This document shows positions 1-64,000 of a DNA stretch of 64,000 nucleotides, piece after piece. The DNA is taken from assembly GCF_009730915.1 (NCBI RefSeq), contig NC_052488.1:21942305-22006304 (forward strand). Direction: 5' to 3'. This DNA comes from Dioscorea cayenensis subsp. rotundata (Eukaryota; Streptophyta; Magnoliopsida; Dioscoreales; Dioscoreaceae). How positions within the stretch are numbered: the stretch's first letter is position 1; every line of letters begins with the position of its first letter. The translations under genes were made by a program, and so were the position numbers. The notes under the pieces were generated by a model, which saw only the letters and a list, made by a program, of their open reading frames with translations, was not told where the DNA came from and made no database searches.

Positions 1-234
1 CCTCACTGTTCCCTCTAAACATAACTAACTAAACTACCAAGGATCCCTGAACATCTTCAGCTGATTACTCAAATAGAGCCTTGATTAGAAGCAACTTATA
101 TGTCTTCACTCCATCACACTAGGCTTCGCCACGTCATCAAGGCGATGTCCAACCAACCACCACGACCGTCTTCCACTCAGACCGCCATCTATACCAACTC
201 TTAATTACTCCCAGAACAACCATCCCTACCGTCA

Positions 235-680
235 ATGCCGTCGACAGTCTCCATTACTATACAAAACTTGGTCAAACGAGATTACTCCGTTATTAACATT
301 CAATGTCGTGATCGTCCCAAGCTCTTGTTTGACATTGTTTGTGTCTTCACCGACATGAATTATGTTGTTTTTCATGGTACGGTGAACACTGAGGGCGATA
401 AATCACATCAGGTAATCCCATAACTAATTAATAACAGTTAATTTTATCAAATATGAATATATATATATATATATATAAATGCTTTTGCATGGATGCATGC
501 AGTTCTATGTACGTAGTTCTGATGGGAAGATAATTGGAATAGAAGAAGAAAAGGAAATAGTGGTGAAGAATTTGAGAACATGGATAGAGAAAAGTGTAGA
601 GAAAGGGTTGAGGTTGGAAATATGTCCTGAAGATAGACCGGGATTGTTAGCCTATGTTACTAGGGTTTTGAGAGAGCATT
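235..680 (+). pseudogene. ACT-domain repeat (ACR) protein gene fragment
   Basis: Two exons of a plant ACR-type protein are recognisable. Exon 235-411 encodes DRPKLLFDIVCVFTDMNYVV, followed by a GTAATC donor. Exon 503 to about 675 begins FYVRSSDGK and includes ICPEDRPGLLAYVTRVLRE. Both match the repeated ACT (ligand-binding) domains of ACR proteins, where the motif DRPxLL recurs and a GDKxxQ|xYVR junction spans an intron. The reading frame then runs straight into antisense PPR-gene sequence. A whole ACR protein is about 430-480 residues, so this is a truncated remnant. The preceding 200 bases may hold more decayed ACR sequence, but I could not place a clean exon there. ACR proteins are thought to be amino-acid-sensing regulators; this copy is unlikely to work. 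Confidence 0.75.
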
Positions 681-999
681 TCATCAAACAACTCCCAGAA
701 CCGGCTGGTGTCATGGCTAGACATTAGGGCATGGTTCAAGAAGTTGTTACAGGGATGGATGGAGATCAGGAAACCCACGGTTCTTAGCTTCAGAATCTCT
801 GCATAAGCATCATTGTGGCATTGATCTGGGTACAAGCACGGATTAGGGCGTCAAAGACAGTAGATGTGGAGATGAGAGACGTACTGTTTTCAATAAGGGA
901 TTGAAGCGGAAGCAGTGGGAGGACTCGGTGTTTGAGGATGAGGCAGCGAATGATGGGGAGAGCATCGTTGAACATCTTAGCGGAGTGTTTATTTTTCAA
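665..999 (-). pseudogene. PPR protein gene fragment, frameshifted
   Basis: On the minus strand, 999 to about 810 reads as a PPR-like N-terminal region including STVFDALIRACTQINAT. After a one-base frame change near 805-815 it continues from 808 to about 665 as AYAEILKLRTVGFLISIHPC and then SSHDTSRFWELFDEML. The helix-pair pattern (VFDALIRACTQ, AYAEILKLRTVGF, CNNFLNH) is typical of pentatricopeptide repeat proteins, which bind organelle RNA. Only about 110 residues remain, out of the usual 400 or more. The fragment abuts the ACR remnant at about 670-683 with no sign of a transposon end. The PPR call rests on sequence pattern only. Confidence 0.55.
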
Positions 1000-1630
1000 A
1001 AAAAAAAAAAAATTTAATGCGTGCTTAGTTATGTAGGATTTTCAAATAAATTTTATATTATTATTATTACTATTATTTTTATAAAAATGGATAAATTACA
1101 ACTTGAATTGAAACCCTAACATATTTTTTTTTTTATCACTTGTATTGATTCTCTATGTTCCTCCAATTCTCCGTCTATAAACGGACCATGATCTTCGTGT
1201 ATTCTCTAAAGCAATTCAATATATATATATACACATATAATTTCCCATCTCATCCAAATGTTCTTCCAACAAGTACATCTTTGGAGAACAAGGTCCATTG
1301 AAAGCATAACATAAAATCTCAACATGATATATATATATATATATATATAAATATAATTAATTGACAATAAACAACAAGGAAGTTCTAAGCAAATTAAAAG
1401 TACATTCACATATAATTAATAATAAAAGATTGTCTGAATTATTGAAAAGGAAAGCTTCACTCTGAGATCTCAGGGCATATATAAATATATATATAGAGAG
1501 AGAAATTCAATACATCTTATTTAAGCTAGCCCTGGCATATATTAATTTACAGTCTAATTTTCTCTGAAAAATATTTATGGGTTTGATTTCTGCTGATCAA
1601 ATTGCTGCTGCTCTTGCTGCAAGAACATAT

Positions 1631-2042
1631 CTAGTAATTTCGATCTCTGAAGTGCAACAGCGGGTTCAATTCTTCTATATTTTTCTTAATCATGATCTCT
1701 TCCACTGCCAAACCAACACCTACACTTGTTATTAATTTCAAAACTATTTATTAATTTTTTTAATAAACTAATTTAATGATGTGAGGTCTAATCTTGATTT
1801 TCTTAATAAATTTAAGGTCTAGAGTTGTGATTAATTACCTTCCTTGGACCCACGGTTGCTACTGAGAGTGAAGATCTTAGTCTTAAGATCATGATTTTCT
1901 TTTCTCAGTAATTTAATCTGATTTTTAGCGTTCTCAATTCCAATTGGCATAGTATTCACTTGATCCTGTAGCTCAAACAATATTACAATAATGTCAATGA
2001 TGTAAAGATTAGTTTATTTTTCTCTTTTATGCACTTGAGTTG

Positions 2043-2084
<42 letters not shown>

Positions 2085-2389
2085 GTTAGATACATCATGA
2101 TCAAAGCAAGCCAATATAGAAACCCATTATATTTTTCATAATATTTTTTCTTAGTGTCGCAAACAATCATGTTCAAAACTTTAAATATGGAAAAAAAAAA
2201 AAGAAAAAGAAAAAGAAGAAGAAAGAAACATAGCCTCATCCATGGAGGACATATATAATAAAAGAAAAACTAACTGATAGCCAATTTAAATAAGATACAA
2301 CTATCTTTTCATATAATTTATATATTCCATCACTTTATACCGGTCAGGAAAGACAAAAACACAAACTAAAGTAATGTCAACTCTAACAA

Positions 2390-2442
<53 letters not shown>

Positions 2443-2934
2443 TACCGTATAAGATTGAACACCCTGCTCCGCATCCTTCAACCTCTGCTCCGTCTTCATA
2501 CGCGAACGCAAGCTTGATTCCCTGTTGTTCAGCAGCCTGCATTCCCAGTACCCCATGTTAATTTCATGAATCTATAAACACAAACCTTAATATATATATA
2601 TATATATATATATATACACTTAATATTTCAACACGAACACAAACACACACATATGTATGCATGCAGGCATGCATGAGAACCTTCTCAGCTTCTTAGGATC
2701 AAGAGGGTGCTGAGCAATGGTAGGAGGAGGTGGAGGAGGAGGAGGCACAGGCAATCCTTTTCCTTTCTCTTGATTCACTGAACTGCTGCTTGAGTTCTCT
2801 CCCATCTCTTTCCCCATGCTCACCTTCTTCTTGTCATGCTCCCTATTCCATTGTTCATCAAGAAAGAAAAACATCAATAGTTTATATATATGCATGAAAA
2901 AGATGATAAACAAAGAGAAAAGGAAAGCTTACAT
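1631..2934 (-). CDS. Small group E-like bZIP transcription factor, copy A
   Basis: Predicted 151-residue nuclear DNA-binding protein in five exons: 2934-2933 (only the AT of the start codon), 2842-2681, 2536-2446, 1965-1839 and 1704-1631 (stop TAG). The N-terminus is MEHDKKKVSMGKEMGENSSS, then a run of eight prolines and LDPKKLRR. Across the next junction lies the basic region NRESSLRSR, which fits N-x7-R. A coiled coil follows with a-position residues L, V, V, I, I, N and I at seven-residue spacing, including the usual buried Asn (in RKENHDLK). A proline sits in the third heptad (NTMPIGIE), as in Arabidopsis group E bZIP34/bZIP61. The C-terminus differs from copies B and C (ends HFRDRNY). 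All splice sites are GT-AG. Phases agree in every exon, which argues that the gene is intact. Confidence 0.78.
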
Positions 2935-2994
2935 GTCTTGCCGGCTTTAGGCACTCTTGGTTTTCTTGTATGCACTGCTTGTTCTTTGTGTGGG

Positions 2995-3003
2995 TATTTA
3001 TAG
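2995..3003 (-). promoter_or_regulatory. TATA box of bZIP copy A
   Basis: CTATAAATA on the minus strand, about 60 bp upstream of the proposed first splice donor (2932). This implies a first exon of roughly 30 nt. The same element stands at the same place in units B and C. Confidence 0.7.
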
Positions 3004-3429
3004 AGTTGAAAGGCTCTAGTACATTCTACTGTATATGGACACTTGTTCATGTGTTATAGGTTGGGGATGTATGACTTTCTGTAGGTTAGTTTTTAAAACT
3101 ATTAATGTCATTTAATGTGGTTGACAAATATAATTGCTACTTAATAATAGGATTGGGATTATTTACTGGATCATTTATGTGATGCGTTGAATTTCTAGAG
3201 ATCATTTACTTAAGATGGGATTTGTGTGAATTTCAACTGAACTAATCTATGATATTAGTTTAAAAACTTTGTTAATAGTAAGAAGTGAAGTTGCAAGCTT
3301 TTATATAGATGGGTGAAAAAAAAATTGTATCTGGTGTTTATCTTATAATATTGTTTTTTATTTACTGAAGTTAAATTAATTAATTATGTCAATACATAAA
3401 TATAATATATTTATTTGTCTAGGACGCTT

Positions 3430-4200
3430 GTCACCTGTTGTCAAACAAAATTTATTTGTCGTGTTTCTATTTACTCTAGGGAGTGAGTTTGTAAGCATGT
3501 ATTTATCTATCAAGATAAAATATATTAATTTTGTTGTGTGTAAGCGCTAGTGATAAAATAAACATACTTAATTTGTCGTATTCTTTATTTATTCCAATCA
3601 AAATCCTGTAAAACAAAGTTATTTATGAAATAAAATATATTTATTTTGTCGTATCTTTTATTTATTTTACTTAACTTAGAATTTAAAGTTGTGTATATCT
3701 ATAAAACTAAAATATATTAATTTTGTCGTGTTCATCAATAAAACAAAACACACTTAATAATTTGTCGTATCTGTTATTTATTCCAATCAAAATCATATAA
3801 AACCAATTTTATTTATAAAATAAATATATTTGTTTTGTCGTATCTTTTATATATTTGGCTCAACTCAGAATTTAAAGTTGTATATAAATAAAACTAAAAA
3901 TATATTACATTTGTTGTGTTTTTAATTTCCATTATATCTGCTAATTTTTTTTTTTTAGAAAAAAAGCATTTATTTTATGAACTCAACACATGAAGTCGTA
4001 TTGTATCTCTAAAACAAAATATACCCCATATACATACACAGATGTGTTTTCAATTTAATCAATGTAGCTAAGCACATAAATTTGTGGCTATACATACAAC
4101 AAAAAGGTATTTATTTTTCTCATATTTTCTATTTATTAATCTCAGGCCAAAAAATGTATTTTTATAAAATAAAATAAAATTATTTTATCATATTTTTTTA
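3430..4200. repeat. Decayed tandem repeat upstream of bZIP copy A
   Basis: The motif TTTGTCGTRT recurs about seven times between about 3450 and 3915, with spacings near 75, 75 and 40 bp. It forms a roughly 190-bp higher-order unit present twice (the tract ATTCCAATCAAAATC marks each). Weaker copies continue to about 4190. The same array occurs in unit B (about 7360-8110) and unit C (about 11190-11930). It lies 0.4-1.2 kb upstream of each bZIP start. Confidence 0.7.
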
Positions 4201-4735
4201 CCCAACTTAGCATGTAAAGTTGCTCATATCTATGAAATAAAATTTGTTATTATATTTTATATGTACTCAACTCAATTCAACTAAAACAGTGATGTCAAAT
4301 TGACATAACAATAAATGAAATTTTATTTAATTGATGGGTTTTTATATTAAGTAACTAAATAAAATTTCTAAGATTAATTTATCAAAAAAAAAAATTTCTA
4401 AGTTTACTGGTAATACTTGAAAATCCATGTTAATTTTCTACCATAAAAGAATTTCTCAATTTTTTTATACTAGCAAGGTTGTTATATTTTCAAAGTTCTA
4501 TTTCTCACACTAACTTTTAATAATGGAGTTTGAAAAAGACTTTTGTTTATGTCTCTCTTTAAACTACTCTGTTTTTAATGTCTAGTTATTTAATATTAAT
4601 TATTTTATAGTGTGGGATATTGGTAGTTGTTTGTAATTTTTATGTAATTTTTGGGAGTGTTTGTTTATTTTTTAATTTTTTTTTTTTGAAAAATTTTTAA
4701 AATTTTTAATGTGTGCTTAGTTATGTAGGGTTTCC

Positions 4736-4791
4736 CAATAATAATAATAATAATAATAATAATAATTAATATAATAATAATAATAATAATA

Positions 4792-4824
<33 letters not shown>
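4736..4824. repeat. (AAT)n/(ATT)n palindromic microsatellite, unit B
   Basis: A run of AAT repeats is followed directly by a run of ATT repeats, so one strand can fold on itself. It begins about 30 bp inside unit B. Unit C has the matching tract at about 8640-8727. Unit A has only the ATT half, near 1057-1080. Confidence 0.85.
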
Positions 4825-5369
4825 AACTTGATAAACCATAACTTAAATTAAAGCCCTAACATATTATTTTTTTATCACTTGTATGATTCTCTATATACCT
4901 CCACAAATTCTCCATCTATAAATGGACCATGATCTTCGTGTATTCTCTAAAGCAATTCAATATATATATACACACATATAATTTCCCTTCTCATCCAAAT
5001 GTTACTTCCAACAAGTACATCTCTGGAGAACAAGGTCCATTGAAAGCATAACATAAAAACCCAACATGATATATATATCTACATATATATAATTAATTGA
5101 CAGTAAACAACAAGGAAGTTCTAAGCAAATTAAAAGTACATTCACATATAATTAATAATAAAAGATTGTTTGAATTATTGAAAAGAAAAGCTTCTGTCTG
5201 AGATCTCAGGGCATATATATATATATATATATACAGAGAGATATTCAGTACATCTCATTTAAGCTAGCCCTAGCATATATTATATTTGCAGTCTAATTTT
5301 CTTTGGAAAATATTCATGATTTTGATTTCTGCTGATCGAATTGCTGCTGCTCCTGCTGCAAGAACATAT

Positions 5370-6197
5370 CTAGTCATTTAGATCTTTGGAGTGCAACAGC
5401 TGGTTCACTTCTTCTATATTTTTCTTAATCATGACCTCTTCCACTGCCAAACCAACACGTACACAAGTTACTAACTTCAAAACTATTTATTAATTTTTTA
5501 ATAAACTAATTTAATGATGTGAGGTCTAATCTTGATTTTCTTGATAAATTTAAGGTTATAAAAAAGAGGTGTGATTAATTACCTATCTTGGACCCACGGT
5601 TGCTATTGAAAGTGAAGATCTTAGTCTTAAGATCATGGTTTTCTTTTCTTAGTAATTCAATCTGATTTTTAGCATTCTCAATCCCTATTGGCATAGTATT
5701 CACTTGATCCTGCAGCTCAAACAATAATACAATAATGTCACTGATGTAAAGATTAGTTGATTTTTTTCTTTTACGCGCTTGACTTGTTAATATATATAGA
5801 AGATTTTAGATATATCATGATCAAAGAAAACCAACATAGAAACTCATTATATTTTTCATAATTTTTTTTCTAAGTGTCGCAAACAATTAATCATGTTCAA
5901 AACTTCAAATATGGATAAGCATAGCCTCATCCATGGAGGACATATAATAAAAGAAAAACTAACTGATGGCCAATTTAAATAAGATACAACTATAATTCAA
6001 ATACTATATTACTCCAAGTTTAAAAAATAAAATAAAAAAATCCCATATATTGGGAAAGAATAATTCACTGGAGAAACAAATCACAATAATTATCTCTATA
6101 AGATAACTCTATGTTTTCATATAATTTATATATTCCATCACTTTATACCCGTCAAGAAAGACAAAAACACAAACCAAAGTAATGTCAACTCTAACAA

Positions 6198-6236
<39 letters not shown>

Positions 6237-6768
6237 TACCGTATAAGATTGAACACCTTGCTCCGCATCCTTCAACCTCTGCTCCGTCTTCATACGCGAA
6301 CGCAAGCTTGATTCCCTGTTGTTCAGCAGCCTGCATTCCCAGTACCCCATGTTAATTTCATGAATCTATAACACAAACCCTAATATATATATATATATAT
6401 ATACACTTAATATTTCAACACAAACACAAACACACACACATGTACACACACACACACACACACACAAACACACACATATGTATGCATGCAGGCATGCATG
6501 AGAACCTTCTCAGCTTCTTAGGATCAAGAGGGTGCTGAGCAATGGTAGGAGGAGGTGGAGGAGGAGGAGGAGGAGGCATAGGCAATCTTTTTCCTTTCTC
6601 TTGATTCACTGAACAGCTGCTTGAGTTCTCTCCCATCTCTTTCCCCATGCTCACCTTCTTCTTGTCATGCTCCCTATTCCATTGTTCATCAAAAAAGAAA
6701 AAACATCAATAGATTATATATATATGCATGAAAAAGATGATAAACAAAGAGAAAAGGAAAGCTTACAT
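5370..6768 (-). CDS. Small group E-like bZIP transcription factor, copy B
   Basis: Predicted 153 residues in five exons: 6768-6767 (AT of the start codon), 6673-6506, 6330-6240, 5709-5583 and 5443-5370 (stop TAG). Layout is as in copy A: acidic/serine-rich N-terminus, ten-proline run, LDPKKLRR, basic region NRESSLRSR split from the KKLRR tail by an intron, and a coiled coil with proline in the third heptad and Asn in RKENHDLK. The C-terminus is VEEVMIKKNIEEVNQLLHSK followed by DLND. It differs from A and C in exon 2 (SSSCSV, GKRLPMP, two extra prolines). All frames and GT-AG sites hold. The TATA box lies at 6829-6837. Group E bZIPs act in pollen and vascular gene control in Arabidopsis; that role is only a hint here. 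Confidence 0.78.
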
Positions 6769-6828
6769 GTCTTGCCGGCTTTAGGCACTCTTGGTTTTCT
6801 TGTATGCACTGCTTGTTCTTTGTGTGGG

Positions 6829-6837
6829 TATTTATAG
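6829..6837 (-). promoter_or_regulatory. TATA box of bZIP copy B
   Basis: CTATAAATA on the minus strand, the same distance from the first splice donor (6766) as in units A and C. The flanking 130 bp is almost identical to unit A but differs from unit C at several bases. Confidence 0.7.
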
Positions 6838-7148
6838 AGTTGAAAGGCTCTAGTACATTCTACTGTATATGGACACTTGTTCATGTGTTATAGGTTGGGG
6901 ATGTATGACTTTCTGTAGGTTAGTTTTTAAAACTATTAATGTCATTTAATGTGGTTGACAAATATAATTGCTACTTAATAATGGGATTGGGGGTATTCAC
7001 TGGATCATTTATGTGATGCGTTAAATTTCTAGAGATCATTAGCCTAAGATGTTATTTTGTGTGAATTTCAACTGAACGAATCTATGATATTAGTTTAAAA
7101 ACTTTGTTAATAGTAAGAAGTGAAGTTGGAAGCGATGGGTGAACAAAA

Positions 7149-7223
7149 GTTTTTTTTTTTTTGAAAAAAGTGAATAAACTACTAATTTATTAAAAAAAAA
7201 AGAGTCCAGAGAGGTACAATGGA
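7149..7223 (-). mobile_element. Severely truncated LINE 3' tail inserted in unit B
   Basis: A 75-bp segment present only in unit B. It is flanked by an 8-bp direct repeat GAACAAAA (7141-7148 and 7224-7231), which occurs once at the matching site in unit C. It begins with a T run and continues GAAAAAAGTGAATAAACTAC, then A-rich DNA. This resembles the reverse complement of the 3' end of the LINE at 16590-16620 (AAGCGGATAAACCACTTCT). It is best read as a LINE insertion that copied only its tail. Confidence 0.7.
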
Positions 7224-8692
7224 GAACAAAAAAATTGTATCATGTGTTTATTTTAAAATATTGCTTTCTATTTACTGAAGTTAAATTAATTAATTATGTC
7301 AATACACAAATATAATAGATTTATTTGTCTAGGACATTTGTCACCTGTTGTCAAACAAAATTTATTTGTCGTGTTTCTATTTACTCTAGGGACTGAGTTT
7401 GTAAGCATGTATTTATCTATCAAGATAAATATATTAATTTTGTCGTGTTAAGCGCTAGTGATAAAATAAAACATACTTAATTTGTCGTATTCTTTATTTA
7501 TTCCAATCAAAATCATGTAAAACAAAGTTTATTTATGAAATAAAATATATTTATTTTGTCATATCTTTTATTTATTTCACTTAACTTAGAATTTAAAGTT
7601 GTGTATATCTATAAAACTAAAATATATTAATTTTGTCTTGTTCATCAATAAAACAAAACCCACTTAATAACTTGTCGTATCTCTTATTTATTCCAATCAA
7701 AATCATATAAAACCAATTTTATTTATAAAATAAAATATATTTATTTTGTCGTATCTTTTATATATTTTGCTCAACTCAGAATTTAAAGTTTTATATAGAT
7801 AAAACTAAAAATATATTAAATTTGTCGTGTTTTTAATTTCCATTTTATCTACTTTTTTTTTGAGAAAAAAATGCATTTATTTGATGAACTCAACACATGA
7901 AGTCGTATTGTATCTCTATAACAAAATATACCCCATATACATACACAGATGTGTTTTCAATTTAATCAATGTAGCTAAGCACATAAATTTGTAGTTATAC
8001 ATACAACAAAAGGTATTTATTTTTTTTCATATTTTCTATTTATTAATCTCAGGCCAAAAAAATGTATTTTTATAAAATAAAATATAATTATTTTATCATA
8101 TTTGTTTTCCCCAACTTAGCATGTAAAGTTGCTCATATCTATGAAATAAAATTTGTTATTATATTTTATATGTACTCAACTCAATTCAACTAAAACAGCG
8201 AAGTCAAATTGACATTGTGGACTTTCACCCAACAACAAACGGAATTTTATTTAATTGATGGGGTTTTATATTAAGTAACTAAATAAAATTTTTAAGCTTA
8301 ATTTATCAAAAAAAAAAAAATTCTAAGTTTACTGGTAATACTTGAAAATCCATGTTAATTTTCTACCATAAAAGAATTTCTCAATTTTTTTTATACTAGC
8401 AAGGTTGTTATATTTTCAAAGTTCTATTTCTAACACTAACTTTTGATAATGGAGTTTGAAAAAGACTATTTTGTTTTTGTCTCTCTTTAAACTACTCTGT
8501 TTTTAATGTCCAGTTATTTAATATTAATTATTTTATAGTGTGGGATATTGGTGGTTGTTTGTAATTTTAATGTAATTTTTGGGAGTGTTTGTTTATTTCT
8601 TAAAACTATTTAATGTGTGCTTAGTTATGTAGGGTTTCCCAATAATAATAATAATAATAATAATAATAATTAATATAATAATAATAATAATA

Positions 8693-8728
<36 letters not shown>

Positions 8729-9113
8729 AACTTGATAAACCATAACTTAAATTAAAGCCCTAACATATTATTTTTTTATCACTTGTATGATTCTCTATAT
8801 ACCTCCACAAATTCTCCATCTATAAATGGACCATGATCTTCGTGTATTCTCTAAAGCAATTCAATATATATATACACACATATAATTTCCCTTCTCATCC
8901 AAATGTTACTTCCAACAAGTACATCTCTGGAGAACAAGGTCCATTGAAAGCATAACATAAAAACCCAACATGATATATATATCTACATATATATAATTAA
9001 TTGACAGTAAACAACAAGGAAGTTCTAAGCAAATTAAAAGTACATTCACATATAATTAATAATAAAAGATTGTTTGAATTATTGAAAAGAAAAGCTTCTG
9101 TCTGAGATCTCAG

Positions 9114-9149
<36 letters not shown>

Positions 9150-9281
9150 GAGATATTCAGTACATCTCATTTAAGCTAGCCCTAGCATATATTATATTTG
9201 CAGTCTAATTTTCTTTGGAAAATATTCATGATTTTGATTTCTGCTGATCGAATTGCTGCTGCTCCTGCTGCAAGAACATAT

Positions 9282-10672
9282 CTAGTCATTTAGATCTCTG
9301 GAGTGCAACAGCTGGTTCACTTCTTCTATATTTTTCTTAATCATGACCTCTTCCACTGCCAAACCAACACGTACACAAGTTACTAACTTCAAAACTATTT
9401 ATTAATTTTTTAATAAACTAATTTAATGATGTGAGGTCTAATCTTGATTTTCTTGATAAATTTAAGGTTATAAAAAAGAGGTGTGATTAATTACCTATCT
9501 TGGACCCACGGTTGCTATTGAAAGTGAAGATCTTAGTCTTAAGATCATGGTTTTCTTTTCTTAGTAATTCAATCTGATTTTTAGCATTCTCAATCCCTAT
9601 TGGCATAGTATTCACTTGATCCTGCAGCTCAAACAATAATACAATAATGTCACCGATGTAAAAGATTAGTTGATTTTTCTTTTACGGCGCTTGACTTGTT
9701 AATATATATAGAAGATTTTTAGATATATCATGATCAAAGAAAACCAACATAGAAACTCATTATATTTTTTTCATAATCTAAGTGTCGCAAAACAATTAAT
9801 CATGTTCAAAACTTCAAATATGGGATAAGCATAGCCTCATCCATGGAGGACATATAATAAAAGAAAAACTAACTGATGGCCAATTTAAATAAGATACAAC
9901 TATAATTCAAATACTATATTACTCCAAGTTTAAAAAATAAAATAAAAAAATAAAAAAAAATCCCATATATTGGGAAAGAATAATTCACTGGAGAAACAAA
10001 TCACAATAATTATCTCTATAAGATAACTCTATGTTTTCATATAATTTATATATTCCATCACTTTATACCCGTCAAGAAAGATAAAAACACAAACCAAAGT
10101 AATGTCAACTCTAACAAGTATATATATATATATATATATATATGTTTACCGTATAAGATTGAACACCTTGCTCCGCATCCTTCAACCTCTGCTCCGTCTT
10201 CATACGTGAACGCAAGCTTGATTCCCTGTTGTTCAGCAGCCTGCATTCCCAGTACCCCACCTTAATTTCATGAATCTATAAACACAAACCCTAATATATA
10301 TATATATATATATATATACTTAATATTTCAACACAAACACAAACACACACACATGTACACACACACACACACACAAACACACACATATGTATGCATGCAG
10401 GCATGCATGAGAACCTTCTCAGCTTCTTAGGATCAAGAGGGTGCTGAGCAATGGTAGGAGGAGGTGGAGGAGGAGGAGGCACAGGCAATCCTTTTCCTTT
10501 CTCTTGATTCACTGAACTGCTGCTTGAGTTCTCTCCCATCTCTTTCCCCATGCTCACCTTCTTCTTGTCATGCTCCCTATTCCATTGTTCATCAAAAAAG
10601 AAAAACATCAATAGATTATATATATATATGCATGAAAAAGATGATAAACAAAGAGAAAAGGAAAGCTTACAT
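9282..10672 (-). CDS. Small group E-like bZIP transcription factor, copy C
   Basis: Predicted 151 residues in five exons: 10672-10671 (AT of the start codon), 10576-10415, 10240-10150, 9621-9495 and 9355-9282 (stop TAG). The N-terminal exon encodes the same protein as copy A (SSSSSV, GKGLPVP, eight prolines), while exons 4 and 5 match copy B except for one residue (HSRDLND against HSKDLND). The basic region is unchanged, with one silent base difference (CGTTCACGT). The TATA box is at 10733-10741. Copies B and C share CA-repeat tracts in the second intron (10350-10385 in C) that copy A lacks. No break in the frame is visible. Confidence 0.78.
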
Positions 10673-10732
10673 GTCTTGCCGACTTTAGGCACTCTTGGTT
10701 TTCTTGTATGCACTGCTTGTTCTTTGTGTGGG

Positions 10733-10741
10733 TATTTATAG
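10733..10741 (-). promoter_or_regulatory. TATA box of bZIP copy C
   Basis: CTATAAATA on the minus strand, about 60 bp upstream of the first splice donor (10670). Confidence 0.7.
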
Positions 10742-12242
10742 AGTTGTAAGGCTCTAGTACATTCTACTGTATATGGACACTTGTTCATGTGTTATAGGTT
10801 GGGGATGTATGACTTTCTGCATGTTGGTTTTTAGAACTATAAATGTCATTAATGTGGTTGACATAATTGCTACTTAATAATGGGATTGGGGGTATTAACT
10901 CTTGTGGGGGATCATTTATGTGTTGCATTCAATTTCTAGAGATCATTAGCCTAAGAAGGGATTTGTGTGAATTTCAACTGAACTAATCTATGATATTAGT
11001 TAAAAAACTTTGTTAATAGTAAGAAGTGAAGTTGGAAGCGTATATAGATGGGTGAACAAAAAGTTGTATTTGGTGTTTATCTTGTAATATTGTTTTCTAT
11101 TTACTGAAGTTAAATTAATTAATTATGTCAATACACAAATATAATAGATTTATTTGTCTAGGACGTTTACCACCTGTTGTCAAACAAAATTTATTTGTCG
11201 TGTTTCTATTTACTCTAGGGACTGAGTTTGTAAGCATGTATTTATCTATCAAGATAAAATATATTAATTTTGTTGTGTTAAACGCTAGTGGTAAAATAAA
11301 ACATACTTAATTTGTCGCATTCTTTATTTATTCCAATCAAAATCTTGTAAAATAAAGTTTATTTATGAAATAAGATATATTTATTTTGTCGTATCTTTTA
11401 TTTATTTTACTTAACTTAGAATTTAAAGTTGTGTATATCTATAAAACTAAAATATATTAATTTTGTCGTGTTCATCAATAAAACAAAACACACTTAATAA
11501 TTTGTCGTATCTCTTATTTATTCCAATCAAAATCATATAAAACAAATTTTATTTATAAAATAAAATATATTTATTTTGTCGTATCTTTTATATGTTTTGC
11601 TCAACTCAGAATTTAAAGTTGTATATAAATAAAACTAAAAATATATTAAATTTGTCATGTTTTTAATTTCCATTTTATCTACTAAAATTTGTTTTTAGAA
11701 AAAAAATGCATTTATTTTATGAACTCAACACATGAAGTCGTATTGTATCTATAAAACAAAATATACCCCATATACATACACATGGATGTGTTTTCAATTT
11801 GACCAATGTAGCTAAGCACATAAATTTGTGGTTATATGTACAACAAAAGGTATTTATTTTTCATATTTTCTATCTCAGGCCAAAAAAATGTATTTTTATA
11901 AAATGAAATATAATTATTTTATCTTTTTTTTTACCCAACTTGGCATGTAAAGTTGCTCATATCTATGAAATATAGTTTGTTATTATATTTTATATGTACT
12001 CAATTCAATTAACTAAAACAACGAAGCAAAATTGGCATTATGGACTTTCACCCAACAATAAATGGAATTTTATTTAATTTTATTGTGTAAATTTATTAAC
12101 CCCCATAATTTAAATCAAAATGTGTATATGTATATTTATACCAATTAGCTTACCACCAAAAGTTTAAAAAGAGCGTAATGTAATAGAGCATATCAATAAA
12201 AGATATATACTAGATTTCATGGTATTAGGCTATTAGTTTACA

Positions 12243-12330
12243 TCATTTTTTTTTCCGATGAATAGGTGACAAGCACTCTCCAATTAAAAAGTATTAAAGG
12301 ACAAATAAATACGAAGGTACACCACTCACA
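12243..12330 (-). mobile_element. Possible antisense LINE tail
   Basis: A T run followed by CCGATGAATAGGTGACAAGC and AT-rich DNA. Read on the minus strand it resembles a short retroposon 3' end with a poly(A) tail. No clear target duplication was found, so the call is weak. It may instead be part of the 5' flank of the LINE that follows. Confidence 0.25.
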
Positions 12331-12389
12331 ATGACATGAATGAACTCCTAAAGATAAATTTATCATGTCATACAACTCTGGAGGATTAT

Positions 12390-15300
12390 TCAACTAAGGA
12401 AACTATTGAACCGGACGACTTACACTCTCCTTCAAATGTTAAGGAGACACCTGATAGTGTTTATGACTCGGATGAGTAGATCTCTTAATTTGAGAGAAAC
12501 CTCAGGGAATTAATGCCCAATTTGCTTGGAGGAACTGAATCAAGTATAGCTGAGCAACCCAGGAGCACTCGAAGAAGTGAGAGGCCCAAGAAACCATCCT
12601 CTCGTTTCAATGAAGAGGCTGGTTACATCGCCGAACCACCAAAATCAACTAAAAAAAAAGGCGTCGCGCGGCAACATCGGGGAAGGTACGACTTCCAAAC
12701 CTCTTCTACTTTCTGATTGGAATAATGCTCAACTTGCCAATTATTGTTCTGCAAATGATTGTTTTAATTATATCCGCATGTTAGAACAATCCCGTATTGC
12801 CTCCTTAAAGGGGTTGGCGTCCTCTGTCGAGGATTGCGATGTTTAATGTGTGAATATGAATATTATCACTTGGAATGTGAGGGGGTTAGAGAGACCGGCT
12901 AAGCAGTTTCTGGTGAAGGACTTTTTGCTTATGCACTTTACGGATGTGTGCTGCCTTCAAGAATGTAAGCTTGAAGAGATATCTCCCGCATCTTAGAGGA
13001 AGATCTGCGGGAACCGATTGGATCAATTTCACTTTATTCCACCTTGCGGCATGGCTGGTGGCATCATCTAATGTTGGAACAGTGCGACCCTAACTAGTAA
13101 ACTTTTGTTGAGGGGTGACTTCATTTTGACGGTGGAATTCTAAATGTGAGAACTTGACTTGGTGATGCACTACTATCTATGGGCCTAATGCCATGGGGCT
13201 AAACACATGCTTTTTGGGAAGAGTTACGGGCAATTGTAGGTACGCAAGGGGTCCTATGGATTATTTGTGGGGACTTCACGCAATCTTTGATATGGGGGAT
13301 AAGAATTCTGGGCGGCTAAATCTGGAGGACATTCGAAGAGCAAATTCTTTCCTCTATGATCTTAAGTTTCGGGAACCCCCTACGGTGGGAAGAAGATTTT
13401 CCTAGACCAATGGATAATCAGACCCGACCTGGGTGAAATTGGACAGATTCATCGTCAATTGTGAATGTGCCAACTTATTCCCTAGGATGATCCAGAATAG
13501 TCTACCGAGGTTAGGATCTGACCATGTTCCTATCCGACTTGAAGTGGGTAACCACTATTCTGAACCGAGACCTTTTAGGTATGAATTAGCGTGGTCCATT
13601 GCATAGAGTTTCCATGACCTTGTCAGAAAGTGGTGGGAGGAGTGCTCTCCGGTCAAATGTGGTGCTTTTATTATGGCTAAAAAAGCTACCAGGCTCAGGA
13701 ATCTGCTGGACACTAGGCGAAGTTCTTGTTTGGATCCATTGAACTCAAGAAGCTGGCTTTGCTACACGAGTTGGAAAATTTGGATTTGGCCAAAGAGAAT
13801 CGACTTTGATCTGCTGTGGAGTTTAAATAGGAGGAGGAGGTTCTGTTGAAACTTTCTGAAATCCGCAAGCAAGAAGAATTATATTGGAGACAAAGATCCA
13901 AGCACCAATGGTTGAAAGAAGGGATGACAACACCAATTTCTTTCACGCTGTGGCTAATGGTCATAAGAACATGAATTTTATTCCTAGTATCAGCCACAAT
14001 GGTGATTTAAAGACTAATCTTAAGGAAACTGGGAAAGTGTTCTCTGATCGCTTTCAACAGTAATTTGGCCTTAAACAACCATCTCTATTAAAGATCGATT
14101 TCAGAAAGCTCCTGGAAAATAAGGCTATGGTTGACTTGTCCCAGTTGGAGCAACCATTCTCACTAGAGGAAATCAAAATCGCAGTTTTTGATCTGGGAAG
14201 GGATAAAGCGCCGGGTCCGGATGGTTTTCCATTACAATTCTTTAGACAATTCCGGGAGATAATCAAACTCGACCTGCTCAAACTGTGTGAGGACTTCTTT
14301 TTTGGGAGAGCCAATTTAGAATGTATTAACTGGGCTAATATTGCTCTCATTCCTAAGGTGGAGACGCCAGAGATACTGGGGATTTCCGCCCGATCAGTCT
14401 AATTAATTCATTTCTAAAAATCTTGTCAAAAATCTTAGCATCCCACCTATGTAAAGTGATGAACTCGTTAGTGGACTCAGATCAATCGCCATTTTTGAAA
14501 AGGAGATGTATATTGGACAATATTGCCACTACAGAGGAGCTAATTTTTTGTCTACATAAATGGACTCCCAGGACACATTTTAAAAGTGGATTTTGCCAAG
14601 GCTTTTGATCTAGTGGATTAGGATTTCCTCTTCGATCTTCTACTTGCTAGAAATTTTGGGGAAAGATAGGTCGACTGGATCAAGAGTATTCTTTACTCCT
14701 CGAAAACTTTGATTCCGGTTAATGGTTCTCCAAATGGATACATCAGATATCAAAGAGGGTTGAGGCAAGGTGATCCTCTGTTACCATTATTGTTTGTGTT
14801 AGTGACGGATGTCCTGAGCTCGATGTTCGTTCATGCTCTCAATTCCAAAGTTTTAATTGGGATACCGCTGGGTTAGTTTGGGAGTAAATGCAATTTGCAC
14901 TATGCGATGATCTTTTGATTTTGACTTCGGGTGGGTTTAAAAATCTTAGGATTATCAAACTGACTCTTTATCAGTTTGAAGGTATGTCTGGGCTTGAAAC
15001 AAACTTTTTGAAAACTTGTCTCTACACATGTAGATTGGGCGAGCTCCCTGAATTGGCAGCGGCAGCAACTTTACATTGTAATTATCTGGGTATTCAGATT
15101 TCTGGTAGAAGACCATGCAGGCAGGATTGGGAAGGGGTTATTCTCAAGGTGAGAAGAAGACTCGCATCCTGGAAAATGCAACATCTCTCTTTAGGAGGTC
15201 GGCTTACTCTCGTGAATTTGATTCTTTCAAAAATTCCAACGTATTGGATGCCCATCTTCCGTTTGCCTTGCTGGGTCATTAAAGATATTGATTGTATTAG

Positions 15301-16623
15301 AAGAGATTTTTTATTGTCAGGCCCTGATATTGACCACCTGGGTTGTCGTCTGGTCTGCTGGAAAAATCTATGTCGACCCCGGGACTTTTTAGGGTGGGGA
15401 ATCTTGGAGCTCTCTAGCATCAACCAGGCCTTATTAGGGAAATAGTGGTGGAAATATATGATGGATTCTTCTTGGGAAGATGTGGCCACCATACAATTTA
15501 ACTACGGTATGTCACGCTGGAATATATGCCCTAATCAGACGGGAAGGATCTCCTTCTTTTAAAAAGGTGGTTTGAGCTGCTTACCGTCTCTTAGGGGTTG
15601 TATTTCATATAAAATTACTACTGGCAAGGAGACTCTTCTGTGGAAAGATAATTGGTTTAATGGTAGGGCACCAATGTATTTGTGGCCAGAGGCTTACAGA
15701 GAAAATCTACAACCCAACGGCACTGTTTATAAGCTTATCCATCTTTTTGACGAGCCTCCCTTCGCGGGAATTGGAGATATGGGGCATATCTGAGAAAGAT
15801 TACGGACGTTGGTTAGTCTGACGGGTGATAAGAAGTGGTGGAGGCTTACAAGAAACGGGATGTTCTTGGTTAAGCCTTTTTATAATTTCCTAATTGATGG
15901 GGGGCTAAGATGCCCAATGTCGAAATTTTTTTTGCGAAACTGGTACCCTAATAAAATCAACCTCTTCAACTAGCTTGCTTGGCAAAACAAAACTCTTTCG
16001 ATGGAGTACCTTGCATGTAGGAGATGTAACGGAATGCCTACTGATACTTGCGTTATGTGTCATGGGGGGATCAGAATCGGTTGATCATCTATTCATTCAC
16101 TGTTCCTTTGCCAAACACTTGTGGGACTACTTCAACAGACTACTTCAACTTCCTCAACCACCTTCATCTTTGAAGAACCTTTGGGGACCATGGAGATCTT
16201 GTTTGCTCCCTGCCAAGAGAGATTTTGGGAACTTAGTTGTGAAAGCGATCATTTGGAATATTTGCCTTGCTAGGAATGATTGTATTTTCAATGCCAATGT
16301 TTTGCATGCACATTGTATTATTCTGAAAATTGATCGTATGATTATATATTGGTGCTCTTCCATCGCAGAGGGACCTAGAACGAAAATTGATGAGTCTATC
16401 ACTGTCGTCAAAAGGAGCTTGGAGTTTTTAGGTCCTCGAGTGAAGGAATTTGGGGAGACTTTGCCTACTGAGGAGGGTTATGGTCCAAGCGCAGGCTAGG
16501 CTTCGTGTTTGATGTATTTATGTGGGCTTTGGGCCCTTCTTGTTTCTTTTCTTTTTTCCTGTTGTTCTCTATTTTATTATTATTTTTTTTTAATAGAAGT
16601 GGTTTATCCGCTTTAAAAAAAAA
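12390..16623 (+). mobile_element. Decayed L1-type LINE (non-LTR retrotransposon)
   Basis: Pieces of a plant L1-like LINE in order. About 12513-12846 is the likely C-terminal end of ORF1 (RRSERPKKPSSRF, lysine-rich). From 12856 comes an AP-endonuclease start, MNIITWNVRGLERPAK, with CCLQECKLE nearby. About 14127-15000 is reverse transcriptase: GRDKAPGPDGFPLQFF, WANIALIPKV, RQGDPLLP, and the active-site region FALCDDLLIL, where the family usually has YADD. About 15970-16200 is the zinc-knuckle-like zf-RVT region (HLFIHCSFAKHLWDYF). The element ends in a TTTATCCGCTTT tail with an A run at 16615-16623. Stops and frame changes interrupt every domain, so it is dead. The ORF1 N-terminus is missing, so it is probably 5'-truncated. 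I did not find convincing target duplications. Confidence 0.88.
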
Positions 16624-16687
16624 CTCCAGAGGAGAGAAACTCCACAAAGGACCCACCATGTAATTTTGTGAGTTGAAAGGTTTAAAT

Positions 16688-17311
16688 CATAGTTATCAAA
16701 CCCGGACCGGCCCGGCGGTCGGACCGGTTGACCCGGTGACCCGGTGCTTCAACCGGTCCGGGTCTTTAATTAGACCGGTTATGCAATCAACCCGTTTTGA
16801 CCCGCATTGACCCGCTTTGACCCGGTGGTTAGACCGGTTGACCCAGCGGTCGGACCGATTGACCCGGCGGTCGAACCAGTTGACCCGGCGGTCAGACCAA
16901 TTGACCCGGTTTGATTTGTAATTTCAATTTTGAACTTTGGTTATATATTGGATTGAGTTTGGTTTGATACTTTGATGATAAATTTAAACTTTTATTGTGA
17001 ATTAGTATTGTTATGTATTGATATTATGTGAAGTTTGAGCTTTTTTCCTCTTTTCTACTACTTCCAAATCAAAGATTAGCAATTGTTTTGTATTTTTTTC
17101 CATCAAATTATTTATTTGATAACTAATAATTCATGGATATTATTATGATATATCATTATATAATTAAAAACTAATTTATAATTTTAAAATTAATATTTTA
17201 AAATATTTTTATTAACCCAGTATTAACCCAAATGACCCGACGGTTGAACCAATTGACCCGTGACCCAGAGCCTTGACCGGGTCAATGCCCGGGCCGGGTC
17301 TGATAACTATG
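16688..17311. mobile_element. hAT-type MITE with 8-bp target duplication
   Basis: The 624-bp element has terminal inverted repeats: CATAGTTATCAAACCCGGAC on the left and, on the right, the reverse complement beginning CATAGTTATCAGACCCGGCC. An exact 8-bp duplication GTTTAAAT flanks it (16680-16687 and 17312-17319), the length made by hAT transposases. The left 200 bp is built of short repeats of the type GACCCGGCGGTCGGACCGGT. The centre is AT-rich and has no coding potential. It sits just downstream of the LINE. Confidence 0.88.
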
Positions 17312-17319
17312 GTTTAAAT

Positions 17320-17932
17320 TCGAGTTTCTTCCGAATGCAAAGCATGTGAGATGGATGGTCTACACCCATAGATCATATTATCTATAAAATAAAATAATAA
17401 AATGATTTAAATTTTATTTTATATATTTCACTACAATTGTCAAAGCTATAGCCAATTGAAGTGGGCGTTCCCAAACCTTGTTATTATTAAACTAATAGGA
17501 CATTTTTTTTCCATATTTTACTAGGATATTCGTCTCTGTCATTGTATGAACAGCTCTAATACTTTTTCATATTTTATTATTCTTATCAAGAGAAATTAAC
17601 TTATGAATAAAATTACATTAATTCCTAAAATTCATCTATGGTAATTACTAATTACATATCTATTTAATTAATATTTAATACATATTTATATTTAATATTT
17701 CTTAAATAATAATAATTTTTTTAATTTATAATGTTTATTATTAGAAGGAAAATCCAGTTTTTTATTTCATTTTTTTAAATAACTTAAAATTTTATAGTAA
17801 TTAATTTTTTTTTATATAAGTTAATAGTCTCCAACTAAACAACTACTAAAAACTTCAATTTTGAACAGTTTCCAAGCTAAAATGAACAAATGATATTTAT
17901 TAGAATAAAAAGAGAAGAGGTCCAAGAGAAGA
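17320..17932. other. AT-rich intergenic stretch
   Basis: Very AT-rich DNA between the MITE and the kinase gene. No gene or repeat was recognised. The last 100 bases are probably the promoter and leader of the kinase gene. Confidence 0.5.
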
Positions 17933-20603
17933 ATGGCTTCCCAGCCTCTGCTCTTCTCTCGCTCCTTTCTCCTTCTTCCGCTTCGCTTTGCCCGGAGAAC
18001 CACTCTCGCCAGGTTCCCAACCACTCCCACCGGCTTCCTTGCCCCCACCCGTGTTCTTTTGGGTGTTGGGGTTCGTCCTGTGAGGCGACTGCGAGCCGTG
18101 ATGTTGTTTGCCGAGGACCCATTGGTGCATGATGTTTGCGCATCGGCGCTAACGGCGGGGGTCGCCCTGGCACTGCTCCGGTTCTGGGAGGAGATGGCCA
18201 AGCGCCAGGTTTTCGAGCAGGTCCTCTGTTTTCCTGATTTTCTTGTGTTTACTTTGTGGTAACTTTATTCTAGGGTTTTGCTGGCCCTTTGATGCTTGCG
18301 CTTTGTGGTTTCTATTTTTTGTGGTTGCGGAGTTCGTTTGTGAGTGCAAGTTGTGATTTTTTTTAGCTGATGGAGTGGTGGATGAATTCCTTTAGAGGGA
18401 ATGCGGGAAAGAGGTTTTTGCTGGATTTGGAAGTCAAAGGATGAATCAGTGTAATTAGGAATGGAAAGAGAGTTACAAGGAGTTGATCTAGATGCATATT
18501 ATACTTTTATTCAGAATGATGATAGAATAATTTTGCAAGGCAAATCAATTCGAAGAATTTATAGATGAGAATGGAGAACTAAACTCTCAGGTTTTGGTAA
18601 ACTGAAATCATAGAGCCAATGCCTTAGTATTTTACAGAGCGTATACCAAATAAAAGTGAGCAATTGAATTTGAATTTTGGAGGTTTGGCAAAGTTGTTTA
18701 CAGAACTTCAAGACCAACGCTTGAGCAAAATGATGGTTGTTTTTGGTGAACAAAACTGGCTTAAGGCGGTAAGTTTTATTTGTTAATCTGGGAATAGAAC
18801 CTATTTTCTTTCTGTTTTGTTTGATTGGCTAAAGTTACTCTGAATGAGAAGGCTTAGTAAATTGCAGAAGGCTGTGTGGGCTTGCAGTTTACTTGTGCAT
18901 TGAAATTGAAGGACTAGGAAATAATTAAGGGAAGTCTTGATATGTTCTTGCTTATTCTTTTGTACAATTCATTTCACCAATGCTTGTACAACTGAAGCAT
19001 TTTCCTACCATTGCACTAATCTCTTCTTCCAACCATAAGACATCGGAAATTCCCCATTTAAGAATTATTTGTTCACATGCACTGGCCAAACAAAATTAAT
19101 GTGTTTGCATTGTTTTTTTTTCCTTAATTTAGGTCCTGCTCATCTTCACAGCTGGCATGAACTTTTTTGCCTCTTATAATACCTATTCTAACCACAGTTC
19201 CATATATTATCTCAAATTTTAAATAAATTTAATTAATAGGGGGCATTCCACACATGACAACTTTTCATTTGACTATTGAAGTGCTAATTGGCTGATGTTG
19301 ATCTCCATTTACAATTGCAACTATACTGTTTACCTTTGTTGCTCAAAGCCTTGACCTAAGTTTAATATGCTTGATTCTCCTGCCCCAATGTTGAGATGGG
19401 CCTCTTTCTTCTGGATAAGATCAAAGGTGCCAGTTTGCGAACTCGATGTATATTTCTCTTTCTATATGCATATAAAATAATTTTATTTTGAAGCAAAACA
19501 ATTTTTCATCTCTGCTTAACATTTTGCCTTTTTTCTTTATTAATTCCTTAGAAACTGAACCGCAAGCTTGTGCATATCAGCATTGGGTTGGCTTTCATGC
19601 TTTTTTGGCCTTTGTTCAGGTAACTTGCATCATGAATAAACTTTCTTAGCATTATGTTATCTAAATCTCATTAATAAATAAATTGGTTTATTGATGGGGT
19701 AATGAGAGTCTAATTAATTATGGGCACTATCTGTATGTGGTGGTTGCAGTTCTGGAAGCCTGGCACCCTTTCTTGCTGCCCTCGCTCCTGGGATAAATAT
19801 TTTCCGGATGCTGTTTTTGGGACTTGGAATATGGAAGAATGAAGCTATGGTCAAGTCAGTGAGCAGGCATGGCGATTACAGGTTATAAAGCTATCCATGC
19901 CACTGCTATCCAATTTAGTTTTTTATCTTAATTCCATCTTCAATCTATAGCTATTGTACCTGAATTTTACCGATCTGTTTCTTGATAACCCCTTAGGGAA
20001 CTTCTAAAGGGTCCACTATATTATGCTTGCACCATTACCCTGGCGACTTCGATCTTCTGGCGAACATCACCAATTGCAATTGCTGCAATCTGTAACTTGT
20101 GCGCTGGTGATGGTGTGTATTGACTCTGAATTAAGATCAACTGCTAATTTTCAGTCCATTTAGCTGTGTACTGACTAATCCTTCATAAAAACCAAAAGGC
20201 AACATTCATGATTACTTATCTGCCATCAGGTATTGCAGACATAGTAGGAAGACGATTCGGTAGTCAAAAGCTTCCATATAACAAGAACAAGTCCTTTGCC
20301 GGGAGCATTGCGATGGTTGTTGCGGGTTTCATATCATCTGTTGCGTGCGTATCAGCTATTGCTCTGATTTTGTGTTTAGCTAATTGTCAAGGTTTTTGAT
20401 GATTTTATATGTCAATCTCCTCCAGGTATATGCACTACTACTCCATGTTCGGATTTATGGATGTGAACTGGAGTTTGATTATCGGCTTTCTTGTTGTATC
20501 TTTGACTGCATCACTCATAGAGTCACTGCCGATCAGTTCGGAGCTGGATGATAATCTTACAGTACCCTTGACTTCATTATTAGTCGGCAGCCTTGTATTA
20601 TGA
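17933..20603 (+). CDS. FOLK: Farnesol kinase / phytol kinase family, plastid
   Basis: Six exons: 17933-18220, 19552-19619, 19750-19881, 19997-20112, 20230-20344 and 20426-20603. The first exon has an Arg/Ser-rich start (MASQPLLFSRSFLLLPLRFA) typical of a plastid transit peptide, then LALLRFWEEMAKRQVFEQ. The following exons give KLNRKLVHISIGLAFMLFWP, a SGSLAPFLAAL segment, GDGIADIVGRRFG and KSFAGSIAMVVAGF. This is the order seen in the VTE5/FOLK polyprenol kinase family, with several membrane helices; the GDGxADxxGRRFG motif is the likely CTP/NTP-binding part. The first-exon wording resembles farnesol kinase more than phytol kinase VTE5. The donor of intron 1 (GTCCTC) is weak but preserves the frame. 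Phases are consistent throughout, giving about 298 residues. Confidence 0.88.
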
Positions 20604-20654
20604 TGTTGTTGCATGTAGCATTGAACAAAAAACAAATGTCTTTGATGAAGAAAT

Positions 20655-20665
20655 TACAATAAAGA
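20655..20665 (+). terminator. Likely poly(A) signal of the kinase gene
   Basis: AATAAA within CAATAAAGATC, about 55 bp after the stop codon. Confidence 0.5.
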
Positions 20666-21073
20666 TCTACCGAAATTTTGGTTTTTTCAGTGTTTGTTCT
20701 TGAGTCTGCATACTCAGATGATGTGAGAACTAATAATTTTTTTTTTTTATATAGTCTATTTTAATTATCCAATGTATATAATATATATACAAAATAAACC
20801 AATTATACATGGGAGCTTTATCACAGTAACATGATGCTCAAAATATATATATATGCTAATTGGACAGCAACTACTGACTGATTCCGCACAACCTTCAGAG
20901 AACTTTCAATTAAAAATTAAAAAAAGAAAATCTTATTAAAAGCATTCAATGCCAATTCCCTCTACACCTCCTCCAAACAATCAAAACAAGGTCAAACGAT
21001 GAAAAGCACCTAATAAGTGAAGTACAACAGAAGTTTGAAGAAACAAAGAGAATTTTCTAATCAATTAAACATC
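20666..21073. other. AT-rich spacer
   Basis: Spacer between the 3' ends of two convergent genes. It holds T runs and short TA tracts. No gene seen. Confidence 0.5.
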
Positions 21074-21337
21074 TCAATTCCCTCCATCATACATCACTGA
21101 GCCAACTCTACCAAAATTTCTCTTATCTCTTTCCTCATCCACATGCCCACTGTTCTCCGGTGACTCTTGAGCTCGCCGGAGACGGCGCAAGTATAAACAA
21201 AATATAATGCAGCAAAGAAATACAGCAAAAAGAAGCACAAGAACAAGCAGCATCACCTCTCCATGTAATGTATACCTTCTATCATTAGTCACCTCCATCT
21301 CCTCCGTTAATCTCCGGCCAGAGTTTTGTTTCTCCAT
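21074..21337 (-). CDS. Small single-pass membrane protein, ATL-like without RING
   Basis: Single-exon frame of 87 residues from MEKQNSGRRLTEEMEV; an upstream in-frame Met at 21403 would add 22 residues. One strong membrane segment, VMLLVLVLLFAVFLCCIIFC, is followed at once by LYLRRLRR and then a polar, acidic tail ending RVGSVMYDGGN. The pattern (polar N-terminus, Y-x-L-x-G, long hydrophobic helix, basic LYLRR) resembles the N-terminus of ATL RING-H2 ubiquitin ligases. The GLD motif and RING that should follow are absent. It could be a truncated ATL gene or an unrelated small membrane protein. Low complexity is not a concern here. Confidence 0.5.
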   Translation of the reverse strand: MEKQNSGRRLTEEMEVTNDRRYTLHGEVMLLVLVLLFAVFLCCIIFCLYLRRLRRAQESPENSGHVDEERDKRNFGRVGSVMYDGGN

Positions 21338-21403
21338 AAAGCTCTTGTTCTTGGATAATAGTAAGTAAATAAAGGCAAAGGGATAACAAAACAAGGAACT
21401 CAA

Positions 21404-22575
21404 CTGGATCTAGCTCCACCTAATTCTTCAGACATAGAAGTTCAATAATTCAGAAAAAGACATGCAACTTTCAGTTGTAGGGTCTGGATTGTCCTGAATT
21501 TGTTTGAGCATTGACAGCATTTTTCACAATATTATTGTACTCTTAGTACAGTCATTGCATGCCAGATAAAACTTTGGATTTTATCCCATAAATCAAACTC
21601 TAAACCCTAAACTTAGGGCTTCATATATGAAGTGCAGGTGCATGCATATGTAATTTAGAAGAGATATTTTGTAAAAACTTCGGATTCTATTCAAAATAAA
21701 AATACCTGAACCTGCTGTAACTTTATACGTACGTATCTAAATGCATGTGCATGAGATATTTATGTTTGGAAGGGCTTATAGTTATGGTCATTGTGGAGGT
21801 ATATCACTGAAGAAAAGAAGGTATTTTGGAAGAAAACTGACAGTGAAAGTGAGTGACCAGTGATAGTACAGTACAAACAAACAAGTGCGTACTCAGACAC
21901 AGAGAGAGAGAGCTTGAAACTTAATTAGGATTAGCGTAACGTTGTAGTGCAATCAGAGATTTATATTTTGATAAATCCATGAGAAACGAGATTATTATTA
22001 AATTAAGAAAATGCAAAGTACTATATATATATATGGGTAGTTTGAGCATATATGTGGTTAGCTTTCTTAATATACTATTACACATATAAAGCTTGTCTTA
22101 TTATATTCTATTTATCAATGTTTGTTTGTTTGGAAATATGACTCTTAAACAATGTTCCACATTGATGTACTATTGGTGATATGACCCTGAAATTTATGCA
22201 CACGAACTCCTGGGACTTTCCGCATTGAGATAATTAAACAATGGAAGAACTTGATTGATAAGCCTAAATCTTACAATCATCATCGTATGTATCGTATGTA
22301 TAGCCTAATGATATGATATAAAAAAGACTAAAAATAATAATTTTTTTTTCTTCAACAGTATTGTTTTATGATTGTTTATATATTATACACTCTGATTAAT
22401 AGTATTCACGGTTCAGATATAGATTTTCTGTAAAAGAACAATAGTTATACCCCTCCATGATTACAAGGTAGGGGTTTTTTTAGAAAATCTGTAAATTACT
22501 ATAACTAATGTACCTCTATACATATTAATTTTTTTAATAATTTTTTAAATAGTGAGTGTTTGTGGCTTATTCATA

Positions 22576-22610
<35 letters not shown>

Positions 22611-22621
22611 CAACTTAAGTC
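21404..22621. other. AT-rich intergenic region
   Basis: Contains the presumed promoter of the small membrane-protein gene, a GA run near 21900-21912 and an (AAT)n tract near 22578-22607. No further gene was recognised. Confidence 0.5.
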
Positions 22622-22773
22622 TACGAGGTCAATGGAAAATAAGTTAAATAACAAGATAAGAATAGAGGAAAGCTCAAATGGTTTTATTGGGAGCCATCTA
22701 TTGCACTTGGTCAATCAATATAAGTTCTATTAATTAGATACAAAGATCAAATCAAAGTAGTTGTGCACATTGA

Positions 22774-22815
<42 letters not shown>

Positions 22816-23040
22816 GAAGTCTCCCTTTGGTCTACCCTCATGAGGTCAATGGAAAATAAGATAAATAACAAGATGAGAGTAGATGAAAGTTCAAATGGTT
22901 TTATTGGGTGCTATCGATTGCGCTTAGTCAATCAATACATGTTCTATTAATTAGACACAAAGATCAAATCAAAGTAGTTGTGTCCATTGAAGATACATAT
23001 ATGCATAGGAAGTCACCCTTTGGCATGGCCTACCCTCAAA
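22622..23040. repeat. Tandem duplication of about 215 bp
   Basis: Two direct copies, 22622-22836 and 22837 to about 23040. Both carry GAGGTCAATGGAAAATAAG near the start, ATGGTTTTATTGGG in the middle and GATCAAATCAAAGTAGTTGT further on. The first copy has a (TA)n tract of about 34 bp (22779-22812) where the second has only a few TA units. The copies differ by scattered point changes, so the duplication is not recent. No coding function is evident. Confidence 0.85.
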
Positions 23041-24946
23041 GATGGAATGCACCAACTCTAAAAATTCCTCTCATTTCAAGCTTTGAAAAGCATCAAAAGG
23101 CAAAAGAAAAGTTAAGGCTGTTTCATTTCAATTGACTAAAGAAAAGGACCTGTCAAAACAAGTGGGAAGCACTGATACATATCATTTATAGTTTTTATAC
23201 AGAGTGGGTTATTAATTATATGGTTGTAAATATCATACTAGTCTTCATAATTTTATGTGTCAATTAAGTCCTCTTGCGCAAGTGGACAACTAATATTTGA
23301 TGGAAAGTTATTTCCTGTTTTTGAACATTCAACCACTTTTTTAAAAAAAATAAAATGAAATATATTTTAAAAAAAACACGGTTTCATCATTGAAGATGAT
23401 TAGGTGACTGAACAATAAAAGAAGGAATAGGCACTTAACCTAGTAAAGTATGTCTCACAATGTGATGTTCGGAAGAAATGAGACCTATATTCCCCTTTCA
23501 TAATTTTTGTATTAAGGGATAATTTGATTTAATGTAAAGCCTCATTTTATTTTTTTTTTAAAAAAAACAAACAATAACAGGAGGCAGAGAGAAACAATGC
23601 TCCTAAAAAAATAATCATTTAATGAAATCATTCATTCAAAACAACTCTAAGTGGAACAAATATCCAGGATCTTCTGTCTTGTTCATAGTTGTAATTGAAT
23701 TTTCACGTATATGAAAGAAGCACAACAAATCTAGCTCATGCTTCATAGTAGACATGGAATCATTTTATTTATGTTCTTATAAGCTCGGAGTAATAAATAA
23801 CTAAAAAAAATAAAATATGATTATTTCTAATAAAAATTGAGATGGACGGGAAGAAACCTTTGAGTGAAAATATGGTTAATTCGCCCGCTTTTTCCCTCAA
23901 ATATGATAAATTATCCATCATTCTTATTTTTATTTTTCAATTACTGTTATTCCGTATTGAATTCCTATTTTCTAAATAGCATGTGATTCATTCATTTTTA
24001 CACAAGGTCAAAAATAATCCCCCATCAAACCATCAAATTTCTTTTTCAAGTTAAATAGATGCCTCACAGTAAAATTACAAAGAACAATAGTCTTTTCATA
24101 TGTAGTGTTCTTCATGTACAAATTCAAAGAATATTAATTAGATTTTTTTTTAAAAAATGAAATCTTGGTTGATTTAATTTCTTCATTCTAATCAATTTAT
24201 CATAATTAAAGAAAGTCATAGGTTGGTTATACCCCACGCCTTTTTCCAATTCCTCATGCTTGTTGTTAAAAAATAATCATAATATAATGCTTAAAAAATA
24301 AAAAATTTATCTCTAAAAGATACATTGACAAATATGAAATATCCTTGGTTTGAGAATTTCATTTATTTTCTTTGACTTTAATGCTTGTTGACTTAGCCCA
24401 AATTCATATAAAATTTTCTTAAGTTATAAAGATATATATATATATATATATATAAACAATTACATAGTTTTAAAAAATAACAAACCATTAAATACTTCTA
24501 TTACTTTTCCAAAATACATATTCACCAAAAAAAAAAACACAAAAAAGAGCTTTTTTATTTTCAAAATGGATACTTTCTATAATAAAAATCAAACATTTGT
24601 TTTATTTATTCAAGAGAAACACACCCAACATGTAATATTTGCATGCATGAAAAGAAAGACTACTCTCTTAACCACTTAAACTCATCAAAACACAAAGTAC
24701 AAAAATTAACAAACAATAATAATAAACAATAACAATGCAATCTATTCCTTCACCAATTTAACCTTTAAATAATAATAATAAAAAAAGAAAGATTGACCAA
24801 ACATTCTCACCATGTCAATGAATTCCATTAATACACCAACCTAACTCTTTGAGTCTCTTTCTAAGTTTCCACCCACTATCCTCCTCTCCAATCAACCCCA
24901 CCGAACTCCAACCAAAAGCTTTGCAACATCTCCAATTATCCCAGCC
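23041..24946. other. AT-rich intergenic region upstream of AMT
   Basis: About 1.9 kb of AT-rich DNA with poly(A)/poly(T) runs and a (TA)n tract at about 24432-24453. No gene, RNA gene or element was recognised. The last few hundred bases must hold the AMT promoter, but I see no clear TATA box. Confidence 0.5.
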
Positions 24947-25966
24947 ATGGCTACACCCTCATCATCCTCCCCAGACTGGCTCAACAAAGGTGACAACGCA
25001 TGGCAGCTCATAGCCGCCACCCTCGTCGGAGTTCAAAGCATGCCCGGCCTGGTCATCCTCTACGGCAGCATCGTCAAAAAGAAGTGGGCCATTAACTCAG
25101 CCTTCATGGCCATCTACGCCTTTGCAGCTTCCCTCATCGTCTGGGTTCTCGTCGCTTATCGCATGGCTTTCGGCGACAAGCTCTTGCCTTTTTGGGGCAA
25201 GGCCGCTCCGGCGCTCGGCCAGAAGTATCTCCTTGCCCATGCTGCAGTCCCTGAGACAGATCATTACTACAAAAATGGAACCTTAGAGACTCCAATGGAC
25301 ATGCCTTCTTATCCAATGGCCACGCTTGTTGGCTTTCAGTTCATGTTCGCCGCCATCACTCTCCTTCTTCTCGCTGGCTCTGTGCTCGCCCGGATCAGTA
25401 TCAAGGCCTGGATGGCGTTTGTTCCACTCTGGCTCATCTTCTCCTACACCGTCGGAGCATTCAGTCTTTGGGGTGGTGGTTTCCTTTATCACTGGGGTGT
25501 TATCGATTACTCCGGCGGTTATGTTATCCACCTCTCCTCCGGCGTCGCCGGTTTTACAGCTGCTTACTGGGTATACTTCTACAAATTAAACTCCTATATA
25601 TAGACTTCTAATATACATATATATATATATAATGGTTTTTTTCAGCAGGTTGGACCGAGATTGAAAAGTGATAGAGAACGATTCCTGCCAAATAACATCT
25701 TGTTGATGATCGCCGGAGCTGGTCTTCTATGGATGGGATGGTCCGGGTTCAACGGCGGAGCACCATACTCGGCCAATGTCATTTCCTCAGTTGCCATCCT
25801 TAATACCAACATCTCTGCAGCGGCGAGCCTTTTAGTATGGACGTGTTTGGATGTTGTTTACTTTGGAAAACCATCGGTGATCGGAGCTATTCAGGGAATG
25901 ATTACTGGCTTAGTTTGCATCACTCCTGGTGCAGGTCAGTATGAATATGTTAAGTTTAATTAAGGT

Positions 25967-26016
<50 letters not shown>

Positions 26017-26578
26017 GATTTTTAAGTTGTTGATTTGCAGGATTGGTGCAGGGTTGGGCAGCGATGGTAATGGGAGTGCTTGCCGGAAGTGTGCCATGGT
26101 TTCGATGATGGTGCTTCATAAGAAGTGGGTTTTGTTGCAAAAAGTGGATGACACGCTCGCTGTGTTCCACACACATGCAGTTGCAGGGTTGCTGGGTGGA
26201 TTGCTGACTGGATTGTTAGCAGAGCCGGCTTTATGCCGACGGTTCTTGCCGGTGACTAACACCAAAGGTACGGTGTACGGCGGTGGAGCTGTGCAGCTGA
26301 TGAAGCAGCTGGTGGGTGCATTGTTTGTGGCTGCATGGAATGTGGTTGTGACAAGTATAATATTAATGGTGATCGGATGGTTTACTCCTTTGAGGATGTC
26401 GGAGGAGGAGCTGGCCATTGGAGATGATGCTGCTCATGGAGAAGAAGCTTATGCGTTGTGGGGTGATGGTGAGAGGTATGATACAACTAGACATGGATCA
26501 GTGTATGGAGGTCATGAAGGATTGATGTTGAACTCTGGGGTTGTTAATGGTGCAAGAGGAGTTACCATTCAGTTGTAG
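24947..26578 (+). CDS. AMT2: AMT2-type ammonium transporter, with apparent 1-nt frameshift
   Basis: Plasma-membrane ammonium/ammonia channel of the AMT/MEP/Rh family. Exons: 24947-25570, 25649-25934 and 26041-26578. The first exon begins [20 protein letters not shown] and includes [20 protein letters not shown], which carries the first pore histidine. Exon 2 has [17 protein letters not shown]. Exon 3 has [12 protein letters not shown] with the second pore histidine, and a C-terminal tail starting [18 protein letters not shown]. Introns in these positions and the [15 protein letters not shown] start are typical of AMT2/AMT3 rather than AMT1. In exon 3 the frame entering from exon 2 reads [20 protein letters not shown] and then shifts at about 26098-26104 (CATGGTTTCGATGATG), where one T seems to be missing. 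The rest is intact. With that base the product would be 482 residues. Confidence 0.87.
25972..26012. repeat. (TA)n microsatellite in AMT intron 2
   Basis: About 40 bp of pure TA repeat inside the second intron. Comparable (TA)n tracts of 20-48 bp occur at about 2046-2078, 2392-2439, 2589-2617, 6201-6233, 10119-10142, 22779-22812 and 29457-29482, and at many other sites in introns and spacers. Confidence 0.9.
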
Positions 26579-27235
26579 GTTTGTATTTTAGTGTATGAAG
26601 TCACGCATGCATGGTTTGAACCACTATTTTTCTAGACGCCTATTTTGACTGTTTTTAGGAAAAAAAAAAAAAGAGTGTACTTTTTGTGTATACTTAGTAG
26701 TTTGTGAAAGAATAGATGTGAAGAAAAAGGTAAGAAGATGAAGACAGGAAGAAGAGAATTAATTAATTAAGTGAATGAGGACATGGGCTTTTCGGAGAGT
26801 AGTGTGGTTTTGTGGCTTGTAATACATGGATTTTTCTCATCCTCTCACTGTCCAATATATGCCATCTTTGAATGCAAAGTATGATAATAATTATGAGCAT
26901 TTAGGTGTACACTATAGGGCCACAGTGCAAGAAGAACAAAGATGGCTAACAGCAACTTATCAGAGTTCATGGCTTACAACTCCATGAATAAGATGAGATG
27001 AGATGCTCCTCTCTGAGAAGTAGCCAGAACTTCTTTGCTTTAATCAGCAGGTAGGACATGTTGCAGTATGTCAAAGGCCCTACATGTTTGTAACCCATTC
27101 CTGATGGATGTCTATTGGTTCTCATGATCATCCAATGAACACAAGAACAAACCCAAGTGCAGTTCTTTAATATAAATATATGTAAACATCTGATCTAAAT
27201 ATTCATTACTTAAAAAACTTTTTCATTGCTTAACA
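26579..27235. other. Spacer between AMT and the HLS1-like gene
   Basis: 3' UTR of AMT, then the presumed promoter of the downstream acetyltransferase gene on the same strand. No other gene seen. Confidence 0.5.
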
Positions 27236-28461
27236 ATGTCTTCCAAGCTGTTGACGATAAGAAGTTATGATAAAGAGCGAGATCGATCGAGAGTCGAAGA
27301 GCTTGAGAGGAACTGCGAAGTAGGATCAAGAAAAAAGAGCTCTGTGCTCTTAACTGATACATTAGGTGATCCTCTCTGTAGGATAGTTAACAGCCCTATG
27401 TATGAAATGCTGGTGATTCTCCAACACATTTAATCTTGTTCTATTGTATTTCCATAATGATATATACTATTTCTCAGAATCAATAGTGCATGCAGGTTGC
27501 TGAACATGGAGATGAATTAGTTGGCATCATCCGTGGTTCCATAAAGTTTGTATCCATAGGGAACCCTACTAAAGATCAAGCTAGAGTAGGCTACATCCTA
27601 GGCCTCCGAGTTTCACCACTGCACAGGAGAAGAGGAATAGGTTCACTCCTTGTGTGCAAAATAGAAGAATGGTTCATGGCCAACCATGTGGAATATGCCT
27701 ACATGGCTACTGACATGAAGAATGAAGCCTCCATCAAACTCTTCATTGGCAAGCTTGGCTACTCCAAGTTCAGATCACCAACCATTCTAGTGAATCCAGT
27801 AGGCCAACATGCTGTTCATATAAGTCCAAGCACAAAGATTACCAAGCTGAACATTGCACAAGCTGAGCATCTCTTAAGAAAGTTCATGAGCTCAATTGAG
27901 TTCTTCCCAAAAGACATAGACCAGCTGTTAGCAAACAGGCTGAGTTTAGGTACATGGATTGCAGTACATGCAAGAGATGATCAATCAAATCCAAAAAGTT
28001 GGGCAATGGTGAGTGTGTGGAACTGTGGAGATATTTTCAAGTTAAGGGTTGAAGGTGCTCCTCGTGCTTGTGTTCTCTTGGCAAGAACTTCAAGGTTGAT
28101 AAGTAAACTACTAAGTTGCATTAACATCAGAGCAATGCCTGATATTTTCAATCTATTTGGTTTCTACTTCATGTATGGAATTCACGGAGAAGGGCCAGAA
28201 GCATTGTCATTAGTGAGATCATTGTGTCACTATGTACATAACTTGGCAATCAGGTGCCAAGACTGTAAGTTGGTTGTGACTGAGATTGGAGGCTGTGATA
28301 CACTTAAGCATGCTATACCACACTGGAACCTGCTTTCATGTTCAGAGGATTTATGGTGCATCAAGGCTATGACGAGCAAGAAGGCAGACAACTCCTCAAG
28401 CTTTGATTGGATCATGGCTCAACCTCCACCTAATATTTTTGTTGATCCAAGAGATGTCTGA
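27236..28461 (+). CDS. HOOKLESS1-like GNAT N-acetyltransferase
   Basis: Two exons, 27236-27412 and 27496-28461, give 380 residues. The first exon has TIRSYDKERDRSRVEELERN and ends SPMYEML. The second begins VAEHGDELVGIIRGSIKFVS and contains the GNAT acetyl-CoA site VSPLHRRRGIGSLLVCKIEE (R-R-x-G-I-G-S/A), followed by YMATDMKNEASIKLF. The C-terminal half (FFPKDIDQLL, LGTWIAVHARD) matches the plant HLS1/HLS1-like family. Arabidopsis HLS1 is a nuclear acetyltransferase-like protein needed for apical hook bending and auxin response. Length and intron position fit the family. No damage is visible. Confidence 0.88.
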
Positions 28462-28523
28462 AGTTGTATGAACTTGTATGAAGTTGCATGATGGTAATTA
28501 AATAATTGATCAGATGAATGGTT

Positions 28524-28557
<34 letters not shown>

Positions 28558-29341
28558 CTATATATGGAATTGTTCATCTGATCGACCTTTGTGTGCAACT
28601 CCTATATATTTTTTTAAGTTCTATTCCAATGTTACTAGCTAGAAGCCTGTCTACTAGGTCTAGCTAGAAACCACTTCAACTACCATATCTTTGTGATTAG
28701 ATGTTTTATCTCTGAAGTTCCACAAAGTGTGGTTTAGTGCTTTCTCAATGGAAATCATCAAATCATGGACATGAATTACTATTTAAAATATAACACAAAG
28801 TCGATCTGATCATTAATAGTTCAGTAATAGTTCAGGAAAGTGTACGAGTTGGTACAAAATCTAATTAAACCAGACTTTTGTCTCCCGGTAATAGAAAATT
28901 CCCATTTTGATGGGAAGAAAAGTAGTGTCGGCAACGAAGCTCTGCAAAACATATCTGTAAATTAATAAAGCGTCACAATTTGAGAAAAAATAAAGAAAAC
29001 AGATAATCTACAGACTGTAGGAGTAGTGAAGGAGCATGGATGAAGATTTAGAACAAGAAATAGAATTTAAGATTAAATAGCATTTTTAAAAGAACAGGAT
29101 GAATGTTGTCCAATTGTTTATGGTCTTTTGGAAGAACGCAAAGAGGGCCATAGATTCACCAGCTTGATGATCATGGTGTCGTCCTTTTCCCACGAAACAC
29201 GCATTCACATGGCTTTCCAAACAATGAAATGCATCAATGTAGAAAACAAAGCATTGATTCCCACTGCTGGGTGACTACATGACATCTCTTTACTTCATTA
29301 TTCCACCTCACTGATTACAACAACAACAACAACATATCTTC
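28462..29341. other. Convergent spacer
   Basis: 3' regions of the HLS1-like gene (+) and the PEBP gene (-). Contains a (TA)n tract near 28530-28556 flanked by a short imperfect inverted repeat (TTGATCAGATGAATGGTTCC before it, GGAATTGTTCATCTGATCGA after it), which may act as a hairpin. No gene seen. Confidence 0.5.
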
Positions 29342-29925
29342 TCAGAAGATCACTACCAACTCAGCTTCTCCCAAAACATGCCCTTGGACAGCTTCCTCAA
29401 CCTTATCCTTTGTCACCTGAACACATAACCATTCATCATTTACTTTTCTTCAAAAGTATATATATATATATATATATATATATGAATGATGATCACCTTG
29501 TTTCCAAGATGAAGCATGTCATCAAGAGCATAGAGCTTGAACTCAATCCTATGGCCGGAAGTAGGTGGCATAGGACCACGCCAGCCAGGGACCTTGTAAT
29601 CATTGTGACCTTCTTTAATGCCTGAGAACTCGCCACCCATGTCCTCCTCCTTGCCGGAGAACCCTTCAGGGAGGCCTTTGAGAGAAGGAGGGATGTTAAC
29701 AATGACCCAATGAGTCCATGGGACAATAGGCCCTGATGGGTCCTCTGGAGCATCAAGGTCTTGAACTATGAGTGCCAATGACTTCGTTCCATCTGGGACA
29801 TTATACCATTCTAATGGCGGTGAGATGTCCTTCTTGGCCCCTTGTCCGTCGCCGGTGTACTTCCTCGGCATGCGTCCTTCATGGTCCATTGCAGGAGAGG
29901 CAAACTTGAACTTTTCTTGAGCCAT
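29342..29925 (-). CDS. PEBP-family protein, YbhB/YbcL (Raf kinase inhibitor-like) type
   Basis: Two exons, 29925-29497 and 29416-29342, give 167 residues. It starts MAQEKFKFASPAMDHEGRMP and contains DISPPLEWYNVPDGTKSLAL, VQDLDAPEDPSGPIVPWTHW and GWRGPMPPTSGHRIEFKLYA. These are the DPDxP-like and GxRGPxPPxxxH motifs of the phosphatidylethanolamine-binding fold in its bacterial-type (YbhB) branch. The second exon is VTKDKVEEAVQGHVLGEAEL and ends VVIF. Unlike the FT/TFL1 branch it is about 165 residues and has one intron near the end. The biochemical role of the plant members is unknown to me. The upstream region has three ACGTG elements. Confidence 0.87.
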
Positions 29926-30005
29926 GATGATGATTAGTTTGGGCTGTGGAAATTTGTTTCAAGTTTGGTTCTTTTTTAGGGTTTAATAAGATGAGCAGGA
30001 GATGT

Positions 30006-30092
30006 ACGTGGCGGTTCATTTGGAGGGTTTGCATGCACGTGGAGGTTTCTCTTGTTGGTGCAGTTCATGTCTTGTGCGTTTGTTGACACGTG
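30006..30092 (-). promoter_or_regulatory. Cluster of G-box/ABRE-like motifs upstream of the PEBP gene
   Basis: ACGTGGC at 30006-30012 and CACGTG at 30036-30041 and 30087-30092, all within 170 bp upstream of the start codon at 29925. Repeated ACGTG cores with a GGC flank are typical of ABA-responsive bZIP binding sites. The role is inferred. Confidence 0.5.
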
Positions 30093-30815
30093 TAGTGAAT
30101 TAGGGTTTTGAGTGAGTCATGGAGAAAAATTCAATCTCCTAAAAAAAATTTCTTTAATTTATTTAAATATAAATATAAATATAAATATAAATGTAAATGA
30201 GAAATCCAATTTTCAATGCACGTGTGGCTTCAAGTATAAACCCTCTTCTCTTATATCATATCAAGGTGGGAGTAGTCCAACCACTGCATCAAAAACTCTA
30301 TTAAAAGCTATGTAATGTCTCTGGGTGACAGGTATTTCAGTTAGGACAATGAGAGCATACTTTAGGGTTTCGTACATACTCAATTAGACCCTAACGTCAG
30401 CTACAGGGAAGAGACTAGAGAGATGTCCTACCTATAAAGATTAAAGACCATTGATTTGATGCATATATGAGTCTGATGGCTTGATAAAGTAGACAAGTTG
30501 GGAGGACCTGGGAGAACTTTTCTTCCTTGTCTAACATTCTTTTGCTGGCAAGGACAAAGATCAAGTGACCACTCACTCTTGAGCTCCATCTGTTCCCTGT
30601 GAAACTTCACTTGTCTAGGACCAGCAAACAGACACCATGACTGCACTTCAAATGTCCCAAAAGTACTCTAGCTAAGTACAACCTACTTGAGTGCTTGACA
30701 GTACTTCACATTGCTTGTTTTCTTGTAGATTAATACTAAATACAGAACCACATCTCATCTATATATACTTGTTATTTGAAAGCCCACATGTATACCTCTA
30801 AGATACAATTAAACA
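30093..30815. other. Divergent intergenic region
   Basis: Lies between the PEBP gene (-) and the LAX1-like gene (+). Contains a short (AAATAT)n tract at 30160-30200 and a TATATATA tract at 30760-30767, about 50 bp upstream of the LAX1-like start and a plausible TATA box. No gene recognised. Confidence 0.5.
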
Positions 30816-31256
30816 ATGTCACCAAGAAAGGGAGTTGGAAAGAGATCAGGTGGAGGAAGAACCATCAAGCTCTCAACTGAACCTCAAAGCATTGCAGCTA
30901 GGCAAAGAAGACACAGGATAAGTGATAGATTCAAGGTCCTCAAGAGCCTTGTGCCAGGTGGAAACAAGATGGACACTGTCTCCATGCTTGAAGAAGCCAT
31001 TCATTATGTTAAGTTCCTCAAAACCCAGATCTCTCTTCATCAAGCAGCTCTCATGCCTCCTCCTCCTCCTTTTCCCTTCTCTTCCAGTGATATTACTATG
31101 AATGCTAGCCATCTCTCCACTACCATTGATGCATCACCATTACCACCATCTTCTTCTTCATCATCATCATCATCTTCTTCACTTCTCCCCTATCCTCCAT
31201 TCATCTCATTCAAAGGAGAAGCAGAGATGCTGTCTTATGTTGGTCTCAACTACTAA
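30816..31256 (+). CDS. LAX PANICLE1-like bHLH transcription factor
   Basis: Intronless, 146 residues, nuclear. The bHLH domain spans about residues 24-75: [60 protein letters not shown]. This is close to rice LAX1 and maize barren stalk1, regulators of axillary meristem start, and also related to HEC and IND. As in that subfamily, the histidine and glutamate that usually contact the E-box are replaced (Q and A). The C-terminal half is low-complexity: a Pro run, a run of 11 serines, and then [16 protein letters not shown] compact single-exon gene of this size fits LAX1-like genes. Assignment to LAX1 rather than another member of the clade is inferred. Confidence 0.85.
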
Positions 31257-32060
31257 ATTATATATATATATATATATCTACTTGTTTGGTCTAATTAACC
31301 CCTTTTAATGTTGTACATGATTCTTCTATCAAGCAATGTCAACAGATGGCCCACTTTTAGTCAACAAAAGAACGGTTTCTTCTCTCTTAGTCTAGAATGA
31401 AGAAACAATTGGCGCCATGCATGGTTTTGCCGCCAGCGAGCCTAACTACCACTTAATTATTCTATCAGCAACATGTTAAAATTAAGAGCAGTACTAAGTT
31501 GAACCACTTGTATTTATAAATAGTCAAAAACGACATAATTAATTACTAATTAATCAGTATAACCAAGCTTAAGTAATTAGTGTAACAACATCATGCATGG
31601 TTCTTTGTGTGGTAATTAGCCGCACAGCTAAACCCACTGCACGCCCTTGTTTCTCGCTCGTGATCGCGCCAGGAATCCACAAAACCGAAACTGCCCCTGT
31701 TTTCCCAAAACCACGGGACTACAATGACCAAGCCAAATTGTCTACTTTTGGCTTTTCGGGTTTCCCACTTATTTATTTATAGAATAATATTCATAAAATT
31801 CTAATTCCACACAATTCTTGATTAATAAAATTTCTTAATTTGTCTCGATTTTATCAAATATTCATTTCATGTTTGAATTTAAAATAATAATAAAATGCAT
31901 GTATTTATGTATTTTTAAAAAAAATTAAAATTAAAATTAATGAACCGAACCACGTGAACCAGTGAACCAGTGAACCGAACCGAACCAACATTCTCCTATA
32001 AATAAAACCCTTTCGATTGCACCAAGGTTCCACGAAACCACTAAGAATTACGTCAGCGAA
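31257..32060. promoter_or_regulatory. Spacer and pyruvate decarboxylase promoter
   Basis: The right end holds a plausible core promoter: TATAAATA at 31997-32004, 57 bp before the start codon. A G-box CACGTG at 31951-31956 is embedded in a run of GAACC repeats (about 31942-31987). The rest is AT-rich with no gene. Confidence 0.6.
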
Positions 32061-34439
32061 ATGGATTCCCCAATGGTCCCCAATAATGGCGCGGCGGCGA
32101 GCCTCACCGGAGAGCACGTCGGCGCACTCCCCCGTCCCCCCGTTGCACCCACACCGATATGCTCCACCGAAGCAACCCTCGGCCGTCACCTCGCCCGCCG
32201 CCTCGTCCAGGTCGGCGTCTCCGACGTCTTCGCTGTCCCCGGTGACTTCAACCTCACCCTCCTCGACCATCTCATCGCCGAACCTGGCCTCCGCCTTGTC
32301 GGATGCTGTAACGAGCTCAACGCCGGCTATGCCGCGGACGGCTACGCCCGATCGCGTGGCGTCGGCGCCTGCGCTGTCACCTTCACCGTCGGCGGGCTGA
32401 GCGTTCTCAACGCCATTGCCGGCGCTTACTCCGAGAACCTCCCCGTCATCTGCATCGTTGGTGGTCCAAACTCCAACGACTACGGCACCAACCGGATCCT
32501 CCACCACACCATCGGCCTTCCCGATTTCTCCCAGGAGCTCCGCTGCTTCCAGACCATCACCTGCTTTCAGGTATTCATCCAATCTTATACCCTGACCTTC
32601 ATATGTTCCCGTTCTTGATCTCTGATCTGCTCACCGGCGATGTGTTCTGTGTCTCAGGCGGTGGTGAATAACTTGGATGATGCTCACGAGCTGATCGACA
32701 CTGCGGTCTCAACTGCGCTGAAGGAGAGCAAGCCGGTGTACATCAGCATCGGTTGCAATTTGCCGGCGATTCCTCACCCTACCTTCAGCCGCGAGCCTGT
32801 GCCCTTCTTTCTCGCTCCCAGGTAATCATCTCCTTTGTGCCCTAGTTTTGCTAGTTAGATTCTTCAATTGTTTTCTATTTTAAAGATTTCAATTTGTCTC
32901 TGATGACTTCTTCTGTCCTAGGTTTTCGTTGACCCTGAAAATTATGTTTCAATTCTCATAAATCTTTTACTGTTGAATTAATTCCATTTAGTACATTGAT
33001 CCCCAAGCTTAGATTGTTGGAATGTTTTTGGTATTCAATGTTGATCTACAGAGTGAGCAACCAGATGGGATTAGAGGCAGCAGTGGAGGCGACCGCTGAT
33101 TTCTTGAACAAAGCCGTGAAGCCAGTCATGATTGGTGGCCCCAAACTCCGAGTGGCCAAAGCCTGTGATGCCTTTGTTGAGCTTGCCGATGTCTGTGGCT
33201 ATGCAATGGCCGTGATGCCATCGGCCAAAGGGCTTGTACCGGAGCATCACCCAAGGTTCATTGGCACTTACTGGGGTGCCATCAGCACTGCCTTTTGTGC
33301 TGAGATTGTTGAGTCAGCTGATGCTTATATCTTTGCTGGTCCTATCTTCAATGACTATAGCTCTGTTGGATACTCTCTGCTTCTCAAGAAGGAGAAGGCT
33401 ATTATTGTTCAGCCTGAACGTGTTGTTGTCGCTAATGGCCCTGCATTTGGATGTGTTTTGATGAAGGATTTCCTCCGAGCTCTTGGCAAGAGAATCAAGA
33501 GGAATACCACTGCATTTGAGAATTACAAGAGAATCTTTGTCCCTGAAGGTATTCCTCTTGAATGCAAACCCAAGGAGGCATTGAGGGTCAATGTTCTCTT
33601 CAAGCACATTCAAAACATGCTGTCTGGAGATACCGCTGTCATTGCCGAGACTGGTGATTCTTGGTTCAATTGCCAGAAGTTGAAGCTACCTGAGGGTTGT
33701 GGGTGAGAGAGCTTTGTCTTTCACACTGACTTAATCCAATGTTTTCTTCAAATTGTTGACTAACAATAAATATTATATGAATGGTGTGTTTTGCAGCTAT
33801 GAGTTCCAAATGCAGTATGGATCCATTGGATGGTCTGTTGGAGCTACTCTTGGATATGCCCAAGCTGCAAAGAATAAGCGTGTTATTGCCTGCATTGGTG
33901 ATGGAAGCTTTCAGGTGATTTGGGATAGAAAAAATTATCACTTTGTAAAGTTTGATCAACCCTGCATTCTAATCTCATTATGGAATTCACAGGTAACAGC
34001 GCAGGATGTGTCAACAATGTTGAGGTGCGAACAGAACACAATAATCTTTCTCATAAACAACGGTGGTTACACAATTGAGGTGGAGATCCATGATGGACCT
34101 TACAATGTTATCAAGAACTGGAATTACACAGGTCTGATGAATGCCATCCACAACGGAGAGGGCAAATGCTGGACAGCCAAGGTTTGTTTCTTCACAAATT
34201 GTTGGTTATCCATGATGAACAACTAAATGCATATTTTTAAAAAAGCCAAACATGTTACAATACTACAGGTCACATGTGAGGAGGAGCTGAAGGAGGCAAT
34301 TGGGATGGCAACTGGGGAAAAGAAAGATTGTCTATGTTTCATTGAAGTTATAGTGCACAAAGATGATACAAGCAAAGAGTTACTAGAATGGGGCTCCAGG
34401 GTTTCTGCTGCTAATAGCAGGCCACCTAATCCTCAGTAA
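32061..34439 (+). CDS. PDC: Pyruvate decarboxylase
   Basis: ThDP-dependent cytosolic enzyme turning pyruvate into acetaldehyde and CO2, the first step of ethanolic fermentation under low oxygen. Six exons: 32061-32570, 32658-32821, 33052-33702, 33797-33914, 33993-34181 and 34269-34439, giving 600 residues, the usual plant length. Visible hallmarks: [16 protein letters not shown] and [17 protein letters not shown] (with the glutamate that activates the cofactor), [15 protein letters not shown] with the paired histidines, and the ThDP/Mg site [16 protein letters not shown] through [17 protein letters not shown]. It ends [19 protein letters not shown]. All splice phases agree. The first exon is much more GC-rich than its neighbours, a codon-bias gradient seen in some monocot genes. 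Confidence 0.96.
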
Positions 34440-37200
34440 AATGTTTTACTTGGAAGTCTTGTGTATTGATTTCAAAGCCTGGTTTATATGAGTTTGTTTT
34501 GGTATTATTATCCCTTGTAATCACCTTTATGATTTTCATGTCTCTAAAACTAGTTAGAGAACTTCTTTAAGTAAATGAACATGTAGTTCATACATTGAAT
34601 AAAGACTAGTCAACTTTATATGTTAAACATCAAATTCATGTGCAATTGGGCGTTTCTGGTGTTCATGAATACATACAAAAGGTTTTACGTGGTGGAGTTG
34701 TTTACCGGATACCACGTGTCGAGATGGGAACCAAAGATGGTCACATGAGCTCCTCCTTTTGCTGACTTTGGTCTCTGCTCACAGCTTCTGGGTTCTGGGT
34801 TCTAATGATAATGCACACAAGTTGTGGACTAAACGGTTCACAGTTTTCAATAAATTAGTGATTTATTTATTTTTTTTTAAAATTATAAATTAATTCTACC
34901 AAAATATCCCCTGATCCATTCTATGTAGTGTAAATATATGTATTTTGTTAGGCGGCAATTATTTGATATAAACTCAAGGTTTGCATGTAAGTTTTATTTA
35001 TGTGTGCGAGTTACTTGTTATTAATATATCATGTTAAACTTTTTCACTAATATATTGTTGGAGGAGGTTTTTGTTTCTTCGATTCTTCATCATGCTAAGA
35101 TATTAGCAAAAAGTTTAAAATATGTTCCCATATATTTGTGAAGATATATGTGAGAATATCAATTTTATATGGTTTATTAGCAAATATCTACTTCTCACAA
35201 GTGTATACAAAAATATTTTGAATAAACATGTGTCTATTTAAATTATGATCATTACTTTGTCCAGTCATACAAAATAAAGTTTGTACTTTAAAAAAAAATT
35301 GGATAAATCACTTATGCTAAAATTGTATTTGTATTTCTCAAATCTTTTTAAAATATCTTAATTCATAATATATATATATATATATATATATTTGACAATG
35401 TGATCACTTCACATGTATATTTTAACTTTTTAATTATTTTTTGACAAAAATTCAATTTTTGACCTATTCATATAAGAATTTAAAACACTATTATTTATTT
35501 ATTGAACATTAGTGGATACACTTTATATATCCAAATTTTATTAGGTAACTTTTCATATATAGATTAATAATTGTTATACACTAATGCCAAAGCCAATTAG
35601 CATCAACGCTTTTTTTTATCATGTATAGCAATTGAAAATATATGGTTGCATTTTTTTTCATAATAGATAGTCAAAATACAAATTTTATAAAAATATATGT
35701 AAAATTTATATTAATAAATACTACTAGGATCACCAAGGTCTATAGGAGTCTTTTTATATTTTTTTTATATTTTTATATTATTTTTATTATTGTGGTAATA
35801 TTTTATTGTCACCCATCTATTCTTAATAGCTTCATTGTGTTTTTTTCCGCTCCTCTCCCTATCTTGCACTTTATGCTCTGTATCTTTTATTTTAATGTGC
35901 GTAGTTTATATTTTTTTTATAATTTTTTTAAAAAAAATACATATACAAGCCAATGCCATTTGTTAAAATAATAAAAATAATAATAATAACTCCAACTCCT
36001 AAATGCTTTATTTCACAAAACATAAGGGAAGGAATTGTGAAAGGCCAGAAAAATAAATAAATAATATTATTAAGTTGTATGTGAAAACCAAAGAGACAAA
36101 GTTTGAGAAAACAGGTCACATTTGCATTAGTGTCTGAAGATCTAGAATGGAATCCTATGACAACAACAATAGATTTTTTCTATTTCTTTTTCTATCATTT
36201 CTTTTCAAGAGAAACCCTCTAATTAGGCACATAAACAATGTCTGATGGAAGTTTCAGTCAATAGGTATTGGGTCTCTTATGCGGGGCATTTCTTTCAGAG
36301 AAGATCCGAAATCAAACCTTATGTCCCTACAGGGTGAAGCATATATAGTCGATTAAGTTTTTACTCCCCACACGTCGCATCTTTTGGGATTTTTGGTGCT
36401 TTGTCACCTTTAAAAATGTTCCGGTGAATTCATTGTGTTTGCTGGAGCATTTAAAAGGATGATAGAGAAGTATTTCCTTTATTCCAGAGACCAATCAAAC
36501 ATAAAGTTTATTTATTTATTTTAAACTTTAGTTGCCACTAGAAGAACAAAAGGAAAGAAAGGTCTCTTCATAATAATATTGGACCACAAAAATCTCTATT
36601 GTATTTTTGTTGAATTTTCACTCTGAAACTAAGACCCTTTTGTGATGCTGATTGAGTATTTTTTGAGATTGGAAAAATCAGTTAACCATTTTTAAAAAGT
36701 CACCAATTTTTGTTTCACTGGGTACTGATGTGGGTTTTTGATTATGGCTGTGAGTTTGTTATCCAAATCTAGTGTCATCGGATAAAAATACACAAATTTA
36801 ATGATTAATTTTTTATATATGCACATTTCCTTTATATATATATTAGTATTTGTCATTTCATAAAATACATGTATATATATATATAAATATTTCTAAAATA
36901 ATATTCATTTTTGGCACTTGAATCTAAATAAAAATATCGTTTTATGCTTTGAATTATTTTTGTAACTTTTTAAATATATATATATATATATTTATCAATA
37001 AAAATGTCAAGCTTGACAGACAATTGATAATTTGTTTCAAAAAAAAAAAATTTGATAATTTGTTTCTATAAATTAAAAAAACTAAAATGAATATGCTTTC
37101 TTAGTCTAAAAACAAAATTTCTAATTTTTCAATAACAAAATAAGGATTTTCACCATAAATGACTTGAATATAGGTGATCACCATAAAACAGGAACACAAA
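34440..37200. other. Long AT-rich intergenic region
   Basis: About 2.7 kb of AT-rich DNA with poly(T) runs and (TA)n tracts near 35369-35391 and 36975-36993. Open frames here are low-complexity Phe/Ile/Tyr runs and not credible. No RNA gene or transposon end was recognised. Confidence 0.5.
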
Positions 37201-37700
37201 ACGAAACCGAAATTTTTTCTTTCTAACAGAATAGTTACCATAAAACCATACTCAATACCTTAGATTGCAAACTGATTAAATGCCAACTACTTGCGCGGGG
37301 CTTCTCCTTCGAGATACCGGTGGAAAGGGAAAAGCTGAAATTACAGAGGCTGCGCCGGTGGAGACAACTTCGGAGACAGCTTCGGAAATGGAAAAACTGA
37401 AAACGCGAGTTGAGAAAAAACTCAGTAAACGGCTCCAGCAAATTTCTCTCTTGGGGTTACCATACGGAAAACCCCCTCACTTCCTCTCATACCGCCGAAA
37501 TGGCTGCAGTCACGACTCCCCATGCAAGGGCATTTTTGTCCATAAAATTTAAAAATCACTCCATTGACATCCGTTACATGCTTTGGGGATTGAAAAACAT
37601 GGAATTAAAAAAGAAGGGGTTTTTGGAGAGCGCAAAACTAACGGGGTGTTTTTGGCAATATGGCAAATTTAGGGGGTGTTTTTAGCAATTTCCACTACAA
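37200..37700. repeat. Unclassified repeat-like segment
   Basis: This segment is much less AT-rich than its surroundings. It contains a short open frame (37280-37552) of no known family, and ends with two similar phrases, ACGGGGTGTTTTTGGCAAT (about 37640) and AGGGGGTGTTTTTAGCAAT (about 37672). The abrupt change of composition suggests an inserted element. I could not define inverted repeats or a target duplication. Confidence 0.3.
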
Positions 37701-38398
37701 TATATATATCATAAAAACCATTGCAATAAACGACAAAAAAAAGTCTATTCCGAGAAAATAACGATCCATTCCTCACTCATGTGAAAGCAAGACTTTTTCA
37801 AAAGGGCTCAGCTTCAACTAGTTCAGAACTTCATAGTGTTCAAAGATTATTGAGTTTAGTCTCATGTTTTGAGAAAAAATTTTTTTGTTTGAATTACTAT
37901 ATTGTTTTAAAATAATTATATTGTGACATTAAAAATAATACATAAATTACTGTAATTATTATATGTTTATAAAATTCCTACCAAGAATAACAAAATTGAA
38001 AATCTTGTTATCAGCAATTGCATTTTCAACAGTTGAGAAAAAAATTGCTGATTTAGTATTTACATAAACAAACACAAATAAAAACCACCAATTTTTAACT
38101 TCATTATCATTCTAATATAAAAGAAACCATAAATTTTACAATGAACTTTGATAACTAACTGGCAACTTGTGTAACTGTTTAACCAATCACCATCACTCAG
38201 ATACAATTACAGAGAACTTCTTCTAAATCATCAAAGTAATAAACAAAAACTTTATACCTCCATAATTACTTCAATTCCTAGATCCTTCAAGTGATATACT
38301 CTACACTAATTTAGTTACATTCATAGTCTAATCTCTCACATATATCTCTGCAATATTATTCTCTGCTCATACTGAATTCATCGATGAAAAGCCGAAGA
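37701..38398. other. AT-rich spacer and 3' region of the bHLH gene
   Basis: No gene recognised. The last few hundred bases are probably the 3' UTR of the minus-strand bHLH gene. Confidence 0.5.
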
Positions 38399-39668
38399 CT
38401 AAAATGATATGTTTGTATATTGTGACTGCATTAGCCTTTGCCTTTTTCCAGACACAACATCAGATGAAGCAATTCTAGCTAAGACTTCTTTAATTGAATC
38501 CTTGAGAGAATTCATACACACATTCCCCTGACTATCCTTCTTGCACAATACGAAAACATTTCGTACTCGGCCTCCTAACGATATCATGTCGGCCTTTACT
38601 GCTCTCACTCTCAATCCCTGGAATGCTTGCATTAAATCTGCGAGCAAATCCGGTCTGTCATCGCAACATATTGAAGCTTTAATGTACATTATCGGTTTGT
38701 CGTCACCTTTGGATTCTACAATCACTTCATTTGTTTCAGAAGGAATTGTTTGCAATTTGGCAATATCCATTGCTTTTCTCTTCAGATCTTTCACTTGTTC
38801 AATCACTTTACCAAGCAGAGATGCTTTGTCCATCTGTATCAATTAATCCAATCAAAAACAGTAAGTTGATCATGAACCAAATCTGCATCTGATTATTCAT
38901 CCTACTCTTTAAGAATTTTTTTTTTTTCACTTTTTAGCATTCAAAGTGGAGGAACATTGAGAAATCTGAATCATAAATCACAAAACACTGAAAACCAACA
39001 CATGTAGTAGTAGTAGTAGTAGTAATTAATGCATGTTGGCCACTTGTTAATAATATCAATCTCTGTTCACTAATTAATTTAATTAAACAATGAATTATAA
39101 AAAAAACTACTGTTGATGATGATGATGATTATTATCATTATTATTCTTGTTTTTAATTAATTAATCATACTGTTTGCATTTTGGGATGTTCTTTCTGATC
39201 CAGAATTGACAAATCACAACAAATGTAATGCAACTTGACAAGTTGCAATTTTGCAACAGTAAAACAAATACATCCAACTCTCAATCTGTTACTGAATAAC
39301 TAATCAAACAAAGAAAGAAAGAAAAAAAACTGAGATTTTGAGACCAAGAATAGAAAACAAAAGTGTGAAAAGATGAAAGAAAAGACCTTGTTAGAATCAG
39401 GAATCATGCGGCGAAGAGTAGAGAGACGAGCATTGATCCTTTCACGCCTTCTCTTCTCAGCCTGACTATGAATCCTCAAAGCACTAGCAGTTCCATCCTC
39501 CTCTTCATAGACCTCTTCAAAGCAAGGATGAAGAGAAGAACCATGGGGATGAACAAGAGAAGGTAAACCACTAGTAGTACTAGTAGTAGTAAAGCCATCA
39601 TCATCATCTGGTGGCATCATCATCATCCCAAAACTAGCAAACAAGCACTTGCTAGTCATAAAAGTCAT
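38399..39668 (-). CDS. AIG1/bHLH30-like bHLH transcription factor with ACT-like domain
   Basis: Two exons, 39668-39387 and 38833-38399, give 238 residues. The start could be either of two near Mets (MTFMTSK). The bHLH domain is ALRIHSQAEKRRRERINARL, STLRRMIPDSNK, then across the intron MDKASLLGKVIEQVKDLKRK. It carries the H-E-R E-box contact residues. The C-terminal part (IKASICCDDRPDLLADLMQA, LRVRAVKADMISLGGRVRNV) folds like an ACT domain, as in the bHLH30/32/106/107 (AIG1) group. The intron between helix 1/loop and helix 2 is characteristic of that group. An Asp run and a Met run lie in the N-terminus. Function beyond DNA binding is inferred. Confidence 0.88.
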
Positions 39669-40978
39669 AAAGAAGAAGAAGAAGAAGAGATAAGAAGAAG
39701 AAGAAGCAACTACCTTTCAACTTGTTTCATGCTTTCCTCCTTGTAAAAACAAGAAAACATTGTTGTTGTAGTTGTAGTTGTAGTTGTTGTTGTTGTTGTT
39801 GTTATTCACTTATTTGTGGTGGTGTTGTATTTGATGTGAAATGGACAGCAGCAACCAATGACTGGGAGGGATGGTATCCTTTTCCACCTTCCTAGTCAGC
39901 ATTTGTACCAATCATCATCAACCTTGAAGTCTTGAACTATATATATATATATATATATATAACTTCACACACATACATTAATATATATATATATACATAC
40001 ATATATATTTATATGTATAACACTATAACTTGAATGGAGTTGCTTTTTTTTGTTTTTGTTTTTTGGGAGAACAAAATGAGGGGACAAAATTGTCAAAATG
40101 GCAGGAAGAATAGCAGGAATGGGCAGTGGTTACTTTTGACCTATAACAGAAAAATAAAGTTCATGGAAACTAGTGTTCAAACTTGAAACTGTTTGTTTTG
40201 AGCAGTGAAAAGATTGCATGATTTTTTCACAAGTTCGTCTTGAAAAAGTGAGAGATTAGTTACAGAGGTTTTCAAGTCTTGTGTGTAGATAGATATATAT
40301 ATGTGTATATATATATATGTATGTTTACAAGGACAAGCATAGAATAAATACCATTAAAAAAGGTAGTCTCCCAATGTTTGTTTGGTAGTGAGATAAAGAG
40401 GGACCATGCAATCTTAATATTGTTGAGCTGAGATCCCACTGGTACTACTCATCATGGGACCTTCCCCCATTTAACTCACTGGTCCACCATTCTTTAGCTT
40501 CTTCTTTCCTCCTTGTCTTCTTCTTCTCAACAGCAAACCACAACCCATATTCTCTCAATTTCTCTCTCTCTTACTTCCCCCCCTTAATAATTTGATTTTT
40601 AGATAAGATTTGATAGGTGTTGAGTTGTGGGTCCATTCACACATGTATTTTTGGGTTGAGGTTTGAAGCTATATTTTGATTAAATCCATCAGACAAATGT
40701 GGGAAATGCATAATTAATTCGGCAATATATATATATATATATAAAAGAAAAACAGCTCCAATTTTATTGATATGTCAATTGTATGTACAATTTGGCACTG
40801 CTCTCTGATTGAGAAATATTTACAAAGTTGTTGCAGCAAACTGAAAAAGGAGCAAAACAAAACTGATAAACAAAGAAACAAGACTGTCGCTGCCGAAGAA
40901 CAGTGCCGTGTGCTGATGGTGGCCGTATATACTGAAATGTGTATTATATAGCTCAAACATTTACACCAGCAGTTGAGT
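39669..40978. other. Spacer upstream of the bHLH gene
   Basis: Holds the leader and promoter of the bHLH gene (GTT/GTA repeats at about 39760-39805, (TA)n at 39940-39961), then CT-rich DNA and the 3' UTR of the next minus-strand gene, with a (TA)n at 40724-40743. No further gene seen. Confidence 0.5.
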
Positions 40979-43900
40979 TCATAGCATCATGTTAACTTCC
41001 GAGAGGTCATCCATAGGAATCTCGAGTCCCATGAAATCGTGGTCTTGTAACGCATCATCGTCGTCGATGTTCAGCCACGAACCGATGTCCTGTCCTTGGC
41101 CTCCAAAATCACCAACATCTAACTCAGGTAACTGCAAATTGCATAAATCCTGCACTCCAGCAGAGTCCGCCGGTAAAGACAGATCCTCCTTCACCGCCGC
41201 CGTTCCCTTTAATTTGGGGCCTGTCTCAGATGGGTCGGCAGTCCTACTCAGAAGACCGTTAACGGAGGCTGATAATTGTGTTAGCTTCTGCTTGGGCTTC
41301 GTTTTGTTCTTCCGTTCACCCTTGACGTTCGATAAGGACGGCCGACCAATTTTGACAGTGCTCACTCTAGATGCATTATCTTTGTTCTGGCCCCTACCAT
41401 CTCTGTCCCTTCCACTCCTCTTCCCTTTTGTACCACTTAAGAGTGAACTTCCAAGGCCTGAAGGCGGTCTTAATGCAGCCCCAGCACTCCCAACAACATC
41501 ATCAAGCAGTAATTCCCTCCTCTTCACCTTATTTAACCATGGCTCTTCTCTACCATTTGGTTGTTCTGACGACTGGCTAACAGGTCGGAAAGAGTTAGAG
41601 TATTTCTCATGTGTATCCAATCTTTGGCCCACTTGAGAGGCAAGACCCGGGCTGAGATCTGCAGAAGATATCGCGACAATAATTCAGTCAAAACAAATCC
41701 TCACAAACACAGGTTCAGATTGTGCACATGCACAATAGGAATCAGTGATGCTCAGTGAAAATTATATTACCTGATATAGTGTTTTCAGAATGTTGGGAGG
41801 ATGTGAGTTTCTTGGAGGCTTCACCATCTACTGCCATGTCCATGCCCTCTTTGACAATGCTGCAAGAAGATATGGATAGGAATATGTCCTTGCAAGCAGG
41901 TTCATTGAAGCAACTAGTCCCAGTCTTCTCAAATCTCTGGCATTTTGCGAGTGTCCGCTTAACAAAGGCGAGAGTGGCATGCTTCATATTTTTGTTCATG
42001 CTTTTATTACCAGTTGCGTTAGGACCCCAACAAGCCTGGAAGGTGATACAAAAATCAACCAATTAATGATCAATGGTAGACTACTTTTGATTATCTCAGA
42101 CACAGAGCACCTCTGAATGCAGAGAATTATTTGCTTCCAAATTTTGCTTTGAAGTATTGAGAATGCATATGGTATAAATTCTTCAGCTATTAAATGCAGA
42201 AAAACAAGTTCGTACTATAGTATTTTAGCATACCATGTATTTGTTGTAAGCCAATCCTACAAGCATGTCCATTGCAGTACACTCGAGTTTTCTACAGAAA
42301 ATAAGAAAAAGGAAAATGCAGTTAGAATAGATATCAACGAATGTCAGGATAGTACATATGCTGCTTCTAAAAAGATGCAACACTAAATTATCACCTATCT
42401 TGATCTTCCCTCGCCTCTTTCACTGTCTTCTCTAGCTTCAGAAGCAAGCCTTTTATCTTCTTAACCTATTGGAACAAAATATGAAAATTTTATTAGATTT
42501 TCTGGGATCATATACACACCATAAATTGCTACATAATACGAGATGGACTGAGGGTGATAGAACAGAAATCTTGGACTTAGAATTGATAGAAAATAAAAAA
42601 GACAAATAAAATGCACCTGCTCAAGCAGCTTCTCCTCCAAGTTATTGATACCGTCTGCAATATCTTCCTCCTCACTTTGTGTTAGGTCAGGCTATCAGTT
42701 TTTTTATTAAAAAAAACATACAGTAAATAGATCAGTAGCTCGAATACATAACTTGAAAATAAGAAGTTCAGTGTTCATGATAATTTTGAAACTTAATATT
42801 TAAGAAAATGTTGGACGAACAATAATATCTAATACAGGAAGCCAACAATACAGACTGAACCATGGCCTGATGACTGTTATTGTATCTAAGCAGCAAAATC
42901 ACATGGATAGTGCAACAAGATCAAATGCCCAATACTGCACTCAGAAGCTGCATTGCGTATAAATCATAAAGAATTTCAAAAATTAAGAGGTCCCATGAAA
43001 TAAAAGGTATTAAGGAAGAATAAATACAAAAAAATAAGGCGAAGCTATCTCAAGATCTTGAGTTCCATGGTGTTGGCAACTCACAAATGTGGCTAGAACT
43101 AGTAATATAGTTGCATTTACAAGCTTTGATCTCGAGTTAAAATTTCCAAGGGGATCAGCCAAAAATATGATATAAAAATCGTGCATATATCAAAGCAGTT
43201 TTTTGAGCTACAACAAAGACCAAATGATTCTTCTGATGGAAAGTCCTATACTGTATTTTGGAGGGGGAAAAAGGAGCAAAAGATGATTTACTAAAGCAAC
43301 TCCGACCTTGAAGATGATCACCCTCCCATGTCGTGTTGTAGCCTTAACTTTCAGTGAACACCAAAAAGTGGATGATTTAAACATGATGATTATGGTTTAT
43401 CTTTCCCAGAAAAAATAAAATGGTAAGCTTGTATGCTATTCAGCACCTAGATAAAAATCAGAAACTCATGATTATACAACTAACTTGAACAAAGAAATGA
43501 AGACAAGATAACACAACTTCTTGCAGTCAGAAAGCATACTTCCGATAAAAAAGCAGATCATAGCAAGAAGTTTTGAAAATGAGAACATACCACAGGTTCA
43601 GGGTGAAGACCAATTTCACTAAGCTCGAGAAGAATTCGATCATTGATACTCATCTGGTTATACTCAAAATCAGTGCAAGATGTCATTAAATGGTTTGGAA
43701 AGAATTCATCCAAAGAATTCCCATGTCTCGGTGTGGCTCCTGTGTTTCCCTCTAGCAAGCCATTATTGCTTCCAAAGTTGTTCTCCAGCAGTTCATCATG
43801 ACATTTCCAACTATGAATCTTGGTACCATTTTGAGTTCCGTCAGTGGTTTGGAAGTTACCAGGGAAATGAAAACCATTTGGGTTTAACTGGGTATCAACG

Positions 43901-46900
43901 TCATGTTTAACTCCATAGGCATCCTCATACGAGTATTCTTCACCCTTACTGGAGCCATAGTAAAACTTTTCAACCTCTTCTTCCTCAATTATAGCTGAAA
44001 GAAGAGCTTGGCAAATAGAAATTGCACTTTGGGTGCCAGTGCCTCTTGCTAACTGTTCTAGTAAAGGTTCATCCTGCTTTATGTGGCTGGTGATTTGTTT
44101 TTGACTCTCACATGAAGTTAAACCGGTACCATTTGAGACATGATCAGCATCTCTATTCCCAGGGGCTGGAGTGGGTGGCCGAGAAACATAACCAAGATCG
44201 TCCTGCATAAGAGAAGAGTGACAATTTAAACTACGCACAGGAGAAACAACAAAATAAGAAATAATTACCAAGAAGGCCTTGGGAACTAATCTCATTTAAT
44301 AGCAAATTATTATAGAATCATTTAACACATTACATTTTTCATATATGCAACATAAGTATGACAAACATAAATGGCACAAAAGGAAGAGTATTACACACAA
44401 CAAATACAGTTATCTGGAAAGAGAAAATTCAACTTCACAATTGTCCATGTTTAACAGGAAAGACTAAATAGTGAGAGACAAATACCTTCAGATTTTGGAC
44501 CCCTGCATCCGCACACGTATTAGCACAACTTTCATCCATGAGGTGCATCTGTTGATACAAAATAAATAAATAAACGACTGAAAAAGAAATTGTCTGTAAA
44601 CAGAAATGCTTGTTATAACTTGGTAAAAGGCATATAATCTCATTATTACCTGCTGGTTCAGATATGTTATATCCTCTGCAGAAAGGAAACGGAATATGGG
44701 CTCAATCTGCTTCCAAAATGAGTTGGGACAGGCCCGCACTGCACACCAGATGAGATGTTATTTATTTAAGCACCAGCCAACTATTTCACAAAATGATAAA
44801 CACATAAAACAACAGAAGTTTGTGATCTTACTGGTATTCACAGCAGCATTCGCTGCAGCTAAGAGCTCTTCATGGTCATCATCTGATTCTCCTGGACAGG
44901 TAATACACACTTATAAAATTGTGAGAATACGAGAAAAATGATGCTACCAAGTCTAATGGAAAAAATTCATGTACAATATATGATTAAGATACCAGCAGAG
45001 TCTAGGCACACATTATTCACTGAATGCCTGGGGCGTGTATAACCTCTCCGCTCAGACAATTTCTTCGAAGGTGGCCGACCTGGTTTACTAAGGGAAAGGA
45101 AGAAATCAAATAAGCCAAAGTTTAAAAAAATCATCAAGTTAAGTTTGACACATTAATCACCTTTCAATTTTCTCAGAACCAGCCCTCGCACTTCTCATCT
45201 GCTTTATGGTGGATGTGTTGTCCAACTTCTCAAATGTAGCATGCATGATAGAAGTTGTTGTCGCATAACCTCGTCCAATCCTTCCTTGCCTGCGAACACC
45301 ATCTCCAGTATCTTCTTCAGCAGCCACCTTGTTCTTTCTCGACGGCAAAATCAAAGTTGTAACTTTCTGTATTGATTGTACAGATTTCTCCTCTATCTCA
45401 CTACATTTCTTAGTCTTATCCCTTGACTTGCTTTCAGCAACTCCAGGATCCTTATTTTCCAATAAACTAGCTGGTAGAGTTTGATCAGCTTTTAATTTAA
45501 TTTGACTATTGGAGGACAAGTGCCTTGCGGGCCCTAACCCATCTGTATTAATGGATGCAGTTTCTACTGTTTCAGGTAGTGTGAATTCATCATGGCTTGA
45601 GGTAAGGGGGGATAAATTTGATCTTCGAGCAACACGAGATATCTTCTGAGGCCTTTGTCCAACCAACTGTGCTACAGGGGATGATGCCAATTGAGATGAT
45701 GAACATTTGCGATTAATAGCCCTGTTAAAACCATTGACCCTATTTGTGGTCTGAGAATGATCCCAATCGTCAGTATTTGCTGGAATTCGATGAGTGTTAG
45801 GGGATGCCCTTGCAAGAGAACCTGGGTTTGATCTTGGTGCTCGAACAGATGCATTTAACTTTGTTAGTGGAGCAGGACTACCAGCCAGGTTCTCTTCACG
45901 ACCATTTTGCCTATAATGATTAATATTATGCGATATTCCTTACGAATTTTAAGAAAAAATTGAAAAAAGAAGACAATATCTCTAGCAGGAAAAGAAAATA
46001 GACTTGGATGACGTTTTAAAACAAATTACAAATAACTTTTTAGTGAATAAAAGTAAACCCCAAAAAAACTTTTTATAAACTGCAGTTCAACATTAAGTTC
46101 TTACTTGTTCACAGCTTTAAGCGTGGAACCTTCCTTATCTAACCCCAGCGCACGATCTCTTCTGTCATTAGAAAGTGAGCTGCTGTCTTGATCATTTCTT
46201 GGTGAAGGTCGCATGCCAAGACTGTTTTGTGGAGAAGCTAAATCTGATTTTCCAGGGCCAATAGTTCCATTAACAGGTCCAGACCTGCAGCTAAACATAT
46301 TTAGCAAAAGAGACTAATTGTCTAGCAGAAAGAACTGAAGAAGGCAATTGGTCAGGTTAGACTCATTAAAACTGATATAGTTCATTAAAACAAGACTATT
46401 TGACTCCCAGAAATTCAAAAACAAACAATCACCAGCCACTGATATTTCTGAGTAAAGGACTCAATATATACACAAATATTCCATACCTTGTCACAGTATC
46501 AGAGATCTCCTTATGATTTTCAATAGTCAATTTTGATATGGGATAATTATTTAAAATAATACCAAAAGAATCTGATGGTCAGCTGGCTAACAGAAATGTC
46601 CATCCATGTTCAGTTCACAATGGTATAGGTGCTGAAATCGAACACAAATACAACCTGATCCTTGTTAATAGAAAAATAACATACAGGTACACTAGCAGGA
46701 CCACCAGTCCATTTAATCCTAGTTACTTGGATTTGTCATTTATATCACTCATAACAATCTACCACTTACTCTTGAAGTTACAAACACACTTCAATTTCAT
46801 AAGGGGATCAAGCTGAACCAATAGTTTGTCAGAATATTAGAGTATCACACCTGAAGCCATGGGTGTTGCTTAATCTTGGTCGAGCATCATTGCCAAGTTT

Positions 46901-48446
46901 TTGTTGGGTCCCTCGTTTGGGTTCCCGATCACTATCAAGTGGCCGAGTAATGACAGCACTTGCAGAAACATCTGATTTGATCACAGAGCGCTTCTTCTTC
47001 AGCTTTGGTTTTTCCCATCCATCTACACTAGATGTTAGAGCTCGAACCTTTTCTTCTGATGGTGTAGAGCCACCATTTACAAGTTTGTATATCTCTTTAT
47101 CCTTATCAGAAAGTCCAGATGATCTGGCTATGCCATTAGCCCGTGCATCCATCTGAAACACATAAGATCGCATTAAGTTAATATTAAATTATCACAAACA
47201 TGTGCCATCTAGAATGGCATAAGTGAAAGAATATGACGCATTGTGATTAAGGATCAGGGATATGCACTCATTACAATATCCACACCATCATGGTCCTTGT
47301 TATATTATTTGGTTAACAGATAACCTTACCAATCAAAGCCACTATATTAACAAAACAAAAATGCACCATACTCCCCTGATAAGATGTAGTGTCTAAACAA
47401 TATTAAGTGAGAAAACATCAATGACAGCAATTAGGTCAAATGGATAGGACTTACAGTCACCAAAATTTGAAACCACAAAATGAAGATGTAGGAAAAGAAT
47501 AAACCACAAATTAAAAGTATTGGCTCTGAAAACCCACCCTCCCTTCCATCATAGATGTTCGGACTCTCCTGTTTGCTACAGTAGCCTTTGCTCTTTCTTC
47601 CATTTTCTGAGGCCCAAGTTCTAGGCTATTAACATTCATATGAGTCTGCGGCCCTACCTTGGGCACGTTTGCTCCCGGAAACAATGCATTTGACCGATCA
47701 CTTGATGAAATATCACCTCGAGGACGTTTTTTTGACAGATTGGGACAATATTCCTCGAGCTTAGAAAGAGCCTCAGTGAATGCTTTTGCTCTTTCCCTAT
47801 CAAAATTTGTTGAGTACCAAAGATAAGTTGATGTGCAAAAGAGCTGCCCCATGCTTAACAAAATTAAAGAAATAACCATCTAAGAGGCATCAGAGAATCC
47901 AACAAATAAAAGCAGATGAAATGGAAATTGATATGATAAATGGTCAAAAATCCAGAATGCAGAACAGAACTCTAAACCAAGAAAAAGACAATTCATATAA
48001 GATAGAGTGGTGCATTACAAAACAGATGAGAAATACCTTGCTTTGATAGAACCCTCACTGAGATTGGCCCTCATGCGTTTGAGTTCCTCCGAGGAAGAAG
48101 GAGGTAAAGGCTTTGTGTTTATAGTAGGAGGCACAGGATCCTCAGGTGAGAGGCCCAGAATAGAACTTAAACCTTTTTTTACTTCTAGTGTTCTAAGGAA
48201 TCGTTGGTCCAGAACTACTGTTCTCAAATCTGAAAAAAGCGATTGAAACATATTGCTCATATCACCTTGGGATAATGTGGAACTAGACCTGGACATGCTT
48301 GGCAATAGAGATGGCAGACGATTCCCAGAGCCCTCGCAAAAGCTTCCTGTTCTTTCCAGTGAAATATTTCCATAAGAACCACGCTGCCCATTCAGGTACA
48401 TGGGTCCATCAGGGCTAGACAAGTCAAATTTGCTACTAGCTGCCAT
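40979..48446 (-). CDS. Large nuclear-type protein of unknown function (At4g29790/At2g19390-like)
   Basis: Fifteen coding exons (5' to 3'): 48446-48037, 47796-47538, 47152-46851, 46284-46105, 45910-45161, 45087-44993, 44891-44832, 44738-44650, 44548-44486, 44202-43591, 42691-42617, 42465-42395, 42291-42234, 42035-41771, 41658-40979. All phases join, giving 1,322 residues. The N-terminus (MAASSKFDLSSPDGPMYLNG, SGNRLPSLLPSMSRSSS), the middle (GQRPQKISRVARRSNLSPL, GDGVRRQGRIGRGYATT, HEELLAAANAAVN) and the end (DHDFMGLEIPMDDLSEVNMM) match, from memory, plant proteins often labelled serine/arginine repetitive matrix-like. It is mostly Ser/Arg/Lys-rich and likely disordered, with a helical stretch DGINNLEEKLLEQ/VKKIKGLLLKLEK. 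No catalytic domain is visible. Function unknown. Confidence 0.88.
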
Positions 48447-49800
48447 TGTCTTACTATCTTTAATATCTCCAAGTTAGTAATGTATTTAACAAAGGACTAC
48501 ATAATAGATGCAAAACAGCAGCTTTAAACATCTGATTAAGGAGCTCACAAGATATCTCTGGATGAACGTGATACCAGCAACACCTGCAAGAATTTTACCA
48601 AATCCGTTGTGACAACAAGAAGAGAAGGATGAGCAAACCAAAGTTGGAAATTATTACTTTCAGAATGCAAACCTCAATATAATACAAAATATGTCCCTAC
48701 AAAGCTACATTTCACACCAAAGTTTTCCATGGTTGAAAAAAAAAATGCAGTTTCTGATTATTACAATTAATACAAGTGACCAGAGAGAAGGGAAATCAAA
48801 AAGAAAAATGGCCTTAAAATTTAAAAAGAAACAACCCTCTCAAATATAACTAGCCGAAAACAGTAAAAGAAAACAAAGCACAAAGAACACCCCGATAAAA
48901 GATGGTTATTTGAATTTTCAGAATTTTAGAAATTCATATATTAACCAAGAGGTCAAAAACACAAAAGACAAAGATGCAGATTCTAAAAACTACCTCATCA
49001 AGAAGCTCAGATACAACAAAATTCTATTACAATTCAACACGGAATCAAGCACCACAACAATTCACCAATCAAACATCATTGTTCTCCTTTCACAAATCAC
49101 TGAACACATGCTAAAAAATTCCAAAGCTTGCTAATTCACCAAAATCACAGGACATTCCAGACTCAAAAATCAAGTAGGAAAAAAAGACTAATAAAAATAA
49201 AAAATCAAAAAGCAGCTTCGTCACTTCCAACTAAAATCAATGAAGAAATACAGATTCAACACGTGGTAGTAATCACATTCAATCATCATCTTAACAGCCA
49301 ATCAGAGGCAAACTGAAACAAGAATCAGAACCCCCAGAACTAACAAATAAGCTTAAATTCACATTCAAAGCACACACACACACACAAAAAAAACACGAAG
49401 CTTTCAACAAACCCTAGTGGATGACAGATCAAAGCACAAAAATTACCCAGAAACGGAATAACCACTGTCCCCAACCAAGACTACCGTAATTTGATCGATC
49501 GAACTAGAGATTCCAACTGATTACTATTGAAGCAGAGATCAAACACAAGATCGTACACCAGCAGCAGCGAGGATCAAAGGCAAGAGCTCACCCAGAAACT
49601 AGAGCGATCGAAGAGCTAGGGTTTTGATAGGAAAAAAAAAAGGTTTTTTTTTTTCTTTATTTCAGATTAGGGATTTCTAATTTGAGAGTATGTAGTAGCT
49701 AGAGCAGATCGAAGAGGAGTAATTTGGGAAAATGGGAAATTTTAGGGCTGAGAAAAGCGAGTAAAATGAAACACGATTTTGGGGATATTAAGACAAAGAG
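48447..49800 (-). promoter_or_regulatory. 5' leader and promoter of the large nuclear-protein gene
   Basis: About 1.2 kb between the start codon and a promoter-like end near 49620, probably including one or more leader introns. Telo-box motifs AAACCCTA occur at 49409-49416 (+ orientation) and 49617-49624 (as TAGGGTTT). Open frames on the + strand here are Asn/Lys-rich noise. The outermost 150 bp turn AT-rich. Confidence 0.5.
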
Positions 49801-50286
49801 TAAGAAGGTATTTTAGTGAATAAAAGCTCAAAGAGGCGTCACTGGAAAACTAAAATGTGCATGTGAGGGCATTTTGGGCAAAAAGATGTTTACGAAATAG
49901 TACTTTTTAGTGAGAAAAAAATACAACGCTTTTTAAGCCATTTTTATGTATACAACCAGTTGACTTATTTTAACCTGAGATAATTTTTTTAATACAAAAA
50001 TTGCAATAAAAATTGCTTTGAAACTAATTGCATATATTTGTAACAGGACTTATCAGAAGGAGTACTCACATTCACAGTTTCTCATGACCAATTCAAATAC
50101 TGAAAAAGTGATAATTCAACAAGACTGACACTTGGGAATGAACAAATGGAAGTCTGGGAAAACCAATTACATGAAGATAATTAACAAGACAACAAACCAA
50201 ATGACATTAAATTGGCTACACAGATATATAATGACAATGTTCCAATCCCAGACACATCTTCAGGGGAAACTGTGAAGAATATTGAG
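49801..50286. other. Spacer and 3' region of RanBP1
   Basis: Presumed 3' UTR of the minus-strand RanBP1 gene plus a short AT-rich spacer. No gene seen. Confidence 0.5.
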
Positions 50287-53169
50287 TCACGGAGTAGAAT
50301 ATGCGGCCGATAGTTCGTCTTTCTTTTCAGTGTCGGGTTTCTCTTCTTCGGTCTTGGTAGTGTCGGGTTTCTCTTCTTCGGTCTTAGCAGCAGGTGCCTC
50401 TCCGGTTTCCTTGTCGCTTTTAGTTTCACTGACATTCAGTTTCTCTAATAATCCTGCTGCTGAAGTGGCTTCTTCACTATCTTTTTCTTCTTTGTTCTCC
50501 AAAGATTCAACAATAGTTTCAACCATCTCCATGAATTTCTTGCAATCTAAACCAAGATACAGAGGTAAGAAAGTCATAACACAAAATAAAAATAAAAAAT
50601 AAACCAGCAAGAATTAAGCAGGGAAATTCTGCAAAAATTTGTCCCAAGTTGATTTTGTTAAAAGATCAGAGCAGAAGATACACTAGATGACGCGAATGGG
50701 AGTTCATCAACATAAAATATAAAATCAAATTAAACACGCTTTCATTAAAAGTCTCAGATCGTATAAGGACCATATCTTTATACAGATTTGATGTATGCAC
50801 AATTTCAAGAAATAACAGACAGACATAAAAGTAAAATAAAGCTCATAATTACAAAGACAGTGGTGTTAGTACTACGGAAAATCAACTAAATAACAGTCCT
50901 GCAACAATGAAGTCTCAAAGCAATAACCAAACTTTCTTGCGCTAAATAGCGTACATGGGCACAAACTCTGATGGATCAGCCATACCGTACCAATTGACTT
51001 TATATGACTTCCTCAAATTTACTCATACCCTTACTACTTTTCATAGCGCCTCTAATTCATAGGACCTATCAACCAAACATATTAAATTAACACATCTATA
51101 TATATGCACCACGTATAAACTAGACAAGCTTAGCTTAGCTTGCCACGCATGCATTTTCTATCTACCAATAAATTATGGGACATTTGCATGCATACCCCCA
51201 GAAAACCATACAATTGTGTGTATACTCTGAGAAAGACCTAATTGTGTTATACCCCAAAAAATAACAAAATTTGTGTGTATACCCATACTACTGAAATTGA
51301 AAAATAAAATATGAAAGACAAAGAATGTCCTCATTGTCAATCTCTCCTCCCTTCTTCCTCTCTTCCCTCTCACTCCCTCTTCTCTCCACTTTCCCTGCTC
51401 TCCCCTCTATCTTAATCACTCATCTCTTTCATGTGTGGGAGATCAAAGGAGAGAATAGGGGTAGTCCACCCATCTCCATTCTCTCTCATACACCAAGTGT
51501 TTGGCCACTAAACAGAGAAAATAAAGACAGAAAAGGAAGATAGGAAGATGGATTAATAAAGAGCAGAAGTTGAAAATGATAAAGAGAAGAGATAGAAGAA
51601 ATGGCCAAACATGCCTTTTTACAAAAACATTATTTTCATGCTGGCTGCAGGGATACAAATGTAGATTTTGGTGTTTCCCAATTATGATTTTTCCAAGTGT
51701 ATGCACGCAATTGCATATTTTTCAATGGGTATATATAAATTTTCCAATAAATTATAAATACTAATCTTGAAAGAAGAGAACAAGAGCTTACTTTTAAAAG
51801 TGACTATTATTTTTCTCCACAAGATAGATAAATTAATACGGCTCTTTTTTTTTTCTTTTCTATTATTTAACTTGCATAGGAGGTGGATCCCTACCAGATC
51901 AACCTGAATAAAAATGGTTATAAAATATAGCTCCAAGTACAAAGACCAAAAAGCCAAGCAAAGGAACCGAAATTTTAGCACAAAGTGTCCCACCTACAAT
52001 TAGCAAAAATATTTAGAGGATAGAAAAACAACCCTCAGAAACTTTATGTGGATTTGGATAAAAACTCAAGTTTTATACATGGCTAAGAAGCTGCCAAGAA
52101 AAATTTAAAGAATGATTGAGAGAATTCATAATACTATGAGATTGACTCCAAATAATGATGATGGATTAAACTCTCTTAAATAATCAGTTGTTCACAACTT
52201 ACATAAAGTCACATAACCAAGATAGAATCACAATGACAACTTAAACAATGGAAATGGCATATACACTAGAGTCATAGATCTGGATTATGCTTGCAATCAA
52301 TGACCACAGCTTAGAGTGAATAGAACATAATAAGCATATTATTCAAAGCAATCATTTGTTTCAAGAAAACAAGAAACTCACAATAGCAATTAATTAGATA
52401 AACATATAATTCATTATCCAGGAGTCATAACAAGCTTCTGAGTCTAGTTAACTAGCCAAACATTATAAAGAAAGAAGAAAAAAAAACCAATTAAAGTAGC
52501 ATCAAGATCAAGAAAAGCTGTACTCACTGTCAACAGATCCAAACCGGATGGCGAACATCTCATCCTTCAACTCCCCATCGGAGAAATCAGTCGCGTGCCA
52601 AACGCAAGACTTATCATTTCCCGCATGTTCCTGCATCTTGATCCCCGGAACCACTGCACCAAAAACAAAAAACACACACAAAAAAAAAGTCTTTAAATCT
52701 CAGCAAAAACCATCAAAACATCCAAGACGAACAACAAGGAGATCTAGAAACAAAAATGATAAAATGAAATCAAATCAAAACCTAGATGATTGGCGCAGAT
52801 CTTGAGAGTCTTAGCTTGGCGCATCACAAGGCGAACCTTGCCAGTCTCCTTGTGCTTCAACAACTTCACGTTACCAGTACCACGCTCCTTCCACTGGTTC
52901 CCATCCTTATCAAACCGATACAGCTTGGCCTTCCTAAAATCCAACAACCAATAAAAGCAATGATCAGACACCATAGAACATAGAAAATCAAAAGAAAGAA
53001 TAAGATCGCATAAGAATTACAGATCAAGAAGGGCATCCTCGTCTTCCTCGCCGGTAGTGACAGCTACCTCCTCAAGGCGGACAATGGGAGCGACTTGGGC
53101 GCCAGTATCCTCATCCTCGGCGGTAGTTTCCGCCACCTCATCGTGGCGCTCAGGGTCCGCGCTCGCCAT
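50287..53169 (-). CDS. RANBP1: Ran-binding protein 1
   Basis: Cytosolic co-factor of Ran GTPase: it binds Ran-GTP and helps RanGAP release export complexes. Four exons: 53169-53021, 52933-52782, 52653-52528 and 50546-50287, giving 228 residues. [19 protein letters not shown] starts an acidic N-terminus with [20 protein letters not shown]. The Ran-binding domain follows: [68 protein letters not shown]. The C-terminus is Lys/Glu-rich with TEEEKPDT present twice, encoded by a 30-bp tandem duplication (about 50328-50387). I chose the Met at 53169 because an upstream in-frame Met adds only a hydrophobic stretch absent from the family. Intron 3 is long (1.98 kb) and holds a MITE. Confidence 0.95.
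51177..51745. mobile_element. Mutator-like MITE in RanBP1 intron 3
   Basis: A 569-bp insertion flanked by an exact 10-bp direct repeat AATAAATTAT (51167-51176 and 51746-51755). The ends are long, diverged inverted repeats of about 75 bp. The left begins GGGACATTTGCATGCATACC; the right, read in reverse complement, begins GGAAAATTTATATATACCCA. Both go on with CAATTGYGTGYATAC and a TAATTG block. Target duplications of 9-11 bp with long inverted repeats point to the Mutator superfamily. The interior has GA/CT-rich tracts and no transposase. Confidence 0.75.
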
Positions 53170-53229
53170 CGAAGCAGAGAAGAGCAAGAGCAAGACGAAG
53201 AAGAGAACAGAGGAAAGCAAGGCTGGTTC

Positions 53230-53419
53230 TAGGGTTTTTCCCATTTTATATATTTATTTATATATATATATATAGTGGGACCCGCACTGACACAATGCGC
53301 GTGATAATGAATAAGTGAACGAATGACGCTAAGGGCCGAGCCCGGTTACAATGGGCTTTTCGCTGGATTTGGAGCCCAGTATTCGAAATAATGAATCATA
53401 TGTGAGCAGGCCCGGCCCA
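53230..53419 (-). promoter_or_regulatory. RanBP1 promoter with telo-box and site II elements
   Basis: A telo-box (TAGGGTTT on +, 53230-53237) lies 60 bp upstream of the start codon, with a long TA-rich tract at 53245-53276 that could supply a TATA box. Further up are TGGGCT at 53352-53357, AGCCCA at 53373-53378 and GGCCCA at 53414-53419, which fit TCP-bound site II elements. Telo-box plus site II is a combination common in ribosomal and proliferation genes of plants. Confidence 0.55.
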
Positions 53420-53752
53420 GCAGAACCCGTAATGAATCGATCGATCAAAACACGTGCTGCGCACGTGATAATTGCTTGCCAAATGCAAATGAACAATCCG
53501 TTTCATCACTAAATACTTGTAATTAATAATTTATAGCTCACATGATTGATAAATAAAAAGCAATGTATGTATTTACACAAGAAGATAGTTTTATTTGGCA
53601 ATTGAAACTGTTCATTGAAAGAGTCAAGAAGGATTGGAAGACCACATTTTCATCACAATCTAAGAGAAATGTGCAACTGCTTTTTCTCATTTTTCTGACA
53701 AGCAAGAAGCATGAAGATAACAATTCAGAGGATTAGAAAGCATTTTAAATGA

Positions 53753-56700
53753 CTAATCTTGCTGAGATGCACCATCATTGTTGTTGTCCATAGGCTCAGC
53801 TTCAGCTGCATCATCACCCTTCTTGCCTGAAAAATGAGAATAAAAGCTTAAAACATCATTTATATTATCATCAAAGTTGATACTTTAGAATGAACATCAT
53901 GTACAATAATGGACACCTTTTTTCTTCTTTCCTCCACCCTTCTTTTTTGTCTTTGTACCCAAAGCTAACCATGCCTTGATTTCAGGATCATCATCGATGT
54001 TTTTCGTTGGCTGCAATGGTTGCAGTGGGTGAGAGGTAATCCTGTCGGACCCATTCGGCATCAACAGAACCGTGAACTTGATATGAGCAACAAAGTCACC
54101 TGCCAAACAAAAGGATAGAGGAAAAAAAATGTTTTCATTTATGTGCTTCTAATACATGTCATATTATGAATTCTCTACATGAAAATTCAGGTGTGAAGTA
54201 TCTTTTATTACCAGGCTTCTCATATAGAACAGGGAATGGTTGCAAGAGATCATGATTCACACATTCCACCAGGCCAAGCCTTGCCCGTTTCTCTTCCAAA
54301 GCTCTGGTAAGAAAAAGGTGGTCGAGTTTATAATTGTTAAGCAAGGAGGAGCAAGTTATGACCAAATACAACACATGAAGATACCAAACCTTGCAGTGAA
54401 GGGCATGATGGGAAATCTCTGGCTTATTTCACTGAAAATAAATCTTGATGTTTTCATCTTTAGATGATAATTCTTGTCTACAGCCCTTTTATAGATGGTC
54501 GTCTGCTTCTCATCCAATAATTTCGGCTGAAAGTAACAAGAACCCAGAGAGACGTATAGATTTTTAGATTTATAACAAAGTGATTTTTCATAATTGGACT
54601 AACAATGAATGACTAATTATTTCAATGAGCAGTTAAGTATTTACCTTGCCATCACCTGTGCTTGTGACAATATCAACTGCATATACCTCATTTTCTTCAA
54701 ATTCAGCATCGTCAACTCTGGTCTCAGGACTAGTCACACTAAGGATTACTTTGTTTCCATCAATCACAAATTGTTTAAGCTGATGACTGAGCACCCCCTC
54801 CACAATTTTGCAATCATATGCAGCAGCTACCTTTTGAATAGCCTCTGTAACATCCTTGTTCTATCACCAGAAAGAACATAAAAAGGAAAACTTTAGCGCA
54901 CAAAAAGATGAAAAAAACCAATAATCATCAGCTACTTTAAAAAATCACTCTTAAAAGATGCACAAGTAAATCATTAAATTGAAGAAAGAGTGGTTACAAC
55001 TCAAGCAACTACTACAAGAATACATGAGGTCAACCCCAAAAAAAAATCTCAAACCAATCCAAGCCACCAAAAACCTATAATTAAAGCAAAGACCGATTAA
55101 GATTTATAACAAACTAGAAACATAAATTACAAGCAAATGTCCATGACCAACTGTCAGCCACTTTGCCTCACCTTTCATAAGTGTAAGTTCAGAAATTCAA
55201 CAGCATATTTTACATTCATTCAAGAACCACAGCAAAATTTAGCCAATCAAAAAGCATCAGGCGACCAGAGTTATCAATAAATATTAAATTACCTTAAATT
55301 TACTTCACATAGCAAATATGTATAGACAAAAAGCATATGTTAATTTTCAAAAAAAAAAGGCCAATGGAAATATGTATAGACAAAAACAAATATAACAGTG
55401 AAAAGGTTGAATCAGCATATGTTGGCTACTCAAAGAAAGTTCACAACTAAATGGAAACAAACATCATTAAAATTACAGAAATAGCCAGAATCTCATATTG
55501 GCAACTGGGAAACCAAAAAGAAAGTAACTGGTCATTTCAGCAAAATTATGTTGAATTTTCAGTCTTTACATGAAGAACATGTCCAATATAATCAAGCATT
55601 GGTTCACAGAACCCAGAACGTGATTTTAGAGAAAACAACATTTTTACAGAAGAAAAACTCAAAACACTGCAATAACAACCAACGAACCAAGGAAGGCAAC
55701 ATTGACAGTCAATTGATGGTGAATTAAGACGTAAGAAACAATGCCCTATCAGAGTAACTATGACAAAAGCTTCATTTGGATGTCAATCCATAGCTTTATA
55801 AAGATCTTCATCACTTAGGGTCATTGAATAAAACAACCACATGGTTAAAAGTGTACAACAGCCAAAGAAATAAATTGGACACGGTGAAGCATTATCAAGT
55901 TATCAACAGCCAAAGATATCAACCACAAGCACTGAAGTCAAGCCACCATGCAACAACTTCTCTACTCAATAGCCAAACTACTAAACATGGTTAGCATGCA
56001 GAACAACATAAGACAGACTTAGTCAAAAGCAGAGCAGATCCTAGTTGGAAGTGTTCGCGTCTCATGAAACCAAAACAAGTTAAAAGTGTACAAGAAGCTG
56101 AAGATGAATTAGGGACAGCTCATACAATTAAAGCCCACAGTCCAGGCTGTTCAGTCAACTAATAACCATATCTCGAAATGTAATGTATAAGATTAAATTG
56201 TCATCTATATCTATTTCATAATTTCAAATCTTTTGAGGCATAGCTAACAATAACTGAAAAATTTCCAGGTTGAAAGCATTTACATTATCAAAGTTCAGAA
56301 ATGCAAGAAACAAACTATTTTTTAATTAAATCATGCCATCTATACAGTCAATAATTAAATGAACACTGCTAATTCTATCCTTCTTTAAATCTTGAAACAT
56401 GGTAGAAAAACTGCATCTAAAAAGGTATGCACGGATAACACTTCATTGATAAGTGAAAAAATATGGATGCTCATGGATTCAATCCATGATGAACACATAG
56501 TGCTAGATACTAGGAAAAGAAGAAGAAAAAAACCGCCAATATATATATATATATATACCTTTTTCCCAGGCCGTACAAGCCTCAATGCCACATCTGCAGC
56601 AGTGCTAGCAGCTGCAAGCACATCTGCGGCCCTCCCGGTCAACGGTCCATCCTGAATAACATAAGTATGTGCCACAACAGCAATAAAGCCATCTATATGG

Positions 56701-57306
56701 CACCCCATATCACTGAATCACAAACCAAAACACAGCGTCATTAACTATCACTCTGACCAAATCCACCATCAATCAACATATAAACCATTAAAAAACCACC
56801 AATTAACTCACATTTTCACAATGTCATTCTCTTCCAACACAGTCTCATCGCTGGCAAGGGGCGAGAAATGGCAAACCGTATTGTTCACAGAGACACAAGT
56901 GGGGAAAGCCACTCCTCTCTCAATCTTCTTCTTCACATTCTTGTACACATTTCCAGTTTGCCTGACTTCCATTAAAACTCACTCAAAACTCAGGACAACC
57001 AAACCATCAAAAACATGAAAACAAAAACTCACTCTCGAATAAAGGCGTCTCCTTTTTCACAGATATCCACTACCTTCACCTTGGCCTTGCACTCTGACAC
57101 CACCAACTGCAGAGCCTCTGCAATTCAACCAAAACCCGCAAACTTATTTCCATAAAAGAAGGACTTTTTTTTTATTTTTTTACTAAAAAAAGGGAAACAA
57201 GAGAAGAGAAGTAACTGTTGAGGATCTCGGCGGCCGTTTTGTACTTGGTGACAACATCAGGAGAGGTGAGATCCAACTCCTTCTCCTGCACCTCATCGTC
57301 TGACAT
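53753..57306 (-). CDS. EBP1: EBP1 / proliferation-associated protein 2G4
   Basis: Nine exons: 57306-57216, 57117-57033, 56961-56812, 56712-56559, 54860-54645, 54526-54390, 54303-54212, 54099-53917 and 53826-53753, giving 393 residues, the normal length. [20 protein letters not shown] opens a methionine-aminopeptidase-like (pita-bread) fold that is not expected to be catalytic: [56 protein letters not shown]. The C-terminus has a lysine block [19 protein letters not shown], matching RNA/nucleolar-binding regions of PA2G4. Plant EBP1 promotes organ growth and ribosome production. Intron 4 is unusually long (54861-56558). A telo-box (TAGGGTTT, 57466-57473) lies 160 bp upstream of the start. Confidence 0.95.
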
Positions 57307-58421
57307 ATCGCAACAGAGATTAAACCAAACCTTTACTACTACCAAAAACACAAGAAAAATAGAAAATAAATCCGAAAAACAAGAGGAAATGCAGGAGGGA
57401 TTTCAAGAACGAAGGGAACTCTGGAGTAGATTGAAAGGAGCGCGCGGTGGAAGAGAAGTGAATTCTAGGGTTTTGCCGTTCTACAAGTAGAGACGGGTGA
57501 GAAGCGGGGCTTTGTTGTTGTTCTTGTTCGGCTATAAAAAAGACAAGCAGCCTTTTGTCACGTGCGATCTGGATGACCAGATGGCTCTCACTGCACTTGG
57601 TCAGGATTGCTTCTGTCGTTCAAAATAAAGTTAATTAATCTAATTCGAGTTAACTGTTTAAAACTCGACAAGATTTTTTAAGTTGATAAATATTGTACAT
57701 TTAAAATGATTGTGTACAATATCTTATATTATACAATTAAAAAATAAAATCAAACGAGAGCGTGCTTGACACAAACAAGCACGAGTCAAAGTTCATGTCA
57801 GTCCGAGCAACAGTCGAGCTTACCAATCGTCGAGCAATACTCAATTACATAACAAAGAGCGATTCGGACTTTAAAAATGTAACCTACCATAGAATCGTCA
57901 CTGAAATAAGACAATTTGGCAACACACAACATGAACATTGGCAAAAGAGTTAAAAACTCAACAGCTAAAAAAAAACAATAAAACATAAATCAATGCAATA
58001 TACATTGTTTTTTGTGGTAGCCACCAAAAGGTATCTGACTTCCGAAGACGGGGTGAAAGGGCACAACACTGAGCAAAGAGAAACCAAAAAAAAAAAAAGT
58101 TGGCGAACAATAGGGGGAAAAATACATAAGTTGAATAGAGATCCCAAAGGGCAAAGGGACAAATGTCTACTACAGGAATATATAACTGGGGGGAACTATA
58201 CAAAAAAGCACTCTACAGGTGAGCACGACCCCCCCCAAATCCAACAACTCAAGAACCTCTCCTCTACATGTTGAGAATTGGGAACCGGGTGAAATCCTCA
58301 AACAGGCCTCAGCGATGATGGCAAAGAATAGAAATATAACAAAATTCACAGCTGCTTTATAAGGAAGGAATCTTGATCATTCATCATCACATTGTCACAA
58401 AAAAAAAAAATCTGATTGTTC
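57307..58421. other. EBP1 promoter and 3' region of clathrin heavy chain
   Basis: Spacer between two minus-strand genes. The left 200 bp is the EBP1 leader/promoter with a telo-box at 57466-57473. The right several hundred bp is probably the clathrin 3' UTR. No other gene seen. Confidence 0.5.
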
Positions 58422-61400
58422 TTAGTAGCTTCCCATTGGCGGCATGCCAAATGGTGGCATCGGAGGCATCCCCATTCCACCCATGGGAGGCGGGACGGCG
58501 AATGGTCCACCCATTCCGGTGCTTCCGCCCATGCCTGGCATGGGCGGGGCTGGCAATGCTAGGGGCAGCAATTGTGCGTACATATTCTGCAAATCAATCA
58601 AAGACTCGGAATGTCACTTGCAATGAATCAAGAAAAATAAGGAGGCTTAGTAATCATAAAAGCGAAAAAGGATAATAACAAGTACCTGCTGGGAAACCAA
58701 ATCCTTCTCTTCCTTTTCTTTAGCCTTGACTTCCATTTGTGCCTCAAGCTTATCTTTCACCAGTTCATCCACTTTGCCAGTGTACTCACGGATAAACTAA
58801 AACAAAAAAAAACATGGCAAACATTCGGTTTATGTTTATGTTGACAGACAAATGTGAATGTGAGGATAAGATAGCATATAATTAGAATAAATAGATCAGA
58901 AAATCAATAACAATTCACCTGCAAGAGGTATGGGAAAGCAAAGTCAATCATATTGTTCATCCAGGCAAGCTCCAAAGCAACATCAGGCCTGATTAAGTCA
59001 TAGCAGATAAAGAGACAAGATGCAAAGCATTCCTTCTTCCCCTGCAAATATAAAAATCATTTATCAATATGCAAATAGATCATATAAAAACCACAGGCAA
59101 AATTCTGGTGCCAAAAAAATATATATATAATATTAAACAGAAAGAACAAATAAATGTGATCTGATTATTTGTCTAAATAAAAATCTCACAATGAAATATG
59201 AAAAAAAGATGCATAGAAAGCCAACCACCCTATAGATATCATTCATGTTAGGATATTGGGAGAAGCAAAAAAAAATTTCTAACAATTACTCAATCTACCA
59301 GATGAAACTGTTAAATCTCATCGTTAAAGCAACACATTATCAAGCTTAAGCCGTGGTCAGGCAAATTGACAAGACAAAACCATTACCTGCTCGATAAAAT
59401 AAACAAGCAATTCTTCAGACAGCTCACGATCACCAGACTGAGAGCATGTCTCCATAGCATCTTTGTATAAATTGTCTTTCTTGGACAAGGCAATGGATTG
59501 CTTCCATCTCCCAGCCTTCTTATAAATATATGCGGCAATTCGTCTCATCTCAAGAAGCTCATGCTTTTCAATCTGCTCAGAGTAGAAGGACAAACATTTA
59601 TAAACAAAGACCCTATAACAGAAAATTCATTACCTTAACAAAACAAAGAGAGAAATTCTGTTACCTTCTGTGCGAGACCTATTTGATCAAAGTTATCATG
59701 CATGTCAACTGATTCACGAAGTCTATCATAGTCCTCCTCCTCAATGTAAATTTCATTGAGGGCTTCATTTACAGCAGAGACATTGTTACTCTGTACTGCA
59801 ACCATATATGGTTTCACAAGATGCAAGTGACCAGCCTGAAACCGCAACAAAAATTATTGAACTTGAATCAGTTTGCCATGCACGTCAACGGAAAGAGCAA
59901 AATGCTGAAGAACATAATAGGAACCCTATACGTATGTACCTTCCTCATTATATCCACCACACGTGTATGGTCCACACGAAGAGCAAGCACATTAAGAAGA
60001 TCATTAATAAGGTCAGGATGTTCCAGCAAATAGAAATGCACTGCCTTGTAGTAGAGTTCGACATTAGCAACTTTGACCGAAACATCTTTGAACTGCATGT
60101 GATCCCATGCATCTGGAGAATGATTCATAATTGTTGTTGCAGCATTATCAAACTCATCATACTGAATGTACAGATAAGTAAGTTCCTTCCAGTGTTGTTG
60201 TTCATCACAAACACGAATAAGCTTAGGAATGTTAAGACGAGTCGAGAAAAGTTTGATGTGCTCCATAAGTTTCTCCGGGCGATATCTAGCATACAGAACC
60301 CCCAGCTCTGTAAAGATACCCATGTGAGCCCGTTCAAGACCAAGACCACTCTCCATAAGAGAGATCAGTTCGTTGAAGCATCCTCTGTTCTGATAATACT
60401 CACTAACCTCTTCCAGGTCATCAACCTACAACAGTAAAGCATGCAGGTAGTGATTTCAACCAGCAAAACAAAGATATCCTAGAAAACAAAGGAGTATAAT
60501 ATGAGTTTAAGAAAAAGCTAAATGCCCTTGAACTAGTTACCTGTATGATGATATTTAGCCCGCATATTTGAGCCAAGCGGAACTCCTCAGCATCCACACA
60601 AGCAAAGCAGACCTCCTTCCATGTCTTCGAACTGTTAGCTTTACGAGCTGCATCAACAGCCCCCTGAAATTGCTTTAACTTAACCAGTGTACTAGCTAGT
60701 TTGGCCCAGTTCGAAATGAAGGCAAATATAATCTTAGCCGCCTCATACAGTTCACCGTCATATAATCTATCACCAACATTTTGGAGATTAGCAACATTTG
60801 GCATAAGAATGAACTCTTCTATTTCACCCAGCCTGTCAATCTTCGCATATGCATAAATAAGTTCACCATCCACCTTCGGTTCTTTAGTTTTTTGCCTCAC
60901 CATCAGTAGATACTTCACCAAGTCATGGTAGACATTAGCATCCTCAGCCGCATGAATAACATCCAAGAACTGAGTTGCATCATCTGCACGGATGAAGGAC
61001 TCAATTGCATCACTAACAAGCCCTTCCCGCAATTGAGCCTTAGCTACCTGGCTCCAAACAGCATCTTCTTCAACACGGAAGGCAAATTCCACAGCTCGTT
61101 CTATGCTACGGATATTATCAAGGAGAACATTGACAGCTTGGACATTCAAATTGAACTTTTTAAATATGGCAAAAGCTTCCTCATACAATTGAGCTTCCAC
61201 AGCCACCTCCCCAACTGCAGGCCCATCAAAATTATCCAACCTGTTGATGTAATCCATAACCCTAGAAGGATCTGCTTTGATAGCTGTTAAAATCAGCAGG
61301 TTTTGCAGATTGAAATTTCCACTGAATGCGGAGTTTTGAAGAACAATCTTTTCAAGTAGCTCAATTAATTCATGTGGGAGATCAGCAGTCATGAAAGCTT

Positions 61401-64000
61401 TAACAGCAGCAGAAACTTGCTCTGGGCTCTTGCTTTCAGGCAGTGCAGTAGAAACAACTTGATCAATCAGTTGTCTTCTATATTCATTATCAGGTTGGAG
61501 GACTTTCTCCCACAAATCACCATCCATTCTCTCCACAACATATCTGAAATTACACACACACACAAATACAACACAGAAGCTTTTAACATATTGAAAGAAG
61601 ACACAATTACGTAAATCTAACTGATTGTAAACAAACATAATATAAATACCTGGCCTGCAATTTGAACAAAGAGTTCTTATTTGTAACATTAATGAGCTCA
61701 TCATCGCATTGTCCTCTTCTATATGCAACAACTGCAAGGGTAGGATCCCGCTTCTCACAGTATTTACCGACAACACGGGAATCATAGTATGGGTTAGTTG
61801 TAAGAAAATGCTCTGGGTTATTGTTGCTGTCTATAATGATCTTTCCCAAAGCATTGTGAACATGCACATCTTGACTTCCTTCACTCACAAGATGCTCCAA
61901 AAACTGTGTGAGTAGCCGAAGACGATTCCTATATTTCCATAAATGAGATATAATCAATAAATAAACTGAAGAAAAGTTGCTTAAGAGACGGTAAACGGAA
62001 TTCCGCATACCTTTTCTCACATTGTTCCACAAGAGGTTCAACTGGAAGAAGAGAACGGACTGAAAGAATAAGACCCTTGATGAAATCCTCAGGACACTCA
62101 TCATCCAGCAGTTGTCCAACCACCAGAGGAGCATTGCCGGGGTTAACCTATGTCCAAACAATTTAAAGGAACAAATGTTGTAACTCAATGAACTACTAAG
62201 AACAGATTCTTTTATAAAACCTTTCTCAAAGCAAAATCTTACTTTCTGCACATATCCCTCAATATATCGAAGCATGTTATTTGTGTACAAGTAGTGTGTC
62301 AAATCCGGAACAAAACCAAAACGATCGCAGACATTAATAAGTGGCCGTGCATCAGGAAGTTTGGCTTCCATTAAGAAATTCTTTGTCTTCTCAGGATCAT
62401 AAAAGTTGGATTCTCTAGTCACTCTTTCAACTTCTTTAATCTGACCAGTTTTTGCTGCTGCCTCAATATACTTGAAGTGTATATCTGGATCTTCGCTGTT
62501 AGGGGAAAAACAGGGATCCAAATTTACTAAAACAACCAGCCTTATGTCAAATTAAAAAAAGTCATTTCTAAAATAACCAATACCTGGAGCTCAAATAGGA
62601 TCCCAAAAAGAAGTAAAGACCTTCATAGGACTTAAATTGCTCAAAAAGTTTAATGCATGAATCCACGCCTAACTGCTCAGAATATTCTTTTGCAGCCTGC
62701 AAAAATAAACATGTTAATTGAAAAAGGAAAGGTAACATGAAAGTGCATGCCCAAATTTAAACCAATGAGAAAGTTACCTGAACAATTATTTGGAGATTTC
62801 CTCTCAGGTTAACCAGAAGAAGATCTTTCATGCACTCTAATGCCCACTCCCTTGAAAGGGTCCCAAAAAACTCGACCAGAGCCTGGCAAGAGAAGTTAAT
62901 CTTAGAAAGAGTGCATAAATCATAAAGTAAATAATGTGATTACAAAAAAACAAAACCTGAGGTTCAATCGCATGTGTGTTGACAATAACCCGTTTGATAT
63001 CGGGCAACTCCGAATAATGCTGAGAAGCATATGCAACGTTAGACAACTAATATTCATGAAATACAGAATTAAACATATCTTTTGAAAGATATTCTACCTG
63101 AAGCGCACGCATGTACAGGCCAGCCTTTTCACAAAGCTGAGCAATCCGCGGACGATCATAGTGACTAAACATGCCGTTAGCCAATATAGCATCAGCAACA
63201 TTGGGGTATGTGACTAAATTAACCTCCAAAACCTGTGCCAAAAACAGACATTAGAGATTGACAGAGAACAACTCAAGAGATGTCAACCAGCTTTTTGGCC
63301 CCGCATTGAGTTCACCTTAGTTTGAAGGAAGGCATGCTCAGGTAAATTTGGTTTCAAAACATCCAAAAGAAAAGCTGTTGCCTCTCTAATCAAGTTTCTC
63401 TGCAGCAAACACAGAAAATGGAACTCCCTTACTCCAGTAAATAAATAAGTTGAAGTATGAAGGAAAGTTAAACTAACAAAATTCGGCAAATTATAGACAG
63501 CTTGACATAACAGACATACTTGGCAAACCTCTAGAGTCCAAGACATAATATCACATTGCTCAAAGAAATGGAATACTCCTTTCGGTGCAAGTCTCAGAAT
63601 GCAAAACAAAAAAGGAAAAAGAATAGCAAGAAGTCACTGAACCTGGAGGAAAAGATCTGTTATTGTATTGTAATCAACAGGACATCCACCCTCCATTTGA
63701 GACATCATTAGAGCAAAATTCACAGCACCCTACAAAAAACATTGGCTTGTGTCATGTTCACTGCAGAAAATTCACCAAGGCTACAGAAGACATGATTTAA
63801 TATAAGAACGTATAAAAAAAATAAAGAAATAAATATAAGCAAAACAAGGATATCATTTGATTAAAACCTGAGGAAATAGTTTACAAAAATAAAAATAAGC
63901 ACCATCACGCGCATCAATCACATGAAATGATGAAGCTGAGCTCAAGATTCATGGTATCTGAAGTAGTTACCTGTGGATCTGTTCTTAGAATTGTCTGCAG
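58422..64000 (-). CDS. CHC: Clathrin heavy chain, C-terminal 1,176 residues (cut by window edge)
   Basis: Forms the legs of the clathrin triskelion that coats endocytic and trans-Golgi vesicles. Seventeen exons or parts are visible, from [10 protein letters not shown] at 64000-63971 to the stop at 58422-58424. Others are 63729-63643, 63399-63316, 63232-63098, 63019-62957, 62882-62778, 62696-62584, 62495-62243, 62147-62011, 61928-61650, 61543-60541 (1 kb, the largest), 60425-59940, 59835-59665, 59572-59387, 59041-58919, 58796-58686 and 58586-58422. The sequence is alpha-solenoid CHCR repeats throughout ([60 protein letters not shown]). The Met/Gly/Pro-rich tail ends [10 protein letters not shown]. 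The terminal beta-propeller domain and about 525 residues lie beyond the window. No break is seen. Confidence 0.97.

Follow-up and report, generated by a model that had tools for sequence, protein, structure and literature searches.

Introduction

Tandem gene arrays with gene conversion among their members are well known in plants. In Arabidopsis and rice, functions in transcription and in DNA or RNA binding are under-represented among such arrays, according to a published account (PMC7565063). Among plant bZIP proteins, those of group E are described in a paper on bZIP29 as being kept from homodimerising by a third-heptad proline, and as pairing with group I members, whose Lys at position −10 they lack (PMC5066499). 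Pollen defects of atbzip34 and the pairing of AtbZIP34 with AtbZIP18 are mentioned in another article (PMC5732959).

Here we describe three adjacent copies of a small bZIP-like gene in a 64 kb stretch of DNA (hereafter, the window; GC content 35.6%). The locus resembles plant tandemly arrayed genes under concerted evolution in its abutting head-to-tail units and patchwork identity, whereas it differs from typical plant tandem arrays in that the arrayed gene encodes a DNA-binding regulator. A literature search made without the species name listed no report on this array, which may nonetheless have been described elsewhere. The reading that we favor, with a probability of roughly 70%, is that a small plant bZIP gene resembling bZIP34/61 (group E) is present in three complete copies, which arose by tandem duplication and were later homogenised in patches by conversion or exchange.

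Results

The three-unit tandem array is real. Comparison of the window with itself gave three direct-repeat units spaced by ~3.72–3.93 kb, with both coding and flanking DNA homologous between neighbors. A junction string, TTAATG(C/T)GTGCTTAGTTATGTAGG, recurs at about 1014, 4706, and 8610, and was used to set the limits (all approximate) of unit A on the left (1013..4704), unit B in the middle (4705..8608), and unit C on the right (8609..12080). The units abut without a spacer, and unit C lacks the final ~350–370 bp, i.e., the distal upstream end that is present in A and B. The genes of all three units are on the minus strand, which corrects the preliminary description.

A model with five coding exons was built manually for each copy, using GT/AG splice signals. 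On the minus strand they are located at 2933–2934, 2681–2842, 2446–2536, 1839–1965, and 1631–1704 in unit A (151 aa), at 6767–6768, 6506–6673, 6240–6330, 5583–5709, and 5370–5443 in unit B (153 aa, with two extra Pro codons), and at 10671–10672, 10415–10576, 10150–10240, 9495–9621, and 9282–9355 in unit C (151 aa). The coding exons that follow the split start are thus 162 (168 in B), 91, 127, and 74 nt long. The modelled frames are open in all three copies, the GT donors and one common acceptor per intron are kept throughout, and the 6-base in-frame indel of B is the only coding indel.

A TATA box, TATAAATA, is found on the minus strand of each unit (2995..3002 in A, 6829–6836 in B, and 10733–10740 in C), beginning 68 bp ahead of the split ATG in all three, with no ATG between the box and the start codon. 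From the box to the unit edge there are 1.3–1.8 kb of upstream DNA. Intron 1 splits the start codon (AT|G) in all copies. If this intron were retained, the transcript would read AUGUAAG, that is, AUG followed by UAA, which is a predicted start-stop element in each of the three copies (2934–2929, 6768–6763, and 10672–10667, minus strand).

At the start of exon 5 (for B, the 3' end of intron 4 at 5444..5463, minus strand) two acceptors were considered. The upstream candidate reads TGTAG in A and TGTAC in B and C, and the other (GGCAG|TGG), 15 nt further on, is common to all copies, preserves the frame, and was used in the model. Because B and C have no AG at the upstream site, it was rejected as a general model and is kept as an option for A only. 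The preliminary description had proposed a head-to-tail triplication in which each unit holds a complete five-exon bZIP gene with its own TATA box and more than 1 kb of upstream DNA, and all of this agrees with the results above, the bZIP assignment (see below) included. Its four open splice junctions exist in all copies when exon 5 begins from TTTGGCAG|TGG, and are lost with the upstream acceptor, where B and C have AC.

To the left of the array (235–724) is a fragment of an ACT-domain (ACR-like) gene (PF01842, 31.3 bits; cut-off 27), a second stretch of which runs to a stop and has no Pfam match. The right flank (12.4–16.6 kb) consists of LINE remnants whose plus-strand frames contain 63, 50, and 89 stops. 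Two of the five stop-free LINE pieces had a sub-threshold Pfam match (RVT_1, 27.0 bits against a cut-off of 29.6; zf-RVT, 18.9 against 27.5), the other three had none, and neither of two LINE ORFs searched separately had a match at E 0.001. Both flanks are debris, as had been suggested. Right after the LINE remnant lies an element of ~640 bp (16681–17318) with 30-nt terminal inverted repeats that are 90% complementary (TTTAAATCATAGTTATCA...); it is filled with GACCCGGT-type repeats and looks like a non-autonomous DNA transposon.

Further to the right, Pfam matches in the window included an ammonium transporter, a TPP-enzyme, bHLH, PEBP, and clathrin, which together with the GC content point to a plant genome. 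No Rfam match was obtained in the window at gathering thresholds. The bHLH matches at 39300–39668 (minus strand) and 30816–31256 (plus strand) were above the Pfam cut-off, and a plant bHLH ACT-like domain at 38399–38842 was sub-threshold (25.4 vs 27.6 bits), so that the 64 kb hold several regulator genes. A tblastn search of the window detected no other bZIP-like sequence, the matches outside the array (near 32 kb and 42 kb) having E-values of 0.038 or worse.

A bZIP model ranked first in Pfam for each of the three copies, and the curated cut-off was passed by one of them, copy A (PF07716, 28.1 bits with a cut-off of 22.3; PF00170, 19.8 bits with a cut-off of 27.6). Copies B and C scored 20.7 bits with PF00170 and 17.5 bits with PF07716 (same cut-offs). 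Other coiled-coil-like families scored close behind, with E-values from about 0.003, and no bZIP was among the 31 matches of a phmmer search of the C protein against solved structures (best E 0.11). Stronger evidence for a bZIP than the weak Pfam scores is the canonical register. An N-x7-R basic region (NRESSLRSR) is followed in fixed register by a leucine-zipper-like repeat which, counted from the invariant Arg of this motif, has L V V I I N I at the a positions and A Y M A L L L/F at the d positions. Of the 14 a/d positions, 11 are hydrophobic, and they account for all but three of the 14 large hydrophobic residues in this 49-residue stretch (copies A and C; permutation p 5e-5 for the fixed register and 2e-4 when any of the seven registers is allowed). 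Ala takes the place of Leu at the canonical first d position (R+10).

The marks of group E are present as well. A Pro is found at R+25, directly after the third d position, and Arg instead of Lys is found at −10 in all three copies, taking this position to be the Arg of N-x7-R. The protein shares N-x7-R, the Arg at −10, and the third-heptad proline with group E (AtbZIP34 and AtbZIP61) and with the related unclassified AT1G58110 subfamily, and its zipper residues are presumably placed similarly to those of AtbZIP34. It differs from bZIP34/61, which are about twice as long, in its short length (151–153 aa), its poly-Pro N-terminus, its weak Pfam score, and its unusual basic region (NRESSLRSRM).

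Comparison of the copies bears on whether the proteins are under selection. Overall, A and C differ with a dN of 0.031 and a dS of 0.080, and their codon changes are unevenly distributed, i.e., 2 silent and 0 replacement in codons 1–84, 5 silent and 4 replacement in exon 4, and 0 silent and 6 replacement in exon 5, so that 15 of the 17 codon differences come after codon 84. Exons 4–5 diverge like nearby non-coding DNA (16/201 vs 40/636, p 0.42; the 636 columns cover B 4860–5709 only, leaving out the palindrome stretch described below), and their dN/dS of ~0.5 is indistinct from neutral (p 0.23). Open frames are therefore weak evidence of function, and neutral evolution would often leave exons 4–5 free of stops (P of a stop 0.44).

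These data could also be explained by a decaying array, in which the parent was functional and the copies evolve under little or no selection, as pseudogenes in the making that are still open owing to youth and homogenisation. The substitution density of exons 4–5, the all-replacement changes of exon 5 (not below neutral; P of at least this number 0.14), the absence from B and C of the candidate acceptor AG of A, and the weak Pfam scores are all in line with decay. In the zipper-encoding exon 4, however, neutrality predicts 7.3 replacements and 4 are seen (p 0.02), compared with p 0.057 for the whole frame; several segments were tried and these p values are uncorrected. Nor has any frame-shifting indel occurred in 456 coding bases, where ~3.5 would be expected by our arithmetic if indels were as frequent as in non-coding DNA between A and C (21 non-simple events in 2766 bases), and the kept splice sites and the in-frame nature of the sole coding indel likewise speak against decay. 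The missing frameshifts mildly favor constraint, although part of the gene has been homogenised. Judged from the sequence, constraint on the proteins is weakly supported and the array genes are likely to have a function, and we consider decay of the whole array fairly unlikely.

The divergence between copies is mosaic. In the 3' half, A differs from B and C by 6–8.5%, and in the upstream DNA all pairs differ by ~5%. At gap-clear sites, the differences for A/B, A/C, and B/C were 53, 52, and 1 in the 3' flank plus exon 5 (624 sites), 7, 7, and 0 in intron 4 (121 sites), 10, 10, and 0 in exon 4 (127 sites), and 37, 46, and 44 in the mid-upstream DNA (831 sites). Exons 2–3 with their introns (A 2413–3012) showed 8 mismatches for A/B and 10 for A/C in 600 bp. 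In the core-promoter bin, A and B were identical in 150/150 columns, and A/C and B/C each in 139/145. A is the odd copy at 48 consecutive informative sites of the 216 in gap-clear columns, which include slipped intron 3 sites (permutation p 5e-5), and the best breakpoint is at B 5741–5742 (Fisher p 1e-24, uncorrected for scanning).

An apparent cluster of B/C mismatches in intron 3 (18/233 columns, near 5742–5773) is mostly alignment slippage; the pairwise alignment over 5730–5929 has 1 mismatch and 8 gaps. Aligned pairwise in the repeat register, B and C differ at 3 of 1400 bp over 4730–6129, 8 of 600 over 6130–6729, and 16 of 400 over 6730–7129. The B/C tract is thus near-identical in point sites at 4705..6155 (edges approximate; from ~8609 in C), but the identity is uneven, being interrupted by 10 gap events (8 within 5730–5929). 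Later gene conversion or exchange would fit this tract best, and the array seems to predate by far at least one B/C transfer, of ~1.4 kb. An earlier round of homogenisation may have affected the 5' gene body. The array appears older and patchily homogenised, because its copies are several per cent diverged outside the B/C 3' half and the 5' gene body; these are three sequences compared without an outgroup, which do not fix the order of events.

The triplication had been called recent, which holds for the B/C 3' half and fails elsewhere, the 5' gene body being more similar than the rest. A uniform recent triplication was rejected on the B/C divergence of 0.2% in one part and 4–5% in others. At a rate in frequent use (6.5e-9 per site per year), which was not derived for this species, 8% would correspond to about 6 million years and 0.2% to about 0.15 million.

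If two diverged units had undergone one unequal crossover, the middle copy would be a hybrid with the left half of the right unit and the right half of the left unit. B does match C in its 3' half and is closer to A around the core promoter, as such a hybrid should be. This event also predicts that the right end of A resembles that of B as closely as the left end of B resembles that of C. Instead, immediately to the left of the junction at ~4730, A and B differ at 53 of 1400 bp, against 3 for B and C over a similar length (~1400 bp), which disfavors the single crossover unless upstream DNA mutates far faster, and we regard it as quite unlikely.

Several small elements distinguish the units. 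An AT-only palindrome, (AAT)n(ATT)n, lies near the left edge of B (4737..4823, by the A/B junction) and of C (8641–8727), and does not occur in this form in A. Folding of the B palindrome (4725–4835) gave −23.8 kcal/mol, far better than shuffles (z −6.05). Copy B alone has a 75-bp insert (7149..7223) that by eye resembles a LINE 3' tail (minus strand); it is flanked by GAACAAAA repeats at 7141–7148 and 7224–7231, and the TATA box follows ~310 bp downstream. Within intron 3, B (about 5992–6111) and C (about 9899–10030) have a stretch that is absent from A, leaving a gap of 119 relative to B and 129 relative to C; it may reflect an insertion or a deletion. The (TA)n run of intron 3 is matched by a pure (TA)n run at 25969–26013, between two coding ORFs within the ammonium-transporter gene.

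An assembly artefact, i.e., extra units from misjoined haplotypes or collapsed repeats as invited by the AT-rich microsatellites, is very improbable given that every unit pair differs by point changes and indels and that B has a private insert and private Pro codons and C a private truncation.

Discussion

Tandem duplication followed by patchwise homogenisation is thus our preferred reading. The array would have originated by tandem duplication, probably through unequal exchange, and later gene conversion or further exchange would have homogenised it in patches, most recently over the 3' half of B and C. The conversion tract may start next to the unit junction, at the AT palindrome, a candidate break site. 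Each copy would be transcribed from its own near-identical core promoter, and a higher dosage of the bZIP, as proposed in the preliminary description, might be the outcome. Because of the zipper proline, the proteins would homodimerise poorly and, by analogy with group E, may form heterodimers with group I bZIPs. The zipper half of A differs from that of B and C, a difference that could make A bind its partners slightly more or less strongly than B/C.

A more specific scheme, which we hold to be highly doubtful, is that the array supplies several doses of a very small bZIP, limited to heterodimers and atypical in its basic region, which would titrate group I bZIPs as a dominant-negative-like partner, its 5' half being kept uniform by conversion and the zipper of A drifting in partner preference.

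As a gene duplication the array is of a common type, with some instructive detail. It provides a compact natural case of a tandem transcription-factor array whose copies are of different age by segment, and cautions that duplicates should not be dated by a single segment, nor open frames taken as proof of function. If the genes are expressed, the zipper difference between A and B/C would offer a ready test of dosage versus divergence in a bZIP that is probably poor at homodimerising.
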